Below are positions 1 to 64,000 of a stretch of DNA of 64,000 nucleotides, piece by piece. The notes below the pieces were generated by a model, which was not told the origin of the DNA, did not search any database, and was given only the letters and a program-made list of their open reading frames with translations. Each line of letters begins with the position of its first letter. Positions within the stretch are counted from its first letter, which is position 1. The stretch is from Planctomycetota bacterium (GTDB lineage Bacteria > Planctomycetota > Phycisphaerae > Sedimentisphaerales > Anaerobacaceae). The position numbers were made by a program, and so were the translations under genes. Location of the stretch: NCBI GenBank assembly GCA_022566315.1, contig JADFJC010000001.1, forward strand, positions 35,982 to 99,981. The letters run 5' to 3'.

Positions 1-2
1 TT

Positions 3-557
3 TATAAAGGGCTGAAAAAAGGCGTAACAAAAGAGCAATTCGCCGAGGCGATAGAAAAAGGCAATGTCGCCGATATGTTAGAAAAGGTGACGGTTGAAAT
101 AGGCCAGTGTCATTTTCTTCCGGCCGGGACAGCACACGCCATTGGGCCGGGCTTATTGATAGCTGAGATTCAGATGCCATCGGATACTACATATCGCGTT
201 TTCGACTGGAACAGGGTTGACGAGACCGGCAAGCCCAGAGAGCTGCACATCGAAGAAGCTTTGGAAAGCATCCATTTCGATGCGTCCGGCGATAATCTTT
301 CCGTAACAACGGTAGGGCGGCTGGTAGATTGCGAATACTTCAGGATAGACAAAGGCCACCAGGGGAAAAACTGCGAACTGCTTCTTTCAGCCGGCCAAAT
401 GAAAACGCTGATTATTCTAACTGGCTTCGGAACGATTTTGGGAGCCGGGGCAGACCCACTTGAATTCAAGGCTGGTGATACTCTGCTTGTCCCCGCTATC
501 TATGAGGGGGCGATACGGTTTGTTGACGATACACAATACTTGACAGTAACGATTTAG
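3..557 (+). CDS. manA: Mannose-6-phosphate isomerase class I, C-terminal part (5' truncated by window edge)
   Basis: Open frame continues to the window start; 'CHFLPAGTAHAIGPGLLIAEIQMPSDTTYRVFDWNR' is typical of type I PMI cupin. Confidence 0.85.
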   Translation, partial: YKGLKKGVTKEQFAEAIEKGNVADMLEKVTVEIGQCHFLPAGTAHAIGPGLLIAEIQMPSDTTYRVFDWNRVDETGKPRELHIEEALESIHFDASGDNLSVTTVGRLVDCEYFRIDKGHQGKNCELLLSAGQMKTLIILTGFGTILGAGADPLEFKAGDTLLVPAIYEGAIRFVDDTQYLTVTI

Positions 558-560
558 TCA

Positions 561-2027
561 ATGCTCGAAGCCAATAATAACCTTAAAGCAAGTTACATTG
601 CTGTTCTTTTAATAGCGGCTGGGCTTTATGCAGCCACTTGTGCGCCGGGGCCGCTCTGGCAGGACAGCGGAATGTATCAATACCGAATCCGGCACAACGA
701 TATTGAGGGCAATCTCGGCCTGGCACTTTCACATCCGCTTTATCATATTATCGGCATCGGAGTAAAGCACATTCGGCTCGGCGAATTCGCGTACAGGATA
801 AACTTGATTTCCGCCGTTGCAGCGGCGTTTACCATTGCAAATCTGTTTTTGCTGCTGCGATTATGGTCGGACAAACTTTTACCTGCCGTAATTGCTGCTG
901 CTACGTTGGCCTTTTCGCATACCTTTTGGCGGCACGCCGTTATCGCGGAAACATATACTCTCTATACGGCACTGTTATTGACAGAATTGTTAATGCTGCT
1001 GCAATACGTTAAAACAAAGCGGATGGTGTTTCTATACTTGCTTGGGCTTTTCAACGGCCTGGCAGCGGCCAACCACATGTTGGCTGCGATTTCCTTTGTT
1101 TGCTACCTGGTGTTTTGCATAGCTCTGCTGGTGCGAAGGCAAATCAGGCTAAGACACTTTGGAATTATTGTTCTGCTGTGGGTTATCGGTGCAGCTCCCT
1201 ACGGATACCTTATCGTCAAAAATATCATCCAGACCGGCGATTTTACAGCTACCCTGGCCTCAGCGCTTTTCGGCAAAACCTGGCAGGCAGATGTTCTTAA
1301 CATGGGTCTCTCGGCCCAGCTTATCAAAGAGAACCTGATACTTATGGCATACAATTTTCCCACGCCCAACGTCGTATTTTTCTTTGCGGGTCTCTATGGG
1401 CTGAAAAAAGTATCACCAGGTAACGGCTTTGTGAAGGTTCTTCTGGCATTGTTAATACTTTTCTTTGTATTTGCCTTTCGCTATACGGTGCCGGACAGGT
1501 ACGCATTTTTCATACCCTTTTATTGCTTAGCTTCGGTCCTTATTGGTGTTGGTTTTGATTTGCTTATTACCAGGCCCAAACGCAAAATTCTCTGTTGGAT
1601 AGTTTTCCTCTTCGCCTTGCTGCCAATCCCAACCTATATCATTGCTCCTGCTATAGCAGAGAAAGCCGGATTCGATATTTCCACAAGAGCAGACGTCTCT
1701 TACCGCGATGACTATATATGGTTCTTGCAGCCGTGGAAGGCCGGTTACAGCGGAGCGGAAGAGTTCGCCGATGAAGTATTTGAAAAACTTGAACCTGAGG
1801 CTGTCGTTTATGCCGACAATACGATGGTTTATCCGCTGCTGTATATGCAGGAAGTTAAGGGAAAAAGAGCAGATATTAGAATCATATCCGAATATGCAGG
1901 CAGTGAAGGTTTGCCGCTGTTGAGCGAAAAATCCATAGAGCAATGGCTGTCGGAAGGAGATGTTTATACCGTCTCGCCGGTTGAGGGGCATAAGGGTAAG
2001 GGTATTGTCTGGAAAATATCTGATTGA
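561..2027 (+). CDS. DUF2723-like polytopic membrane protein (protein O-mannosyltransferase-like / GT-C type)
   Basis: 488 aa, many hydrophobic helices, N-terminal 'APGPLWQDSGMYQYRI...ALSHPLYHIIG' resembles DUF2723 proteins. Confidence 0.65.
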   Translation: MLEANNNLKASYIAVLLIAAGLYAATCAPGPLWQDSGMYQYRIRHNDIEGNLGLALSHPLYHIIGIGVKHIRLGEFAYRINLISAVAAAFTIANLFLLLRLWSDKLLPAVIAAATLAFSHTFWRHAVIAETYTLYTALLLTELLMLLQYVKTKRMVFLYLLGLFNGLAAANHMLAAISFVCYLVFCIALLVRRQIRLRHFGIIVLLWVIGAAPYGYLIVKNIIQTGDFTATLASALFGKTWQADVLNMGLSAQLIKENLILMAYNFPTPNVVFFFAGLYGLKKVSPGNGFVKVLLALLILFFVFAFRYTVPDRYAFFIPFYCLASVLIGVGFDLLITRPKRKILCWIVFLFALLPIPTYIIAPAIAEKAGFDISTRADVSYRDDYIWFLQPWKAGYSGAEEFADEVFEKLEPEAVVYADNTMVYPLLYMQEVKGKRADIRIISEYAGSEGLPLLSEKSIEQWLSEGDVYTVSPVEGHKGKGIVWKISD

Positions 2028-2182
2028 CAGATTTCTGTGTCAATTATCTTTGCAAATGCTTTCTATAGACCTTCCATTTTTAAACCTATTTTCCCATTTT
2101 AGTGATGAAGAAAACAGAGAAATTTGATAGTATAGAGCTAATGTAGCTTACTACTTAGGCCATTTTGCAAAAGGAGGATGTA

Positions 2183-4462
2183 ATGCGAAAGGTTAAGTTT
2201 CATTCTTATATAGGCATAGCGATTGTAGTCGCGTTCTTTAGTTGTGCCAGGGGCGCAACTACATCTCCAGCAGAAAGTCAAAAAATCCAAAATCTTAGAG
2301 CCTTTGCCAAGCTTTATGGGTATGTGAAATACTTTCATCCCAGCGACGAAGCAAGTGCAATAGATTGGGACGAATTTGCCATCTATGGAGCAAAACAGGT
2401 AAAAGATGCGAAAGATAGAAAAGAGCTAAAAACGGCTCTTGAAGGATTATTTTTGCCTATAGCCCCCACAATTCAAATTTATACTTCAGAGGAGAACCCC
2501 CAAGACCCAATGAAGCAGGTGCCAGATGATACAACCGGCTTAAAGATTGTGGCCTGGCAACATCGAGGACTTGGGCTGAATAGCCCTTATGTGAGTGTTC
2601 GTCTAAACGGAAAGACTACATTGTCAGGTCGTCATTTTTTGGGAGTGGTTACCCAAAGTGTTGATGCTGCTGAATATCGAGGGAAACAAATAAGACTGAA
2701 AGCGTTCGTAAAGACGAATGTAAGTGGAGAGGGTAACCAGGGAAAGCTTACGCTGATGGTGCTAAGAGAAGATGTAACGTCCAGTTTTATGGCCGACCGA
2801 CCAATCAAGTCCAAGGAATGGCAAGCCTACGAAATCGCAGGTGACGCTGCTGAAGATGCCACGAGAATACTCTTTGCGTGCGAACTCTCGGGTACAGGAC
2901 AAGTATGGGTGGACGAGTTTGAATTATTCTCCAAGGACGAGAAAGATAAGTGGGAAGGTATTAAAATAAAAAATCACAGTTTCGAGGAGTGGAAGGCAAA
3001 AAACAAACCCGAAGGATGGAGTGTCTATGTCCATGGCACCCATGGATATTCGTTCAAGATTGACATAGAAAACCCTTACAAAGGTAAGAAATGCTTACTA
3101 ATTGAAGGTGAAGGCAAACCCAGGTCGGAAAAATTATTTGAAGGACATCCTAAAATTGGAGAAGTGGTAAACAAGGCATTGAATGCAGGTCTATTTTGCC
3201 AGATTCCACTGGCATTGTACAGAGACGAAAACGGTACTTTGGGAAAGGATGAAAAGTACCCGTTTGCAAAGCTGCTTGAAAAATTAGAGGCCGTGCCTGC
3301 TGGTAAACTTACAGCTAACGATGAAGATGTGCGTTTGGCTGATGTGATCATTGCCTGGAATGTATTCCAGCATTTTTATCCCTATTTTGATGTCGTAGAT
3401 GTGGACTGGAACTTAGAGCTAACAAATGCGCTGCGAAGGGCGATGACGGATAAGAATGAAGAAGATTTCTACTATACACTCTGCGGATTAATCGCCAAGC
3501 TTCAAGACGGGCATGGGAGTCTCAAACATAAAATACAGCGCGAATGGGCAAGCCTGCCGTTTCGTGCTGACTGGATTGAAGATCAGGTTGTCGTCACTGT
3601 TTCTAAAGATACAACAAAAGTCCATAAAGGGGATATTATCGTATCGGTTGACGGCATTGACGCCGAACAGGCACTATTGGATGCCGAGGAATATATTTCC
3701 GGGTCGCCGCAATGGCGAAGGTTTAATGCTTTGCAGCGATTTGGATATGGTGACAAAGACTCAAAAGCAAATTTGACTATCAAAAGAGGAAATGAAATAT
3801 TTCAATTACAAATGGAAAGGAATAGAAGTTATACAGAGCAGATTTCTGAGCTAAAAAGGCCAAAAATAGATAAAATCCAAGATGAGATCTATTACGTTGA
3901 CCTCGCAAGAGCAAAAATGCCGGAGATAGAAGAAAGAATGGACGACCTGGCAAATGCTAAAGGTGTTATCTTCGACTTACGAGGATATCCTCAGGGTAAC
4001 CGTGACGTTATCTGTCATTTATTGCGCGAAGAGGATATCTCCGACGCTTGGATGAGAGTTCCGCAAATCATTTACCCAGACTTTGAGAACGTAGTCGGTT
4101 ACAAGAACTCCGGCTGGGGACTGAAGCCTAAACAGCCCCGAATCAAGGGAAAGGTCGTGTTTTTGACCGATGGTAGAGCTATCAGCTATGCGGAGTCTTT
4201 TATGAGTTTCATTGAGCATTACAAACTTGCAGAAATTGTAGGCCAACCAACAGCAGGAACAAACGGAGAGACTAATCGCTTTGTCCTTCCTGGTGGCTTT
4301 AGAATCAGGTGGACAGGGATGAAAGTGGTTAAGCATGATGGGTCACAACACCACTTGATTGGTATAAAACCCACAGTACCTGTTCGGAGAACCATTCAGG
4401 GAGTAATCGAGGGAAGAGATGAGTTTCTTGAAAAAGCGTTAGAAATAATCAACAAGCAATAG
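2183..4462 (+). CDS. S41 family (C-terminal processing) peptidase, exported
   Basis: ATG at 2183 preceded by AAAAGGAGG; hydrophobic N-terminus; 'FLTDGRAISYAESFMSFIEHYKLAEIVGQPTAGTNGETNRFVLPGG' S41 catalytic region. Confidence 0.75.
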   Translation: MRKVKFHSYIGIAIVVAFFSCARGATTSPAESQKIQNLRAFAKLYGYVKYFHPSDEASAIDWDEFAIYGAKQVKDAKDRKELKTALEGLFLPIAPTIQIYTSEENPQDPMKQVPDDTTGLKIVAWQHRGLGLNSPYVSVRLNGKTTLSGRHFLGVVTQSVDAAEYRGKQIRLKAFVKTNVSGEGNQGKLTLMVLREDVTSSFMADRPIKSKEWQAYEIAGDAAEDATRILFACELSGTGQVWVDEFELFSKDEKDKWEGIKIKNHSFEEWKAKNKPEGWSVYVHGTHGYSFKIDIENPYKGKKCLLIEGEGKPRSEKLFEGHPKIGEVVNKALNAGLFCQIPLALYRDENGTLGKDEKYPFAKLLEKLEAVPAGKLTANDEDVRLADVIIAWNVFQHFYPYFDVVDVDWNLELTNALRRAMTDKNEEDFYYTLCGLIAKLQDGHGSLKHKIQREWASLPFRADWIEDQVVVTVSKDTTKVHKGDIIVSVDGIDAEQALLDAEEYISGSPQWRRFNALQRFGYGDKDSKANLTIKRGNEIFQLQMERNRSYTEQISELKRPKIDKIQDEIYYVDLARAKMPEIEERMDDLANAKGVIFDLRGYPQGNRDVICHLLREEDISDAWMRVPQIIYPDFENVVGYKNSGWGLKPKQPRIKGKVVFLTDGRAISYAESFMSFIEHYKLAEIVGQPTAGTNGETNRFVLPGGFRIRWTGMKVVKHDGSQHHLIGIKPTVPVRRTIQGVIEGRDEFLEKALEIINKQ

Positions 4463-4751
4463 TTTTTTGGATCCCGTATGGGGCTGCCAGCATAAGCCGT
4501 CGATATCGTATATTATTCCCTATAAGATAATAGTCCCAGAAGTGTGTCAAAACATCGCATATAGGAAATCTCAATTCAAGTAATCTTCCTTCCACCGTCA
4601 TTTTGTGGCTATTGCTACTGAGAAACCATAACAAAAAGACTTGTCGATTTACTCGGTGCTTCTGTATTCCCGCTCCCTCGGCCAAGTTCAGGACAGGTTT
4701 CGCGGGAATGACAGAAGGTAAATTGACTTTTTGTTAGACGCTCTAAGGATT

Positions 4752-5747
4752 TTACAGCCAGACTTCGCTGTCGTAGCGGAGCATAATTAAATCATCTTTG
4801 AAGCCGTCGAAACGGATATTTGTTTTTTTGCCCGACAGTTCCTGCAATATCCATTTTGGAAAGTTGGCCCCGGCCTTGATTGACAATGGTGCGCCGCCGC
4901 CGAACCGCGGATTTATCTCGACAAATTTAACTCTGTCGTTTTTTGTCAGAAATAGTTGCAGAGTTATAACGCCCGGCCCGGCCCCGAGGGTCTCAACCAA
5001 TATCGCAGCTTCGCTCATAATGCGGGGATCTTTTACCACCTGTGCCTTGCTTACCTCGCCGGCTCTTACCTCGATTCGTTTTCTCGGAACGACACAGCGA
5101 ACTCTCAAGCAGAAGTCAACATATACATCGCACGTATGCTCGGTACCCTCGATAAACTCCTGGCAGATAAGGTTAGGTATCCTTTTTGCATAGAATAACA
5201 ATTCCCTGCGATTATTAACGACGGCGTTACCTCTGCCGGCGTAGCCGTCCCAAGGCTTTAGAAAACAAGGCCAATTCAATTTCTTTTTCGAAAGTGCAGA
5301 GCGAACGCTCATAGTAACGGGAGTATCAAAGCTGTTTTTGACTAAGAACTGATACGTTTTCCTCTTGTCCTGACAAATATCGATTACTTCCGGATTTGAA
5401 ACAAGCACGCGACATCCCATCGCGGCGAATTTCCGCTTGTTCCGGGCCAGAAGTTTCAGGTCCAAATCGATGGTGGGAACTAACAGTTTTACTCTGCTGG
5501 TTTTGACAATCGAGAGCAACTGCCCGATATAGCGGGGGTGTGTCGTCGGCTTAACGAGAAAGCCTTCGTCGCACAGTTGCAGCGCCGAACTTAGCTCGGT
5601 TGTGTCTGTGCCGAAAAATGAAGCGTTTATTTTCAGTTGTTTAGCCGCTCGGCGAAAGCTGTTCAGCAGCGAGACACGTCTGCCGATGCAGGTGAATAAA
5701 ACGCCTAAATTATTTTCAGTTTTTGTTCTTTGTTTTTTCATTGCCAA
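4752..5747 (-). CDS. ATP-grasp domain protein (carbamoyl-phosphate-synthase large-subunit-like)
   Basis: 'CFLKPWDGYAGRGNAVV', 'FVEINPRFGGGAPLSIKAGANFP' ATP-grasp motifs. Confidence 0.8.
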   Translation of the reverse strand: MAMKKQRTKTENNLGVLFTCIGRRVSLLNSFRRAAKQLKINASFFGTDTTELSSALQLCDEGFLVKPTTHPRYIGQLLSIVKTSRVKLLVPTIDLDLKLLARNKRKFAAMGCRVLVSNPEVIDICQDKRKTYQFLVKNSFDTPVTMSVRSALSKKKLNWPCFLKPWDGYAGRGNAVVNNRRELLFYAKRIPNLICQEFIEGTEHTCDVYVDFCLRVRCVVPRKRIEVRAGEVSKAQVVKDPRIMSEAAILVETLGAGPGVITLQLFLTKNDRVKFVEINPRFGGGAPLSIKAGANFPKWILQELSGKKTNIRFDGFKDDLIMLRYDSEVWL

Positions 5748-6141
5748 CCAATTTCAAACCACGGATTTGGATTCCCGCGAAGCGGGGTCCCTCACGGATT
5801 TTAGTTATTGGTTTTTTATTTTATCTGCGCAATCCGTACTACGTAATCTGTGGTTAATTTTCAACTGGGAATAGGTAATAGTCAATATTTAATTCTCGAT
5901 TTCTAATTTTCAATTCTTTTGACTCCGTTAGAAATAAGATGCCAAAGCATCTATCTTACGCTTGACAAAGATTTCTAACGGGGTAAACTAACTACCTTAG
6001 TCTGATTAATCGACCAAAAACAGGTGCCGGTTTAGCGATTGTTGGGAAAGTGAATAGTCTGGTGTTTCTGATTCTCAATTATTGACGAGAAATCCGGAGT
6101 TGAAAAAAGAGATGCGTAAGACAACATTCAAAGGAGTTTTA

Positions 6142-7248
6142 ATGCAGGTCCCACTTCTGGATTTGAAGGCCCAATATGCCGCTATCAAAGACGAAGTGAT
6201 GCCGGCGATAAGTGAAGTTTGCGACAGTCAGTCATTCGCTCTTGGCCCGGCCGTGGCTGAATTTGAAGAAAAAATCGCCGCATATTGCAACAGCAAATAT
6301 GCAATCGGAGTTTCAAGCGGAACGGATGCTCTGATTGTCAGCTTGATGGCTTTGGAAATAAAACCGGGAGACGAAGTCATAACTACGCCTTTTACCTTTT
6401 TCGCCAGCGCCGGTTCTATCGTCAGACTCGGCGCAAAGCCGGTTTTCGTTGACGTTGACCCCGACTCTTACAACATTGAGGCATCCGCTATCGAACAAAA
6501 GATAACCGAAAAAACGCGAGCAATCATTCCTGTCCATTTATTTGGACAGGCAGCTCAAATGAAGGCCATCACGGAAATTGCCCGGCGTCACAATCTTGCC
6601 GTTATCGAAGATGCCGCACAGGCAATAGGTGCGAGCCAGGATGGCATAAAGTGCGGTAATTTCGGTGATTTCGGATGCTTTTCGTTTTACCCTGCCAAGA
6701 ACCTCGGCGGTTTCGGCGACGGCGGTTTGGTAACAACCAATAGAGAAGACCTTGCGGAGAAAGTCAGAGTCCTTCGCGACCACGGCCAAAATCCCCGATA
6801 CTTCTACAAAATGATTGGCGGCAACTTCCGTCTCGATGGTATCCAGGGCGCCGTTCTTACCGTCAAGCTCAAATACCTCGACGGATGGAATGAAAAACGA
6901 AGGCAAAACGCCGCTGTTTATGACAGTATCTTCGCCGATTCACCGGTCAAAGCACCTAAGCTCGATGCAAACAACGTCAGTATTTATCACCAGTACACCA
7001 TTACTGTGCCGGAAAGAGACAAGCTGCAAAAATTCTTAGCTGAAAACAATATCGGTTCGGCGATATTTTATCCCAAGCCGTTGCATCTGCAGGACTGCTT
7101 CAGCGAGCTTGGATACAGGCCTGGCGATTTGCCTATTGCTGAACGGCTTTGTAACGAGGTTTTGTCACTGCCGATTTATCCTGAACTTGCACCAGACCAA
7201 GTTGAATGTGTCGCTAAGACGGTACTTAAATTCTACGGAATAAATTAG
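6142..7248 (+). CDS. DegT/DnrJ/EryC1/StrS family PLP aminotransferase
   Basis: 'VPLLDLKAQYAAIKDEV', 'GVSSGTDALIVSLMAL', 'EDAAQAIGA', 'CFSFYPAKNLGGFGDGG'; RBS AAGGAG before ATG 6142. Confidence 0.92.
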   Translation: MQVPLLDLKAQYAAIKDEVMPAISEVCDSQSFALGPAVAEFEEKIAAYCNSKYAIGVSSGTDALIVSLMALEIKPGDEVITTPFTFFASAGSIVRLGAKPVFVDVDPDSYNIEASAIEQKITEKTRAIIPVHLFGQAAQMKAITEIARRHNLAVIEDAAQAIGASQDGIKCGNFGDFGCFSFYPAKNLGGFGDGGLVTTNREDLAEKVRVLRDHGQNPRYFYKMIGGNFRLDGIQGAVLTVKLKYLDGWNEKRRQNAAVYDSIFADSPVKAPKLDANNVSIYHQYTITVPERDKLQKFLAENNIGSAIFYPKPLHLQDCFSELGYRPGDLPIAERLCNEVLSLPIYPELAPDQVECVAKTVLKFYGIN

Positions 7249-7257
7249 GATGATGAA

Positions 7258-7809
7258 ATGTTGAAAGTAAGCGAAAATCCACCAACAATCTGGCCCCAAG
7301 CAGAATCGATTCGTGATTTCCCCGGGCAATGGTGGGTTGTCCATACAAGAAGCAGGAACGAAAAGGCCCTGGCCCACGATTTAATAAGCAAAAATATCAG
7401 TTACTTTCTTCCGATGAGCTGGAAAGTTAGCCGTCGAAGCCGCAGAACGGTACGCTCACTTTTGCCTCTGTTCAGTGGGTATTTGTTCTTCTGCGGCCAG
7501 GAGGACCAACGGGTTGAACTGTTGCAAACAAATCGTGTAGCAAACCTAATCGAAGTCAATGACCAGGAGACATTACTCAACGAATTAGCCCAACTTGACC
7601 AGGCCCTTCGAACCGGTGCTCCTCTGACGCCGTATAAGTACATCAAGGCAGGGCAACGATGCCGGGTTATAGCAGGGCCACTAATTGGCATGGAGGGTAT
7701 TGTGGTAAGAAGCAAAAACGATATACGCCTGGTCCTGCAGATAGATATGCTCGGCCAAGCCGCAAGCGTTGAAATAGACATAGATATGATAGAGGTTCTC
7801 GATCATTGA
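7258..7809 (+). CDS. Specialised NusG-like transcription antitermination protein (RfaH/UpxY/LoaP type)
   Basis: 'WWVVHTRSRNEKALAHDLISKNISYFLPM' NGN domain and C-terminal KOW-like 'GQRCRVIAGPLIGMEGIVVRSKN'. Confidence 0.85.
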   Translation: MLKVSENPPTIWPQAESIRDFPGQWWVVHTRSRNEKALAHDLISKNISYFLPMSWKVSRRSRRTVRSLLPLFSGYLFFCGQEDQRVELLQTNRVANLIEVNDQETLLNELAQLDQALRTGAPLTPYKYIKAGQRCRVIAGPLIGMEGIVVRSKNDIRLVLQIDMLGQAASVEIDIDMIEVLDH

Positions 7810-8100
7810 AAAACGACGGATTTCGTGGATATGCTTTTCATTAAATAATCAATTATCGCAAAACGCAAAATTAACAGTGAGCTAAAGTGTCTAAAGTGAG
7901 CTAAAGATTCAGGCTATCAGGGTATCAGACCCCTAAGGGGTGGGCATCAGGTTATCTGGACATCAGGTTTATTTTTCCACCGTAAGGTGTCCTGCGGACC
8001 GATACCCTTATATATTTGTAACCTGCATCCTGATATGCTGATCCCGGCGCGCCGGGATACTTCAGTTACTTTAGGCACTTCACTAACGGGAGCTGATACA

Positions 8101-9414
8101 ATGCAGATTTGTGTGGTTGGGATTGGTTATGTCGGATTGGTAACGGCCGCGTGCCTGGCAGAGGCCGGCAACAATGTTGTGTGTGTGGACAATGACAGTG
8201 AGAAAATTGCCCGTTTGAAAGATGGGGTAATTCCCATTTATGAGGCGGGCCTGACTGAAATGGTCAAACGCAACGAAAAGCTCGGCCGACTACACTTTAC
8301 TACCGATTTGAAATACGGCATAGACAATTCGCTTATTATCTTTCTTGCGGTCGGCACGCCATCAGCACAGGATGGCTCCGCCGACATATCGGCAATCCTT
8401 TCGGTCGCCGCCGACATCGCCGAGAACCTCAGCGACTACCGCATCATTGCAACGAAGAGCACTGTGCCGGTAGGTACATATAAGAAGGTAACGGAGACCA
8501 TAAAATCGAAAACCAAAACACCATTCGATTATGTCAGCAATCCGGAGTTCTTGAAAGAAGGGGCTGCCATTGAAGATTTTATGCGCCCCGACAGGATAAT
8601 CATCGGGACAACCAATCCGGAAGCTCAAAAGATAATGAAACAGTTGTACAGCCCGTTTATGCGAAAGAGAAGCCGAATACTATTTATGGACCCAGCTTCG
8701 GCTGAAATGACAAAATATGCAGCTAATACAATGCTGGCAACGAGAATCTCATTTATGAATGAAATCTCGGTACTGTGCGAGAAACTCGGTGCAGATATAG
8801 AACAGGTAAGGTGGGGGCTTGGCAGTGATTCAAGGATTGGCTCGTCTTTTCTGTTTCCCGGTGTCGGCTTTGGCGGCAGTTGCTTCCCAAAAGATATTCG
8901 GGCGCTGATTCATGCCGGCTCTGTGAACGGCGTTGAAATGACGATAGCCAAGTCGGTCCAGCAGGTAAACATGAATCAGCAGGAGCGATTTGCAAAACGC
9001 ATTACCGATTATTTCGCCGGCCGAGAGGACCAAACCATATTGGCCGTTTGGGGACTGGCGTTTAAGGCAAAAACCGATGACGTAAGAGAATCCCCGGCAA
9101 TTTACTGTATAAAGAAATTTCTCGACTGCCGGATGAAGATAAGAGCCTATGACCCGCAAGCAGTCCCCGCGGCGATGACGGCCCTGGAAGGTAAAATCGA
9201 AACTTTCCAAAATGGATACGATGCACTTGAAAATGCCGATGCCCTTGTTATCTTCACCGACTGGCAGGAATTCCGAAACCCTGACTTTGAAGTCATTGTA
9301 GCAAAACTAAAAAAACCTGTTATCTTCGATGGAAGAAACCTCTACGACACCAATGTAGTCAAGAAGGCGGGAATTGAATATTACAGTATCGGAAGGGTTC
9401 CCATTTTGCCATAA
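8101..9414 (+). CDS. UDP-glucose/GDP-mannose dehydrogenase family (UDP-glucose 6-dehydrogenase)
   Basis: 'MQICVVGIGYVGLVTAACLAEAGNNVVCVDND', 'GVGFGGSCFPKD' catalytic Cys motif. Confidence 0.92.
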   Translation: MQICVVGIGYVGLVTAACLAEAGNNVVCVDNDSEKIARLKDGVIPIYEAGLTEMVKRNEKLGRLHFTTDLKYGIDNSLIIFLAVGTPSAQDGSADISAILSVAADIAENLSDYRIIATKSTVPVGTYKKVTETIKSKTKTPFDYVSNPEFLKEGAAIEDFMRPDRIIIGTTNPEAQKIMKQLYSPFMRKRSRILFMDPASAEMTKYAANTMLATRISFMNEISVLCEKLGADIEQVRWGLGSDSRIGSSFLFPGVGFGGSCFPKDIRALIHAGSVNGVEMTIAKSVQQVNMNQQERFAKRITDYFAGREDQTILAVWGLAFKAKTDDVRESPAIYCIKKFLDCRMKIRAYDPQAVPAAMTALEGKIETFQNGYDALENADALVIFTDWQEFRNPDFEVIVAKLKKPVIFDGRNLYDTNVVKKAGIEYYSIGRVPILP

Positions 9415-9455
9415 GTTGCAAAAGTGTGTCCAAAATGAAGTAAAGGAAAAAGATT

Positions 9456-9827
9456 ATGGGTATGGACATTGTTATTCAAAGTTTAGGCATAGTTTTCGCT
9501 GTTGTCGGAATTGTGTATTTGCTCAAGCCCAATGTTATGAAATGGCTAATGGAATTCTTCAAACAGGGCAAACGAATATACTTTTCCGGAGTAATAAGAT
9601 TTGTGCTGGCGATTGTTTTTTTTGTCGGGGCGCGCGAATGTAAACACCCCTGGGTTATATTTGCTTTTGGAATCCTTTTTATAATAGGGGGCTTCTTGAT
9701 ATTTATACTCAAGTCTGAAAAGATTAGACGGATGCTCGATTGGTACCAAAAGCAGCCGGTTCTGCTTCTTCGAGTCATCGCTGTAATCACCCTGGCCGTG
9801 GGAACAATAATTATCTATTCCGCATAA
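9456..9827 (+). CDS. Small membrane protein, unknown function
   Basis: 123 aa with several hydrophobic segments between two sugar-nucleotide genes. Confidence 0.6.
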   Translation: MGMDIVIQSLGIVFAVVGIVYLLKPNVMKWLMEFFKQGKRIYFSGVIRFVLAIVFFVGARECKHPWVIFAFGILFIIGGFLIFILKSEKIRRMLDWYQKQPVLLLRVIAVITLAVGTIIIYSA

Positions 9828-9852
9828 GAACACAAGAAACGTGAGACATAAT

Positions 9853-10809
9853 ATGAAGGTATTGATCACGGGAGTTGCCGGCTTCATTGGTTCGCATTTA
9901 AGCGAGCGCCTTCTTGGCGATGGCTGGACGGTCGTCGGCGTTGATAATTTCGATGATTTTTACGACCCTCAAATCAAACGCCGTAACATTAGCGACTGCC
10001 TTAGAAACAAAAATTTCCAACTCATCGAAGCCGACATCCGTGACAATACAGCTATGGACAAAACGGTTGGCGATGGCGTCGAAATAATCGTTCATTTGGC
10101 CGCCAAAGCCGGCGTTCGACCGTCGATTGCCCAGCCGTTGCTTTACGCCGACGTCAATATAAACGGAACAATGGTCTTACTTGAGGCAGCTAAAAAACAT
10201 AAAGTCGGCAAATTCATCTTCGGCTCAAGTTCCAGTGTCTATGGCAACAATGAAAAGGTGCCGTTCTCCGAGGATGATGACGTTGATTTTCCCATCTCGC
10301 CTTATGCCGCGACCAAAAAAGCCGGCGAACTTATCTGCCATACGTATCATCACCTTTGCGGGATTCATATAACCTGCCTGCGTTTTTTTACCGTCTATGG
10401 CCCTCGGCAAAGGCCAGATTTGGCCATCCACAAATTCGCAAAACTCATCGAGCAGGACAAACCCATACCCGTCTATGGCGACGGCACTATGATGCGCGAT
10501 TTTACTTATATTGACGACATAATTGACGGTACAGTCGCAGCAATGAACAAATTCGAAGGCTTTAATATCTACAATCTCGGTGAATCGAGTCCCATCACGG
10601 TTAATGATTTGATTACTGAAATCGAAGAGGCGCTTGGCAAAAAGGCAATCAGGGAATACGTCCCCCCTCAGCCCGGCGACGTCGAACGTACTTATGCTGA
10701 TATAACCAAAGCCGCCGAAGAACTCGGCTACAATCCTTCAACAAATATTCAAATCGGCCTGAAAAATTTCACCACCTGGCTGAGAAACAACACTAAAACC
10801 ATGTCCTGA
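9853..10809 (+). CDS. NAD-dependent epimerase/dehydratase (UDP-glucuronate 4-epimerase-like)
   Basis: 'MKVLITGVAGFIGSHLSERLL', 'SSSSVYG', 'PYAATKKAGE' extended SDR motifs. Confidence 0.9.
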   Translation: MKVLITGVAGFIGSHLSERLLGDGWTVVGVDNFDDFYDPQIKRRNISDCLRNKNFQLIEADIRDNTAMDKTVGDGVEIIVHLAAKAGVRPSIAQPLLYADVNINGTMVLLEAAKKHKVGKFIFGSSSSVYGNNEKVPFSEDDDVDFPISPYAATKKAGELICHTYHHLCGIHITCLRFFTVYGPRQRPDLAIHKFAKLIEQDKPIPVYGDGTMMRDFTYIDDIIDGTVAAMNKFEGFNIYNLGESSPITVNDLITEIEEALGKKAIREYVPPQPGDVERTYADITKAAEELGYNPSTNIQIGLKNFTTWLRNNTKTMS

Positions 10810-10878
10810 GCACCACTGAAGAATCAAAACTTACAATGCCTACCTTTTTAGTCCAAGTGATCACATATCCACATAGAG

Positions 10879-11208
10879 TTAATCCAATAAATCGTCAATC
10901 AGCTTTTTGAGTTTTGGCAGGTCTTCTTTGTATGTGTCCCAGACAACATGTGTTCTGACGCCAAAGTACTCATGGATGAGAAAATTGCGCATGTCTATTG
11001 CGTCACGCCATGGGATTTCGGGATGGCTTTCTCTAAGCCGGTCGCTAAGGTGGTTTGTAGCTTCGCCAACGATCTCGAGCTCTCTTACCACAGCATCGAT
11101 CATCATATTGTTGTTAGAGAAAGATTCGTAAGTCTGGCCCTCGAGGTAGGTCTCGATCTGTTCAACAGCATCAAGTATGTGCCTTAGATAGACCTGGTCA
11201 TCTTTCAT
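10879..11208 (-). CDS. hepT: HepT-like HEPN-domain ribonuclease toxin (DUF86)
   Basis: 'RNFLIHEYF' = RX4HXY motif; follows and overlaps MNT gene by about 11 bp. Confidence 0.85.
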   Translation of the reverse strand: MKDDQVYLRHILDAVEQIETYLEGQTYESFSNNNMMIDAVVRELEIVGEATNHLSDRLRESHPEIPWRDAIDMRNFLIHEYFGVRTHVVWDTYKEDLPKLKKLIDDLLD

Positions 11209-11503
11209 ATATGCGTTCCGCTTCCTGAAGGACTTTGTCCCTAAAATACTTGCTGAGAGCGTCAGGGGTGAGCAAGTCAACCTTTCGGCCGATGAAGTCA
11301 GCAATGCTTCGCTGTATCTGGGCAAGCTTAAAAAAACCCACAGTTGCTTCCGGCATGAACTCCATAAGAACATCTACGTCACTATCCTCGTCTGCTTCGC
11401 CGTGGATATGCGAGCCAAAGAGCGAAACAGATTTAATATCAGCCAGATGGGGGTCATTCTTGACTGCTTCTAACAATTTGTCTTTAATCTCCTGCTTTGT
11501 CAT
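11198..11503 (-). CDS. mntA: MntA-like minimal nucleotidyltransferase antitoxin
   Basis: 'FGSHIHGEADEDSDVDVL' = GSX10DXD. Confidence 0.85.
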   Translation of the reverse strand: MTKQEIKDKLLEAVKNDPHLADIKSVSLFGSHIHGEADEDSDVDVLMEFMPEATVGFFKLAQIQRSIADFIGRKVDLLTPDALSKYFRDKVLQEAERIYER

Positions 11504-11639
11504 AATGAATAGTCTAATCCCCATAAAAACACCTGTCAAATCAAATTCTGCACAAAGGAAAAGGCCGGGTTAAAATATGAACCAGCCTTAAATTGAAGCT
11601 AATAATATCCCCTGCCTGAAATAATCTTGAAAAACATTA

Positions 11640-11801
11640 AAACCGGCAGTACTGGCTGTCAGGCTGCTGGCAATGGAGAGCCAACTCGCCGTTTGTAAGC
11701 ACCAGATCGGGCAGAGGAATCGCCGGCGGCCAAGATTTACTGCAAGTTTTCACCTCCTATGGGTGTACTCGGAGGTTTGCATCACAGATATGTCCGCATA
11801 G
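11640..11801 (+). pseudogene. Degenerate transposase/integrase fragment
   Basis: Frame translates KPAVLAVRLLAMESQLAVCKHQIGQRNRRRPRFTASFHLLWVYSEVC..., resembling the N-terminal 'LALRHQLAVLQRQ...RPRLRxxDRLLWVLLS' segment of integrase-core transposases; homology lost after LLWV and a stop follows. Confidence 0.5.
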
Positions 11802-12414
11802 CTGCATAGGTCAGTGAAGAAGTTTTTTGATAGTTGTGTCAATATTGCCTGCCGATTCCTCGGTCTGCTGTGTGAGAAAGGCTTTTGGCAATCCACTCAC
11901 CTCCACGAGTTCGATCAACGTTTCATAGATTTCATCGATTCTGAATCTCGTATTCCCATTGGATGAGGTTTTTCGGGGGGACACCTAAAAAGGTGGTTCA
12001 AAAAGCCTTCATTTTCCCTCATTTCATTGTTATCTATATTGCCCAAACCCTACAGACTAACACTGTCCCCCATATTTTTCACATAAAACAACGATTCCCC
12101 ACTAAAATCAGCAACAAAATAACTCCAAAACTCCAATTTTCTTTTAAATTCCCCCCAAAGTTTCGGAAAACTAAATGTCCCAACGTAACTTACGTGTTAA
12201 ACCACTCCTCTGACTATCCGAATGCGCTAATACTCCGACGTGTAAGAAAAGTGAGTTTTCAGTAGTAAGAACTATTTTTTTGTAACAAAACGGCCTTCTC
12301 AAGCGTCTCATATAATAGTTATGGGTTTTGTTCTATACTAATTTTTGTGGGATTGATGTAAGCTCTTTATTTACAAAGACCTGTGATTCTAAGAGGATTT
12401 TTTTTGAGGCAGTC

Positions 12415-14181
12415 ATGAAATTGCAGCGAAAGAAAAAATTAGGCGAATTACTTTGTGAAAAATCATATTTGGACCAGTCCAACCTTGAATCTGCGCTTGC
12501 CGAACAAAAGATTGAACATCGGCGTTTGGGCCAGATTTTGCTGGACCTCGGCTATATAACGGAAGCTCAGTTAAACGAAGCACTTGCGCTCCAGGCTGGT
12601 ATAGAAAGGATAGATTTGATTGACGTTTCGATAAGCAATGAAATCATTTCCCTTGTTCCGGCAGAACTGGTCAGCAAATACAATATTTTGCCGTTACGGT
12701 TCGATACAAGAAACACCCCAGGGAACGCAGAGAATAATCAACCATCAACAAACAATAATCAATTATTGGCTGTGGCGATGACGGACCCGTTTCAGCCGCA
12801 GATTCTTGAGGACTTACGGCTGGTAACCGGCTATCCGGTGCGTCGTTATTACGCTGACCCGAAAGAGATGGAAAATGCGATAATGAAATTCTACGGCAGC
12901 AACGTGGCAAGAATGTTAGATAACCTTGTACCGGCTGACCAGCGGGCGGAGACTGATGAACTGGACAACGGAGATTACTCACCGGCGAAGCTGCATGAGT
13001 TAGCGAGAGAGCCTTCTTTAGTCAATCTTGTGAATCTGATAATCCTGGAAGCAATTGAGGTCCGTGCAAGTGACATCCACATCGAGCCGTTTGAGTATGA
13101 GGTAAAGATAAAATATAGAATAGACGGTATGCTTGTGGAGAAGTCGCCTTCATCGAAGCGTCTTCAGGCGGCGATCATCTCGCGAATTAAGATTATGGCA
13201 GATATGAACATCGCCGAACGGTTTGTGCCGCAGGATGGGCATATCGAATTTACCGGCAAAAACGGCAGGGTCGATATTCGTGTCTCGACCGTGCCGACGG
13301 TACACGGCGAATCTATTGAACTGAGACTTTTGGACAGGACGGTATCATTGATAGGGCTTGAAGAATTGGGGATGAACGCTCAATGTCTTGAAGGCTTCGA
13401 TAAGTGTCTGCATAAGAACCACGGGATTGTACTTGTTACAGGGCCGACGGGGTGCGGTAAGACAACGACACTTTATGCAGCATTAAAAAAGATATACTCG
13501 CCGGCTGTGAAAATGATAACAATAGAAGACCCTGTTGAATATCAGCTCGAAGGTATTAACCAGATGCCGGTCAATCCGAAAAGGGGACTTACATTCGCTA
13601 CGGGTCTTAGGCATATCCTTCGTCACGACCCTGACATCGTAATGGTGGGAGAAATCCGGGACCGAGAAACCGCCAATATCGCAATTCGCGCGGCGTTGAC
13701 CGGGCACCTTGTTTTTTCGACACTTCATACAAACAATGCTCCTGGCGCGGTTACAAGATTGATAGATATGGGTGTCGAGCCGTTTCTGTTAGCCAGTTCT
13801 TTGGAAGCGGTGCTGGCCGAAAGACTGATTCGCACGATTTGTCCGAAGTGCAAAGAACCTTACAAGCCGGACGAGCATCTAATCAAGAACCTGAATGGCT
13901 CGATGGAAATTAAAGCCGATACGATATTCTATCATGGCGCCGGCTGCAATGAGTGCAATCAGACAGGGATGAAGGGGCGAACGGGTATGTTTGAATTGCT
14001 TAGAATAACCGGTAAGCTGCGAGAATTGATAGCGGAAAAACCAACGACCGAACAGATTATCAAAGCGGCACCGGCAGACCACATAAGTATGGTACACGAT
14101 GGCATCAGCAAGGTCTTAAAAGGTATCACGACTCCTGAGGAGATTTTCAGAGTCTCGAAGACTATCAGTGAAGAAGATTAA
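12415..14181 (+). CDS. gspE: Type II secretion / type IV pilus assembly ATPase GspE
   Basis: 'VTGPTGCGKTTTLYAAL' Walker A, 'DPDIVMVGEIRDRETANIAIRAALTGHLVFSTLHTN', CxxC 'CPKCKEPY..CNECNQTG'. Confidence 0.95.
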   Translation: MKLQRKKKLGELLCEKSYLDQSNLESALAEQKIEHRRLGQILLDLGYITEAQLNEALALQAGIERIDLIDVSISNEIISLVPAELVSKYNILPLRFDTRNTPGNAENNQPSTNNNQLLAVAMTDPFQPQILEDLRLVTGYPVRRYYADPKEMENAIMKFYGSNVARMLDNLVPADQRAETDELDNGDYSPAKLHELAREPSLVNLVNLIILEAIEVRASDIHIEPFEYEVKIKYRIDGMLVEKSPSSKRLQAAIISRIKIMADMNIAERFVPQDGHIEFTGKNGRVDIRVSTVPTVHGESIELRLLDRTVSLIGLEELGMNAQCLEGFDKCLHKNHGIVLVTGPTGCGKTTTLYAALKKIYSPAVKMITIEDPVEYQLEGINQMPVNPKRGLTFATGLRHILRHDPDIVMVGEIRDRETANIAIRAALTGHLVFSTLHTNNAPGAVTRLIDMGVEPFLLASSLEAVLAERLIRTICPKCKEPYKPDEHLIKNLNGSMEIKADTIFYHGAGCNECNQTGMKGRTGMFELLRITGKLRELIAEKPTTEQIIKAAPADHISMVHDGISKVLKGITTPEEIFRVSKTISEED

Positions 14182-14226
14182 AGCGTGAAGTGAATTAGCG
14201 AGTTAGTGAATTAGTGAATCGTTAAA

Positions 14227-15504
14227 ATGAGCCAGTTTTCTTACAAGGCAGTTAACCAAAGCGGCGGACACGTTAGAGGAACGATAGAGGCGATTGACCG
14301 CAGAAGCGCCGTGGCCACTCTAACCGATAATGGCCATTTCGTAACAGAATTGGCCGAAGAAGCTCAATCGCTGAGTGTTACGTCAAGTGTTAACGGTGGC
14401 GAGAAGGCGTCGCTGGACCTGAGCCGGTTTATGCGGTTCGGCTCACGAAAGGTTTCCAGCAAAGACGTTTTAGCTATGACCACGCAGTTAAGCACAGCTT
14501 TGCAGGCCGGACTTCCACTGCTGAATGGGCTTAAGCTTATTCACGAGCAACAGCACAAGGCAGCAATGAAAGAAATGTTAGGTGAGCTTGTGAACGCGGT
14601 CAGCTCCGGACAGTCACTTTCAGAAGCGATGGCCAAGCACGAGAAGATTTTCAGCCCGTTGTATCTGTCGATGATAAGAGTCGGTGAGACAGGAGGAATT
14701 CTCGAACAGACAACTGCACAATTAGCAGGAATATTGAACAGGGATGAGAAGATAAAAACAAATATGAAAAATGCGTCGGCGTATCCTATCTTTGTATTGT
14801 GCATCGGACTTGCGTCTGTGACTATTATAATCACATGGATACTGCCGACTATAATAGGAACGATAAGCGAGAGCGGTGCGTTACTACCCTGGCCGACAAG
14901 AATACTATTAGGAATTAGCGGATTTACGAAAGCTTTATTTACTAAGGTCTATGGATGGATTATTCTCGCTCTGATTGGGGCAGGGGTGCATTACCTGATA
15001 AGATGGACGCGGTCCTCCGAGGGCAAAATCAAGTGGGACACTTTTAAGCTGAGAATACCGGTGTTAGGTTCGGTTTTGCGGACGATAGCGGTGGGCAGGT
15101 TTGCAAGAACGCTCGGAGCGCTAACCAAAGGAGGCGTTATCATTTTGGAGGCCCTTAGTGTTGTTCGTGATACGCTCGGTAATGAATTGTTGGGCAGAGA
15201 AATCGATATCGTGGCTGAAAAGGTCAAGCGTGGCGAGTCGCTGGCTGAGCCGTTGAGCGAGTCGGGATACTTTCCTCCTCTGCTTGTGCAGATTGTCTCG
15301 ATAGGTGAGCAGACAGGCAAGCTTGATGAATTGCTGCTCAATGCCGCTGATACTTTCGATAGCGAGGCGGACTCGGCTATAAATCGATTTATGGCGATTT
15401 TCCCGGCGTTATTGATATTGCTGTTAGCTTTGGTGATAGGTTTCATAATAGCAGCAACGCTGCTGCCAATCATTGCAATGACTGTTGGTGGAGGGGTGCT
15501 TTAA
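14227..15504 (+). CDS. gspF: Type II secretion inner-membrane protein GspF
   Basis: 'FSYKAVNQSGGHVRGTIEA', 'STALQAGLPLLNGLKLI', GspF repeats with three TM segments. Confidence 0.94.
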   Translation: MSQFSYKAVNQSGGHVRGTIEAIDRRSAVATLTDNGHFVTELAEEAQSLSVTSSVNGGEKASLDLSRFMRFGSRKVSSKDVLAMTTQLSTALQAGLPLLNGLKLIHEQQHKAAMKEMLGELVNAVSSGQSLSEAMAKHEKIFSPLYLSMIRVGETGGILEQTTAQLAGILNRDEKIKTNMKNASAYPIFVLCIGLASVTIIITWILPTIIGTISESGALLPWPTRILLGISGFTKALFTKVYGWIILALIGAGVHYLIRWTRSSEGKIKWDTFKLRIPVLGSVLRTIAVGRFARTLGALTKGGVIILEALSVVRDTLGNELLGREIDIVAEKVKRGESLAEPLSESGYFPPLLVQIVSIGEQTGKLDELLLNAADTFDSEADSAINRFMAIFPALLILLLALVIGFIIAATLLPIIAMTVGGGVL

Positions 15505-15542
15505 GATAGTTTTAAGTTTTTAGTTTTGAATTTTTAGTTTTT

Positions 15543-15986
15543 ATGAAAGGTAGTCAAATGGAGCGAAAGAAGCAGAAAAGAAAGGCATTTACGCTCATAG
15601 AGTTGCTTGTAGTGATTATTATTATATCGATGCTTGCTGCATTTACGGCGCCTAAATTGTTTCAATATGTAGGCAAATCCAAGAGAGACCTGGCAAAGCC
15701 CAGTCTGGCACTTATTGAGGGTGCAATTGAGAGATTTGCCCTTGACTGCGGTCAGTATCCGGATGACTCTGATGGACTTGATGCTTTGCTAATTGCACCG
15801 TCGGGTCTTGAGGAAAAGTGGACAGGGCCGTATCTAAAGACGAGTCAGTTGTTCGACCCGTGGGGTAACCCAATTATCTATGTTGCAGAAGGCCAAATCA
15901 ATCCGGGCAGTTTCGATTTGATAAGCCTGGGAGCAGACGGCGTAGAGGGTGGTGAGAGTGATAACGAAGATATATTCAACGATTAG
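15543..15986 (+). CDS. gspG: Major pseudopilin GspG (start may be 15558)
   Basis: 'KAFTLIELLVVIIIISMLAAFTAPKL' prepilin motif and 'DPWGNPIIYV'. Confidence 0.93.
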   Translation: MKGSQMERKKQKRKAFTLIELLVVIIIISMLAAFTAPKLFQYVGKSKRDLAKPSLALIEGAIERFALDCGQYPDDSDGLDALLIAPSGLEEKWTGPYLKTSQLFDPWGNPIIYVAEGQINPGSFDLISLGADGVEGGESDNEDIFND

Positions 15987-16032
15987 AGTAGTTTGTAGTT
16001 CATTGTTCATAGTTCGTAGTTTATGAACTCAA

Positions 16033-16638
16033 GTGAGTTTTTTTGAAATGCAAAGGCGAAAGTCAAAAGTAAAGGTCAAAACGAAGCGATACGGCTTTAC
16101 ACTTGTGGAAGTGTTAGTTGTAGTAGTTATCATATCGCTTCTCGGAGGTCTTGGCGGCGGCATTTACATGGGGACGTATAAGAGGATGTTAGTCGAAAAA
16201 GCGGCCCGCGATTTTGTACTTACGGCCCAGTATGCAAGGATAATGGCGATTGAGAAACAACGCCAGTACAAAATACTATTATATGCAGCCAATAACGGTT
16301 TTTTATTAGCTACAACGCAATTGGATGAAGAAAGCGGACAAACAGAACAGATAATTGTGAAGGATTCTTTTTGCAGGCCGGTGGAATTCGGAGGCGAGGT
16401 CAAGTTCGAGGACATTCAAATTACACCGACAGGTGTAGAGACGACGACCGAGACCGACGAGGATGGGCAGGCAATAGTTTTTTCACCTAACGGCACAGCA
16501 CAGTCGGTGGTAATTCAGATTGGTGACGGCAAAACCCATTATGCGGTGACTATTTCGGCCGCTACCGGCAAGGCAAAGGTGTATTTCGGCACGACTGAGA
16601 ATGTGGAAGTCGTGACTATCGATTTGGATGCAGAATAA
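16033..16638 (+). CDS. gspH: Pseudopilin GspH/FimT-like
   Basis: 'YGFTLVEVLVVVVIISLLGGLGGG' prepilin motif; position after GspG. Confidence 0.75.
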   Translation: MSFFEMQRRKSKVKVKTKRYGFTLVEVLVVVVIISLLGGLGGGIYMGTYKRMLVEKAARDFVLTAQYARIMAIEKQRQYKILLYAANNGFLLATTQLDEESGQTEQIIVKDSFCRPVEFGGEVKFEDIQITPTGVETTTETDEDGQAIVFSPNGTAQSVVIQIGDGKTHYAVTISAATGKAKVYFGTTENVEVVTIDLDAE

Positions 16639-17054
16639 TGGTCCAGGCAAAAACAAGCAGGAAAGGTTTTAGTTTGATAGAGACACTCGTTGCCAGTGCC
16701 ATCCTTTCGGGAGCTGTTTTGACGATTGGAGCCATCAGCACGATGTCTCTTAGTGGAACAAGAGTTAACAGACGATATGAAACGGCGTTGTCATTGATTG
16801 ATAAACAGCTTAGCCTGATTGACTACGTCGGCATCGATGAATTCGTCGAATTAGGCCAAATGGAAGGAGACTTTGAAGAGATTGAGCCGGTGTACCATTG
16901 GGAAGTCGTTACCGAATACCAGGATATTGATAGTCTGTATCTGGTAACTATAACGGTTAGCTGGGTTGATGGCAGACGTCCTTATAGTCTCTCGGTGGAT
17001 ACTATGCTCAATGGGATAAGCGTATATATTGAGGTTGAGATTAGTCTGGAATAG
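16638..17054 (+). CDS. gspI: Pseudopilin GspI-like
   Basis: 'KGFSLIETLVASAILSGAVLTIGA' prepilin motif; overlaps the preceding stop. Confidence 0.75.
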   Translation: MVQAKTSRKGFSLIETLVASAILSGAVLTIGAISTMSLSGTRVNRRYETALSLIDKQLSLIDYVGIDEFVELGQMEGDFEEIEPVYHWEVVTEYQDIDSLYLVTITVSWVDGRRPYSLSVDTMLNGISVYIEVEISLE

Positions 17055-17056
17055 CA

Positions 17057-17818
17057 GTGAACAAGAAGATGAACTCGAAAAAGACAGGATTTACATTGGT
17101 AGAAGTGATGGTAGCGGTGACCATAGGGGGGTTTATTATGTTAGTGGCGGTTGGGACACTGAAGGCCATTACAAGCAGTGCCGAGATGATAGACAGTAAT
17201 ATCAGCGCTGCCGCTGAGGTGCGCTTTGTATCGAATATGCTCGCAAGAGACCTTGTGAATTTTTACCGTGACGAGAATATAGAAAATACCAAATTGATTG
17301 GGACAGTTGAAGATTCAGGGCAGGTAAGTACGAGCTATCTGGTTTTTTACACCGTCAGCAGGGCCAAGGCCAGGAGTGACCAGCCGGAAGGTGATATATA
17401 CGAAGTGGAATATTACCTGATGAAAGATGAAGGCAAGTCGCTGCTAATGAGGCGATTATGGCCTAACCCTAATGAAGAAGATGAGCCGGGCGGAATCTTA
17501 TCTGTAATTGCTGAGGATATTGGTGTTTTCCAGGTCAGATACTTTGACGGTGAAGAATGGTCCGATGAATGGCCTGAAGAGATGGATGTTTTGCCACAGT
17601 TGATTGAGGTCAATATTGTGGCTACCCCGCCGAGCCGTGGAACACCGGTAATGGAATCTTTTATTGCGAATTTCACCAGGTCTGTAGTCGGAGCAGTTGA
17701 TGCTTCTGAAAGTAGTGGGCAAGAACAAGGCGGCCCGGGAGGTGGAGGCCAAGGCGGCCAGGGTGGTGGAGGCCAAGGCGGCCAGGGAGGTGGTGACCAA
17801 GGTGGCCGGGGCGGATAA
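17057..17818 (+). CDS. gspJ: Pseudopilin GspJ-like with Gly/Gln-rich C-terminal tail
   Basis: 'TGFTLVEVMVAVTIGGFIML' prepilin motif; order G-H-I-J; GGQGGGGQGG tail. Confidence 0.78.
   Translation: MNKKMNSKKTGFTLVEVMVAVTIGGFIMLVAVGTLKAITSSAEMIDSNISAAAEVRFVSNMLARDLVNFYRDENIENTKLIGTVEDSGQVSTSYLVFYTVSRAKARSDQPEGDIYEVEYYLMKDEGKSLLMRRLWPNPNEEDEPGGILSVIAEDIGVFQVRYFDGEEWSDEWPEEMDVLPQLIEVNIVATPPSRGTPVMESFIANFTRSVVGAVDASESSGQEQGGPGGGGQGGQGGGGQGGQGGGDQGGRGG
17741..17812 (+). repeat. Three tandem 24-bp units (GGTGGAGGCCAAGGCGGCCAGGGW) in the 3' end of gspJ
   Basis: 17741-17764 and 17765-17788 differ only at the last base; 17789-17812 is a diverged third copy. Confidence 0.9.
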
Positions 17819-17843
17819 ACAGGAAGAGTCGTAAAACAAAAGT

Positions 17844-19160
17844 ATGACTGAGAAAATGATTACTAAGGTCAATAAAAAAGGGCTTGTTCTTGTAACAGTG
17901 CTGTGGGTAGTAGTGGTGCTTATGGTGATTGTTGCGGTGCTCGGGCGTAAAAGCCGGCTTGATACGAAGGTCTGCTTTGCGAGGATTGAAGGGATCAGGT
18001 GCAAGTGGGCATCTCGTGCGGGAATAGAAAAAGCTATCGGGGTGCTGAACGAGGACACAAGAGAAAGTGACTGCCTAACGGATTTTTGGAGCGATAATGA
18101 GGAAGATTTTCATGATATTTGGTTGGAGAACTGCTGGTTTACCGTTCGGGTTGTTGATGAGTCGAGCAAATTAAACATAAATACGGCTACAAAAGGACAG
18201 CTTTTAGAATTGCCGGAGATGCTTGAAGAAATTGCAGATGCGATAATTGACTGGCGGGACCAAGATGATACGCCGAGCGCGGGTGGTGTTGAAGGCGGAT
18301 ATTATGAGAATCTGCCGTTCGGATATATGGCACGGAATGGTCCGTTCAGGACAATACGTGAACTGCTTTTGGTCAAGGATGTTACCCCAGAGATGCTGTA
18401 TGGAGAGGACACCAACTTCAACGACCAACTGGATTACAATGAACAGGACGGTGACAAAAGTCCTCCGAATGATGACGGAGATAGTGAGCTGGATAAGGGA
18501 TGGATTGCGTATCTGACGTGCTATTCTTATGACAATAATAAAGACGCCGAGGGTAATCAAAGGACTAATATCAACAATGCCAATGAGAACCAGTTGACAA
18601 GATCTCTTAGTATTAGTAGCTCCCAGGCCAAATGGATTGTGGATAACCGCCCGAACAACGGATACCAAAGCATCGGTGATTTGATAAATAAGAACAGCTC
18701 AAAGCAGGCCCAGCCAAGTTCGCAACAGAACTCGGATGAAGCCGAGCCACTGGATTTACAGACGTTTAGTCAGATAGCGGACAAAATAACGGTAGATAAT
18801 AGTGAAAAGGTGTCGGGAAAAGTAAACATAAATACAGCGTCAGAAATTGTTCTGACAGCTTTGTTGGGTGGTGGTGATTCGGCTGAGCAGTTTGCCGCGG
18901 AAATAGTCGCTTACAGGGAAAATTTGATGTATGGAATGGAAAGCATTGCGGAAGTGATGCAGGTGCCGTCTATGGACATTGATAAGTTTAAGCAAATTGC
19001 GGGTTTAATAACCACCCGTTCCGATGTCTTTACAATTCGCTGCGTCGCGACGGCTGACAGAAACGGCAAAAATGGAGCAACACTGGAAACTGAGGCGGTC
19101 GTGGACAGGAGTTCGAGTCCTTGTAAGGTACTTTACTGGTATCAGGGAGCAAGTAATTGA
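17844..19160 (+). CDS. gspK: Type II secretion protein GspK-like
   Basis: N-terminal TM, 'SSKLNINTATKGQLLELPEM' and 'GKVNINTASEIVLTALLG' helix-hairpin motifs. Confidence 0.82.
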   Translation: MTEKMITKVNKKGLVLVTVLWVVVVLMVIVAVLGRKSRLDTKVCFARIEGIRCKWASRAGIEKAIGVLNEDTRESDCLTDFWSDNEEDFHDIWLENCWFTVRVVDESSKLNINTATKGQLLELPEMLEEIADAIIDWRDQDDTPSAGGVEGGYYENLPFGYMARNGPFRTIRELLLVKDVTPEMLYGEDTNFNDQLDYNEQDGDKSPPNDDGDSELDKGWIAYLTCYSYDNNKDAEGNQRTNINNANENQLTRSLSISSSQAKWIVDNRPNNGYQSIGDLINKNSSKQAQPSSQQNSDEAEPLDLQTFSQIADKITVDNSEKVSGKVNINTASEIVLTALLGGGDSAEQFAAEIVAYRENLMYGMESIAEVMQVPSMDIDKFKQIAGLITTRSDVFTIRCVATADRNGKNGATLETEAVVDRSSSPCKVLYWYQGASN

Positions 19161-20620
19161 TGAGCAGTAAGATCACTAAAACTAATATCGGGACACAGCG
19201 GTCTGTAGTAGCAATAGCACAGGAGGAAAGTAAGCTCAAAGCTATAGAACTTCGGGAACAGAAGGGTATTTTAAAAGTTCTCTGGACAAAGAGCAGCGAA
19301 GATACTGATACGGACTGGCGAGTTTTTGCAGCCGAGTGTGGTCTGTCCGTTGATCCTACGACTCATACAGGCGCTGACGATAACAAAGCAATCGTGGTTG
19401 GCTTTAATTCGGCAGGGGTGGTTTTTTATCGAATGAGTATACCTGCAGTGGGTGAGGAAGAAACCGCATCGATAGTTAAATTACAAGCTGAAACCCGGCT
19501 GCCGTTGCCTGTTGAACAAATGGAATTAGCCTGGCGAGCGGACCAGATGCAGAACGGGCAGGTAGGTATTATCGTAGCGGCGGCAAGAAAAAAGCTGCTA
19601 CAGGGATTTGTAGAAAATGTGCGGAGTTTTGAGCCCACGAAAATACTATTAGACTGCGAGGGGATAGTAAAGGCGTGGAAGGCGTTCTTTTCGGGAGATA
19701 AAAAACACGCTGTGGTTGTGAGTATAGCGGCACGGAATACGCAGGTTTGTCTGGCTGAAGATGGGCGATTGAGCAATGCTATGGTCCTGGATATAGGGAT
19801 GGAGGACCTTGCGGCAAAGGGCGAAGATGAACAAATGCAAACCTGCGAAAGATTTGTCCAGGACATGAGGAGCGTGCTGGAATTGTTTGGCTACGCCGAG
19901 CAAGCGGAATTGCCGGTTTTTGTACTTTCGGACGGTGACGCTGCGCATGTGAGCATAGTTTCTTCTCTCAGGTCGGCAGGATTGAATGCGCGAGTAGCCC
20001 TTCCGGACGTTAAAGATTCGAGGGTACCAAAGGAAATCGGTGTTGAGGGTATCTACGAATACCGTGTGCCGATAGGTCTTGGGCTAATGGCACTTGAGGC
20101 GAGTGAGGAAGAGCTTAACATTTTCGAGCATCTGTACAGCCCGGCCTCAAAAAAGGAAAAGAAGCATTGGCTGTATTCACCCAAGGTAGCGTGTGTAATT
20201 GCGGCGGTAATGTTAGTGCTATCAACTGTTGTCTTTTGTAGTGTTGATATGGCCAGTCCAGGCGCGATTGAAAAGCGTCTGAGCACATCAGGCTCGGAGG
20301 CTGATATCAATCTGCTAATGCAGCGGCAGAAACTAATCAAAACGGTTGCACAACAAAGGCCGGATTTACTCAACCTCCTGGGTCAGGTTAATGCGAGCGG
20401 TGAGAGAGGGATAAAGCTGGAGAGTTTTCATTTTAAGAAGGGCCAGCCGGTGACTATAACAGGCCATGCCTCCAGCAATGACCAGCTCTACAAATTTGAG
20501 AAAAGTTTGGAGGACAGAAGCAGCATAAAGAATGTGAAGAGGACATCAAGCCCGGACGCCAAAACCAAAAAGGTCAAATTTAGTATAACTTTTCATTACA
20601 AGAGTTTTACCAGAAGGTAG
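19157..20620 (+). CDS. gspL: GspL/PilM-like actin-fold assembly protein
   Basis: 487 aa, actin-like N-terminal half then TM 'KVACVIAAVMLVLSTVVFC' and PilN-like C-terminus; 4-bp overlap with gspK. Confidence 0.65.
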   Translation: MMSSKITKTNIGTQRSVVAIAQEESKLKAIELREQKGILKVLWTKSSEDTDTDWRVFAAECGLSVDPTTHTGADDNKAIVVGFNSAGVVFYRMSIPAVGEEETASIVKLQAETRLPLPVEQMELAWRADQMQNGQVGIIVAAARKKLLQGFVENVRSFEPTKILLDCEGIVKAWKAFFSGDKKHAVVVSIAARNTQVCLAEDGRLSNAMVLDIGMEDLAAKGEDEQMQTCERFVQDMRSVLELFGYAEQAELPVFVLSDGDAAHVSIVSSLRSAGLNARVALPDVKDSRVPKEIGVEGIYEYRVPIGLGLMALEASEEELNIFEHLYSPASKKEKKHWLYSPKVACVIAAVMLVLSTVVFCSVDMASPGAIEKRLSTSGSEADINLLMQRQKLIKTVAQQRPDLLNLLGQVNASGERGIKLESFHFKKGQPVTITGHASSNDQLYKFEKSLEDRSSIKNVKRTSSPDAKTKKVKFSITFHYKSFTRR

Positions 20621-20638
20621 AGAACTCGTGTAAAAGGT

Positions 20639-21166
20639 TTGAAAGCTATGATAGAAAAATTAAATCAAAGAGACATACGGATATTGAAAATTGGTGCTGT
20701 GTGCGCAGCAGCTATCCTGGTGTTTTGGTTTGCATCCAAATGGCTTGACCGCTGGAAAGAGGCAAGAGCATCACTTGCCTTATTGGAAGATAAGTTAGAG
20801 CTTATCGATGTGGACAAGGCCAAGCGAGCAGGCTTGATGTCAATTGTGCCTGTGTTTGAGATGCCGAAAGAGGAAAAAACACAAAGATTCCTGTTTATAG
20901 ATAAACTTAGCGAACAATTAAAGAAGGCGGGAATAAAAAATCAGCCTTTGCAGGTTGTCTCTATCGGGAAATCAGGACAGGCCGGGTATAGATTGCTGCG
21001 TATGAAATGCAGCGCCAAGTGCAGGTTCACCCAGGTGCTCGATTTGCTTGCCAACTTGAAAGAGAATCCTTATCTGGTTGGGGTCGAAGAGCTGCGAATA
21101 AGAATCGATAAGAAGAAGCCCCAGGAAGTTGATATGGACCTGACAGTATCAACATTTATTAAGTAA
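20639..21166 (+). CDS. gspM: GspM-like assembly protein
   Basis: Short cytosolic tail, one TM and ferredoxin-like C-terminus; position after GspL. Confidence 0.6.
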   Translation: MKAMIEKLNQRDIRILKIGAVCAAAILVFWFASKWLDRWKEARASLALLEDKLELIDVDKAKRAGLMSIVPVFEMPKEEKTQRFLFIDKLSEQLKKAGIKNQPLQVVSIGKSGQAGYRLLRMKCSAKCRFTQVLDLLANLKENPYLVGVEELRIRIDKKKPQEVDMDLTVSTFIK

Positions 21167-21178
21167 GGTAGGCAGATT

Positions 21179-21985
21179 GTGAAAATTGATTATTTGAAAG
21201 ATCTGAGAGAAAAGAAAGAATTGGTTTCAGTTGTACTGCTTGGTGTTTCAGCGTTTTTGGCGGTTTTGATTTTGGTTAAGGTAACGGGCTTTTTTACGGC
21301 CCCAGCCAAAGCAGAACTTTTAGTTAAGAATGCTGTTGCGCAAAACAACACGGATGCCAATGATATAGACAAGTATTTTGCGAAATACAAGGCGCTTGCT
21401 AATGAGTTGAAAAAGAACAATTTGTTTGCGCCGCCTGCGGCGAAGCAGCACCCGGTAAAAGAGGTCTGGGGTATATTTGGTAATGAGGTGCTGATAAAGG
21501 ACAAGTGGTACAAAATCGATGACACGGTGGGAGGCGCGAAGATTGTGGCAATCGGACCTACCGAAGTTACTATCGAATGGGACGGTAAGGAAAAAACCTT
21601 TGCCCCTATCGATTCAAAAAGTTCTTCGCAGCCGGGTGGTTCAAGAGCAACAGCCAAAGGGGGGCCTACGAGACCTGGAGGAGGAAGTGCCCAGATGGTT
21701 ATAATTCAGTCACAAGGAAGACCAACAGGCGATCCTGGAGACGGCCCTGGGGGCGGTATGAAGAGAATGAAGGAAAGATTCCAAAATATGTCGGGGGCTG
21801 ACAGAGACAAATTCATGGCTGTAATGAAGAAGAGAAGCGAAGAATATAAGAAAATGTCTGAAGAAGAAAGGATAAAGTTTAAATCCAAAATGATTGAAAA
21901 ATTCGGCGGAGGGGAGCCAGGTGGTGGACGGGGACCAGATGGCGGAAAACGAGGTGGTAAAATAATTATAAAAGGACTTAAGTAA
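21179..21985 (+). CDS. GspC-like protein (paralogue A) with HR-type domain and charged RERF-type C-terminus
   Basis: TM + 'NNLFAPPAAKQHPVKEVWGIFGNEVLIKDKWYKIDDTVGGAKIVAIGPTEVTIEWDGKEKTF' (GspC/PilP HR-like) + 'RMKERFQNMSGADRDKFMAVMKKRSEEYKKMSEEERIKFKSKM'. Confidence 0.6.
   Translation: MKIDYLKDLREKKELVSVVLLGVSAFLAVLILVKVTGFFTAPAKAELLVKNAVAQNNTDANDIDKYFAKYKALANELKKNNLFAPPAAKQHPVKEVWGIFGNEVLIKDKWYKIDDTVGGAKIVAIGPTEVTIEWDGKEKTFAPIDSKSSSQPGGSRATAKGGPTRPGGGSAQMVIIQSQGRPTGDPGDGPGGGMKRMKERFQNMSGADRDKFMAVMKKRSEEYKKMSEEERIKFKSKMIEKFGGGEPGGGRGPDGGKRGGKIIIKGLK
21200..21640 (+). repeat. Long direct repeat, copy 1 (partner about 22010-22460)
   Basis: Nearly identical nucleotide sequence shared by the 5' halves of the two GspC-like genes. 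Confidence 0.9.
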
Positions 21986-21997
21986 GGGAGACAAATT

Positions 21998-22843
21998 ATG
22001 AAACTTGATTATCTGAAAGAAAAGAAAGAATTGGTTTCAGTTGTACTGCATGGTGTTTCAGCGTTTTTGGCGGTTTTGATTCTGGTTAAGGTAACGGGCT
22101 TTTTTACGGCCCCAGCCAAAGCAGAACTTTTAGTTAAGAAGGCTGTTGCGCAAAATAACGCGGGCGCCGAAGATGTGGACAAGTATTTTGCGAAATACAA
22201 GGCGCTTGCTAATGAGCTGAAAAAGAACAATTTGTTTGCGCCGCCTGCGGCGAAGCAGCACCCGGTAAAAGAAGTCTGGGGTATATTTGGTAATGAGGTG
22301 CTGATAAAGGACAAGTGGTACAAAATCGATGACACGGTGGGAGACGCTAAGATTGTGGCAATCGGACCTACCGAAGTTACTATCGAATGGGACGGCAAAG
22401 AAAAAACCTTTGCCCCTATCGACTCAAAAAGTTCTTCGCAGCCGGGCGGGTCGAGGGGTTCAAGGGGTTCAAGAGCGACAGCCAGTAGCGGTGGGCCTGG
22501 AGGAGGACGTGCCGAGATGGTTACAATTCGGTCGGAGGGAGGACCAATGGTCAGGCCTGAAGGCGGAAGAGGGTCCAGCCGTGGAGGCATGGAGAGATTC
22601 ATTGGGGGAATGAGGGAAAGATTCCAGAATATGCCTGAGGCCGACAGGGACAGATTTAGAGCCGAAATGCAGGAAAGAAGAGGAAGATATATGAATATGT
22701 CTGAAGCAGAAAGGGAAAAGTTCAGAGCCGAAATGCGTGAAAGATTTGGCGGTGGACGTTCAGGCGGTGGACGGCCGTCAGACGGCGAACGGGGCTCAGG
22801 TGGCAGTCGGGGCTCAGGTGGCGGACGACGAGGTGGTAGATAA
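21998..22843 (+). CDS. GspC-like protein (paralogue B), tandem duplicate of previous, RGG-rich tail
   Basis: Near-identical first ~150 residues to 21179..21985, then diverged 'MRERFQNMPEADRDRFRAEMQERRGRYMNMSEAEREKFRAEMRERFGGG'. Confidence 0.6.
   Translation: MKLDYLKEKKELVSVVLHGVSAFLAVLILVKVTGFFTAPAKAELLVKKAVAQNNAGAEDVDKYFAKYKALANELKKNNLFAPPAAKQHPVKEVWGIFGNEVLIKDKWYKIDDTVGDAKIVAIGPTEVTIEWDGKEKTFAPIDSKSSSQPGGSRGSRGSRATASSGGPGGGRAEMVTIRSEGGPMVRPEGGRGSSRGGMERFIGGMRERFQNMPEADRDRFRAEMQERRGRYMNMSEAEREKFRAEMRERFGGGRSGGGRPSDGERGSGGSRGSGGGRRGGR
22010..22460 (+). repeat. Long direct repeat, copy 2
   Basis: See 21200-21640. Confidence 0.9.
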
Positions 22844-22873
22844 TGATAAAATGATTGAAGTGAGGTAAATAAA

Positions 22874-23887
22874 ATGAAACGTTCAGGAACAACACTAATA
22901 TTTGTAATAGTTTGGGCTGCGGTGCTTTTTGCTTCCTTTGTAATCGGCATTTGCATCAGAGAAGTCAGGTTTCAGTATGCCAAAGTTGAATCCAAAGCAG
23001 ACATTGAACCTGAGACAAGCAGTGAGGTTCAAATGCCAGACGCGACAGATCAACTTGTAAACGAGCTGGCCCAGAGAAGGCCTATGCCCGGCCCCGGAGG
23101 CGCTGAAAGGCCTCGCAATTTTTCTCCTGAAGAAAGAGCCGGAGCAGGAGGGGAAAGAATGGCGAGGATGGGGGAGCGATTTGAAGGTATGTCTGAGGAT
23201 GAAAGGCAAGAGGCTATAGCTCAGATGCGTGAAAGATTCGGCGGCAGGCGACGGGGAGGTGGTGAGAGGTTTCAAAATCTCTCCGAAGAAGAGAGAGCGA
23301 AAATGGAAGATGAAAGAAGACAGATGAGGGAAAGATTTGAGAACATGTCTGAGGAAGAAAGAGAAGCATACAGAGCACAAATGCGTGAAAGATTTGGTGG
23401 AAGGCGGTCATCAGGTGGCAGAGAAGACGGCCGCCGCCGATCAGGCGGCAGCGGTGACGGTGCACCTCCACCGCCGAAGGGCAGGGCCTGCTTTGTTGCT
23501 GAGACCCATGTGTGGGTAGATGGCAAGCTCGTACAAATTTCTAAAGTCACCGCGGGCCAGACAGTCGGCAAGCAGTTTTGTGGGTCATCGTCTCTGGAGC
23601 AGGTTCAGGAGCACGAAGGAACGTTCGAGTGTCGTGACATAGCGCTCGAGAGCGGAAATACCATCAGCGTTGTCGATGCACACTGCTTCATGCTCGATTC
23701 CGGACGATGGATCGCGGCACAGAACTTGACAAGCGGCCTAAGATTGAAAACGCTGACCGGCACTGTCGGTATCAAAAGCGTTACAAAAAGAGCCGTGCCT
23801 TATACCGGCAAAGTTTACAATCTGAAGGTTAAAAGCTCAGACCAGTACATGGTAGGCAAAGATATGGTAATTGTGCGTGATTATTAA
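22874..23887 (+). CDS. Single-pass membrane protein with RERF repeats and C-terminal Hint (Hedgehog/intein) domain
   Basis: N-terminal TM; three to four 'MRERFxNMSEEERxxxxAQMRERFGG' repeats; C-terminal 'CFVAETHVWVDGKLVQISKVTAGQ...GNTISVVDAHCFMLDSGRWIAAQNL...VYNLKVKSSDQYMVGKDMVIVRDY'. Confidence 0.7.
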   Translation: MKRSGTTLIFVIVWAAVLFASFVIGICIREVRFQYAKVESKADIEPETSSEVQMPDATDQLVNELAQRRPMPGPGGAERPRNFSPEERAGAGGERMARMGERFEGMSEDERQEAIAQMRERFGGRRRGGGERFQNLSEEERAKMEDERRQMRERFENMSEEEREAYRAQMRERFGGRRSSGGREDGRRRSGGSGDGAPPPPKGRACFVAETHVWVDGKLVQISKVTAGQTVGKQFCGSSSLEQVQEHEGTFECRDIALESGNTISVVDAHCFMLDSGRWIAAQNLTSGLRLKTLTGTVGIKSVTKRAVPYTGKVYNLKVKSSDQYMVGKDMVIVRDY

Positions 23888-23990
23888 TGCGGTGCTTCGG
23901 TGCATGTTCGATCTGCTCATAGAACACCGCACCGGCCCGTAGCGCCGATCAGGCGAAAGACAGTAAGAGAATAATTGGATTTAGAATGAG

Positions 23991-26900
23991 GTGAAAAAAA
24001 TGGAACGGTCAAAATTAATAATATCAATAGTAGTTGGTATTGCATCGGTCCTTATTGTCTGGAGGGTCGGTTTTTACCCGCCGGTGCCTGAACAAACAGG
24101 AAAACCAACTGAAACCCAAAAAGTAGCTGTTGAACCTGAGCAGCCCGAAGAAGCTCAAAAGTTAGGTGACGCAAACGAGCCTGCGGTGGCCTCTGATGTT
24201 AACGAACCCGGAAGATTAACGGATGTTAACGAGCCCCGAACAGTAGCTGCCGTTGGGGTTGGGGAGCCAATAAGATTAGCTGCCGTTGGTGGGCCAAGAG
24301 GGCCAGATGATGTTGGTAGGCCAAGAAGAGCAGTTGTCATTACCGAGCCGAATGAGCCTGTTGAGCCAAACGAACCGATGGAAATCGTGAATCTCAAAAA
24401 TGTGGAGATGAAAACCATTATTGCGAAGCTCGCAGAATGGACCGGCAAGGTAATTATTCCCACCGATGAGGCGATGAAACAGAGAATAACTATATACGCG
24501 CCGAAGAAGCTGCCAAGAAGCAAAGCTATTTCGAAGATATATAGTGCGCTGCGTATGAAAGGCTACATTGTCGAACAGACCGATGGCACGATTTTTCTCA
24601 AACCAATGAAGGATGCAAAGCTCGGCGAGGTTCCCACGATATCGGATGATTACCCGCTTGCGATGGTTGAAAATAAAGACCAGGTAGTTCAAAAGTTCTT
24701 TAAGCTGAAGAACTACAGTCCTTCGCAGATGGGTCAGATTATTCTGCCGTTGATAGACGAGTACGGCTACGTAAGCGCTGATGAAGGCACCGGTAGTCTG
24801 CTGGTAATTGATACAGTTAAGAGTCTGATGCGCATTAGTCTGATTATCAAACAGTTTGACGTGGTCGAAGTTGAGGAAATTTTCACAGAGATATTTGAAA
24901 TTCGTCACGGTGACCCCACGGAGATTGTCAAGCTGCTTCAGACACTGTTAGGTGACGGCAGCAGCAGTGTGAGAGGCCCCAGCCGAGGCCGTGGGTTTCC
25001 GTCAAGACCGAGTTCTTCGAGCAGTTCATCTAAAAGCAAAAGTAAAAGCACAGGTGGTACGGCAATATCGGTTACGGTCGGCACCAGCCGGACGCCGGCT
25101 ATTCTTATCGCGGAGCCGACGTACAACTGGATTATCGCAAAAGCAACGGCTGAAGATTTAAAGCAGATTGCCGAGTGGATTGAGAAGCTCGACAAGGCTG
25201 TGCCTACACTGTTTATTGATCAACCTCTTGCGAGAATTGAAAATAAAAATCAGATAGTTCAGAAATTCTTCAAGTTAGAAAACTACAGTCCTTCGAAGAT
25301 GAGCCAGATTGTCGGACCTTTGATTAGCGATACCGGCTATGTAAGCGCCGATGAAACCACGGGCAATCTTGTAGTGATTGATACGGTTGAAAGTCTGATG
25401 CGCATCGAGATGATTATCGAACAGTTTGATGTGCCCGAAGCTGAGCAAACCGTTACGGAGATATTTGAAATACGTTACGGCGACCCATCGGAGATTGTCC
25501 AGTTATTGAGGATGCTTATAACCGGTGAGACCGGCACCAGCTCAAGGAGTCTTGGTCGAAGCAGCAGTTACGGCCGAAGTAGTTACAGCCGGACCAGTTA
25601 TTCGTCAAGCCGTGGTTATAGTAGTAGAGGTAGTTCCAGGTCCGGCTCATCATCGGTTATGATTGGGCCAAGCGAACAGCCGGTTGTGCTTATACCGGAG
25701 CCGAAGCGCAGGTGGATTATCGCAAGGGCGTCGGCTGAAGATATGAAACAGATTAGCGAGTGGATAGATAAACTTGACCACGAGGAACCGGTCAGAGCAG
25801 AATACGAAACAGTTTCAATCACGTATGCTGATGTTGGCGAAGTTGCGAGCCGTCTTAACGAGGCGCTGCAGCAGATGCCAGGCTCAGAATTGCAAACGAG
25901 CGTTCTTATTCAGCCGTTAGAGCAGGCAAAACAGATTGTCATCTTCGGCAGGGCGGATATACGCGAAATGGTTAAGAAACTTATTATGGAAGTGGACGTT
26001 CCTCCCGGTGAGTTTGAAACAAGGGTTTTTGAACTGAAATATGCCGACCCCGACCAGATTAAGGAAAATATCGACGAACTCTATAGTGAGACAGCCCCCG
26101 GTGGCGGCGGCTCGGCCAGTTACTACTATTACAGATACGGGCGCGGCAGCCAAGGAAGTGATGCAAGTACGGTAAAAGTAATATCATTTCCGACGATGGG
26201 ACAGTTAACGGTGATTGCCTCGCCTGATAATATGCTCAAAATTATCGGGCAGATAAAGGATTGGGATGTTCCGCTGGATGTGGAGAAGCTCAAGCCGAGG
26301 ATAATTGAGCTGCATAACTCCGACCCGGTGCAAATGGTCAATCTTCTAAAGACGCTTTTTACCGAAGAAGGTGGCGGAGGTATGAGTATCTTCGATATTT
26401 TATTTGGCGGAGGTAGTGGGGAAAAGGCAAAAATTGTCGGGCCGCTCTATGGCCAATTGACCTTTGAGGAGGTGCCAGGGACAAGGAAGATAATCATAAT
26501 AAGCAAGATTCCCGAGGCATACGATGTCATTGAGCAATTGATACTTGACCTTGACAGAGAGGAGATGGGCGAGATACCCAAAGTTATAGAGCTCAAGTAC
26601 GCAGACCCTGAAGACCTGAGCGAACGTCTAAATGCAATGTTCGTCGAATCGGGACAAACAGCCAGGATTCGACTCACTGCCCAGGGACTGACCTCAACGT
26701 CGGCGATGGATGATTCAGGTGACGGCGGCAGTAGTAACGCCAACCAAAACCAAAACGCCGGCCAGTCGGAGGATAACACTTATACGCCGCCGTGGTCCGG
26801 GTCCGGTGCTCGCAGCAGTATCGATACAGAGCGGCCGATAAGCAACGTCATAGGCAGGATTCGCTTCGTGCCGGAGCCGCATACCAAGTCGATTATGGTG

Positions 26901-27839
26901 CTCGCTCCACCGGAGTTCATGGACGAAATAGAAGGACTGATCGCACAACTGGACGTGCCGGGCAAGCAGGTGATGATAGAGGCGATTATTGTGGAGATTG
27001 AGCACAGCAAAGTAACTTCTCTCGGTATCCAACTGGCAACGAACCCTGCTGCGTTCGGTTCAATAGGCGAAAATGCACTTGTGGCGCTGGGCAATCTTAC
27101 AAATATTGGAACTCACGGCACAGATGGCGGTATAATATCGCCCAGTGGTGTGGGAGGAGGGACCACACCCACACTGTTTGGCGCTACAGGGTCAGGGTCA
27201 GTGTTCGGCGTTGGAACAGATGTTTACGCCTTGATTGATTTCCTCATCAGGACAACCGACGCCAAGATTCTTAATCAGCAGACACTCTGGACGAAGGACA
27301 ATGAAGAAGCAAGTTTCTTCAAGGGCAAAGAAGTTGCATTCCTCGCGGGCACGACCTTATTGGGCGCAGGAGGAGGCTCGACGCAGGACATTACTTTCGA
27401 GAAGGTAGGTATGGAGCTGCGGGTGCGACCGAGTATTACCCCCGAGGACAACGTCGATATGATTGTCAATGTCCAGATTTCCCAGCTTACCTCAGACCTT
27501 GTGAACAACCAGCCCGTCAGGAGCCATATGGAAACCACGACTAATATGATAGTGCGGGACGGCCAGACGCTTTTGCTCGGTGGTATTTTATTCCAGAAGG
27601 ATAGCAAAGTCCAACGCAAGCTTCCGCTATTCGGTGATTTGCCTTTGATTGGAGGTCTGTTCCGACATACCGAGGTCATTAAGACAAACAGCGAGATGCT
27701 TGTGTTCATAACACCCCACGTGATAGATGAACCTACTGCGGAACTTCCCGAGACAGTAACAGAGAAAAAGGAAAAACTCGAAGACATTCAGGAGCAACTG
27801 GAAGAAACTATGGAAGGCTTAGCGTGGGAAACACCGTGA
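23991..27839 (+). CDS. gspD: Very large type II secretion secretin GspD with duplicated N-domains
   Basis: C-terminal secretin core 'VPGKQVMIEAIIVEIEHSKVTSLGIQ', 'VGMELRVRPSI', 'LLLGGILFQKDSKVQRKLPLFGDLPLIGGLFRH'; several N-domain repeats. Confidence 0.93.
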   Translation: MKKMERSKLIISIVVGIASVLIVWRVGFYPPVPEQTGKPTETQKVAVEPEQPEEAQKLGDANEPAVASDVNEPGRLTDVNEPRTVAAVGVGEPIRLAAVGGPRGPDDVGRPRRAVVITEPNEPVEPNEPMEIVNLKNVEMKTIIAKLAEWTGKVIIPTDEAMKQRITIYAPKKLPRSKAISKIYSALRMKGYIVEQTDGTIFLKPMKDAKLGEVPTISDDYPLAMVENKDQVVQKFFKLKNYSPSQMGQIILPLIDEYGYVSADEGTGSLLVIDTVKSLMRISLIIKQFDVVEVEEIFTEIFEIRHGDPTEIVKLLQTLLGDGSSSVRGPSRGRGFPSRPSSSSSSSKSKSKSTGGTAISVTVGTSRTPAILIAEPTYNWIIAKATAEDLKQIAEWIEKLDKAVPTLFIDQPLARIENKNQIVQKFFKLENYSPSKMSQIVGPLISDTGYVSADETTGNLVVIDTVESLMRIEMIIEQFDVPEAEQTVTEIFEIRYGDPSEIVQLLRMLITGETGTSSRSLGRSSSYGRSSYSRTSYSSSRGYSSRGSSRSGSSSVMIGPSEQPVVLIPEPKRRWIIARASAEDMKQISEWIDKLDHEEPVRAEYETVSITYADVGEVASRLNEALQQMPGSELQTSVLIQPLEQAKQIVIFGRADIREMVKKLIMEVDVPPGEFETRVFELKYADPDQIKENIDELYSETAPGGGGSASYYYYRYGRGSQGSDASTVKVISFPTMGQLTVIASPDNMLKIIGQIKDWDVPLDVEKLKPRIIELHNSDPVQMVNLLKTLFTEEGGGGMSIFDILFGGGSGEKAKIVGPLYGQLTFEEVPGTRKIIIISKIPEAYDVIEQLILDLDREEMGEIPKVIELKYADPEDLSERLNAMFVESGQTARIRLTAQGLTSTSAMDDSGDGGSSNANQNQNAGQSEDNTYTPPWSGSGARSSIDTERPISNVIGRIRFVPEPHTKSIMVLAPPEFMDEIEGLIAQLDVPGKQVMIEAIIVEIEHSKVTSLGIQLATNPAAFGSIGENALVALGNLTNIGTHGTDGGIISPSGVGGGTTPTLFGATGSGSVFGVGTDVYALIDFLIRTTDAKILNQQTLWTKDNEEASFFKGKEVAFLAGTTLLGAGGGSTQDITFEKVGMELRVRPSITPEDNVDMIVNVQISQLTSDLVNNQPVRSHMETTTNMIVRDGQTLLLGGILFQKDSKVQRKLPLFGDLPLIGGLFRHTEVIKTNSEMLVFITPHVIDEPTAELPETVTEKKEKLEDIQEQLEETMEGLAWETP

Positions 27840-27879
27840 TTTTTCACGGACAAGGTCCTACAACGTGTACTAATTCTGC

Positions 27880-27909
27880 ACCCTGGGCAACCGTTTGGCT
27901 GCCCAGGGT
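27880..27909 (+). terminator. Strong hairpin after gspD (possible terminator, no clear U-tract)
   Basis: ACCCTGGGCA-accgtttggc-TGCCCAGGGT, 10-bp perfect stem. Confidence 0.55.
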
Positions 27910-28053
27910 TTGCAGCAGCGATTTCATCGCAGCTTTTGCCCATCCATTCCGAAACTGGGGTTACAAAAACTTTTTACTGGCAAGTTGTCTAACGGTACGG
28001 TAAAAATAGTAGCCTATTGCTGTTTCTAAAAAGTCAGGTTAACATTTCGGTTT

Positions 28054-28121
28054 GTCATTCCGCACTTGATGCGGAATCCAGACTTTGCGTTTTTCTGGAT
28101 TCCCGCTTTCGCGGGAATGAC
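28054..28121. repeat. Palindromic intergenic repeat of the GGATTCCCGCTTTCGCGGGAATGAC type
   Basis: GTCATTCCGC..GCGGAATCCAG..CTGGATTCCCGC..GCGGGAATGAC; nested inverted repeats. Confidence 0.8.
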
Positions 28122-28186
28122 AGGTGGATATGTATTTTTTTGAAGGAGATTAAAAATGTGGGTTGCAATTCTGGAGTAAACAATAA

Positions 28187-29530
28187 ATGGATGCTTATAG
28201 CTTAAGGCCGGATGAGCTGCCTGATTTGGCCATCGATACACTTGGTTCGCCGATGATAGATTCGCCTCTGATAGAAGGGGGGCGTCATTTTATCGATGAC
28301 GACGAGAAGGTCCTGCTGTATTCACATTCTGAAAATCTAAAAGCGTCCAAAGACACCGGAAAAGAACTTCCAATGTTCGAGAGGGCCGGTCCCCGCCGAA
28401 AGATTTTCTTTGAGCCGGGAAAACTAAACTGCGGCATAGTTACTTGCGGCGGCCTGTGTCCCGGCCTTAATGATGTTATACGAACCATCACTCTTAGCCT
28501 GCTCTGGCAGTACCGAGTCAAAACAGTTTTTGGCTTCCGATATGGGTATGCAGGTCTATCCTCGAAAGCTCCCGAGGAGCCTGTGCTGCTAACGCCGGAA
28601 TTGGTAAATGATATCCACCTCAGAGGTGGGGATATTTTATCATCTTCCCGCGGGCCACAGGACACTGACGATATGGTTGACAACCTGGAAAAGATGGGAA
28701 TCGGCTTATTATTTACCATTGGCGGAGATGGAACATTGCGCGGGGCGCGTGACCTGACCGAAACGATAAAGAAAAGGGAATTAAAAATTTCGGTCATTGG
28801 AATTCCGAAGACAATTGACAACGACATCTGCGGCATAGAGCAGTCTTTTGGCTTCTCGACTGCTGTTGAGGCGGCGCGTTCAGCAATTTGCGGCGCACAC
28901 GAAGAAGCCAGAGGCGCCTGGAACGGTGTCGGCTTAGTTAAACTGATGGGCAGGGATTCAGGCTTTATTGCCGCTTATGCTACCTTGGCCAACAGCGATG
29001 TGAACTTCTGCTTTATTCCGGAGGTGCCCCTTGTTCTGGAAGGGGAAAATGGGTTCCTGCAAGCTCTGGAAAAACGATTAGATAAAAAACATCACGCACT
29101 GATTGTTGTCGCCGAGAGTGCAGGCCAACACCTGACCGGAAAAACCGGTACTCAAAAGAGGGATGCTTCCGGCAATATTGTGCGTGAGGATATCGGGCTT
29201 ATATTGAAAGAAAGAATCACACAGTATTTTGCAGAGAAGAAAAAGCCGTTGGCTTTGAAATACATAGACCCCAGTTATATCATTCGCAGCTTACCTGCCG
29301 ACTCCAACGATTCAGCGTTTTGTGTAATGCTCGGCCAAAACGCCGTGCACGCCGGCTTGTCAGGCCGAACAAATATGGTAGTAGGATATCGGAATCAATA
29401 CTTCGTTCATATCCCCATATCACTTACTATACTCAAGAGGAAGAAAGTTGACCCTGACGGCCATTTATGGCAGACTGTCCTGGAAACAACCGGCCAGGCC
29501 CAGCGAAGATTTAAAACCGGTCACGATTAA
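28187..29530 (+). CDS. 6-phosphofructokinase
   Basis: 'GIVTCGGLCPGLNDVIRTI', 'GGDGTLRGARDL', 'GIPKTIDNDI', 'MGRDSGFIA'. Confidence 0.9.
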   Translation: MDAYSLRPDELPDLAIDTLGSPMIDSPLIEGGRHFIDDDEKVLLYSHSENLKASKDTGKELPMFERAGPRRKIFFEPGKLNCGIVTCGGLCPGLNDVIRTITLSLLWQYRVKTVFGFRYGYAGLSSKAPEEPVLLTPELVNDIHLRGGDILSSSRGPQDTDDMVDNLEKMGIGLLFTIGGDGTLRGARDLTETIKKRELKISVIGIPKTIDNDICGIEQSFGFSTAVEAARSAICGAHEEARGAWNGVGLVKLMGRDSGFIAAYATLANSDVNFCFIPEVPLVLEGENGFLQALEKRLDKKHHALIVVAESAGQHLTGKTGTQKRDASGNIVREDIGLILKERITQYFAEKKKPLALKYIDPSYIIRSLPADSNDSAFCVMLGQNAVHAGLSGRTNMVVGYRNQYFVHIPISLTILKRKKVDPDGHLWQTVLETTGQAQRRFKTGHD

Positions 29531-29664
29531 GAACACTTCCAAACAAGCCTTGACACATCACCCGGAGCGGATTAGACTTTAATAGATGAGCCCGCAGCGA
29601 TATTCTGTTGCCGTGGGTGCAGCACGGTGCGGGCTTCTCAGCAGGAATAGAAATGGAGGTTATC

Positions 29665-30897
29665 ATGAAAAACACAAATTTATCGAGGGCCTTGATGGTG
29701 GTCTGTGTGCTTCTGGTCAGCGCAAGCGTGGTCTTCGCGCAGGATTGGCCGCAGTGGCGAGGACCCAATCGGGATGGGAAGGTGAGCAGGTTCACCGCAC
29801 CCCTGAAATGGCCGAAGGAGCTGACGCAAGAGTGGAAGACGACAGTGGGCTTGGGCAATGCAACGCCCGCTCTGGTAGGCGAGAAGCTCTATGTCTTCAC
29901 GCGGCAGGGCGACGAAGAGGTTACCCTATGCCTGAATGCAAGCAACGGAAAGGAGCTGTGGAAGGACAAATACGCGGCGCAGGCCGTGACTGGAGCGGCC
30001 AGACGGCACCCGGGGCCCAGAAGCTCACCTGCGGTGGCGGACGGAAAGGTCGTCGTGTTAGGTGTGGGTGGGGTCCTCTCTTGTCTGGACGCCGCAACGG
30101 GCAAACTCGTGTGGCGCAAGGACCCGTTCCCCAAGGTCGTGCCCAGGTTCTTCACGGCAATGTCGCCGATCATTGTGGACGGGATGGCCATCGCGCATCT
30201 CGGCGGACAGGGTAATGGGGCGATCATCGCGTATGACCTGGCCACCGGCAACGAGAAGTGGCGCTGGGGCGAAGAAGGTCCGGACTATGGCTCGCCCGCC
30301 CTGTTGACAGCAGCGGGCACCAGGCAGATCGTTACGCCAACCGAGAAAAGCATCGTGGGGATTGGCGTGGCCGATGGAAAACTTCTGTGGCAACTTCCGT
30401 TCGCGCCTCCGAGGAGGGCTTACAACGCTGCTACACCGATAGTCGATGGACAAACGGTAATCTACACTGGTGCGGGCCGGGGTGCAAAGGCCGTGAAGAT
30501 CGAAAAGCAGGGGGATGGCTTTGCTGCCAAAGAGCTTTGGAGTAATCCGGATCTCGCCCCGCAGTTCAACACGCCGGTGCTCAGGGACGGCCTGCTCTTC
30601 GGCCTCACTGATCGCAGCAATCTCTACTGCATCAATGCTCAGACCGGCCAGACGGCCTGGACCGACGCAAGCCCGCGCGGCAGCCGCGGTTTCGCAGCCA
30701 TTGTCAGCGCCGGCTCTTGTCTGGTAGTCCTGGCCAACGATTCTGAATTGATAGTCTACAAACCCAGCGACAAAGAGTATAGCGAGATCGCTCGCTACAA
30801 GGTGGCCGATACGCCAACCTATGCCCATCCGATAATCTCGGGGAACCGCGTGTTTGTGAAAGACCAGGAGTCGGTGGCGATGTGGATGCTCAAGTAA
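29665..30897 (+). CDS. Exported PQQ-like beta-propeller repeat protein
   Basis: Signal peptide; 'DWPQWRGPNRDGKV', 'LSCLDAATGKLVWRKDPFP', 'YCINAQTGQTAWTD' WD/PQQ blades. Confidence 0.85.
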   Translation: MKNTNLSRALMVVCVLLVSASVVFAQDWPQWRGPNRDGKVSRFTAPLKWPKELTQEWKTTVGLGNATPALVGEKLYVFTRQGDEEVTLCLNASNGKELWKDKYAAQAVTGAARRHPGPRSSPAVADGKVVVLGVGGVLSCLDAATGKLVWRKDPFPKVVPRFFTAMSPIIVDGMAIAHLGGQGNGAIIAYDLATGNEKWRWGEEGPDYGSPALLTAAGTRQIVTPTEKSIVGIGVADGKLLWQLPFAPPRRAYNAATPIVDGQTVIYTGAGRGAKAVKIEKQGDGFAAKELWSNPDLAPQFNTPVLRDGLLFGLTDRSNLYCINAQTGQTAWTDASPRGSRGFAAIVSAGSCLVVLANDSELIVYKPSDKEYSEIARYKVADTPTYAHPIISGNRVFVKDQESVAMWMLK

Positions 30898-31292
30898 GGT
30901 CTGCTTACGCGGAGCATGCGCATTGGAGAGCGTTTTTGAACTGAGTGATTTTATCGAAGTCGGCCAATCTGTAATAATCGATTGTTACATCAATCAGTGC
31001 GTTTGTTTTTTTGACTCTGACCTTTTTAAAGAATGGCTTTATGGCATTTTCCGATTGAGAATACAGCTAAATAAGTTTGAGCGTGTTACTCCGGGTTCAG
31101 TTGGTAAAACATAGTTCAAAAAAACTCAGAGTCATTTCTGAATTTGTATAAGTCTATTTATCAGGGGATATAATTCCCAGCATAACTGATTAAGATAGGA
31201 CACTTTAAAAGGCAAAAGAATGTATTAAAAAATTTTAAAATTTTTTGAGAACATAGTTGACAAATAGGAGTAAATACTATTTAGTAGCTACT

Positions 31293-31799
31293 ATGAATGA
31301 AGAAAAAAAGAAAATCAGTTGTGCTGAATTAGATGAAAAGACCCTCTGGTTTACGTCTCAATGCCGACAGGCCGGCTTAAAAGTTACGCCACAGAGGATA
31401 GCAATATACAGAGAGCTTCTAAAGACAAGCGAGCATCCTTCGGCAGAAATGCTGTATGAAAAGGTAAAAAAGGTATTTCCGAGCATATCGTTGGATACGG
31501 TCAATAGAACACTGCTGACGCTGAATGATATTGGTGCGGCTTTTACGGTAGAAGGTTCGGGCGACGCCAGGCGGTTTGACGGCGGATTAGAGCAACACCA
31601 GCATTTTAAGTGCGTAAAATGTAAAAGAATTATTGATTTTCATCATAAACCTTTTGATAATATAAAGTTACCAGCAGCAATTGCTAAAAGATTCACGGTT
31701 CTTAGAAAAACCGTATGTGTCGAAGGGATATGCGATTTATGTAATATAGACAATAATTGTCAGTTGGTTTCTCGGGACCTCGAAAACCAACGCAAATAA
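31293..31799 (+). CDS. Fur family (PerR/Fur-like) metalloregulator
   Basis: 'GLKVTPQRIAIYRELLKTSEHPSAEMLYEKV', 'HQHFKCVKCKRIIDF', 'CDLC'. Confidence 0.9.
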   Translation: MNEEKKKISCAELDEKTLWFTSQCRQAGLKVTPQRIAIYRELLKTSEHPSAEMLYEKVKKVFPSISLDTVNRTLLTLNDIGAAFTVEGSGDARRFDGGLEQHQHFKCVKCKRIIDFHHKPFDNIKLPAAIAKRFTVLRKTVCVEGICDLCNIDNNCQLVSRDLENQRK

Positions 31800-31812
31800 A
31801 GGGTGGACTAAG

Positions 31813-33036
31813 ATGAAAAATTTCGACATTGATGCCTATACTCCGGCTCAAATGGCCGCCCGGGTGGAAAAGGCAGGAATTGTTAAAGGTAATCTTGACT
31901 TTCTCTCGATGTTCACTCTTTCTATAATGGCCGGTGCCTTCATCGCGTTTGGAGCGATACTGTACACTTATGTAATTCATGATTCGTCTTTGAGTTTGGG
32001 CCTGACAAAACTGCTTGGGGGGCTGGTTTTTTGCCTTGGACTGATTTTGGTCATTGTTGCCGGTGCAGAACTATTCACGGGAAATAACCTGATAGTAATG
32101 GCTTATGTCAGTAGAAAAATATCACTCCGAAGGCTTCTTCGCAACTGGACAATTGTTTTTTGCGGCAATCTTGCAGGTTCATTGGCTATGGTGTTTTTAC
32201 TTTCCCAAAGTGGACAATGGACCGAGGCAGGAGCTTCCGTGGGCGTCAAGGCACTTATGATAGCAAATGGAAAGGTTAACCTGACATTTCTCCAGGCACT
32301 GTCACGGGGGATATTATGTAACATACTGGTATGTCTTGCGGTTTGGCTCTGTTTCAGTGGTCGTTCCGTTACCGATAAAGTGCTGGCTATAATATTCCCT
32401 ATCACGGCTTTTGTAGCTCTCGGCTTCGAACACTCTGTCGCAAATATGTATTTTGTTCCGGCCGGACTTGTCCTCAAACACAATACACAGGTGTTATCCG
32501 CGGCAGAAGGATTGCTCGGTCAGGTTCCTGACCTGTCAAGACTAACAATTTACGGTTTTCTCGTAAGGAATCTTCTGCCTGTGTCTCTGGGGAATATTAT
32601 TGGAGGTGGCCTTTTAGTTGGTGTTATATATTGGTTTGTATATCTTAGACGCACCGCTGCTGAGCCGGTTCGAAAAATTATGACTAAAGGTCCGCCTATG
32701 ATTGCATCGGACAAGATGGTAGTTGAGGCCATTGAGATGATGAAACGTTATCGTGTTGGCAGTGTTCTTGTGGGCGAATCTGAAGATAACGCCGTGGGTA
32801 TCGTCAGCGAGGCCGATATTGTACGAAATGTCCTTGCCGCAGGTGCAAATCTCGATACGGTCAAGGTCGAAGAAATTATGAGTTCTCCCCTGATTTCCGT
32901 GGACGTTAAGACGCCTATTCACAAAATCTATCATACAATGACCGAACACTGCATTCGGCATTTGGTTATCACAGAACTCGGTAAAAAGGTCGGCTTTATA
33001 TCGGTTAAGGATTTACTTCGGGGAGCAGTTCCCTGA
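31813..33036 (+). CDS. Formate/nitrite transporter (FNT) family channel fused to a C-terminal CBS-domain pair
   Basis: FNT helices 'GAELFTGNNLIVMAYVSRKIS', 'GFEHSVANMYFVPAGL'; CBS 'MTKGPPMIASDKMVVEAIEMMKRYRVGSVLVG...GIVSEADIV'. Confidence 0.88.
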   Translation: MKNFDIDAYTPAQMAARVEKAGIVKGNLDFLSMFTLSIMAGAFIAFGAILYTYVIHDSSLSLGLTKLLGGLVFCLGLILVIVAGAELFTGNNLIVMAYVSRKISLRRLLRNWTIVFCGNLAGSLAMVFLLSQSGQWTEAGASVGVKALMIANGKVNLTFLQALSRGILCNILVCLAVWLCFSGRSVTDKVLAIIFPITAFVALGFEHSVANMYFVPAGLVLKHNTQVLSAAEGLLGQVPDLSRLTIYGFLVRNLLPVSLGNIIGGGLLVGVIYWFVYLRRTAAEPVRKIMTKGPPMIASDKMVVEAIEMMKRYRVGSVLVGESEDNAVGIVSEADIVRNVLAAGANLDTVKVEEIMSSPLISVDVKTPIHKIYHTMTEHCIRHLVITELGKKVGFISVKDLLRGAVP

Positions 33037-33131
33037 TGAAAGTTGATTTGTGGAGCTGCGCGGTAAAAACTGCGGCAGTTAGTAAATGAACTATGTTGAT
33101 TAGTAATTGTTATACGAAAGAGAGGTAGCTT

Positions 33132-33704
33132 ATGGAACTTAAAGGAAGTCAGACAGAAAAGAATTTGTTAGCGGCGTTCGCGGGTGAATCACAGGCAAGA
33201 AACAGGTACACATATTTTGCCAGCCAGGCCAGGAAGGAAGAGTATGTGCAGATAGCAGCGATTTTCGAAGAGACAGCCAACCAGGAAAAGGAGCACGCCA
33301 AGCGTGAGTTCAAGTTCTTGCAGGGCGGCGAAGTGGAAATTACCGCAGCGTTCCCGGCTGGTGTTATCGGTAATACACTCGAAAATCTAAAGGCGTCAGC
33401 CGCAGGTGAACACTACGAGACAACAGAGATGTATCCGGGCTTCGCCAAGGTCGCGGAAAAGGAAGGGTTCGATGAAATAGCGGAGGTGTTCCGAAATATT
33501 GCAGTTGCTGAGAAGCGGCACGAGGACAGATACGTCGCTTTGGCCAAGAATATAACCAATGGGGTTGTTTTCAAGCGTGAAAAATCGGTAAGATGGGTTT
33601 GCAGAAACTGCGGTTATGTACACGAAGGCCCGGAAGCTCCCGATGTGTGCCCCGCCTGTGCACATTCGCAGGCGCATTTTGAACTGGAAGCTACCAACTA
33701 CTAA
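33132..33704 (+). CDS. rbr: Rubrerythrin
   Basis: '[20 protein letters not shown]', C-terminal rubredoxin-type '[30 protein letters not shown]'. Confidence 0.95.
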
Positions 33705-33724
33705 TCAAAGGAAAGGAACGGACA

Positions 33725-34204
33725 ATGAAAATAAGAATCAATAAGAAACTCATATTGGGGGCTGTCTTACTGTCGGCGATCGTCTTTGGTTCATTGGCGT
33801 ATTCGCATTGTCAAATACCTTGCGGCATATACGACGATGAGGCCCGGTTTAATATGATTGCCGAGCATATTACAACGGTCGAGAAATCGATGAAGCTGAT
33901 AGAAAGCCTGTCTGCTCAACAAAAGCCAAATATGAACCAGGTGGTTCGCTGGGTCAACAACAAGGACAAACACGCCGACGAAATCAGCCATATAGTAACC
34001 TATTATTTCATGGCTCAACGAGTGAAACTGCCGGCGAAGGGTAACACGAAAGCATTCAACGAATATGTCACGAAACTGACTTTGCTTCACCAGATGCTTG
34101 TCTATTCGATGAAGACGAAGCAAACGACCGACCTGGAAAACGTGGATAAACTCAGGTCTTTGTCGGACGAGTTTCATAAGGTACATTTTGGCAAAGTCGG
34201 GTAG
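33725..34204 (+). CDS. sodN: Nickel-type superoxide dismutase, exported precursor
   Basis: Signal peptide ending AYS then 'HCQIPCGIYDDEARF', matching Ni-hook HCXXPCGXY. Confidence 0.88.
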   Translation: MKIRINKKLILGAVLLSAIVFGSLAYSHCQIPCGIYDDEARFNMIAEHITTVEKSMKLIESLSAQQKPNMNQVVRWVNNKDKHADEISHIVTYYFMAQRVKLPAKGNTKAFNEYVTKLTLLHQMLVYSMKTKQTTDLENVDKLRSLSDEFHKVHFGKVG

Positions 34205-34338
34205 AATATGGGCGAGTTAGTGAGATAGCGTTCTGCCAATAACTATTTCGAGAAATGCTTTATATGACGAGATGAGATCACTAAACAGTTCGGAAATAAT
34301 TGTCTATGAATTGAAAGTTGTAAGAAAGGAGAAATTTG

Positions 34339-34968
34339 ATGTGTCAAATAGTTGAAACCAAAATCCAAGTTGGTCAGCCGGCACCAGCGTTTGCAGGGCA
34401 GGCGGTTGTCGGACAGAATATCGTCGACATCTCCTACGAAGCCGGCACACTAACAGTTGATGGAAAGGAGAGCAAGGGCAAATACCTGGTTCTGTTCTTC
34501 TATCCTCTGGACTTTACTTTCGTGTGCCCCACGGAAATCGTTGCCTTCCACAAGAAAATCGCCGAGTTTGAGAAAGCCGGAGCCAATGTTGTAGGTGTAT
34601 CGGTAGACAGTCCATATACGCATCTTGCGTGGAAAAACACCCCGCGTAATAAAGGGGGACTGGGCCAGATTGACTTTCCATTACTGGCGGATCTGAATAA
34701 GCAGGCGGCTAAGGATTACGAAGCACTGTTGGATGACGGCATCGCGGCGCGGGGAGTATTCATCATTGATGGTGACGGTGTTTTGCAGAGCTATACGGTC
34801 AACAATCTGGGTGTAGGACGTAACGTCGATGAGATCATTCGCTTGATTGAGGGCTTCAAGTTCGTAGCAGAACACGGCGAAGTCTGTCCTGCCAACTGGA
34901 ATCCGGGTGATGCTACGATGAAACCGGATCCTGTGGGTTCTCAGGAGTTCTTTGCAAAAATCAAGTAG
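34339..34968 (+). CDS. 2-Cys peroxiredoxin (AhpC/Prx type)
   Basis: 'FFYPLDFTFVCPTEI' and resolving 'GEVCPANW'. Confidence 0.95.
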   Translation: MCQIVETKIQVGQPAPAFAGQAVVGQNIVDISYEAGTLTVDGKESKGKYLVLFFYPLDFTFVCPTEIVAFHKKIAEFEKAGANVVGVSVDSPYTHLAWKNTPRNKGGLGQIDFPLLADLNKQAAKDYEALLDDGIAARGVFIIDGDGVLQSYTVNNLGVGRNVDEIIRLIEGFKFVAEHGEVCPANWNPGDATMKPDPVGSQEFFAKIK

Positions 34969-35183
34969 CCCAGGGGAACTATTGTGGATACCTGCTACCC
35001 GCTACCCGCTTTCGTGGGGACGAGTTTACCCTGCCTGTACCCGTTAGGTTACGACAGGCACGGGTGCAAAAGCAGGGGCGGGCACAAGCTTCGCAGGAAT
35101 GACCGGTCATAGATTCAAACTTGAGGCGATATTAGGCTGACGAAAACAACAGGCCAACGGCCGATCACTGCAGCAGAATGATA

Positions 35184-35212
35184 TTGACAAATCGGCGCTT
35201 AGCGTTTATCTA
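35184..35212 (+). promoter_or_regulatory. Candidate promoter upstream of the flavodiiron protein gene
   Basis: TTGACA (35184-35189), 17-bp spacer, TATCTA (35207-35212); weak -10. Confidence 0.35.
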
Positions 35213-35276
35213 TTGTGGCAAGTGTTTCTAAGAAAGAAATCAACATGACAACTACATAAGACAGGAAGATGCCAGA

Positions 35277-36482
35277 TTGATGACAGAAAGAAGAGATTCT
35301 ATGAGGATGATTAAGCCAAATGTATATTCCGTAGGCTCGATCGACTTTGATGCGAGGCTTTTTGACAGGTTAATTCCGCTGCCGGACGGGACCAGCTACA
35401 ATTCTTATTTGGTACGTGGCAATGAAAAAGTAGCACTGCTTGATACGGTGGATCCGGCCAAGACAAAAGTTTTACTGAATAATCTTGTCAAGCTTGGGAT
35501 TGATAAGATTGACTACGTCATTGCCCATCATGCAGAGCAGGACCATTCCGGGTCTCTGCCTGATGTTTTGTTAATATATCCGGACGCAAAGGTAGTAACA
35601 AATCCCAAATGTAAGGGTATGCTGATTGACCTGCTCGGCATAGAAGATGATAAATTTATCACGGTCGAAGACGGCGAAACGCTCTCGTTAGGCGACAAGA
35701 CTCTGCAGTTTGTTTACCTTCCCTGGGTGCACTGGCCGGAGACTATGGGAACATATCTTAAAGAGGATAAGATACTTTTTTCGTGCGATTTTTTTGGCGC
35801 TCACCTGGCCTCAAGCAGTCTGTTCGTTGAAGATGAGGCAGTGGTCTATGAATCGGCAAAACGCTATTACGCTGAGATTATGATGCCATTCAGGCGGCAG
35901 ATAAATACCAACCTGGCAAAGCTTAGTAACTTAGATATAGAGATCATTGCACCAAGTCACGGGCCGGTACATAATCGGCCAAAGTTCATCGTTGATGCTT
36001 ATAAGGACTGGACTTCTGAGACCGTTAAAAACGAGGTGGTAATGGCTTATGTCTCGATGCATGGCAGCACAGCTAAAATGGTGTCATATTTTGTTGAGGC
36101 CTTGATGGACAGAGGCATTACGGTAAGGCAATTTGAGCTTTCGACGGTCGATATAGGCAAGCTTGCGATGGCATTGGTAGATGCAGCAACGGTGGTTATT
36201 GGCTCACCTACGGTTCTGATAGGGCCGCATCCGTGTGCGGCTTATGCAGCTTTTCTGGTAAACGCTCTCAGGCCCAAGACTAAATTTGCTTCTATCATAG
36301 GCTCTTACAGCTGGGGCAGCAAAATGGTCGAGCAGTTAACGGGTATGATGTCAAATCTCAAGGCAGAGATTCTCGAACCGGTGTTAGCAAAGGGCGAACC
36401 CAGGGAGAGCGACTTTGCTGCGCTTGACAGGCTCGCTGATGAAATTCTGGCTAAACATAAAGAAGTTGGAATCACAAATTAG
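35277..36482 (+). CDS. FprA-type flavodiiron protein (A-type flavoprotein)
   Basis: 'HHAEQDHSGSLPDV' metallo-beta-lactamase diiron motif, flavodoxin-like C-terminal domain. Confidence 0.93.
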   Translation: MMTERRDSMRMIKPNVYSVGSIDFDARLFDRLIPLPDGTSYNSYLVRGNEKVALLDTVDPAKTKVLLNNLVKLGIDKIDYVIAHHAEQDHSGSLPDVLLIYPDAKVVTNPKCKGMLIDLLGIEDDKFITVEDGETLSLGDKTLQFVYLPWVHWPETMGTYLKEDKILFSCDFFGAHLASSSLFVEDEAVVYESAKRYYAEIMMPFRRQINTNLAKLSNLDIEIIAPSHGPVHNRPKFIVDAYKDWTSETVKNEVVMAYVSMHGSTAKMVSYFVEALMDRGITVRQFELSTVDIGKLAMALVDAATVVIGSPTVLIGPHPCAAYAAFLVNALRPKTKFASIIGSYSWGSKMVEQLTGMMSNLKAEILEPVLAKGEPRESDFAALDRLADEILAKHKEVGITN

Positions 36483-36510
36483 AATCTTTAAATCATAAAA
36501 GGAGTGAATT

Positions 36511-36885
36511 ATGGCTGAAAAACTTCAAATTTACAAATGCGCGGCTTGTGGCAATATTGTCGAAGTGCTTCACGGTGGTGACGGTGAATTAGTGTGTTGT
36601 GGTAAGCCCATGGAGCTTTTAGTTGAAAAAACCGCTGATGCCGCAACAGAAAAGCACGTGCCTGTGATTGAAAAAATCGCCAGCGGCTACAAGGTAAAGG
36701 TCGGTAGCGTACCTCATCCAATGCTGGATGAGCACTATATCGAGTGGATTGAGCTGCTGGCCGATGGTAAGGCATATCGACAGTTCCTTGAACCCGGCGG
36801 TGCGCCTGAAGCTGTGTTTAACCTTGAGGCCGATTCTGTCAGCGCCAGAGAGCACTGCAATGTACACGGTCTGTGGAAAGGGTAA
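36511..36885 (+). CDS. dfx: Desulfoferrodoxin (superoxide reductase)
   Basis: '[27 protein letters not shown]', '[14 protein letters not shown]', '[11 protein letters not shown]'. Confidence 0.94.
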
Positions 36886-36888
36886 GAA

Positions 36889-37404
36889 ATGATAAGCGAA
36901 AAGATGGAAGAGGCTTTGAATGGGCAGGTGAACGCTGAACTGTATTCGGCATATCTTTACTTGTCGATGGAGTCCTATTTTAAATCGCTGAATTTAAATG
37001 GCTTTGCCGGCTGGATGAGGGTACAGACACAGGAAGAAGTAATACACGCGATGAAGATTTATGACTTCATAAACGAACGCGGCGGCAGGGTTATATTGAA
37101 GGCTATAGAAGGGCCGCCGACAGAATGGGACTCACCATTGGCGGTTTTCGAGGCGGTTTATGTTCATGAACAAAAAGTTACAGGCCTGATTAACGACCTG
37201 GTGGATTTGGCTATTAAAGAAAAAGACCATGCCACAAACACCTTTTTACAGTGGTTCGTCAATGAGCAGGTCGAAGAAGAGTCCTCCGCCGATGAAGTAG
37301 TGCAACAATTGAAAATGATGGAAAACGCCCCGGGTGGAATGTTTATGCTCGACCGTGAATTAGGACAGCGAGTATTTACACCGCCCGCAGCCGAAGGAGG
37401 ATAA
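36889..37404 (+). CDS. ftn: Non-heme ferritin
   Basis: '[40 protein letters not shown]'. Confidence 0.94.
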
Positions 37405-37598
37405 TGATGAGCATCTCTTTTAGAGATTAGAAGCCTGGAAGTATCTAAAAGCAATTTCGATTTGAGTCAATTGCTTAAACTTGACTTTTCAATACAGACT
37501 TAACATTCTATTGAAGATGAGGCTTAACGGTGTAGCTGAGCAGGAATAAATAGGAAATCAAGATTTGGAATTTAAATCAAAAAAAAGAGGGTATTAAA

Positions 37599-39113
37599 AT
37601 GAGTGATAAAAGAAAACTAACCACTGCATTCGGGATACCGGTCGGCGACGACCAAAACTCTATGACTGCCGGCAGCCGTGGGCCAGTCCTCATGCAAGAT
37701 GCTCATCTTCTGGAAAAATTATCTCATTTTGACCGTGAGCGCATACCTGAGCGGGTAGTGCACGCCAAGGGTGCCGGAGCGGGCGGCTATTTCGAAGTTA
37801 CCTCAGATGTAACTAAGTTTACTAAGGCCAAGTTCCTTTCTGAAGTGGGTAAGCGTACCGAGGTTTTTGTCCGATTTTCCACTGTTGGCGGTGAAAAAGG
37901 CTCAGCCGATGCTGCTCGCGACCCCCGCGGCTTTGCGGTTAAGTTCTACACCGAGGATGGAAACTACGACATGGTTGGGAATAACACCCCCGTATTCTTC
38001 ATTCGTGACCCACTAAAGTTTCCCGATTTCATCCACACCCAGAAACGGCACCCGGCCACTAACTGCCCAGAGCCTAACATGTTCTGGGACTTTCTTTCGC
38101 TGACTCCGGAATCAATCCACCAGGTTACTATTCTGTTCTCCGACAGGGGCACACCCGCCACTTACCGTCATATGAACGGATACAGCAGTCACACCTTCAA
38201 ATGGTATAATGAAAAGGGCAAGTACTTTTGGGTGCAATATCATTTCAAAACCGATCAAGGCATAAAGAACCTTACAAGAGAAGAAGCAGCCCGCATATCT
38301 GGTGAGGACCCTAATCACGCCACCCGAGATTTGTATGATGCAATAGAGCGGAGCGAATATCCGCGCTGGACACTAAAAATGCAGATAATGACTCCCGAAC
38401 AAGCAAAAGATTACCGATTTGACATCTTTGATATAACTAAAGTATGGCCCCACAGCGATTTTCCTCTAATCGAGGTTGGTCGTATGGTCCTAAACCGCAA
38501 CCCAAAGAACTATTTTGCTGAGGTTGAACAAGCCGCCTTTAGCCCTGGTAACATGGTGCCCGGAATTGCCGCCTCGCCGGATAAGATGTTACAGGCACGC
38601 ATCTTCTCGTACCACGATACCCACATCCACCGTCTGGGGCCCAACTACCACCTTTTACCGGTGAACTCGCCTAAAGCCGCCGCCGAGAACAGTTACCAAC
38701 GAGATGGTTTCATGCGTGTTGACGAAAACGGTGGTGCCGGTCCGAATTACTGGCCCAACAGCGTTGGAGGTCCTGCACCAGATCCGGATTCTTTAGAGCC
38801 ACCATTTGAGGTATCCGGCCAGGCCGCCCGCCAGGCTTACACGCACCCCAATGACGATTTCGTACAAGCCGGTAACCTTTACCGCGATGTCATGACCGAT
38901 GAAGATCGCGAGCACCTTGTCGGAAACATTGTAAGTCACTTAAGTGGTGCTCAAAAACGAATCCAATTACGTCAGGTGGCGTTGTTTTACAAAGCAGATA
39001 CAGACTATGGCCAACGTGTGTCCAGAGGGCTTGGTTTGGACGTCAAGGAAGTTGAGAATTTGGCAGCAATGTCCCAGGAAGACAGGGCTAAAGCCACGGC
39101 CCAAGGAGCTTAA
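37599..39113 (+). CDS. katA: Catalase, small-subunit clade
   Basis: '[21 protein letters not shown]', '[48 protein letters not shown]', '[17 protein letters not shown]'. Confidence 0.97.
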
Positions 39114-39177
39114 GCACTTATTTTGTACATGGAACACAAGAGAGTATTGCAGGACCGCAACGGAAAGGAAAAGAATA

Positions 39178-39663
39178 ATGGTTATGCCTTTTAACGCTGA
39201 TGAAGTTTTTGAGATGGCCGAACAGATAGAAAGAAACGGAGCTAAGTTTTACCGTGCCGCAGCAAAAAAGTTCCCGGAATTACGACAGGTTCTGTCCGAC
39301 CTTGCAGCTATGGAAGATGAGCACGAGAAGACTTTTGCAGCTATGCGGGCGGAGCTTTCCGGAACAGAGATTAAGCCGCCCGTTTTCGACCCCGATGGCC
39401 AGGCACAGATGTATCTGCGCGCGATGGCTGATGAACACGTTTTTAACATCAAAGCCGACCCTGTCGAACAGTTGGCCGCTCAGGAAACACCCGAAGACAT
39501 CTTCAAAATGGCTATGGGCCTGGAAAGGGACTCTATCGCTTTTTATGTCGGCCTCAAAGAATCTGTCTCACCCAGGGCCGGCAAAGACAAAATTCAGGCC
39601 ATAATTAAAGAAGAGATAGGCCATATAGCTATCTTGAGCCAAAAACTGGAAGCTTTGAAATAG
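39178..39663 (+). CDS. Ferritin-like/rubrerythrin-family diiron protein (A)
   Basis: '[21 protein letters not shown]...DEHEKTF', second 'MAMGLERDSIAFY...EEIGHIAIL'. Confidence 0.85.
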   Translation: MVMPFNADEVFEMAEQIERNGAKFYRAAAKKFPELRQVLSDLAAMEDEHEKTFAAMRAELSGTEIKPPVFDPDGQAQMYLRAMADEHVFNIKADPVEQLAAQETPEDIFKMAMGLERDSIAFYVGLKESVSPRAGKDKIQAIIKEEIGHIAILSQKLEALK

Positions 39664-39793
39664 CAACATACGCACTGCCTTACTGGTGTAGTTGTTCAGG
39701 GTCAAGGACTTTAGCCCAAGTGCATATTGCATGTGAATTCACTGTTCAAGCAAATTTGTGTAGCCCATACAGCCGGCTTAGAAAGGCGGAACA

Positions 39794-40282
39794 ATGACTG
39801 TTACAATTAGTGCTTTAAAAGTATTTGAAATTGCCGAACAGATTGAACGCAACGGCACGGCGTTTTACCGCAAAGCAGCGGAAATGTTTAATGAACCTAA
39901 TATCTGCAATATGTTTCTTGAACTGGCCGAATGGGAGGCCAAACATGAGCAGGTTTTTAGGGACATGAGAAGACAGCTCTCGGAATTAAACAGCAAACCG
40001 AGAACTTTCAGACCTGAGAAAACGCAGCCCGACCCACAAGTAATAGCCAGCCTTGCAGTATTCGGTGCAGGCTCAGAGCCGGTCCATAAACTCAAAAATA
40101 TTGAAAACGTAGCAGGTGTCCTCAAAAAAGCCATCAAAAAAGAAGAGGATTCTATCGCTTTCTATAAAAACCTGAAAGATTTCGTTCCTGTCAATGCCGA
40201 CAAAGACAAAGTCGATGATATTATCGAAGAAGAGATACGCCACATCAAGATCCTCAGACAGGCATTGGAACACAGAGAATAG
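39794..40282 (+). CDS. Ferritin-like/rubrerythrin-family diiron protein (B)
   Basis: Paralogue of preceding gene: '[21 protein letters not shown]...EAKHEQVF', '[10 protein letters not shown]...EEIRHIKIL'. Confidence 0.85.
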
Positions 40283-40305
40283 CTTATTGGGATTGGGAGG
40301 CATGG

Positions 40306-41016
40306 ATGTTGGACCTGGAATCTTTATTCAAACTCTGCTATCCAATGTGTATAATCTGCTCAAAGAAGGATGTCAGATTCGCCGGCTGCATAATCAATAC
40401 TGTATTTCAGATTGTTCCTGAGCCACCAACGGTTGCTGTCAGCGTTAATAAAAAAAGTTTGACTCATGGGTACATTACCGACAGCAAGGTTTTCACCATA
40501 TCCATCCTCGCTGAAGGCACACCTATGGAGTTCATGGGGAGATTTGGTTTCAAGACCGGCAGAGACATAGACAAATTTGAGCAGGTAAGATACAAAATAG
40601 GTCAGACCGGCGCACCGATAGTTTTGGACAATGCGGTCAGTTTTATCGAAGCTAAAATTGTCGATGCAATCGATGTTGAAACACACACGCTATTTATCGG
40701 CGAGATTACAGCTTGTGAAACGGTTGATGACGACAAAATGCCGATGACATATACTTACTACCGGGATGTCAAACACGGCAGAACGCCGCGGACGGCGGCG
40801 ACTTACATAGAGGAAAAACCAAAGAAAATATCAGGACAAGGAGCCAAAGAAATGAAAAAGTATAAGTGTCTTATGTGCGGATACATTTACGACCCGGCTG
40901 TTGGTGACCCTGACAATGGGGTGGAAGCAAATACCGCTTTTGAAAATTTGCCCGACGATTGGCTATGCCCCGATTGCGGTGTCGGCAAAGACGAATTTGA
41001 GCCGCTGGAAGACTGA
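40306..41016 (+). CDS. High-molecular-weight rubredoxin (flavin reductase domain + rubredoxin)
   Basis: N-terminal flavin-reductase-like barrel, C-terminal '[47 protein letters not shown]'. Confidence 0.9.
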
Positions 41017-41078
41017 ATAACATTACAGGAAAACCATAGACATTATTAGAGACCAGCCCAAAATAAGGAGCGGACGTT

Positions 41079-42641
41079 GTGCCGGAAATCAAGCCGACAA
41101 TAGATAATATGGAGATTCTATGTGCAGAGACTGTAGCAGGTCCTAATGCTTTGGTTGTTTTTGGCGCATCAGGCGACCTGACGCACAGGAAACTGCTTGT
41201 GAGTATCTTTCAGCTTTTTGCAAGGGATTTACTTGATGATAGGTTTTATCTGTTAGGATGCGGCCGGAAGAAATTCTCCGATGAAGAATTCCGCAAAAAA
41301 GCCGAACAGTCAATACGAGAGAATTCCGACTTTCTATCCTCGAAAGACTTAGACGCTTTTATAAGTAAGCTTTATTACATAGATGGTGATTACAATGATG
41401 CGAACTTTTACAGACGTATCAAAACCAGACTTGTGGAGTTAGAGCAAAAGCATAAAGTATATAAAAGCCTGGTGTTCTATCTTTCAGTTCCTCCTTTTTT
41501 GTACACTACGATAGTAGAGCATCTTGGCTCGTCAGAACTGGCCTGTCCGAAAAAACTCGCCACAAAGCAACAGATTAAGCTGGTCGTTGAAAAGCCTTTT
41601 GGCAGAGACCTTCGAAGCGCAGTCGAGTTAAACAACAGTATATCTCGCTGCTTCGATGAGCCTCAGATATATCGAATCGACCATTATCTCGGCAAGGAGA
41701 CGGTTCAGAATATTCTGATGCTGCGTTTTGCCAATACTATATTTGAGCCGATATGGAATCGAAATTACATAGACAATGTGCAAATCACTATTGCTGAAAC
41801 ACAAGGGGTTGAACACAGAGCAGGTTACTACGATACGTCCGGTGCTCTTAGAGATATATTCCAGAATCATATGCTTCAAATGCTTGCATTGGTGGCGATG
41901 GAATCACCCATATCCTTTGAGGCAGACCATATCCGTGATGAAAAGGTCAAACTGCTGCGGTCGATTCGAGCGTTTGATATTAATAAATTGGACGATTTTT
42001 TTGTGCGAGGACAATATGGGCCCGGCTCGATAAATGGTAAAAAAGTCAAAGGCTATCTGGAAGAGTCTGGAGCAAGAGCAAATTCAAAAACAGAAACCTT
42101 TGTTGCTGCTAAACTGTTTATCGATAACTGGAGATGGCAGGGCGTGCCTTTTTATCTTAGAACCGGCAAGAGACTTCCAGCAAAAGATACTGAAATTGCA
42201 ATTACTTTCAAGAAAGTTCCTTATTCGATGTTTTCCTCTGTCGGCATTGATGAGCTGCCGCCCAATGTCCTTGTGCTGCAAATCCAGCCGGAAGAGGGAA
42301 TATCGCTTAGCTTTCAGGCAAAAAGACCCGGCTCAAAAATTTGTATGAGCACGCTCAATATGAATTTCAGCTATAAAAGCGTTTTCCTGGTTGATATGCC
42401 CGAGGCGTACCAGAGATTGCTTCTGGATTGTATGGTCGGTGACCAGACACTTTTTACGAGACAGGATGATGTTGAGGTCTCCTGGCAGTTACTGACACCG
42501 ATATTGCAGGCCTGGGAACAGGATGAGTCGGCGCCTCACAAGTATGCTGCCGGCAGCGAAAGCTTTGCAGAAGCTGACAGACTTATTGAAGCCGACGACA
42601 GGAAGTGGCGAAAAATTTTAGAATCAGGGATAAGTCAGTAA
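41079..42641 (+). CDS. zwf: Glucose-6-phosphate 1-dehydrogenase
   Basis: '[15 protein letters not shown]', '[14 protein letters not shown]', '[10 protein letters not shown]'. Confidence 0.95.
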
Positions 42642-42645
42642 AACT

Positions 42646-43458
42646 ATGGATTCTCAGAGCGTATTGATAGCGTTTGGGTTAACACTATTTGCGGGCCTAT
42701 CAACAGGTTTTGGCAGTGCTCTGGCATTTTTCGCTAAGCGAACTAACACAAAGTTGCTCTCTGCTGCCCTTGGTTTTTCCGCGGGCGTTATGATATATGT
42801 TTCATTCGTCGAGATATTTCCTAAAGCAAAAGAGTCTCTCATTGCCGAATTAGGTCAGGCCGCTGGATATTGGGCTACTGTTCTGGCTTTTTTTGCCGGA
42901 GTTATTTTTATTGGCATTATAGACAAGTTGGTACCGGCATTTGAAAATCCACACGAAGCCCATAGAGTAGAAGAAATGGATTCCAAAGACTCGGCAGCCA
43001 AATTCAAGAAGCTATACCGAATGGGTTTATTCACAGCAGTAGCGGTCGCAATACATAACTTTCCGGAAGGACTTGCTACTTTTGTCAGTGCTCTAAAAGA
43101 TACGAAGCTCGGAATAGCGATAGCTATTGCCATAGCGATACATAATATTCCTGAAGGTGTTGCTATTTCAATCCCTATATTTTATGCAACAGGAAACAGA
43201 AAAAAGGCATTCGTTTACTCGTTTCTTTCAGGCCTGGCTGAACCGATAGGCGCATTAATCGGCTACGTCATTCTTTTTCGCTTTTTGAACGACCTGGTAT
43301 TCGGCGTAGTCTTTGCCTCAGTGGCAGGCATAATGGTATTTATCTCACTCGATGAACTCTTGCCTACTGCGAGAGAATATGGCCAGCATCATCTGGCAGC
43401 GTATGGATTAGTCGCAGGTATGGCAGTTATGGCTTTGAGTTTGCTCTTGTTTGTTTAG
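42646..43458 (+). CDS. zupT: ZIP family metal transporter (ZupT-like)
   Basis: '[14 protein letters not shown]', '[16 protein letters not shown]'. Confidence 0.93.
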
Positions 43459-43478
43459 ATAGTCGAAAAATTTGAAAT

Positions 43479-44357
43479 GTGATAAGTTCAAGTCAGCGGT
43501 GCTTGGTGAATAAACGGCTGGTTAAATTAAAAGATGTGCTGGAAAAACTGTACAGCAAGTACAATCATCACGATTTGATAAAACCAGACCCGCTGCAGTT
43601 TGTATATCGGTATGATAATCCCTCTGATATGGAGGTTGCCGCCTTGTTGGCGGCGGACCTTGCCTATGGCCGGGTCGAACAGATTCAAAAAAGCCTGACC
43701 AACCTGTTCGAGCGTATGGGCAAAAGTCCGTACGCGTTTATAAAAGGTTTTGGCAAAGCTGAGCAGAAAAGCCTAAAAGGTTTCAAGCATCGTTTCACAA
43801 CGGACCAGGACATTTCGGATTTACTGATGTTGTTGAAGAAAGTCCTGAACCGATATGCCGGCATCGAGGAGTTTTTTATTCAGGGTTACAATCCAGGTGA
43901 TAGAAATATCGTTCCAGCATTGTCGAAATTCTGCAATTCACTTCTTAATATGTATGCTGCTGAGCACAATGGAAAGACAAGCCGTGGATTGAAGTACTTG
44001 TTAGTCAATCCCGCTAATGGCAGTGCCTGCAAACGGCTTAACCTTTTCCTGCGGTGGATGGTGCGTGATGATGATGTTGACGCCGGGCTGTGGAAGGGGA
44101 TTGACAAGGCCAAGCTCATTGTGCCGGTTGATGTGCATATGGGCAGGTTGTGCAAGATATTAGGGCTTTACAATCGAAAGACGGTTTCTTTACCAACAGC
44201 AATAAAAATAACGGAAGGCTTTGCAGAAATTGAGCCAGCCGACCCCGTAAAATATGACTTCGCACTGAGCAGAATCGGAATTGTGGAAAACTGCAATGGT
44301 CAATATCGCAATGCTTGTGAGCATTGCGAACTGTCTCTGTTTTGTTGTCAGCGATAA
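43479..44357 (+). CDS. TIGR02757 (DUF2400) family protein
   Basis: 'DPLQFVYRYDNPSDMEVAALLAADLAYGRVEQIQKSL', 'RLNLFLRWMVRDDDVDAGLW', 'PVDVHMGRLCKILGL'. Confidence 0.88.
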   Translation: MISSSQRCLVNKRLVKLKDVLEKLYSKYNHHDLIKPDPLQFVYRYDNPSDMEVAALLAADLAYGRVEQIQKSLTNLFERMGKSPYAFIKGFGKAEQKSLKGFKHRFTTDQDISDLLMLLKKVLNRYAGIEEFFIQGYNPGDRNIVPALSKFCNSLLNMYAAEHNGKTSRGLKYLLVNPANGSACKRLNLFLRWMVRDDDVDAGLWKGIDKAKLIVPVDVHMGRLCKILGLYNRKTVSLPTAIKITEGFAEIEPADPVKYDFALSRIGIVENCNGQYRNACEHCELSLFCCQR

Positions 44358-44379
44358 TTTAATGTCCGGTATAGGCCGG

Positions 44380-45741
44380 TCATTTCCCGAAGTCTGGCTT
44401 TGTTGTATCACCACCCGAGCCTTTGACCTTAAATACTTTTGCCGGCTTGCCGTTTCGCAGCAATTCCTCGACTTGCTCTTCGATGGCCATACATCTTTTC
44501 TTCAGCTCATAAAATCCATGCCACCATGCATAATCCGGCGCCATCATTGCCGCCCCGAATCGGGCACGCCTTCCCTCATGGTGCCATAACTCATACATAT
44601 CGATTTCAAGCTTCTCATCCAGATTCTTCTCTTTGCAGAGCAGCTTCTTTTCGTAAAGCCCATCGATAAGCTTTTTCATCGGCTTGTAGTAGTTATCGTT
44701 ATAGTTGACAACGGCGGCATCGAAACGAGTGAAATGCCCCGTCGTCCAGGCTTGAGAGTGACATGCCAGGCAGATTGTTTCCATCTTCCGGCGTTCTTTT
44801 TTCCAGTCGGTCTTTGCCGGCCACGGCTTAAACTCGCTGGGACGAACTGTAAGAGGTGCTTGTGTTTCCCACGCAAGACGTTCAGTTACATCGTGCGTGG
44901 CCGCAACACCGTTTACCGCTGACATATGACAAATCGAACAGGTAGGCGCTCGATAATCAACACCGGGCGTCCACGTACCCGGGGCAGCGTTCCAGTTCCA
45001 ACTATCACCTTCTGCATGGTAAATCGCGCCGTGCTTGGACTCATTATATATTTCGACTTGTGGATGGTCCGGGCCCAGATGACACTGACCGCAGGCCTCC
45101 GGTTTTCTCGCTTCCGACAAAGAAAACTTATGCCTGGTATGGCAGCTTGAGCAGCTTCCTTTGCTGCCATCCGGATTTATCCTGCCGACACCGACATTCG
45201 GCCAGGTACTGGTATCAAATTTTCCGTTTTCAACTTTCACTATGCTGCCGTGGCAATGGAAGCAGCCTGTTTGCCGCTCGATGTCGTTGTTCATACCGTC
45301 ATTCAACCACGGATCGATTTTCCATATCAACTCAAGGGTATTGGCATGCTTACTCTTGGCGTATTGTGCGGCTTCGGTCGGATGACATCTCGAGCAATCC
45401 TTCGGTGAAACAATGACGCTAATAAGAGTTTTGTCATATTGGAGGTGGTCTTTGCTTATATCAGCATCCGCTGGACCTGCGATGTGACAATCCAGACAGG
45501 AGATATTTGCATGGGCATGCCGGCTGGACGCCCAGTCGGCGACGATTCCTTTGCTCTTTTCAGCGTGACAGTCGATGCACCCCTGGGCATTTTCTGAGAC
45601 ACTCCGGACGATGCGATACTCCTTCAGAGAGGGCGAGGCTGCCTGCGATGCCTGCTCGGCTTGTACGGTTGTTGTAATTGCTAATGTAATAACGAAAGTC
45701 CGCACAAGAAAAACAAAAGCATATTTTTTTAGAGTTTCCAT
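44380..45741 (-). CDS. Octaheme c-type cytochrome, hydroxylamine-oxidoreductase-like
   Basis: Signal peptide and eight CXXCH motifs: CIDCH, CLDCH, CSRCH, CFHCH, CSSCH, CGQCH, CSICH, CLACH. Confidence 0.82.
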   Translation of the reverse strand: METLKKYAFVFLVRTFVITLAITTTVQAEQASQAASPSLKEYRIVRSVSENAQGCIDCHAEKSKGIVADWASSRHAHANISCLDCHIAGPADADISKDHLQYDKTLISVIVSPKDCSRCHPTEAAQYAKSKHANTLELIWKIDPWLNDGMNNDIERQTGCFHCHGSIVKVENGKFDTSTWPNVGVGRINPDGSKGSCSSCHTRHKFSLSEARKPEACGQCHLGPDHPQVEIYNESKHGAIYHAEGDSWNWNAAPGTWTPGVDYRAPTCSICHMSAVNGVAATHDVTERLAWETQAPLTVRPSEFKPWPAKTDWKKERRKMETICLACHSQAWTTGHFTRFDAAVVNYNDNYYKPMKKLIDGLYEKKLLCKEKNLDEKLEIDMYELWHHEGRRARFGAAMMAPDYAWWHGFYELKKRCMAIEEQVEELLRNGKPAKVFKVKGSGGDTTKPDFGK

Positions 45742-45759
45742 AGTCTTTTCCTTTCCTGT

Positions 45760-46317
45760 TTAAGGTGTAAACAGTTTATTTTGACGCTGGTGTCCAACAT
45801 CTTCATGACATTCGACACATCTATTTTCCGGAGCTTTGGGCTCAGCCAGGACCGCTGTGTGCGCAATCCGCGCAGCCGAACTGCCGGGCTTGCCAAGCAA
45901 ATCATCATGACAATGCAGGCACCTTTGGTTCGATATATGGTCAAGAACTTTTTGGCGAATCTTCCCACTGTCGTATTCACCGCCAAAGTAATGTTTATAA
46001 ATATCCTTGGCGCCTTCGTATGCTTTGGCAGTTGTATGAGCAAAATATTTGTCTTTTGCCGGAAGGTGGCAATCAATACATTCAACACGAATACCATTGG
46101 CATTCATACCGTGCGATGAAAGTTCCCAGGTCAGGTATGCGGTATTCATTTCGTGACACCTGCTGCCGCAATACTCGGATTTTGATACAGGCACCATCGC
46201 CGCATTGAGCGCAACAAAACACAGTAAGGCAAAAGCAAATCCAGAAAGAAATGCTAAGGCTCTCTTCTTAACAGCTTTGCATATCCTGCTAATTATCTTA
46301 GCCCCAAATTCAAACAT
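45760..46317 (-). CDS. NapC/NirT/NrfH-like membrane tetraheme cytochrome c
   Basis: N-terminal TM anchor; heme motifs CGSRCH (CX3CH), CIDCH, CLHCH, CVECH; directly upstream of the octaheme gene. Confidence 0.82.
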   Translation of the reverse strand: MFEFGAKIISRICKAVKKRALAFLSGFAFALLCFVALNAAMVPVSKSEYCGSRCHEMNTAYLTWELSSHGMNANGIRVECIDCHLPAKDKYFAHTTAKAYEGAKDIYKHYFGGEYDSGKIRQKVLDHISNQRCLHCHDDLLGKPGSSAARIAHTAVLAEPKAPENRCVECHEDVGHQRQNKLFTP

Positions 46318-46486
46318 GCCTGTAATTTATTAACACATCAAAGTAATGCAAGACTTTTTTCCCTTCCTACGGTAAAATACAGTAAGGTGTTCAATTTCAG
46401 AGTTACGATATTTTAAAATGTAGTTGGCTCTTTCGTTATAATATAGTGGCGCGAATAAGGGAGTTTTCGAAAAACGTGGAGTATTT

Positions 46487-46930
46487 ATGTGCGGCGATAA
46501 AGAAAAGATAAAAGTATTGTTTCTTTGTACGGGTAATTCGTGTCGGAGCCAAATTGCAGAGGGCTGGGCCAGGGAATTAAAAGGCAACGTCATTGATGCG
46601 TATTCTGCGGGGATTCGCCCGATAGGTGTCAGTTCCAGAGCGATAAGAACAATGGCTGAGGCGGGGGTGGACATCTCAATGCACCAATCCCAGCATATTG
46701 ACGAATTCTTGGGAATAGATTTTGATTATGTAATAATACTATGTGACAATGCTGCTGAAAGCTGTCCTGTATTCCCGGGCAAAGCCAGAATTATTCACAA
46801 GCCATTTGACGACCCATATTTTGCATCCGGCAGCGAAGAGCAGATTTTGACAATCTTTAGAAAGGTGCGTGATGATATAAGAACATTTGTCGAAACGATG
46901 CCAGAGAGCCTGGAAGCCGAAAATAGTTAA
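46487..46930 (+). CDS. arsC: Arsenate reductase, low-MW protein-tyrosine-phosphatase type
   Basis: 'VLFLCTGNSCRSQIAEGWARE' CX5R loop, 'HKPFDDP'. Confidence 0.88.
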   Translation: MCGDKEKIKVLFLCTGNSCRSQIAEGWARELKGNVIDAYSAGIRPIGVSSRAIRTMAEAGVDISMHQSQHIDEFLGIDFDYVIILCDNAAESCPVFPGKARIIHKPFDDPYFASGSEEQILTIFRKVRDDIRTFVETMPESLEAENS

Positions 46931-46945
46931 GAGTTCAAACGGGAA

Positions 46946-48670
46946 ATGAATTCAGAGCAATTAGAAAAATACACTTCCGCGATAACGCTTTCGGACATGG
47001 AAATCTTTGTGTTTCCGGAGTTAATGTACAGCCTGGTTTTAGCTAATATTATGAGCCCGATTATCTGGCAGTGGCGGCATCTCGATTGCTTCAAAAAACT
47101 GCAAGGCAAGAGCAGCTACCGGAAATTGATGCGGCTAAGGCAATTCATAATGGACGAGTTTGAGTTTAATCTTGACCTTGAGACCTGGGGGCTGACAAGT
47201 AAGGCCAAAGAGCTCAAACGGTTTGAGAAGTCTATTTCTCCCGGTGATATTGCTAAAAGCAACGCCCTGTTCGGCTATCACGGCGACAAATATTATTTCG
47301 ATGTGGATATTCGCCGGCACTTTGGTCTGGATAAATACGACAGCGATATCATCCCGTACTGGAAGACGGAAACCGTCGAGGCGATGAACGCCTTTCGCCT
47401 CAAGGAAGGTTACCGAACCGCAGCCGGGGAATGTGTATCGCTTGCAACCCTTTATGCGGCGGCTGCGTTTATCGTTTGCGAAATACCGCTGGAAGATATT
47501 TATATGATACTCACGCCACTTCATTCGCAAAATTTCTTCGACATACAGGATGGAGTCCTGACCAACAACAGAAGACTCGTTACGAAAACGATGTGGTTCA
47601 ACGGTACTGCCATTTCCAACAAGGCCCAGCGGGCACTGCGCAATGAAAACGTTACAATCTTGGCCCATTCATCCGGCTATGTACATTGTTTGTATAAAGA
47701 TGCAACGATAGACAAAAAACTTTATCAGGATTTTGGAAAGAAGCTCGATTCGTATCTATCGGCAGAGTTATCGCTTTCTATCTTTGCAAATTTTTTGCGG
47801 TCTAATCAAAACTATCAGAAATTGTTCCAGGTCTGTCGCGAGTGTCATGGGCAGGCACAGTTCTTAAAGGCCGAGGTCCTTTTCCATTATGAGCACAGCA
47901 GTAATTTCAGAGTAGCCGACAAGACTTTCGATAAATTGCTTGCTGAGGTTTCGGATGAGGATTTTGTTCCATATCAACTGCCTGGAAGAATCCGTTGCGA
48001 TGAGCTTGAAGAATTTATAGAAAAGCAGAATCCTGACCTTAGAATCACCAAGGGCAAAACGGCCTTTAGAAAATTTATTGAGCAGGTTATTCCAGAGGCC
48101 CAGCGTTTTGTAGATGAATTAGCTGATTTTATACATATCGAAGCCAGGCTGCCGGCTTCGGACAAGAATTTTCTGCCCGCCGAGCCGATAGAAATATCCG
48201 TGGAACAAAGTAGAGAACAGATAATCGACTATTTGCAGCAAGTGCGCCAAAGCAATCCCACTGCGGAACTTGCCTTTTATTCATATCGCGATATGGAAAG
48301 CTGTAACTGGCTGCCGTTTGTCAAAGCAGCAGTGGAACGCAATCCGGTCTCAGTCCAAATGGCAGAGGCGATGTCGGTTGAAGAAATATATGCGTGGCTT
48401 GGACAAATGAAAAATGCTTCGATTTACGATGGCAGGCGATTGGCGCAGCCCGATGAAGTAGCGAACTACAAGACCGGCGACGGACTCGAAAAAGCGTTTT
48501 TGTTAGCTAATGTAATCCGTGAAAGAAACCCAGAGCAAGATGTTGAAATAATTACAGACAAAAACCAGGTGATATTAAAAGGGCAGAGCGAATACCGATT
48601 TGTATCCACCAAAGGCCTCGAAAAGCGTATTAGTAGCTGTGCCAACGGAAAGACCATCGTAAGCGATTGA
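46946..48670 (+). CDS. Uncharacterised protein, possible transglutaminase-like core
   Basis: 574 aa ORF; 'TAAGECVSLATLYAAAAFIVCEIPLEDIYMILTPLHSQNFFDIQDG' offers Cys/His/Asp in TGL-like order. Confidence 0.5.
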   Translation: MNSEQLEKYTSAITLSDMEIFVFPELMYSLVLANIMSPIIWQWRHLDCFKKLQGKSSYRKLMRLRQFIMDEFEFNLDLETWGLTSKAKELKRFEKSISPGDIAKSNALFGYHGDKYYFDVDIRRHFGLDKYDSDIIPYWKTETVEAMNAFRLKEGYRTAAGECVSLATLYAAAAFIVCEIPLEDIYMILTPLHSQNFFDIQDGVLTNNRRLVTKTMWFNGTAISNKAQRALRNENVTILAHSSGYVHCLYKDATIDKKLYQDFGKKLDSYLSAELSLSIFANFLRSNQNYQKLFQVCRECHGQAQFLKAEVLFHYEHSSNFRVADKTFDKLLAEVSDEDFVPYQLPGRIRCDELEEFIEKQNPDLRITKGKTAFRKFIEQVIPEAQRFVDELADFIHIEARLPASDKNFLPAEPIEISVEQSREQIIDYLQQVRQSNPTAELAFYSYRDMESCNWLPFVKAAVERNPVSVQMAEAMSVEEIYAWLGQMKNASIYDGRRLAQPDEVANYKTGDGLEKAFLLANVIRERNPEQDVEIITDKNQVILKGQSEYRFVSTKGLEKRISSCANGKTIVSD

Positions 48671-48727
48671 GACGGCAATTTGCTCCACCAGAAGTGAGTT
48701 TATTTTTCAAAAAAATATTTTTGTGTA

Positions 48728-48765
48728 TTGACACCAAGAATGTATAGGACTATATTAGTCCTGTA
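48728..48765 (+). promoter_or_regulatory. Promoter with palindromic operator (upstream copy)
   Basis: TTGACA (48728-48733), 17 bp, TATATT (48751-48756); TATAGGACTA-TAT-TAGTCCTGTA (48743-48765) spans the -10. Confidence 0.75.
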
Positions 48766-49144
48766 TATGTGTTTAGCCAGGATAAATGGCGTTTTTCAGA
48801 CGTTTACCGAGCTTTATGTTCTCTAAAGAAAAAATCGAAAAAAAATGGAGACTGTAGCAAGATTACAGAATATCCTGCCTGATGAGTAGTTGTCGTCTGC
48901 CGCGAAATCGTGGCAAAAACCTGAGTTGCACGTCTGAATCCGCTACAGCAGTAGGTCGGCATCTGCGATTAGCTAATCTGGGTAGTTTATAAGTCATTGT
49001 AACCAGAGAGTTTAACTATTATTTGCTCTGTAATGCTACTACAGTCTCAAAAAATGGACTAATTAAATCCAGAACGTTATTTTCAGGACAGCAGCCGAAG
49101 CTATAAGCTAAACACCTATTTTTTTATTATTATTATTTTAGATA

Positions 49145-49182
49145 TTGACGAACAAATAGTATAAGACTATATTAGTCTTATA
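49145..49182 (+). promoter_or_regulatory. Promoter with palindromic operator (rrf2-proximal copy)
   Basis: TTGACG (49145-49150), 17 bp, TATATT (49168-49173); TATAAGACTA-TAT-TAGTCTTATA (49160-49182) perfect palindrome spanning the -10. Confidence 0.8.
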
Positions 49183-49228
49183 TGGTTTGACAATAATTAT
49201 TAAGGTCGATTACCGAGGTTTATTGAAG

Positions 49229-49654
49229 ATGGACGTTTTAAGGCGAAATACAGATTATGCTATGCGAGCGATGGTGAACTTGGCAGGGCACTACGGCCAC
49301 GAACCCGTATCGACAAGGGATATAGCTCGGGCTGAGCATATTTCTTATGAGCTTGTCTGTAAGCTGATGCAGAAACTTCATAATGCCGGGCTGGTAAAAA
49401 GCAGTATGGGGCCGAACGGCGGGTTCGGCTTAAGCAAAAAGCCGGCCAAGATAAGTATGCTGGATATAATAGGGGCGATTCAAGGGCCCTTGAGCTTAAG
49501 CAGATGTTTGTTGGATGAGAATCTCTGTCCAAACAAGGATGACTGCTCGATAACGGTGGAACTTGCCAAACTTCAAAAGTATATGGGCAAATATCTTCGT
49601 GGTATTACGCTGGATGGGCTGTTACGAAACCGATGTACAAAAGGAAAAAAGTAA
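49229..49654 (+). CDS. Rrf2 family transcriptional regulator with conserved cysteines (probable Fe-S sensor)
   Basis: 'MDVLRRNTDYAMRAMVNLAGHY', 'GLVKSSMGPNGGFGLSK', 'CLLDENLCPNKDDC'. Confidence 0.9.
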   Translation: MDVLRRNTDYAMRAMVNLAGHYGHEPVSTRDIARAEHISYELVCKLMQKLHNAGLVKSSMGPNGGFGLSKKPAKISMLDIIGAIQGPLSLSRCLLDENLCPNKDDCSITVELAKLQKYMGKYLRGITLDGLLRNRCTKGKK

Positions 49655-49681
49655 GGCAAAGAAATCTAAAAGGAGAAGAAG

Positions 49682-50032
49682 ATGTACTGTGAAAAGGAAA
49701 GGTCAGGTATCCTGGAAGCGTGTGTAAGTAAAGGGCAAAGGCTGGCGGATTTGGTCGAATACGCGAAGGATTCGATTGTTAGTAAGACAATACTGGATAA
49801 GTCAGCAGGAACAATCACGCTGTTTGCCTTTGATAAGGGTCAGAAGCTAAGCGAACATACGGCACCTTATGATGCTGTTGTACAGGTCCTTGATGGGCGC
49901 AGTCAGTTGACCATAGATGGCGAAGAGAAGCAGGTTACAGCCGGAGAGATTATCATAATGCCTGGCAATGTGCCGCATGCAGTTACAGCCCAGGAAAAAT
50001 TCAAGATGTTACTAACGATGATTCGTGCATAA
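49682..50032 (+). CDS. Cupin domain protein
   Basis: 'FAFDKGQKLSEHTAPYDAVVQVLDGRSQLTIDGEEKQVTAGEIIIMPGNVPHAV'. Confidence 0.9.
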   Translation: MYCEKERSGILEACVSKGQRLADLVEYAKDSIVSKTILDKSAGTITLFAFDKGQKLSEHTAPYDAVVQVLDGRSQLTIDGEEKQVTAGEIIIMPGNVPHAVTAQEKFKMLLTMIRA

Positions 50033-50068
50033 CTATAGGCGGATTGTCGGAAAGTGGGAGAATGACGG

Positions 50069-50824
50069 ATGGTCAGATGTCCCGGACAAGACCAGAGATT
50101 TTGGAAACCGGAAGACATTTTTGAAGTGCAATGTCCCGGCTGCGGTGAAAGTGTAGAGTTTTTCAAGGATGAGCCGAAGCTAAAATGTCGCAAGTGCAAA
50201 CAAATGGTCATTAACCCAAAGATAGACCTCGGCTGCGCTGAATGGTGTCAATACGCCGAGCAGTGCCTGGGAGTTGACGTCGTAAAGAACTTGAAGGTTA
50301 TGCGGGATAAGCTAATAGAGGAAATGAAAAATGTTTTTGGCGAGGACCAGAAACGGATCGAGCATGCGCTTGCCGTCTTAGATTACGCCGAACGGATACA
50401 GAACGTCGAAGGCGGCGACCCGCTGATTGTCAGGGCAGCAGCGATTTTGCACGATATCGGAATTCACGAGGCCGAGCGCAAGTATAGCTCTTCGGCAGGC
50501 AAGTACCAGGAGATTGAAGGCCCGCCAATTGCCGAGGAGATTCTGAAAAGATTTGACATTTCGGCTGAAGCAGTAGAGCATATATGCAGGATTATCGCAA
50601 ACCATCACAGCGCAAAAGATATTGATACAACTGAGTTTCGGATTGTGTGGGATGCGGACTGGCTGGTAAATATCCCAGCGGATTTTCCCAGTGCACGCAA
50701 AGAGAAACTACAGGGGATTATTGATAAAACATTCAAAACCAAAGAAGGGCACAGGATAGCTGTGCAAACGCTATTAAATACCGATAGAATCAACTCTGGC
50801 GATGTGGAAGCGTATGTACCATAA
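50069..50824 (+). CDS. HD-domain phosphohydrolase with N-terminal zinc-ribbon-like segment
   Basis: 'CPGCGESVEFFKDEPKLKCRKCKQ' and 'AAAILHDIGIHEAE...HH' HD motif. Confidence 0.85.
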   Translation: MVRCPGQDQRFWKPEDIFEVQCPGCGESVEFFKDEPKLKCRKCKQMVINPKIDLGCAEWCQYAEQCLGVDVVKNLKVMRDKLIEEMKNVFGEDQKRIEHALAVLDYAERIQNVEGGDPLIVRAAAILHDIGIHEAERKYSSSAGKYQEIEGPPIAEEILKRFDISAEAVEHICRIIANHHSAKDIDTTEFRIVWDADWLVNIPADFPSARKEKLQGIIDKTFKTKEGHRIAVQTLLNTDRINSGDVEAYVP

Positions 50825-50878
50825 AGGATATTATAAGAAAATCTGAATGTTTAATGGTTTTACAAAAAGGAGTTAATT

Positions 50879-51253
50879 ATGGTTACGAGAAGAACATTTT
50901 TTGCGATTGCAGTGGCGGTTAGCTTGACTGGAATTGCCTTGCTGGGCTACGGCTGTAAAAAGTCCGGCCCAACTGCAAGTGCTGCGGAGTCTGTCGAGCT
51001 TTGTATGGAGTGCGGGCAGATAAAAGGTGGTGATTTGTGCTGTAAGCCGGGTCAGACCACGTGTGCCAGTTGCGGTCTTGTAAAAGGCTCGCCAGGCTGT
51101 TGTAATATTCCGGAAGGTGCGGAAAAAGCAGCGATTTGCACCAAGTGCGGCCAAATAAAGGGTACTGAGCTGTGCTGCAAGCCAAATCAGACTCTATGTG
51201 CCGATTGTGGTCTTGTAAAAGACTCGCCGGGCTGCTGCAAGTTACCTCAGTAA
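50879..51253 (+). CDS. Exported Cys-rich protein with two tandem 8-Cys repeats
   Basis: Hydrophobic signal then 'CMECGQIKGGDLCCKPGQTTCASCGLVKGSPGCC' and 'CTKCGQIKGTELCCKPNQTLCADCGLVKDSPGCC'. Confidence 0.75.
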   Translation: MVTRRTFFAIAVAVSLTGIALLGYGCKKSGPTASAAESVELCMECGQIKGGDLCCKPGQTTCASCGLVKGSPGCCNIPEGAEKAAICTKCGQIKGTELCCKPNQTLCADCGLVKDSPGCCKLPQ

Positions 51254-51405
51254 AAAAAAGCTGGAACCTGATAAGGTAAAGCTGAACAGCAGGGGATTTA
51301 AATTTGGCTGAAGAGGAAGGTGACAGGGAATGTCTATATTGAAATGGCCGGCTTTAGCACAAATCGGCTGACAAGTTGTAAGAGCCGGACAGGTTATTAC
51401 GCAGT

Positions 51406-53649
51406 ATGCCGGTTTCCGGGGCGCTGCTGAAAATTCAGGAGTATATAAACATGATTCAAAGAAGGTTTTATATCGCTCTCATTATTGTTGCCACGATGGG
51501 TCTGGTGGTTATAGGAGCATATATTATACCAGGAAAAAAGAAAATGTCAACTACAGCGGTTACGCACAAACATACAAATAAGCTCATCAACGAAAACAGT
51601 CCATATCTGCTGCAGCACGCACATAATCCGGTGGATTGGTATCCGTGGTCGGACGAGGCCTTTGAAATTGCCGCCAGGCAAGATAAACCCATCTTTCTTT
51701 CGATAGGTTACTCAACCTGTCACTGGTGTCACGTTATGGAGGATGAGAGTTTCACTAATGAGCATATCGCAGGGATAATGAACGAGCATTTTGTGTGCAT
51801 CAAAGTTGACAGAGAGCAGCGGCCGGACGTGGATGATATATATATGAGTGCGGTTCAGGTAATGACAGGCAGTGGGGGGTGGCCGTTGTCCGTATTTTTG
51901 ACACCTGATGGCAAGCCTTTTTACGGCGGTACGTATTTCCCACCAAAAGATTCGTTTGGTCGTCCAGGTTTCGAGCGGGTGCTTTTAGATATTGCCAATG
52001 CCTGGAAAAACCGACGTGCAGAATTACTTGAGTCGGCGGGTAATATCAGCGCAACATTGGAGGGGTTAGGCAGGCAGAGCAGCCAGGAAACCCTCTCGGT
52101 CGATATGTTGAAAGATGCAAAGTCCTATTTTGAGAATATTTATGACAGCACTTATGGCGGATTCGGGTCCGCTCCGAAGTTTCCGCAGCCGAGTAACCTT
52201 TCGATGTTATTGAGTTATTGGCACAGAACCCGGGACGACAAAGCACTGGCGATGGTTGAAAAAACGCTTAGTGCGATGGCAAAAGGGGGGATACATGACC
52301 ATCTCGGCGGCGGTTTTCATCGATATTCCACCGATTCACGCTGGCTTGTTCCACATTTTGAAAAGATGCTATACGACCAGGCGCTTTTGGGTAAAATTTA
52401 TATTCAGGCATATCAGGTGACAGGAAAAGAAAATTACGCGAAAGTCGCCAGGGATATTTTTGATTATGTGCTGCGTGATATGACGGATCCCAAAGGAGGG
52501 TTTTATAGCGCAGAGGACGCAGATAGTGAAGGAAAGGAGGGGTTGTTTTATGTCTGGGAGCCAAAGGAAATAAAGAAGATTTTGGGAGCGGAAAAGGCGG
52601 AAATTTTTAATGAATATTACGGTGTAACTAACAGCGGCAACTTCGAAGATGGCAAGAGCATTTTGAATGTTACTAAATCGGTAGAAGAATTGGCCATACA
52701 GTTCAAGAAAGACCGCAAGGTTATAGAGAATGTGTTGGCGCAGGGACGCTCTAAGCTTTTAGAACACCGGTCAAAGAGGATTCGGCCTCATCGAGATGAT
52801 AAGGTTATTGTCGGCTGGAATGGACTTATGATTTCCGCCCTTGCTTACGGTGGAGCTGCCTTGGAAGAGAAAAAGTATATTGGCGCTGCCGAAAAGGCTG
52901 CGGAATTTGTAATGACTTCTCTGCGAAGGAATGGCCGGTTGGCTCGATATTATCGCCAAACACAAGTGGTTGGACTCGGGTTTCTCGATGATTATGCATT
53001 TATGATAATGGGCCTGTTGGATTTGTATGAGGCGAGTTTTGACGGTCGCCGGCTTGCAGAGGCCGGAGAATTGGCTGAGCAAATGATAGAGCTGTTTGGT
53101 GATAAAAAAAGTGGAGCGTTTTACCTCACCGGTGAAGACGCCGAGCGATTGATTGTGCGCAGCAAGCCAAGCTATGACGGTGCTGTTCCCAACGGCAACT
53201 CTGTTGCAGCTTTCGTTTTGTTGAAACTTGGGCGATTGACAATGGACCAGCGATTTACTGACCGGGCAGAACAAACGCTCAATGCGTTTTCCGGGCGAAT
53301 CCAGCAGTCACCTGCATCATTGAGCGCTATGTTAATTGCAGTCGATTTTTGGATTGGCCCCACACAGGAGATAGTTATTGCCGGAGACCCCCGGCGAGAG
53401 GATACGAAAGAAATGTTAAAATTGATTCACAGCAAGTTTTTACCCAATGCGGTTGTTCTGTTTCACCAGACAGGTAAGGCCGGCGAGGCCATCGAGAAAA
53501 TAGTTCCATTTTTAGAGGTGCAGGTGGCAATAGGGGGCAAGGCGACCGCGTATGTTTGTGAGAATTATGTTTGTAAACAGCCGGTCAATGAAATAGGTGC
53601 TCTTCAAAAATTACTCTTGAATGAAATCGAGCATCAAAAGAAAAATTAA
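51406..53649 (+). CDS. DUF255 / YyaL-type thioredoxin-domain protein
   Basis: '[53 protein letters not shown]'. Confidence 0.93.
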
Positions 53650-53695
53650 GCCCCAAGACATTGTGATAAAATGTTCAAAAACCCGAAAAAATCAT

Positions 53696-53717
53696 CAAAC
53701 AACTGTCGGGTTGTTTG
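53696..53717. promoter_or_regulatory. Inverted repeat between DUF255 gene and hcp
   Basis: CAAACAAC-tgtcgg-GTTGTTTG, 8-bp perfect arms. Confidence 0.4.
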
Positions 53718-53751
53718 TAAAAAGTTAAAGTAAAAAGAGCAATTGGAAAAA

Positions 53752-55050
53752 ATGAAAGGAAAAATTATGTTTTGCTATCAATGTGAACAAACAGCGGGTG
53801 GTACGGGATGTACCAAAGTCGGAGTTTGTGGCAAGGACGAAGACATTCAGAGCTTGCAGGATATGCTCATATTTGGGCTAAAAGGGATTGCCGCTTATGC
53901 CTATCATGCTCGTGAATTGGGGGAAAAAGATGAGCAGGTGGATGCGTTTATGCACGAGGCGATGTTTGCAACGCTAACGAATGTGGACTTTGATTTGAAT
54001 CGCTATCTTGAACTGGTGCTAAAAGCGGGCGAAATGAATCTGCGAGTGATGGAGATGCTTAACAATGCACATACATCCAGATTTGGTAATCCTGCTCCGG
54101 CGACAGTTCCGACCGGCACCAAGGCCGGACCGGGGATTGTTATTACAGGTCACGACCTGCTTGACCTTTATGAGCTGCTAAAACAGACTGAGGGTAAAGG
54201 CATTAACGTCTATACTCATGGCGAAATGCTGCCTGCTCACGGTTATCCGGAGTTCAGGAAGTTCAAGCATCTTGTGGGTAATTACGGGACTGCCTGGCAG
54301 AATCAGGAAAAGGAGTTTGAGGACTTCAGTGGCGCGATTTTAGTAACGACCAACTGCATTATGATTCCAAAAGACTCCTATAAGGACAGGCTCTTTACGT
54401 GTGGGATAGCCGGTGCTTCAGAGGTCAAACACCTTAAAAACAGAGATTTCAGCGAGGTGATTGACAAGGCCCTGTCCCAACCGCCGCTTTCGGAGAACCC
54501 CCAGGGAACGTTGAGTACCGGATTCCATTATACGGCTGTACTCGGCATGGCGGACAAAATTGTCGAAGCCGTAAAAGCAGGCAAGATTCGACATTTCTTC
54601 TTTATTGGCGGCTGTGACGGTGCTAAGCCGGGGCGAAATTACTTTACCGAACTCGCTGAGAAGGTCCCGGATGATTGCGTGATATTGACAGCGGCATGCG
54701 GAAAGTACCGGTTAAATGCACGTGATTATGGTGATATTGACGGAATTCCTCGTTTGATTGATACCGGGCAATGTAACGACTGCTATTCAGTCATCAAGAT
54801 TGCAACTGCGCTCGCCGAGGCTTTCGATTGCGGTGTAAACGATTTGCCTCTCTCACTCGTAGTCTCATGGTATGAGCAGAAGGCAGTGGCGATTCTGCTG
54901 ACGCTGCTGCATTTGGGGATAAAGAACATTCGGCTTGGGCCGAGCATGCCGGCGTTTATCAGTCCGAATGTTCTGAATGTGCTCGTAGAGAAGTTCAGCA
55001 TCAAGCCTATTGGCAATGTTGATGAAGATTTGGCTGAAATGCTGAGTTGA
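53752..55050 (+). CDS. hcp: Hybrid-cluster protein (hydroxylamine reductase), short class
   Basis: 'MFCYQCEQTAGGTGCTKVGVCGK', 'TNCIMIPKDSYKDRLFTCGIAGASEVKHL', 'FFIGGCDGAKPGRNYFTELAEKVP'. Confidence 0.95.
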   Translation: MKGKIMFCYQCEQTAGGTGCTKVGVCGKDEDIQSLQDMLIFGLKGIAAYAYHARELGEKDEQVDAFMHEAMFATLTNVDFDLNRYLELVLKAGEMNLRVMEMLNNAHTSRFGNPAPATVPTGTKAGPGIVITGHDLLDLYELLKQTEGKGINVYTHGEMLPAHGYPEFRKFKHLVGNYGTAWQNQEKEFEDFSGAILVTTNCIMIPKDSYKDRLFTCGIAGASEVKHLKNRDFSEVIDKALSQPPLSENPQGTLSTGFHYTAVLGMADKIVEAVKAGKIRHFFFIGGCDGAKPGRNYFTELAEKVPDDCVILTAACGKYRLNARDYGDIDGIPRLIDTGQCNDCYSVIKIATALAEAFDCGVNDLPLSLVVSWYEQKAVAILLTLLHLGIKNIRLGPSMPAFISPNVLNVLVEKFSIKPIGNVDEDLAEMLS

Positions 55051-55064
55051 TTCTCAGTGGGCTG

Positions 55065-56018
55065 GTGTTGGAGTTCAAGTTGAAACGGCGCAAAGTAATC
55101 GCTGAAATTGTAGATGCTGGAGATTGTCGGTATTTCAAGAAAGGCACAAAGTTTGTTCTTGGCGGGTTCACGCCCACGGGACTTTGTGACAGCGCATATA
55201 TAGTACTGTCCCGTGATGCTCGGGTTTTGCGTTATGGTGGGGCGCTGCCCTGGGCGAAGGAAGGGAAGGTATTGACGCGATGTCCAGACCCGCATGGAGC
55301 ATTATGGCAGTTAAAGCTGGCCAACGACTCAGATATTGAGGCAGCAACATCAGCAGCAGGCCAGAGACGCTACAGATATGGTAAGGCATCGAGTTGTGAT
55401 GAGGTTAGTGCCTGCCGTGGGATGGAGCGTAATTGTCCGTTCAGTCTTGTCGGGGACTCAGCGCTTAGTGAGAATATAAAGCAGGGGGTGAAAAACTCGG
55501 CCTGGCTTAGCACCGAGGCGAAGCGACAAAACAATGATATGAAACATTATTACCGACTCAAAGTCGCGTTGGCGGCGTGTCCAAATGCTTGTACTCAGCC
55601 ACAAGTAAAGGATATCGGTATCATAGCGAATGTGATGCCACGCCAGATTGGGTCGAGCTGTAACGGATGCGGGTGCTGTGAAGATGTATGCCAGGAAGAA
55701 GCGATAGCAGTTAGAGATGGTATGGCAGAATTGCTGCCGGAGCGGTGTGTTGGCTGTGGAGTGTGTGTCAGAGAGTGTCCACAGGAGGCAATTGAGTCGG
55801 ATGGAGTACGATATCGGATTTTAGTAGGGGGTACGATGGGAAGGCATCCGAGATGGGGGCAAGAGTTGTGTGTTGTGGATGGCTCCCATGTAGTTCAGGT
55901 GGTCGAGAGTTTTCTTGACAAGATCGCGCAGCAGGCCAAACCAGGTGAGCGCGTAGCAGATGTAGTCGAAAGGATTGAAGTAACCAGGTTGAGAAAGGAA
56001 ATTTTTCCTGATGTTTGA
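55065..56018 (+). CDS. Fusion protein: TIGR04076-like domain + sulfite/nitrite-reductase-like siroheme/4Fe-4S half-domain + 2x[4Fe-4S] ferredoxin
   Basis: N-term 'VIAEIVDAGDCRYFKKGTKFVLGGFTPTGLCDSAYIVLSRDARVLRYGGALPW'; 'ALAACPNACTQPQVKDIGI'; 'CNGCGCCEDVCQEEA...CVGCGVCVRECPQEA'. Non-ATG start, exact start uncertain. Confidence 0.72.
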   Translation: MLEFKLKRRKVIAEIVDAGDCRYFKKGTKFVLGGFTPTGLCDSAYIVLSRDARVLRYGGALPWAKEGKVLTRCPDPHGALWQLKLANDSDIEAATSAAGQRRYRYGKASSCDEVSACRGMERNCPFSLVGDSALSENIKQGVKNSAWLSTEAKRQNNDMKHYYRLKVALAACPNACTQPQVKDIGIIANVMPRQIGSSCNGCGCCEDVCQEEAIAVRDGMAELLPERCVGCGVCVRECPQEAIESDGVRYRILVGGTMGRHPRWGQELCVVDGSHVVQVVESFLDKIAQQAKPGERVADVVERIEVTRLRKEIFPDV

Positions 56019-57057
56019 TGAGAAGAAAGACAATCGTCAACTATCGACAGACGAACGACAAGGACTAAAAGAGCACTCAAACCGCCTGCGCTCTGTTATT
56101 CAAACAGGTTTTGTTGTTTTCTCCATTCTTCTTTGCCTTCAGTTCAGAAGTTTTGTGTTTTCCCTTACCGGGCCGGTTGATGCTCCAATCAAGGCTCGTC
56201 CGCCGGCTGTTGAAGCGTACCTGCCGATAAGCTCTTTGATGAGCCTGACATATTTGGTCAAGACGGGAGTAGCCAATCGGGTGCGTCCTGCGGGGCTGGT
56301 GATTTTTACTGTGACGTTGGTCTTGGCGTTGTTAATTCGGCGGGGTTTTTGCAGTTGGGTATGTCCGATCGGCACGGCAGCGGAATGGGCACATAAGACC
56401 GGCAAAAAACTGCTGGGACGAAACTTGTCGATGCCGAGGTGGCTTGACGTGATTCTGAGGTCGCTTAAATATGGACTGTTGGGGTTTTTTCTTTATTATA
56501 TCTTGCTGATGCCCATAGCGGCGCTTCGGGAGTTTATTTACGGGCCTTACAATCGTGTTGCGGATGTGAAGATGTATCTATTTTTCAGTAATATCAGCGT
56601 TACGGCACTGATTGTTATAGTGGTGCTGGGGCTTCTTTCGATGCTTTTTAAAAATTTCTTCTGCCGGTATCTGTGTCCTTATGGGGCGATGTTGGGTCTT
56701 TTTTCGGTATTGAGTCCAGTTGCGGTTCGGCGGGATGCGGACAAGTGTGTAGGTTGCGGTAAGTGTGGGCGGGTGTGCCCGAATCAGATACCTGTTGATA
56801 AAAAGAAAATAGTCCGCTCGGTGGAGTGCGCAGCCTGTTTTAGTTGTGTCGGAGTGTGCAGAGTTCCCGGGGCGATTGGAATGTCTCTGCCGGGTGGGAA
56901 GGTAAGAGTGTCGGTTGTTGCTTATGGGGTTATAATGGTTGCGGCATTTTTCTTTGCCGGCCAGGTGGGCCGGACACTCGACTACTGGCAGTCAGAAACG
57001 CCTGCCCAGACGTATAAGTTTCTTTACAACAGAATAACCGAGACAAGACACCCCTGA
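56011..57057 (+). CDS. Membrane polyferredoxin, NapH/CcoG/NosR-like
   Basis: Multiple TM, 'RRGFCSWVCPIGTAAEW', 'CRYLCPYGAMLGLFS', 'CVGCGKCGRVCP'. Confidence 0.85.
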   Translation: MFDEKKDNRQLSTDERQGLKEHSNRLRSVIQTGFVVFSILLCLQFRSFVFSLTGPVDAPIKARPPAVEAYLPISSLMSLTYLVKTGVANRVRPAGLVIFTVTLVLALLIRRGFCSWVCPIGTAAEWAHKTGKKLLGRNLSMPRWLDVILRSLKYGLLGFFLYYILLMPIAALREFIYGPYNRVADVKMYLFFSNISVTALIVIVVLGLLSMLFKNFFCRYLCPYGAMLGLFSVLSPVAVRRDADKCVGCGKCGRVCPNQIPVDKKKIVRSVECAACFSCVGVCRVPGAIGMSLPGGKVRVSVVAYGVIMVAAFFFAGQVGRTLDYWQSETPAQTYKFLYNRITETRHP

Positions 57058-57086
57058 TATCAGGCTGGTGAATCAAAAAGTTCAAA

Positions 57087-57827
57087 ATGAGGTATTTCGA
57101 GATGGTTCTGCGAAACATAGTAAAAATAGATGAGGAAAAATGTGACGGCTGTGGCCAGTGTGTGGACGCCTGTGCTGAAGGTGCTATAAAGATAGTTGAC
57201 GGCAAAGCCAAGCTGATCAGTGAAATTTATTGTGATGGTCTGGGGACGTGTATCGGGCACTGTCCCCAGGACGCTATAACCATTGAAAAGCAAGAATCTG
57301 CCGAATTTGATGAAGAAGCGACCAAAGCACATCTGGCTAAAGAAAAAGAGAGCCAGAAGCAAGCTGACTTTGTATGCCCGGGTATGATGGCTCAAAAGCT
57401 GCGAGAAAAAAGCCAGACCACAGATTCTACAGCCGAGGTTCCTTCACAGCTTAGCCAGTGGCCTGTTCAGTTGAAGCTGGTCTCCCCAGGCGCTCCATAT
57501 TTTGCCAATTCTGATTTGCTGTTAGTTGCGGATTGTGTGCCTTTTGCAATGGGCGATTTTCACAGCAAATTTTTGAAAGACCACAGTATCGTTATAGGTT
57601 GTCCGAAACTGGATGATGCTGAGTTTTATATCGAGAAGCTGGCAGCAATACTAAAAGCAAGTAAACTGAACAGCTTAACGGTTATCCATATGGAGGTGCC
57701 GTGCTGTTCAGGCCTTACTCAAATTGTGCGACAGGCTATTGCTAAAAACAAAATTGACATGAGCTTTGAAGATGTTACAATTGATTTGCAGGGTAACGTC
57801 AGTACAACTGAGATAATAAAAAGTTAG
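57087..57827 (+). CDS. 4Fe-4S ferredoxin-domain protein with CCSG-containing C-terminal domain
   Basis: 'CDGCGQCVDACAEGAIKI', 'CDGLGTCIGHCPQDAITI', 'EVPCCSGL'. Confidence 0.85.
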   Translation: MRYFEMVLRNIVKIDEEKCDGCGQCVDACAEGAIKIVDGKAKLISEIYCDGLGTCIGHCPQDAITIEKQESAEFDEEATKAHLAKEKESQKQADFVCPGMMAQKLREKSQTTDSTAEVPSQLSQWPVQLKLVSPGAPYFANSDLLLVADCVPFAMGDFHSKFLKDHSIVIGCPKLDDAEFYIEKLAAILKASKLNSLTVIHMEVPCCSGLTQIVRQAIAKNKIDMSFEDVTIDLQGNVSTTEIIKS

Positions 57828-57855
57828 CAGCCCATTTGAAAACAGGGTGTGAATA

Positions 57856-58884
57856 ATGGCTGATTTTGCCAAGTCGATAATCGTGGATTTTTGGAACACC
57901 GCAGCCGAGATGTCGCCATATCTATTGTTTGGCTTTTTCGTGGCGGGGATTCTTTCGGTGCTTGTATCACAACGCTTCGTAGAAAAACATCTGGGCGGCA
58001 GGGGGATATGGCCTTTGCTAAAGGCTTCACTTTTCGGGATTCCGCTGCCTTTGTGCTCGTGTGGTGTTATTCCGGTGTCAATGTCACTGCACAAGCATGG
58101 GGCAAGCAAAGGAGCCACAGTATCATTTTTGCTGTCCACCCCCCAAACCGGCATGGACAGTATCTTTGTAACCTTAAGCCTTCTCGGCCCTGTCTTTGCC
58201 GTTTTCAGGCCATTGGCGGCACTCGTTACCGGCCTTGTCGGAGGCGGTCTGGTTAATGTGTTTAACCAAAACCAGGAAGATGCGGACCGCCCACCGCCGG
58301 AATGTTCAGATGAGTGTTGCGCTGACGGTAAAAAGACCGGCAGAATTGCCAAAGGATTAAAATACGGCTTTATTACGCTGCCGCGCGATATTGGCAAGGC
58401 AATGCTGATAGGACTTATTATAGCTGCCTTTATTTCCGCTCTGGTACCGGATGGTTACTTTGCGGGGAAATTAGGCACCGGGATTTTCGCAATGCTGGTT
58501 ATGATGTTTTTGGGCATACCGGTTTATGTGTGCGCAACGGCCTCCGTGCCGATAGCAGCAGCGCTGATATTGAAAGGCCTAACGCCCGGCGCAGCGTTGG
58601 TCTTTCTTATGACCGGCCCGGCCACCAACGCCGCCTCATTCATAACCATCTGGAAAGCTTTGGGCAGGGCAACAGCAATTACATATCTGGCTACGGTGGC
58701 AGGGTGCGCATTGTTGGGCGGTCTCTTGCTTGACTATATTGCTTCCGGCATCGACATTGAAATAGCCACTCGACCAGGCTGGATGCTGCCAAATTTTGTT
58801 AAATACACATCGGCTGTAGTTCTATTGGCCATATTAGGTTTTGCTATCCTGGGCAAACGTAAAGCTATGCCTAACGAGCAATAG
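57856..58884 (+). CDS. Permease, SO_0444-type Cu/Zn efflux / ArsP-like family
   Basis: 'GIPLPLCSCGVIPVSMSLHKHGASKGATVSFLLSTPQTGMDS'. Confidence 0.85.
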   Translation: MADFAKSIIVDFWNTAAEMSPYLLFGFFVAGILSVLVSQRFVEKHLGGRGIWPLLKASLFGIPLPLCSCGVIPVSMSLHKHGASKGATVSFLLSTPQTGMDSIFVTLSLLGPVFAVFRPLAALVTGLVGGGLVNVFNQNQEDADRPPPECSDECCADGKKTGRIAKGLKYGFITLPRDIGKAMLIGLIIAAFISALVPDGYFAGKLGTGIFAMLVMMFLGIPVYVCATASVPIAAALILKGLTPGAALVFLMTGPATNAASFITIWKALGRATAITYLATVAGCALLGGLLLDYIASGIDIEIATRPGWMLPNFVKYTSAVVLLAILGFAILGKRKAMPNEQ

Positions 58885-59259
58885 AGGAAATTATGGTAAT
58901 CGGGGTGAGTGGACGATTTTAGAACTGCTGCATCCATCTATCCCGTTGCTCTCGATCTATCCGTAGTAGCATAACCTGTCCTACTCAAAAATTCGAACTT
59001 GTTTAATTGGTTCAAAGACCGCATTTTACAAGCACAAGAAGGCTTTTTGCATATCCTGTGCCAAAACGGGTAATCGCGTGGCACTCTACTCTTGATATAA
59101 TGCAGTTGGTCGAGTATAATAATATTCTGTGCAAAACAAATACCTTTCATAGTTGAAAAACCGTTGGTTGTGCGACCAATACGTTGATTGCTTCATCGGT
59201 AAAGCATAGAGTCAGGTATTAATACATCAGTTTGGAATTAATATATAAGGCAGTGAGGA

Positions 59260-60207
59260 ATGGTAAGAGTGCGTTGGCCAATTATAATAGGCCTGTTGAG
59301 CGTGTTCCTTATAGCATCGATAATATATCTGAGCCAAGTAGAGCATACCAGAGGCGAAAAGCGTATCAGTTTACAACCGTCTTTAACAGAGCCCGTTTCA
59401 CCTCCTCAGCAAACCGACAGATTGAGGATTGCTGTCGGCGCGATTATCTCACCGGCAAAATCGCTTACTTTTTACGAAGACATCTTCGATTATATTGGAG
59501 AGAAGCTCGGTCGCGGAGTGGAAATGGTCCAACGGAAGACATATGCCGAGGTGAACTTTCTGTTGAAAGAAAGGCGAATCGATGCAGCATTCGTTTGTTC
59601 GCGTCCCTACGTCGAGGGGCATCGCAATTTCGGGATGGAACTTCTTTGTGTTCCCGTGTGCTTCGGAAAAACCGAGTACTGTTCATATTTCATTGTTCAC
59701 AAGGATAGCACAATTCGATTGCTCGAAGACCTACGAGGCAAGCTCTTCGCATTTTCCGATCCTCTCTCCAACACGGGGACGCTCATTCCGACATATACCC
59801 TCGCCAAGATGGGAGAAACACCTGAGTCATTCTTCAGAAAGTATATCTTTACATATTCCCACGACAACTCAATCCGCTCGGTGGCTGAGAAATTTGTTGA
59901 CAGTGCCGCCGTGGACAGCCTGATTTGGGAGTATCTGAATATCAAGGAACCAGAATTGACAGCACAAACCAAAATTATCCGCAAATCCGCTTTTTGCGCT
60001 ATTCCGCCTGTGGTTGTTTCACCGGATATCGCGCCTGAGCTAAAGGAGAGACTTCGCTCTGCCTTTCTGAACATGCACAACGACCCCAGAGGCCGAAAGA
60101 TCCTCAAGAGAGTTCTGATTGACCGATTCACGGTGATTGAAGATAGTGCATACGACTCGATCCGTCAAATGGAAGCTTTTATGAAGGATTTTAGACCTCA
60201 GAAATAG
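59260..60207 (+). CDS. PhnD/SsuA/transferrin-type periplasmic substrate-binding protein
   Basis: 'LRIAVGAIISPAKSLTFYEDIFDYIGEKLGRGVEMVQRKTYAEVNFLLKERRIDAAFVCSRPYVEG'. Confidence 0.85.
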   Translation: MVRVRWPIIIGLLSVFLIASIIYLSQVEHTRGEKRISLQPSLTEPVSPPQQTDRLRIAVGAIISPAKSLTFYEDIFDYIGEKLGRGVEMVQRKTYAEVNFLLKERRIDAAFVCSRPYVEGHRNFGMELLCVPVCFGKTEYCSYFIVHKDSTIRLLEDLRGKLFAFSDPLSNTGTLIPTYTLAKMGETPESFFRKYIFTYSHDNSIRSVAEKFVDSAAVDSLIWEYLNIKEPELTAQTKIIRKSAFCAIPPVVVSPDIAPELKERLRSAFLNMHNDPRGRKILKRVLIDRFTVIEDSAYDSIRQMEAFMKDFRPQK

Positions 60208-60217
60208 GGAAATAACC

Positions 60218-62068
60218 ATGTTACGTTTGAGCTTACGTACGAAAATTATGATTTGCTGTATCGGTTTGATATTTCTGCTTGATGTAATAGTGGTGATATT
60301 TGTTCGATACCATCTGTCAAATACGCTCCGTGCAGAATATTTAGCAAAGGGACACAACATGGCTGTAAACCTGGCTGCACGCAGTGAACATTTTGTCTTG
60401 ACAGACGAGTTCGTTTCATTGTTGCAATTAGTCAAAGATCTCAAAGATAGCGATGTGGATATCATATATGCCTACGTTGCTGATAGCAAAGGACGTGTGC
60501 TGGCTCATACTTTTATCGGCGGATTTCCCACGGACTTGATTGGCGTTAACACACTGGAATCTGGTGATGTGTGGAATGAGGAGTTGCTGAACACCGTGGA
60601 AGAAGGTTTGGTGCATGACATTGCCGTTCCAGTCCTACAAGGAAAAGTGGGCTCTGTGCACATTGGGATATCGGAACATCGAATTCAGCAAACTATTTCA
60701 CATTTTACGATGGCACTGGTCGCCATTGCTGGCTTTGTTCTTTTGGTTGCGGTTGGTTTGGCGGCAGTCGTTTCATGGATGGTGACGCAACCGGTTCGCA
60801 GCCTGATAAAGGCAGCCCAGAAGATTCGTGACGGTGATCTCGGCCAGCAGGTTGCAGCAACTACCAAGGACGAGATCGGCGACCTTGTAGAGTCGTTCAA
60901 CCAGATGTCTGAGGAGCTATTGAAGCAGCACAAGGTACTGGAGGATCGGAACCGTCGGATTCGAACTACCCAGGAACAAGCTGCCTGGGAGAGAGACAAG
61001 TTGCGTGCCATTATCGATAGTATGGTTGAGGGTGTCATTTTTGTCGACATCGAAGGCAGAATTAGCCTTTGTAACGAAAGCGTGAGGCAAATTTGGGGGA
61101 CTGATGCGTCGGAGTTGTTGGGTAAGTTTGTCCATGAATGCCCTTCAGCCGGGTTGCGTTCAACACTCGAAAAAATTCTTAAACAGGCGAAACAAAAACA
61201 TAGTTTTATAGCAGAGCACGCTTTAGATTTACGTGATGGGCGTTGTCTGGCCAGCTATTCCACCGTTCATGGTGAGGATGGGCGTTATCTTGGTCTGGTT
61301 TTCCTTTGCCTGGATATCTCCGAACGCATTGCGCTGGAGCAGGAGCAAAAACGGTTGAGAGATCATCTTTTTCAACAGGAAAAGATGGTGTTGGTTGGTC
61401 AGATTGTCGCCGGTGTGGCTCACGAATTGAATACTCCTCTGGCCACCATACTGTTGCGTGTGCAGTTAATTGAGCAACAAGCAAACAAAAACAGCGATCT
61501 CTCCGACCTGAAAGTCCTCGAAGGCGAAGCCAGACGATGCCGACGTATCATCGACTCGCTGCTTGGATTCTCCCGGCGCTCTGAGGGTGTAGTCTCCAGA
61601 ACAGATCTCAACGGTCTGATTCAGGAGAGTTTGTCCCTTGTCGAAAACGACTTAACCCTCAAAGGTATCAAGCTGGAGACCGACTACGCCGGCAATGGAA
61701 CAACCGTTTGTGTGGACAGCAACCAGGTTCAACAGGTGCTGCTGAATTTAATCGCCAACGCTGCTGATGCGATGCCGGATGGAGGGCGTTTGCACATATC
61801 GACCAGATTACTGTCCGACCGGGCCAGCGTAGAGATTAGAGTTACAGATAGCGGATGTGGCATAGAAGAGGACATACTCAATCGTATCTTTGACCCTTTT
61901 TTCACCACTAAAGAACAAGGAAAAGGCACCGGTCTGGGATTAGCAATCTGTAAGCGTATTGTCGAAGAACACGAAGGCAAGATCAAGATTCAGAGTTGCC
62001 CCGGCAAAGGTACAACCGTTTCAGTTTGTCTGCCGTATACTCCTATGGATGTTGTTGATGATGAGTAG
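60218..62068 (+). CDS. Membrane sensor histidine kinase (HAMP-PAS-HisKA-HATPase)
   Basis: '[15 protein letters not shown]', '[14 protein letters not shown]', '[22 protein letters not shown]'. Confidence 0.93.
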
Positions 62069-63437
62069 GACTGCCAATATTCTTGTCGTAGAAGACGACA
62101 CAGCCATGCGCCAAAGCTGCGCTAAACTTTTTCGTCTCGAAGGCTATGGCGTTGTGGAGGCTTCTTCCGGGGCCGATGCACTTGACCATATCAAGGAGCA
62201 AGGCGACATCGACATTGTATTGACTGATATCAAGATGCCTGAAATGGATGGGATGACGTTACTTAAAGAGATCAAATCTTTGGACTCCGGCATCGTAGTT
62301 GTACTGATGACCGGCTATGGCAGTATCAAAAATGCCATTGAAGCAATGAAGCATGGAGCTGCCGATTATATCACCAAGCCGTTCGATACAAATGAACTGT
62401 TGATGACTATCAGTAAGATAGTCAGGTTGAACAATCTTCAAGACGAAGTGTCCAGGCTGCAATCAGAGTTGCATGATAAGTATCGCTTTGAAAACATCGT
62501 GGGCACAAGTCCCAATATGATACTGGTGTACAAGAAGATTGAGGCTGCAAGAAAAGCAGACAGTACCGTGTTGATTTACGGTGAAAGCGGTACAGGTAAA
62601 GAACTGGTAGCCAAGGCCATCCACTACAACGGACTTCGGGCCAACAAACCATTTGTACCCATTAACTGCGCCGCTATGCCTAAGGAGTTGGTCGAAAGCG
62701 AGTTGTTCGGCCATAAGAAAGGGGCTTTTACGGGGGCCCTCAGCGATTCAGCGGGACTGTTTCGCACAGCGGATGGCGGCACCATTTTTCTCGACGAGAT
62801 CCTTGATATGCCTTACGAGAGCCAGGCCAAGCTGCTGCGTGTACTCCAGGAAAAACAAATCCGTTCTGTTGGTGATACCAAAGAGGTGCCCGTTAACGTC
62901 AGAGTTATTGCATCAACAAATCAGGATGTGGATAAAGCGGTAAGCGAGAACAAATTCCGTAAAGACCTTTACTATCGCATAAGTGTTATCAGGATCAATC
63001 TGCCATCTTTGCGGGCGCATCTTGATGATATTCCCCTGCTGGTTCGTCACTTCATTGCCAAGTTCAACGGTATTTTCCAACAAACAATTAAAGGAATTGA
63101 TACCCCTGCGTTGGATACTCTGATCCATTATGACTGGCCTGGTAACGTGCGCGAGTTGGAGAGTACAATCGAGAATGCATTTGCATTTGCCCGTTCAGAC
63201 ATGATTCACAAATCTGATCTGCCTGCCTATATCACCAAGTGCGTAGCGGCCAACAAACGTAAGTCACCGAAGGCCAGGGAAGGAATGGGTGTATCGACGC
63301 TGTTTGAGGCAGAGAAGAAGCTTCTGGTACAAGCGCTGAAAGCTGCAAACGGTAATAAGACCCGTGCGGCTCAACTCTTAGGCATCTCAAGGCCCAGACT
63401 TTACAAGATGATGCAGCGACATGAGATTCGGAAATAG
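62061..63437 (+). CDS. Sigma54-dependent response regulator (NtrC family)
   Basis: Receiver 'DIVLTDIKMPEMDGMTLL', AAA+ 'YGESGTGKELVAKAIH', 'GAFTGAL', Fis-like HTH C-terminus; overlaps the kinase stop. Confidence 0.95.
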   Translation: MSRTANILVVEDDTAMRQSCAKLFRLEGYGVVEASSGADALDHIKEQGDIDIVLTDIKMPEMDGMTLLKEIKSLDSGIVVVLMTGYGSIKNAIEAMKHGAADYITKPFDTNELLMTISKIVRLNNLQDEVSRLQSELHDKYRFENIVGTSPNMILVYKKIEAARKADSTVLIYGESGTGKELVAKAIHYNGLRANKPFVPINCAAMPKELVESELFGHKKGAFTGALSDSAGLFRTADGGTIFLDEILDMPYESQAKLLRVLQEKQIRSVGDTKEVPVNVRVIASTNQDVDKAVSENKFRKDLYYRISVIRINLPSLRAHLDDIPLLVRHFIAKFNGIFQQTIKGIDTPALDTLIHYDWPGNVRELESTIENAFAFARSDMIHKSDLPAYITKCVAANKRKSPKAREGMGVSTLFEAEKKLLVQALKAANGNKTRAAQLLGISRPRLYKMMQRHEIRK

Positions 63438-63453
63438 GGTTTTGGAAAGAATA

Positions 63454-63548
63454 GTTACACTGTAACGCTATGTTACATACATATCGGACATTCCTTATTA
63501 AGCACAACTTACGGTAATTGGTGGCGCGTAATCGTAACGATTCGTTAC
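63454..63548. promoter_or_regulatory. Cluster of three GTAAC/GTTAC palindromes
   Basis: GTTAC-act-GTAAC 63454-63466; GTAAC-gctat-GTTAC 63462-63476; GTAACG-att-CGTTAC 63534-63548. Confidence 0.6.
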
Positions 63549-63572
63549 ACAACATACCAGTTCTTTTGTTAA

Positions 63573-63586
63573 GGCACACAAGATGA
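63573..63586 (+). promoter_or_regulatory. Candidate sigma54 -24/-12 promoter (imperfect -12)
   Basis: aaGGCACacaagatGA: GG-N10-GA instead of GG-N10-GC. Confidence 0.3.
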
Positions 63587-63877
63587 ATTACACCGTCTTG
63601 GTTGCTTTAACTCATTTGAATTACTTGAGTTACATCCTTTTCCTTGTTTTTTTACAGTAAGTAATCGTCTTGTGGTCTTGTTCTTGCATAGATCCACATT
63701 ATGTAATCTATGTTTGCAAATGGAACATCTAAGGTGTTTTCTTAGTTCCATAAATACCACTAAGCATTTGTGGATAAAGAGGTTACGACTGATTTTCACA
63801 TCGCAACCGAGGGGGACGGAGTGTAGACTTGCATCAATGAGTTGGTTCACTGCATAATTCCAAGATAGGTGTAGTTT

Positions 63878-64000
63878 ATGAGATATCGTAAAATTCCAGA
63901 TGAAACGGTACGGTGGTTACCGGCTTACCTCGTGGAGTTGCCGCGTTTTTCAGAGGAGGGGCGCCAGTACATATCCAGCCGAAATTTAGCCGATCGCCTT
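63878..64000 (+). CDS. rex: Redox-sensing repressor Rex, N-terminus (truncated by window end)
   Basis: MRYRKIPDETVRWLPAYLVELPRFSEEGRQYISSRNLADRL resembles Rex 'IPxxTIxRLPxYLRxL...G..YISSxxLAxxL'; not in supplied ORF track. Confidence 0.75.
   Translation, partial: MRYRKIPDETVRWLPAYLVELPRFSEEGRQYISSRNLADRL

Follow-up and report, generated by a model that had tools for sequence, protein, structure and literature searches.

Why should a gene inside a type II secretion system (T2SS) operon end in a Hint (Hedgehog/intein) domain? The window analyzed here, a stretch of 64,000 nucleotides from a planctomycete genome, carries such an operon in the order E-F-G-H-I-J-K-L-M-C-C-X-D, where gspE to gspK were named from sequence and L, M, C, and D alone were scanned. 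The gene that we call X encodes a bitopic repeat protein with a C-terminal Hint tail (Table 1). The transmembrane (TM) segment, the RERF-type repeats, Cys206, the block-B-like GNTISVVDAHCFML, and the IVRDY end described in a first-pass annotation of the DNA are all found in the open reading frame (ORF). The C-termini of both GspC paralogues have the RERF/SEEER repeats of the neighboring X, and these repeats also occur elsewhere in the genome and in the family. In GspD, the short secretin domain is matched in eight stretches, which is above the usual number.

Table 1. Features of gene X and its surroundings (positions in the window)
Feature	Coordinates	Strand	Basis or remark
Tandem gspC-like genes (n = 2)	21179..22843 (21179-21985; 21998-22843)	+	Upstream of X
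X, T2SS-operon bitopic repeat protein with C-terminal Hint tail, 337 aa	22874..23887	+	ORF
X N-terminal TM helix, ~residues 6-28	22889..22957	+	By eye, sequence
X charged RERF(x)NMSEEER repeats, ~residues 83-176	23120..23401	+	Sequence comparison
13-bp direct repeat CGCCGATCAGGCG, upstream copy flanking the insert	23435..23447	+	Sequence
Recombination tract, approximate	23459..23998	+	93-100% DNA identity to CSMAG_2761 (L184); flanks mostly 67-88%
X linker PPPPKGRA, residues 198-205	23465..23488	+	Sequence
X Hint domain, residues 206-337	23489..23884	+	Model, Foldseek, Pfam, family profile
Cys206, predicted nucleophile	23489..23491	+	Alignment; 64/64 in clade
His247, clade-specific	23612..23614	+	63/64 in clade; 4/21 in ordinary Hints
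Val267 at the block-B Thr position	23672..23674	+	Val/Ala 63/64 in clade; Thr 20/21 in ordinary Hints
His270, block-B His	23681..23683	+	Alignment; 64/64 in clade
Terminal Arg-Asp-Tyr replacing His-Asn plus +1 residue	23876..23884	+	Sequence, alignment
3′ UTR from pseudopilin-Hint gene, 55 bp	23888..23942	+	Homologous to the 3′ UTRs of L075, L069, L003, L035, L021, and L022
Remnant of old gene end, untranslated	23943..23978	+	RRSGERQ-stop-ENNW here, RRPGGRQ-stop-ENNW in L184
gspD secretin, 1282 aa	23991..27839	+	Scanned

The fold can be regarded as settled: residues 206 to 337 of X almost certainly make up a true Hint domain. The AlphaFold model of the Hint region (141 residues; pLDDT 89, pTM 0.83) has the horseshoe fold, and its top Foldseek match in the PDB is the bacterial intein-like (BIL) domain 2lwy (E 9.5e-8, TM 0.80). 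There are 58 PDB chains at E ≤ 1e-3, and the best 50 of these 58 are all inteins or BILs. The Pfam search suggested in the first-pass annotation gave a divided answer: for X alone the PT-HINT match (E 4.5e-4) lies under the curated cut-off, but PT-HINT matches 57 of 58 homologous domains (best E 2.4e-8), while Intein_splicing matches 21. Moreover, a profile built from the Hint family matches 2lwy with E 8.5e-9. The PT-HINT matches of the homologues, the profile match to 2lwy, and the PDB matches of the model place the assignment above chance, and the original Hint claim is thereby borne out.

Which half-reactions the domain might still perform was judged from residue counts in 64 copies of its clade and in a same-class comparison set of 21 Hints, all but one of the ordinary kind. 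Cys1 and the block-B His, recognized at the outset as retained, are invariant in the clade; the block-B Thr of the same N-terminal site is replaced, in X by Val267. A Thr at this position is usual in Hints without being obligatory. In inteins, it assists the first step of the reaction (PMC4031507). With Val or Ala there in 63 of the 64 copies, this step may run slowly in the clade or depend on activation, a point against the autoprocessing reading given below. His247 is followed by Gly249, which is present in all 64 copies. At the other end of the domain, the block-F column, with His in 10/21 ordinary Hints, has Asp or Glu in the clade; the penultimate His (17/21) has become Arg in 61/64 copies and the terminal Asn (17/21) has become Asp in 63/64. 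After this Asp, most clade copies have one aromatic residue (V-R-D-[Y/W/F]) and then stop. It was thus correctly seen early on that X has no HN end and no C-extein. Since the residues for Asn cyclization are gone and the pair that forms the thioester is kept, step 1 alone is left, in intein terms (PMC4031507), and the domain is predicted to be incapable of splicing or of cleavage at its C-terminal end. Just N-terminal to Cys206, Lys202 (-4) and Arg204 (-2) are conserved (57/64 each). Their codons are mixed, AAA (28) and AAG (24) for Lys-4 and AGG/AGA/CGN for Arg-2, and conservation despite such synonymous variation means that selection acts on the junction residues. As far as retained and lost residues can tell, the cleavage or transfer chemistry proposed for this protein would be confined to its N-terminal junction.

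Gene X belongs to the operon, and its tail is an addition. In ~20 family genomes, an X counterpart of 128 to 215 aa with TM segment and repeats, and without Hint, lies between gspC and gspD. Hence the host gene is conserved, but the tail is present in three genomes (the window's, CSMAG_2761, and CP070766) and missing in ~20; among these homologous operons, the tail is not distributed as a core T2SS component. Neither is it absent from all of them apart from the window, because the two further genomes have the same X-Hint fusion. One of the two, CP070766.1 (L185), is a metagenome-assembled genome (MAG) labeled Candidatus Zixiibacteriota with a T2SS operon of the planctomycete family, and its label or bin is doubtful.

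The origin of the tail can be read from the DNA around it. X of the sister species (G070) is 88.6% identical over residues 1 to 182, lacks Hint, and ends in RRRPGGRRQENN; in the window, the corresponding DNA runs on into Hint. Behind the stop codon, the 3′ UTR resembles those of six pseudopilin-Hint genes (z 6-17), and what is left of the original gene end comes next; its first 13 bp are the downstream copy of the direct repeat (23943). In a tree with host labels assigned from sequence patterns, the T2SS copies, all three, group as a single clade (99/94) that branches within a mainly pseudopilin-Hint clade (98/96). The 3′ UTR homology together with this nested position indicates that a pseudopilin-Hint gene was the source of the tail, and Hint on X is very probably a captured module. 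In this scenario, the 3′ end of such a gene (linker, Hint, and ~55 bp of 3′ UTR) would have been inserted into the last codons of X at the base of the fusion lineage, and the window's genome would later have received it by recombination from a donor closely related to CSMAG_2761. Between the window and CSMAG_2761, dS is 0.057 in Hint, ~1.05 in the rest of X, and 0.76 in gspM; the tract of high identity and the low Hint dS show that the window's genome acquired the Hint end recently, by recombination. Between T2SS Hint copies, omega is 0.14 to 0.15 at dS ~0.9, which places the tail on X under purifying selection. The T2SS may benefit from the tail.

Other routes to the same arrangement were considered. 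Independent insertion in the window's genome is ruled out, as CSMAG_2761 and CP070766 share the same old-gene-end remnant. Loss of the tail in G070 is less likely, given the Hint dS of 0.057 to CSMAG_2761 against 0.76 to 1.05 in the surroundings. Transposition of a fixed cassette was rejected, since most copies share no related sequence on their downstream side; the 13-bp repeat lies in low-complexity codons, and similar stretches recur in Hint-less genes.

Most copies of the domain are found outside the T2SS operon. Four further copies, 70-74% identical, are encoded in the window's genome; pseudopilins (MKRKGFTLVELLVVIAIIALL...) carry two of them, and long beta-helix surface proteins carry the other two. 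A pseudopilin query gives ~80 matches in this genome, nearly all of them pseudopilin N-terminal regions, and a Hint tail on two of these argues against a general sorting signal. The domain occurs in 28 of the 89 genomes of the GTDB family, and nearly all of the 67 distinct ORFs extracted stop exactly at the domain end. The hosts are H-X9-DG-like pseudopilins, beta-helix/FN3-like surface proteins, S8 subtilase, VIT-VWA, PQQ propeller, and FGE-type lipoproteins; judged by eye, nearly all have N-terminal signals typical of export. Pseudopilin paralogues without Hint stop just ahead of the linker, at RLDSMLVNDLP, compared with ...RLDSFLVNDGEGEPGPKGRPCF in those with it. A T2SS-specific role, as first suggested, is not supported in view of these hosts, mainly pseudopilins and surface proteins, and of the ~20 Hint-less X genes. 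The copies form a Planctomycetota clade at the extreme C-terminus of their hosts. A scan of 85,488 species returned close relatives only in Planctomycetota records and in one MAG labeled Zixibacteria; the genomes examined are mostly MAGs, and relatives may exist beyond them and this single scan. Other Hint proteins at class level are mostly VHN-ended, usually with more sequence after the domain.

Some ORFs depart from the common pattern. In L086 (4283-7828), L089, and L093 of genome G044, Hint closes with A-L-D-C, thus with Cys at +1, and a further 14 aa (SKKTWEILEEVRK-like) follow where V-R-D-aromatic-stop would be expected; judging by these ends, the three are possibly capable of more than the N-terminal step. 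L179 (G026) and L183 (G109) have ordinary Hints in tandem, an unusual arrangement; three stretches were matched in each protein, and ...VHNKGCF... connects the domains. L060 (9607-10839, G033) has the start of a REP-associated tyrosine transposase in frame with an FGE-type tail and Hint, and is either a fusion or an artifact of assembly or frame. A rule that Hint replaces PEP-CTERM was dropped, as the genome encodes just two members of the choice-of-anchor Q family, and no anchor is recognized in the member that lacks Hint.

How does this tag relate to known Hint systems? BIL domains, of types A and B, were reportedly described by Amitai in 2003 and Dassa in 2004. Tag and BIL share the Hint fold, with 2lwy closest in both structure and sequence; both have Cys1, the block-B His, and the block-F Asn, and both occur in variable bacterial proteins. 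Type B BILs are without block-G similarity and cleave without splicing; in the tag, the block-G position is recognizable but substituted. Type A BILs have a His-Asn end and are splicing-capable (PMC4031507). The tag differs from these in its Arg-Asp-aromatic-stop, the missing block-B Thr and C-flank, and a conserved PKGR linker. It differs from splicing inteins in having no C-terminal His-Asn and no +1 Cys/Ser/Thr with C-extein. The PT-HINT domain of polymorphic toxins (PF07591) precedes a toxin and ends in HN, whereas the tag is terminal. Burglin (2008) described a bacterial group with a Hint-like domain at the C-terminus, reported from myxobacteria, Reinekea, and enterobacteria; some of its proteins have signal peptides, and the region ahead of the domain is conserved and contains two cysteines (PMC2362128). 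The tag is likewise C-terminal in bacteria, but its hosts differ from those described. Among the papers searched, none joins a Hint domain with a prepilin, and the single one that joins it with planctomycetes concerns Neisseria MafA/MafB. The tag also resembles PEP-CTERM, LPXTG, and the T9SS CTD in being a C-terminal module that is portable among diverse exported proteins, and one host carries a choice-of-anchor domain. Those are peptide signals, whereas the tag is a sparse, folded domain predicted to process itself, for which we know of no processing enzyme. With the Hog-Hint of Hedgehog, which is attached to cholesterol by Hint processing, it shares the C-terminal Hint, the N-terminal thioester step alone, and a mature protein on the N-terminal side; it is bacterial and, unlike Hog, has no sterol-recognition region.

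The best reading of these data, which we hold to be probable, is that of a Hedgehog-like C-terminal autoprocessing tag on exported proteins, restricted to the N-terminal thioester step. The host would be exported by the Sec or prepilin route, and Hint would fold outside the cytoplasm. Cys206 would attack the Ala205-Cys206 peptide bond with His270 assisting, an N-S acyl shift that would yield a thioester. If water resolves the thioester, the host would be released ending in ...PPPKGRA, and the product from a pseudopilin host would have nearly the length of its Hint-less paralogues. Autocleavage as such is likewise judged probable. Alternatively, an amine or hydroxyl of another molecule could resolve the thioester, leaving the host attached there as Hedgehog is to cholesterol; such transfer to an acceptor in place of hydrolysis appears the less likely outcome. 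His247 is a candidate base for this second step, activating the incoming nucleophile. It lies at the strand end before the hairpin preceding block B, the place of the cholesterol-activating Asp in Hedgehog, and equivalence of the two residues is a lead drawn from their position relative to the hairpin. In Hog, an extra active-site Asp or His has been described as the Hog-specific residue (PMC7765530). A full bacterial counterpart of Hedgehog, in which a portable tag on pseudopilins, surface proteins, and X forms a thioester and the ...PKGR-Ala/Gly end of the exported protein is joined to an envelope nucleophile with His247 as the acceptor-activating base, is a tentative idea and rather improbable. 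No sterol-recognition-like region follows Hint, as the protein ends with the domain, and an acceptor-binding element is therefore not evident.

Four other explanations have to be weighed against the autoprocessing tag. PT-HINT is the best Pfam model, and the class also has PT-HINT-like proteins of the ordinary kind, which recalls a pretoxin that releases a toxin; for X, this is refuted by the sequence, with nothing after Hint to release and the HN end required for C-terminal release lost. A dedicated T2SS component, with Hint processing or anchoring part of the secretion system, would fit the place of X between gspC and gspD, the purifying selection on the fusion shared with two further genomes, and pseudopilin hosts that are themselves T2SS/T4P-like. 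It is nonetheless improbable, as ~20 related operons, including that of the sister species, have X without Hint and most Hint copies are located elsewhere.

A catalytically dead fold, serving binding or stability, for example by docking to the T2SS or a pseudopilus, would account for the lost block-B Thr and C-terminal half-reaction residues, and the conserved Gly249, Trp279, and Tyr325 could serve structure; such exact retention of Cys206 and His270 in 64 copies would be needless in a dead domain, and Lys-4 and Arg-2 are under selection though they lie outside the fold. We consider this unlikely. The same holds for a self-removing hitchhiker without benefit, tolerated, like an intein, as it cuts itself off and spread by recombination and by copying of gene 3′ ends, the module together with its 3′ UTR. 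Its patchy presence with few copies per genome, at least eight changes of host type on the tree, an insert that brought a 3′ UTR and left part of the former gene end behind, and recent spread through recombination all speak for such an element. Exported proteins are the sole hosts, however, which random insertion would not give, and copies with the same host type group strongly together in the tree; no transposase or homing nuclease was seen in the module, nor sharp repeated cassette ends across the copies.

What the autoprocessing tag would mean depends on cleavage. The T2SS copy documents domain gain at a gene 3′ end, with the empty site, the old-end remnant, and the donor-like sequence all visible. 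If the tag cleaves, its 132 aa would make it a compact candidate for protein ligation tools, and these bacteria would form, on exported proteins that have left the cytoplasm, a thioester intermediate at the C-terminus, as animals do with Hedgehog. Prokaryotes would then have a route to release or conjugate proteins at the C-terminus that needs neither sortase nor exosortase, and this would explain the recurrent tail of planctomycete pseudopilins and surface proteins.
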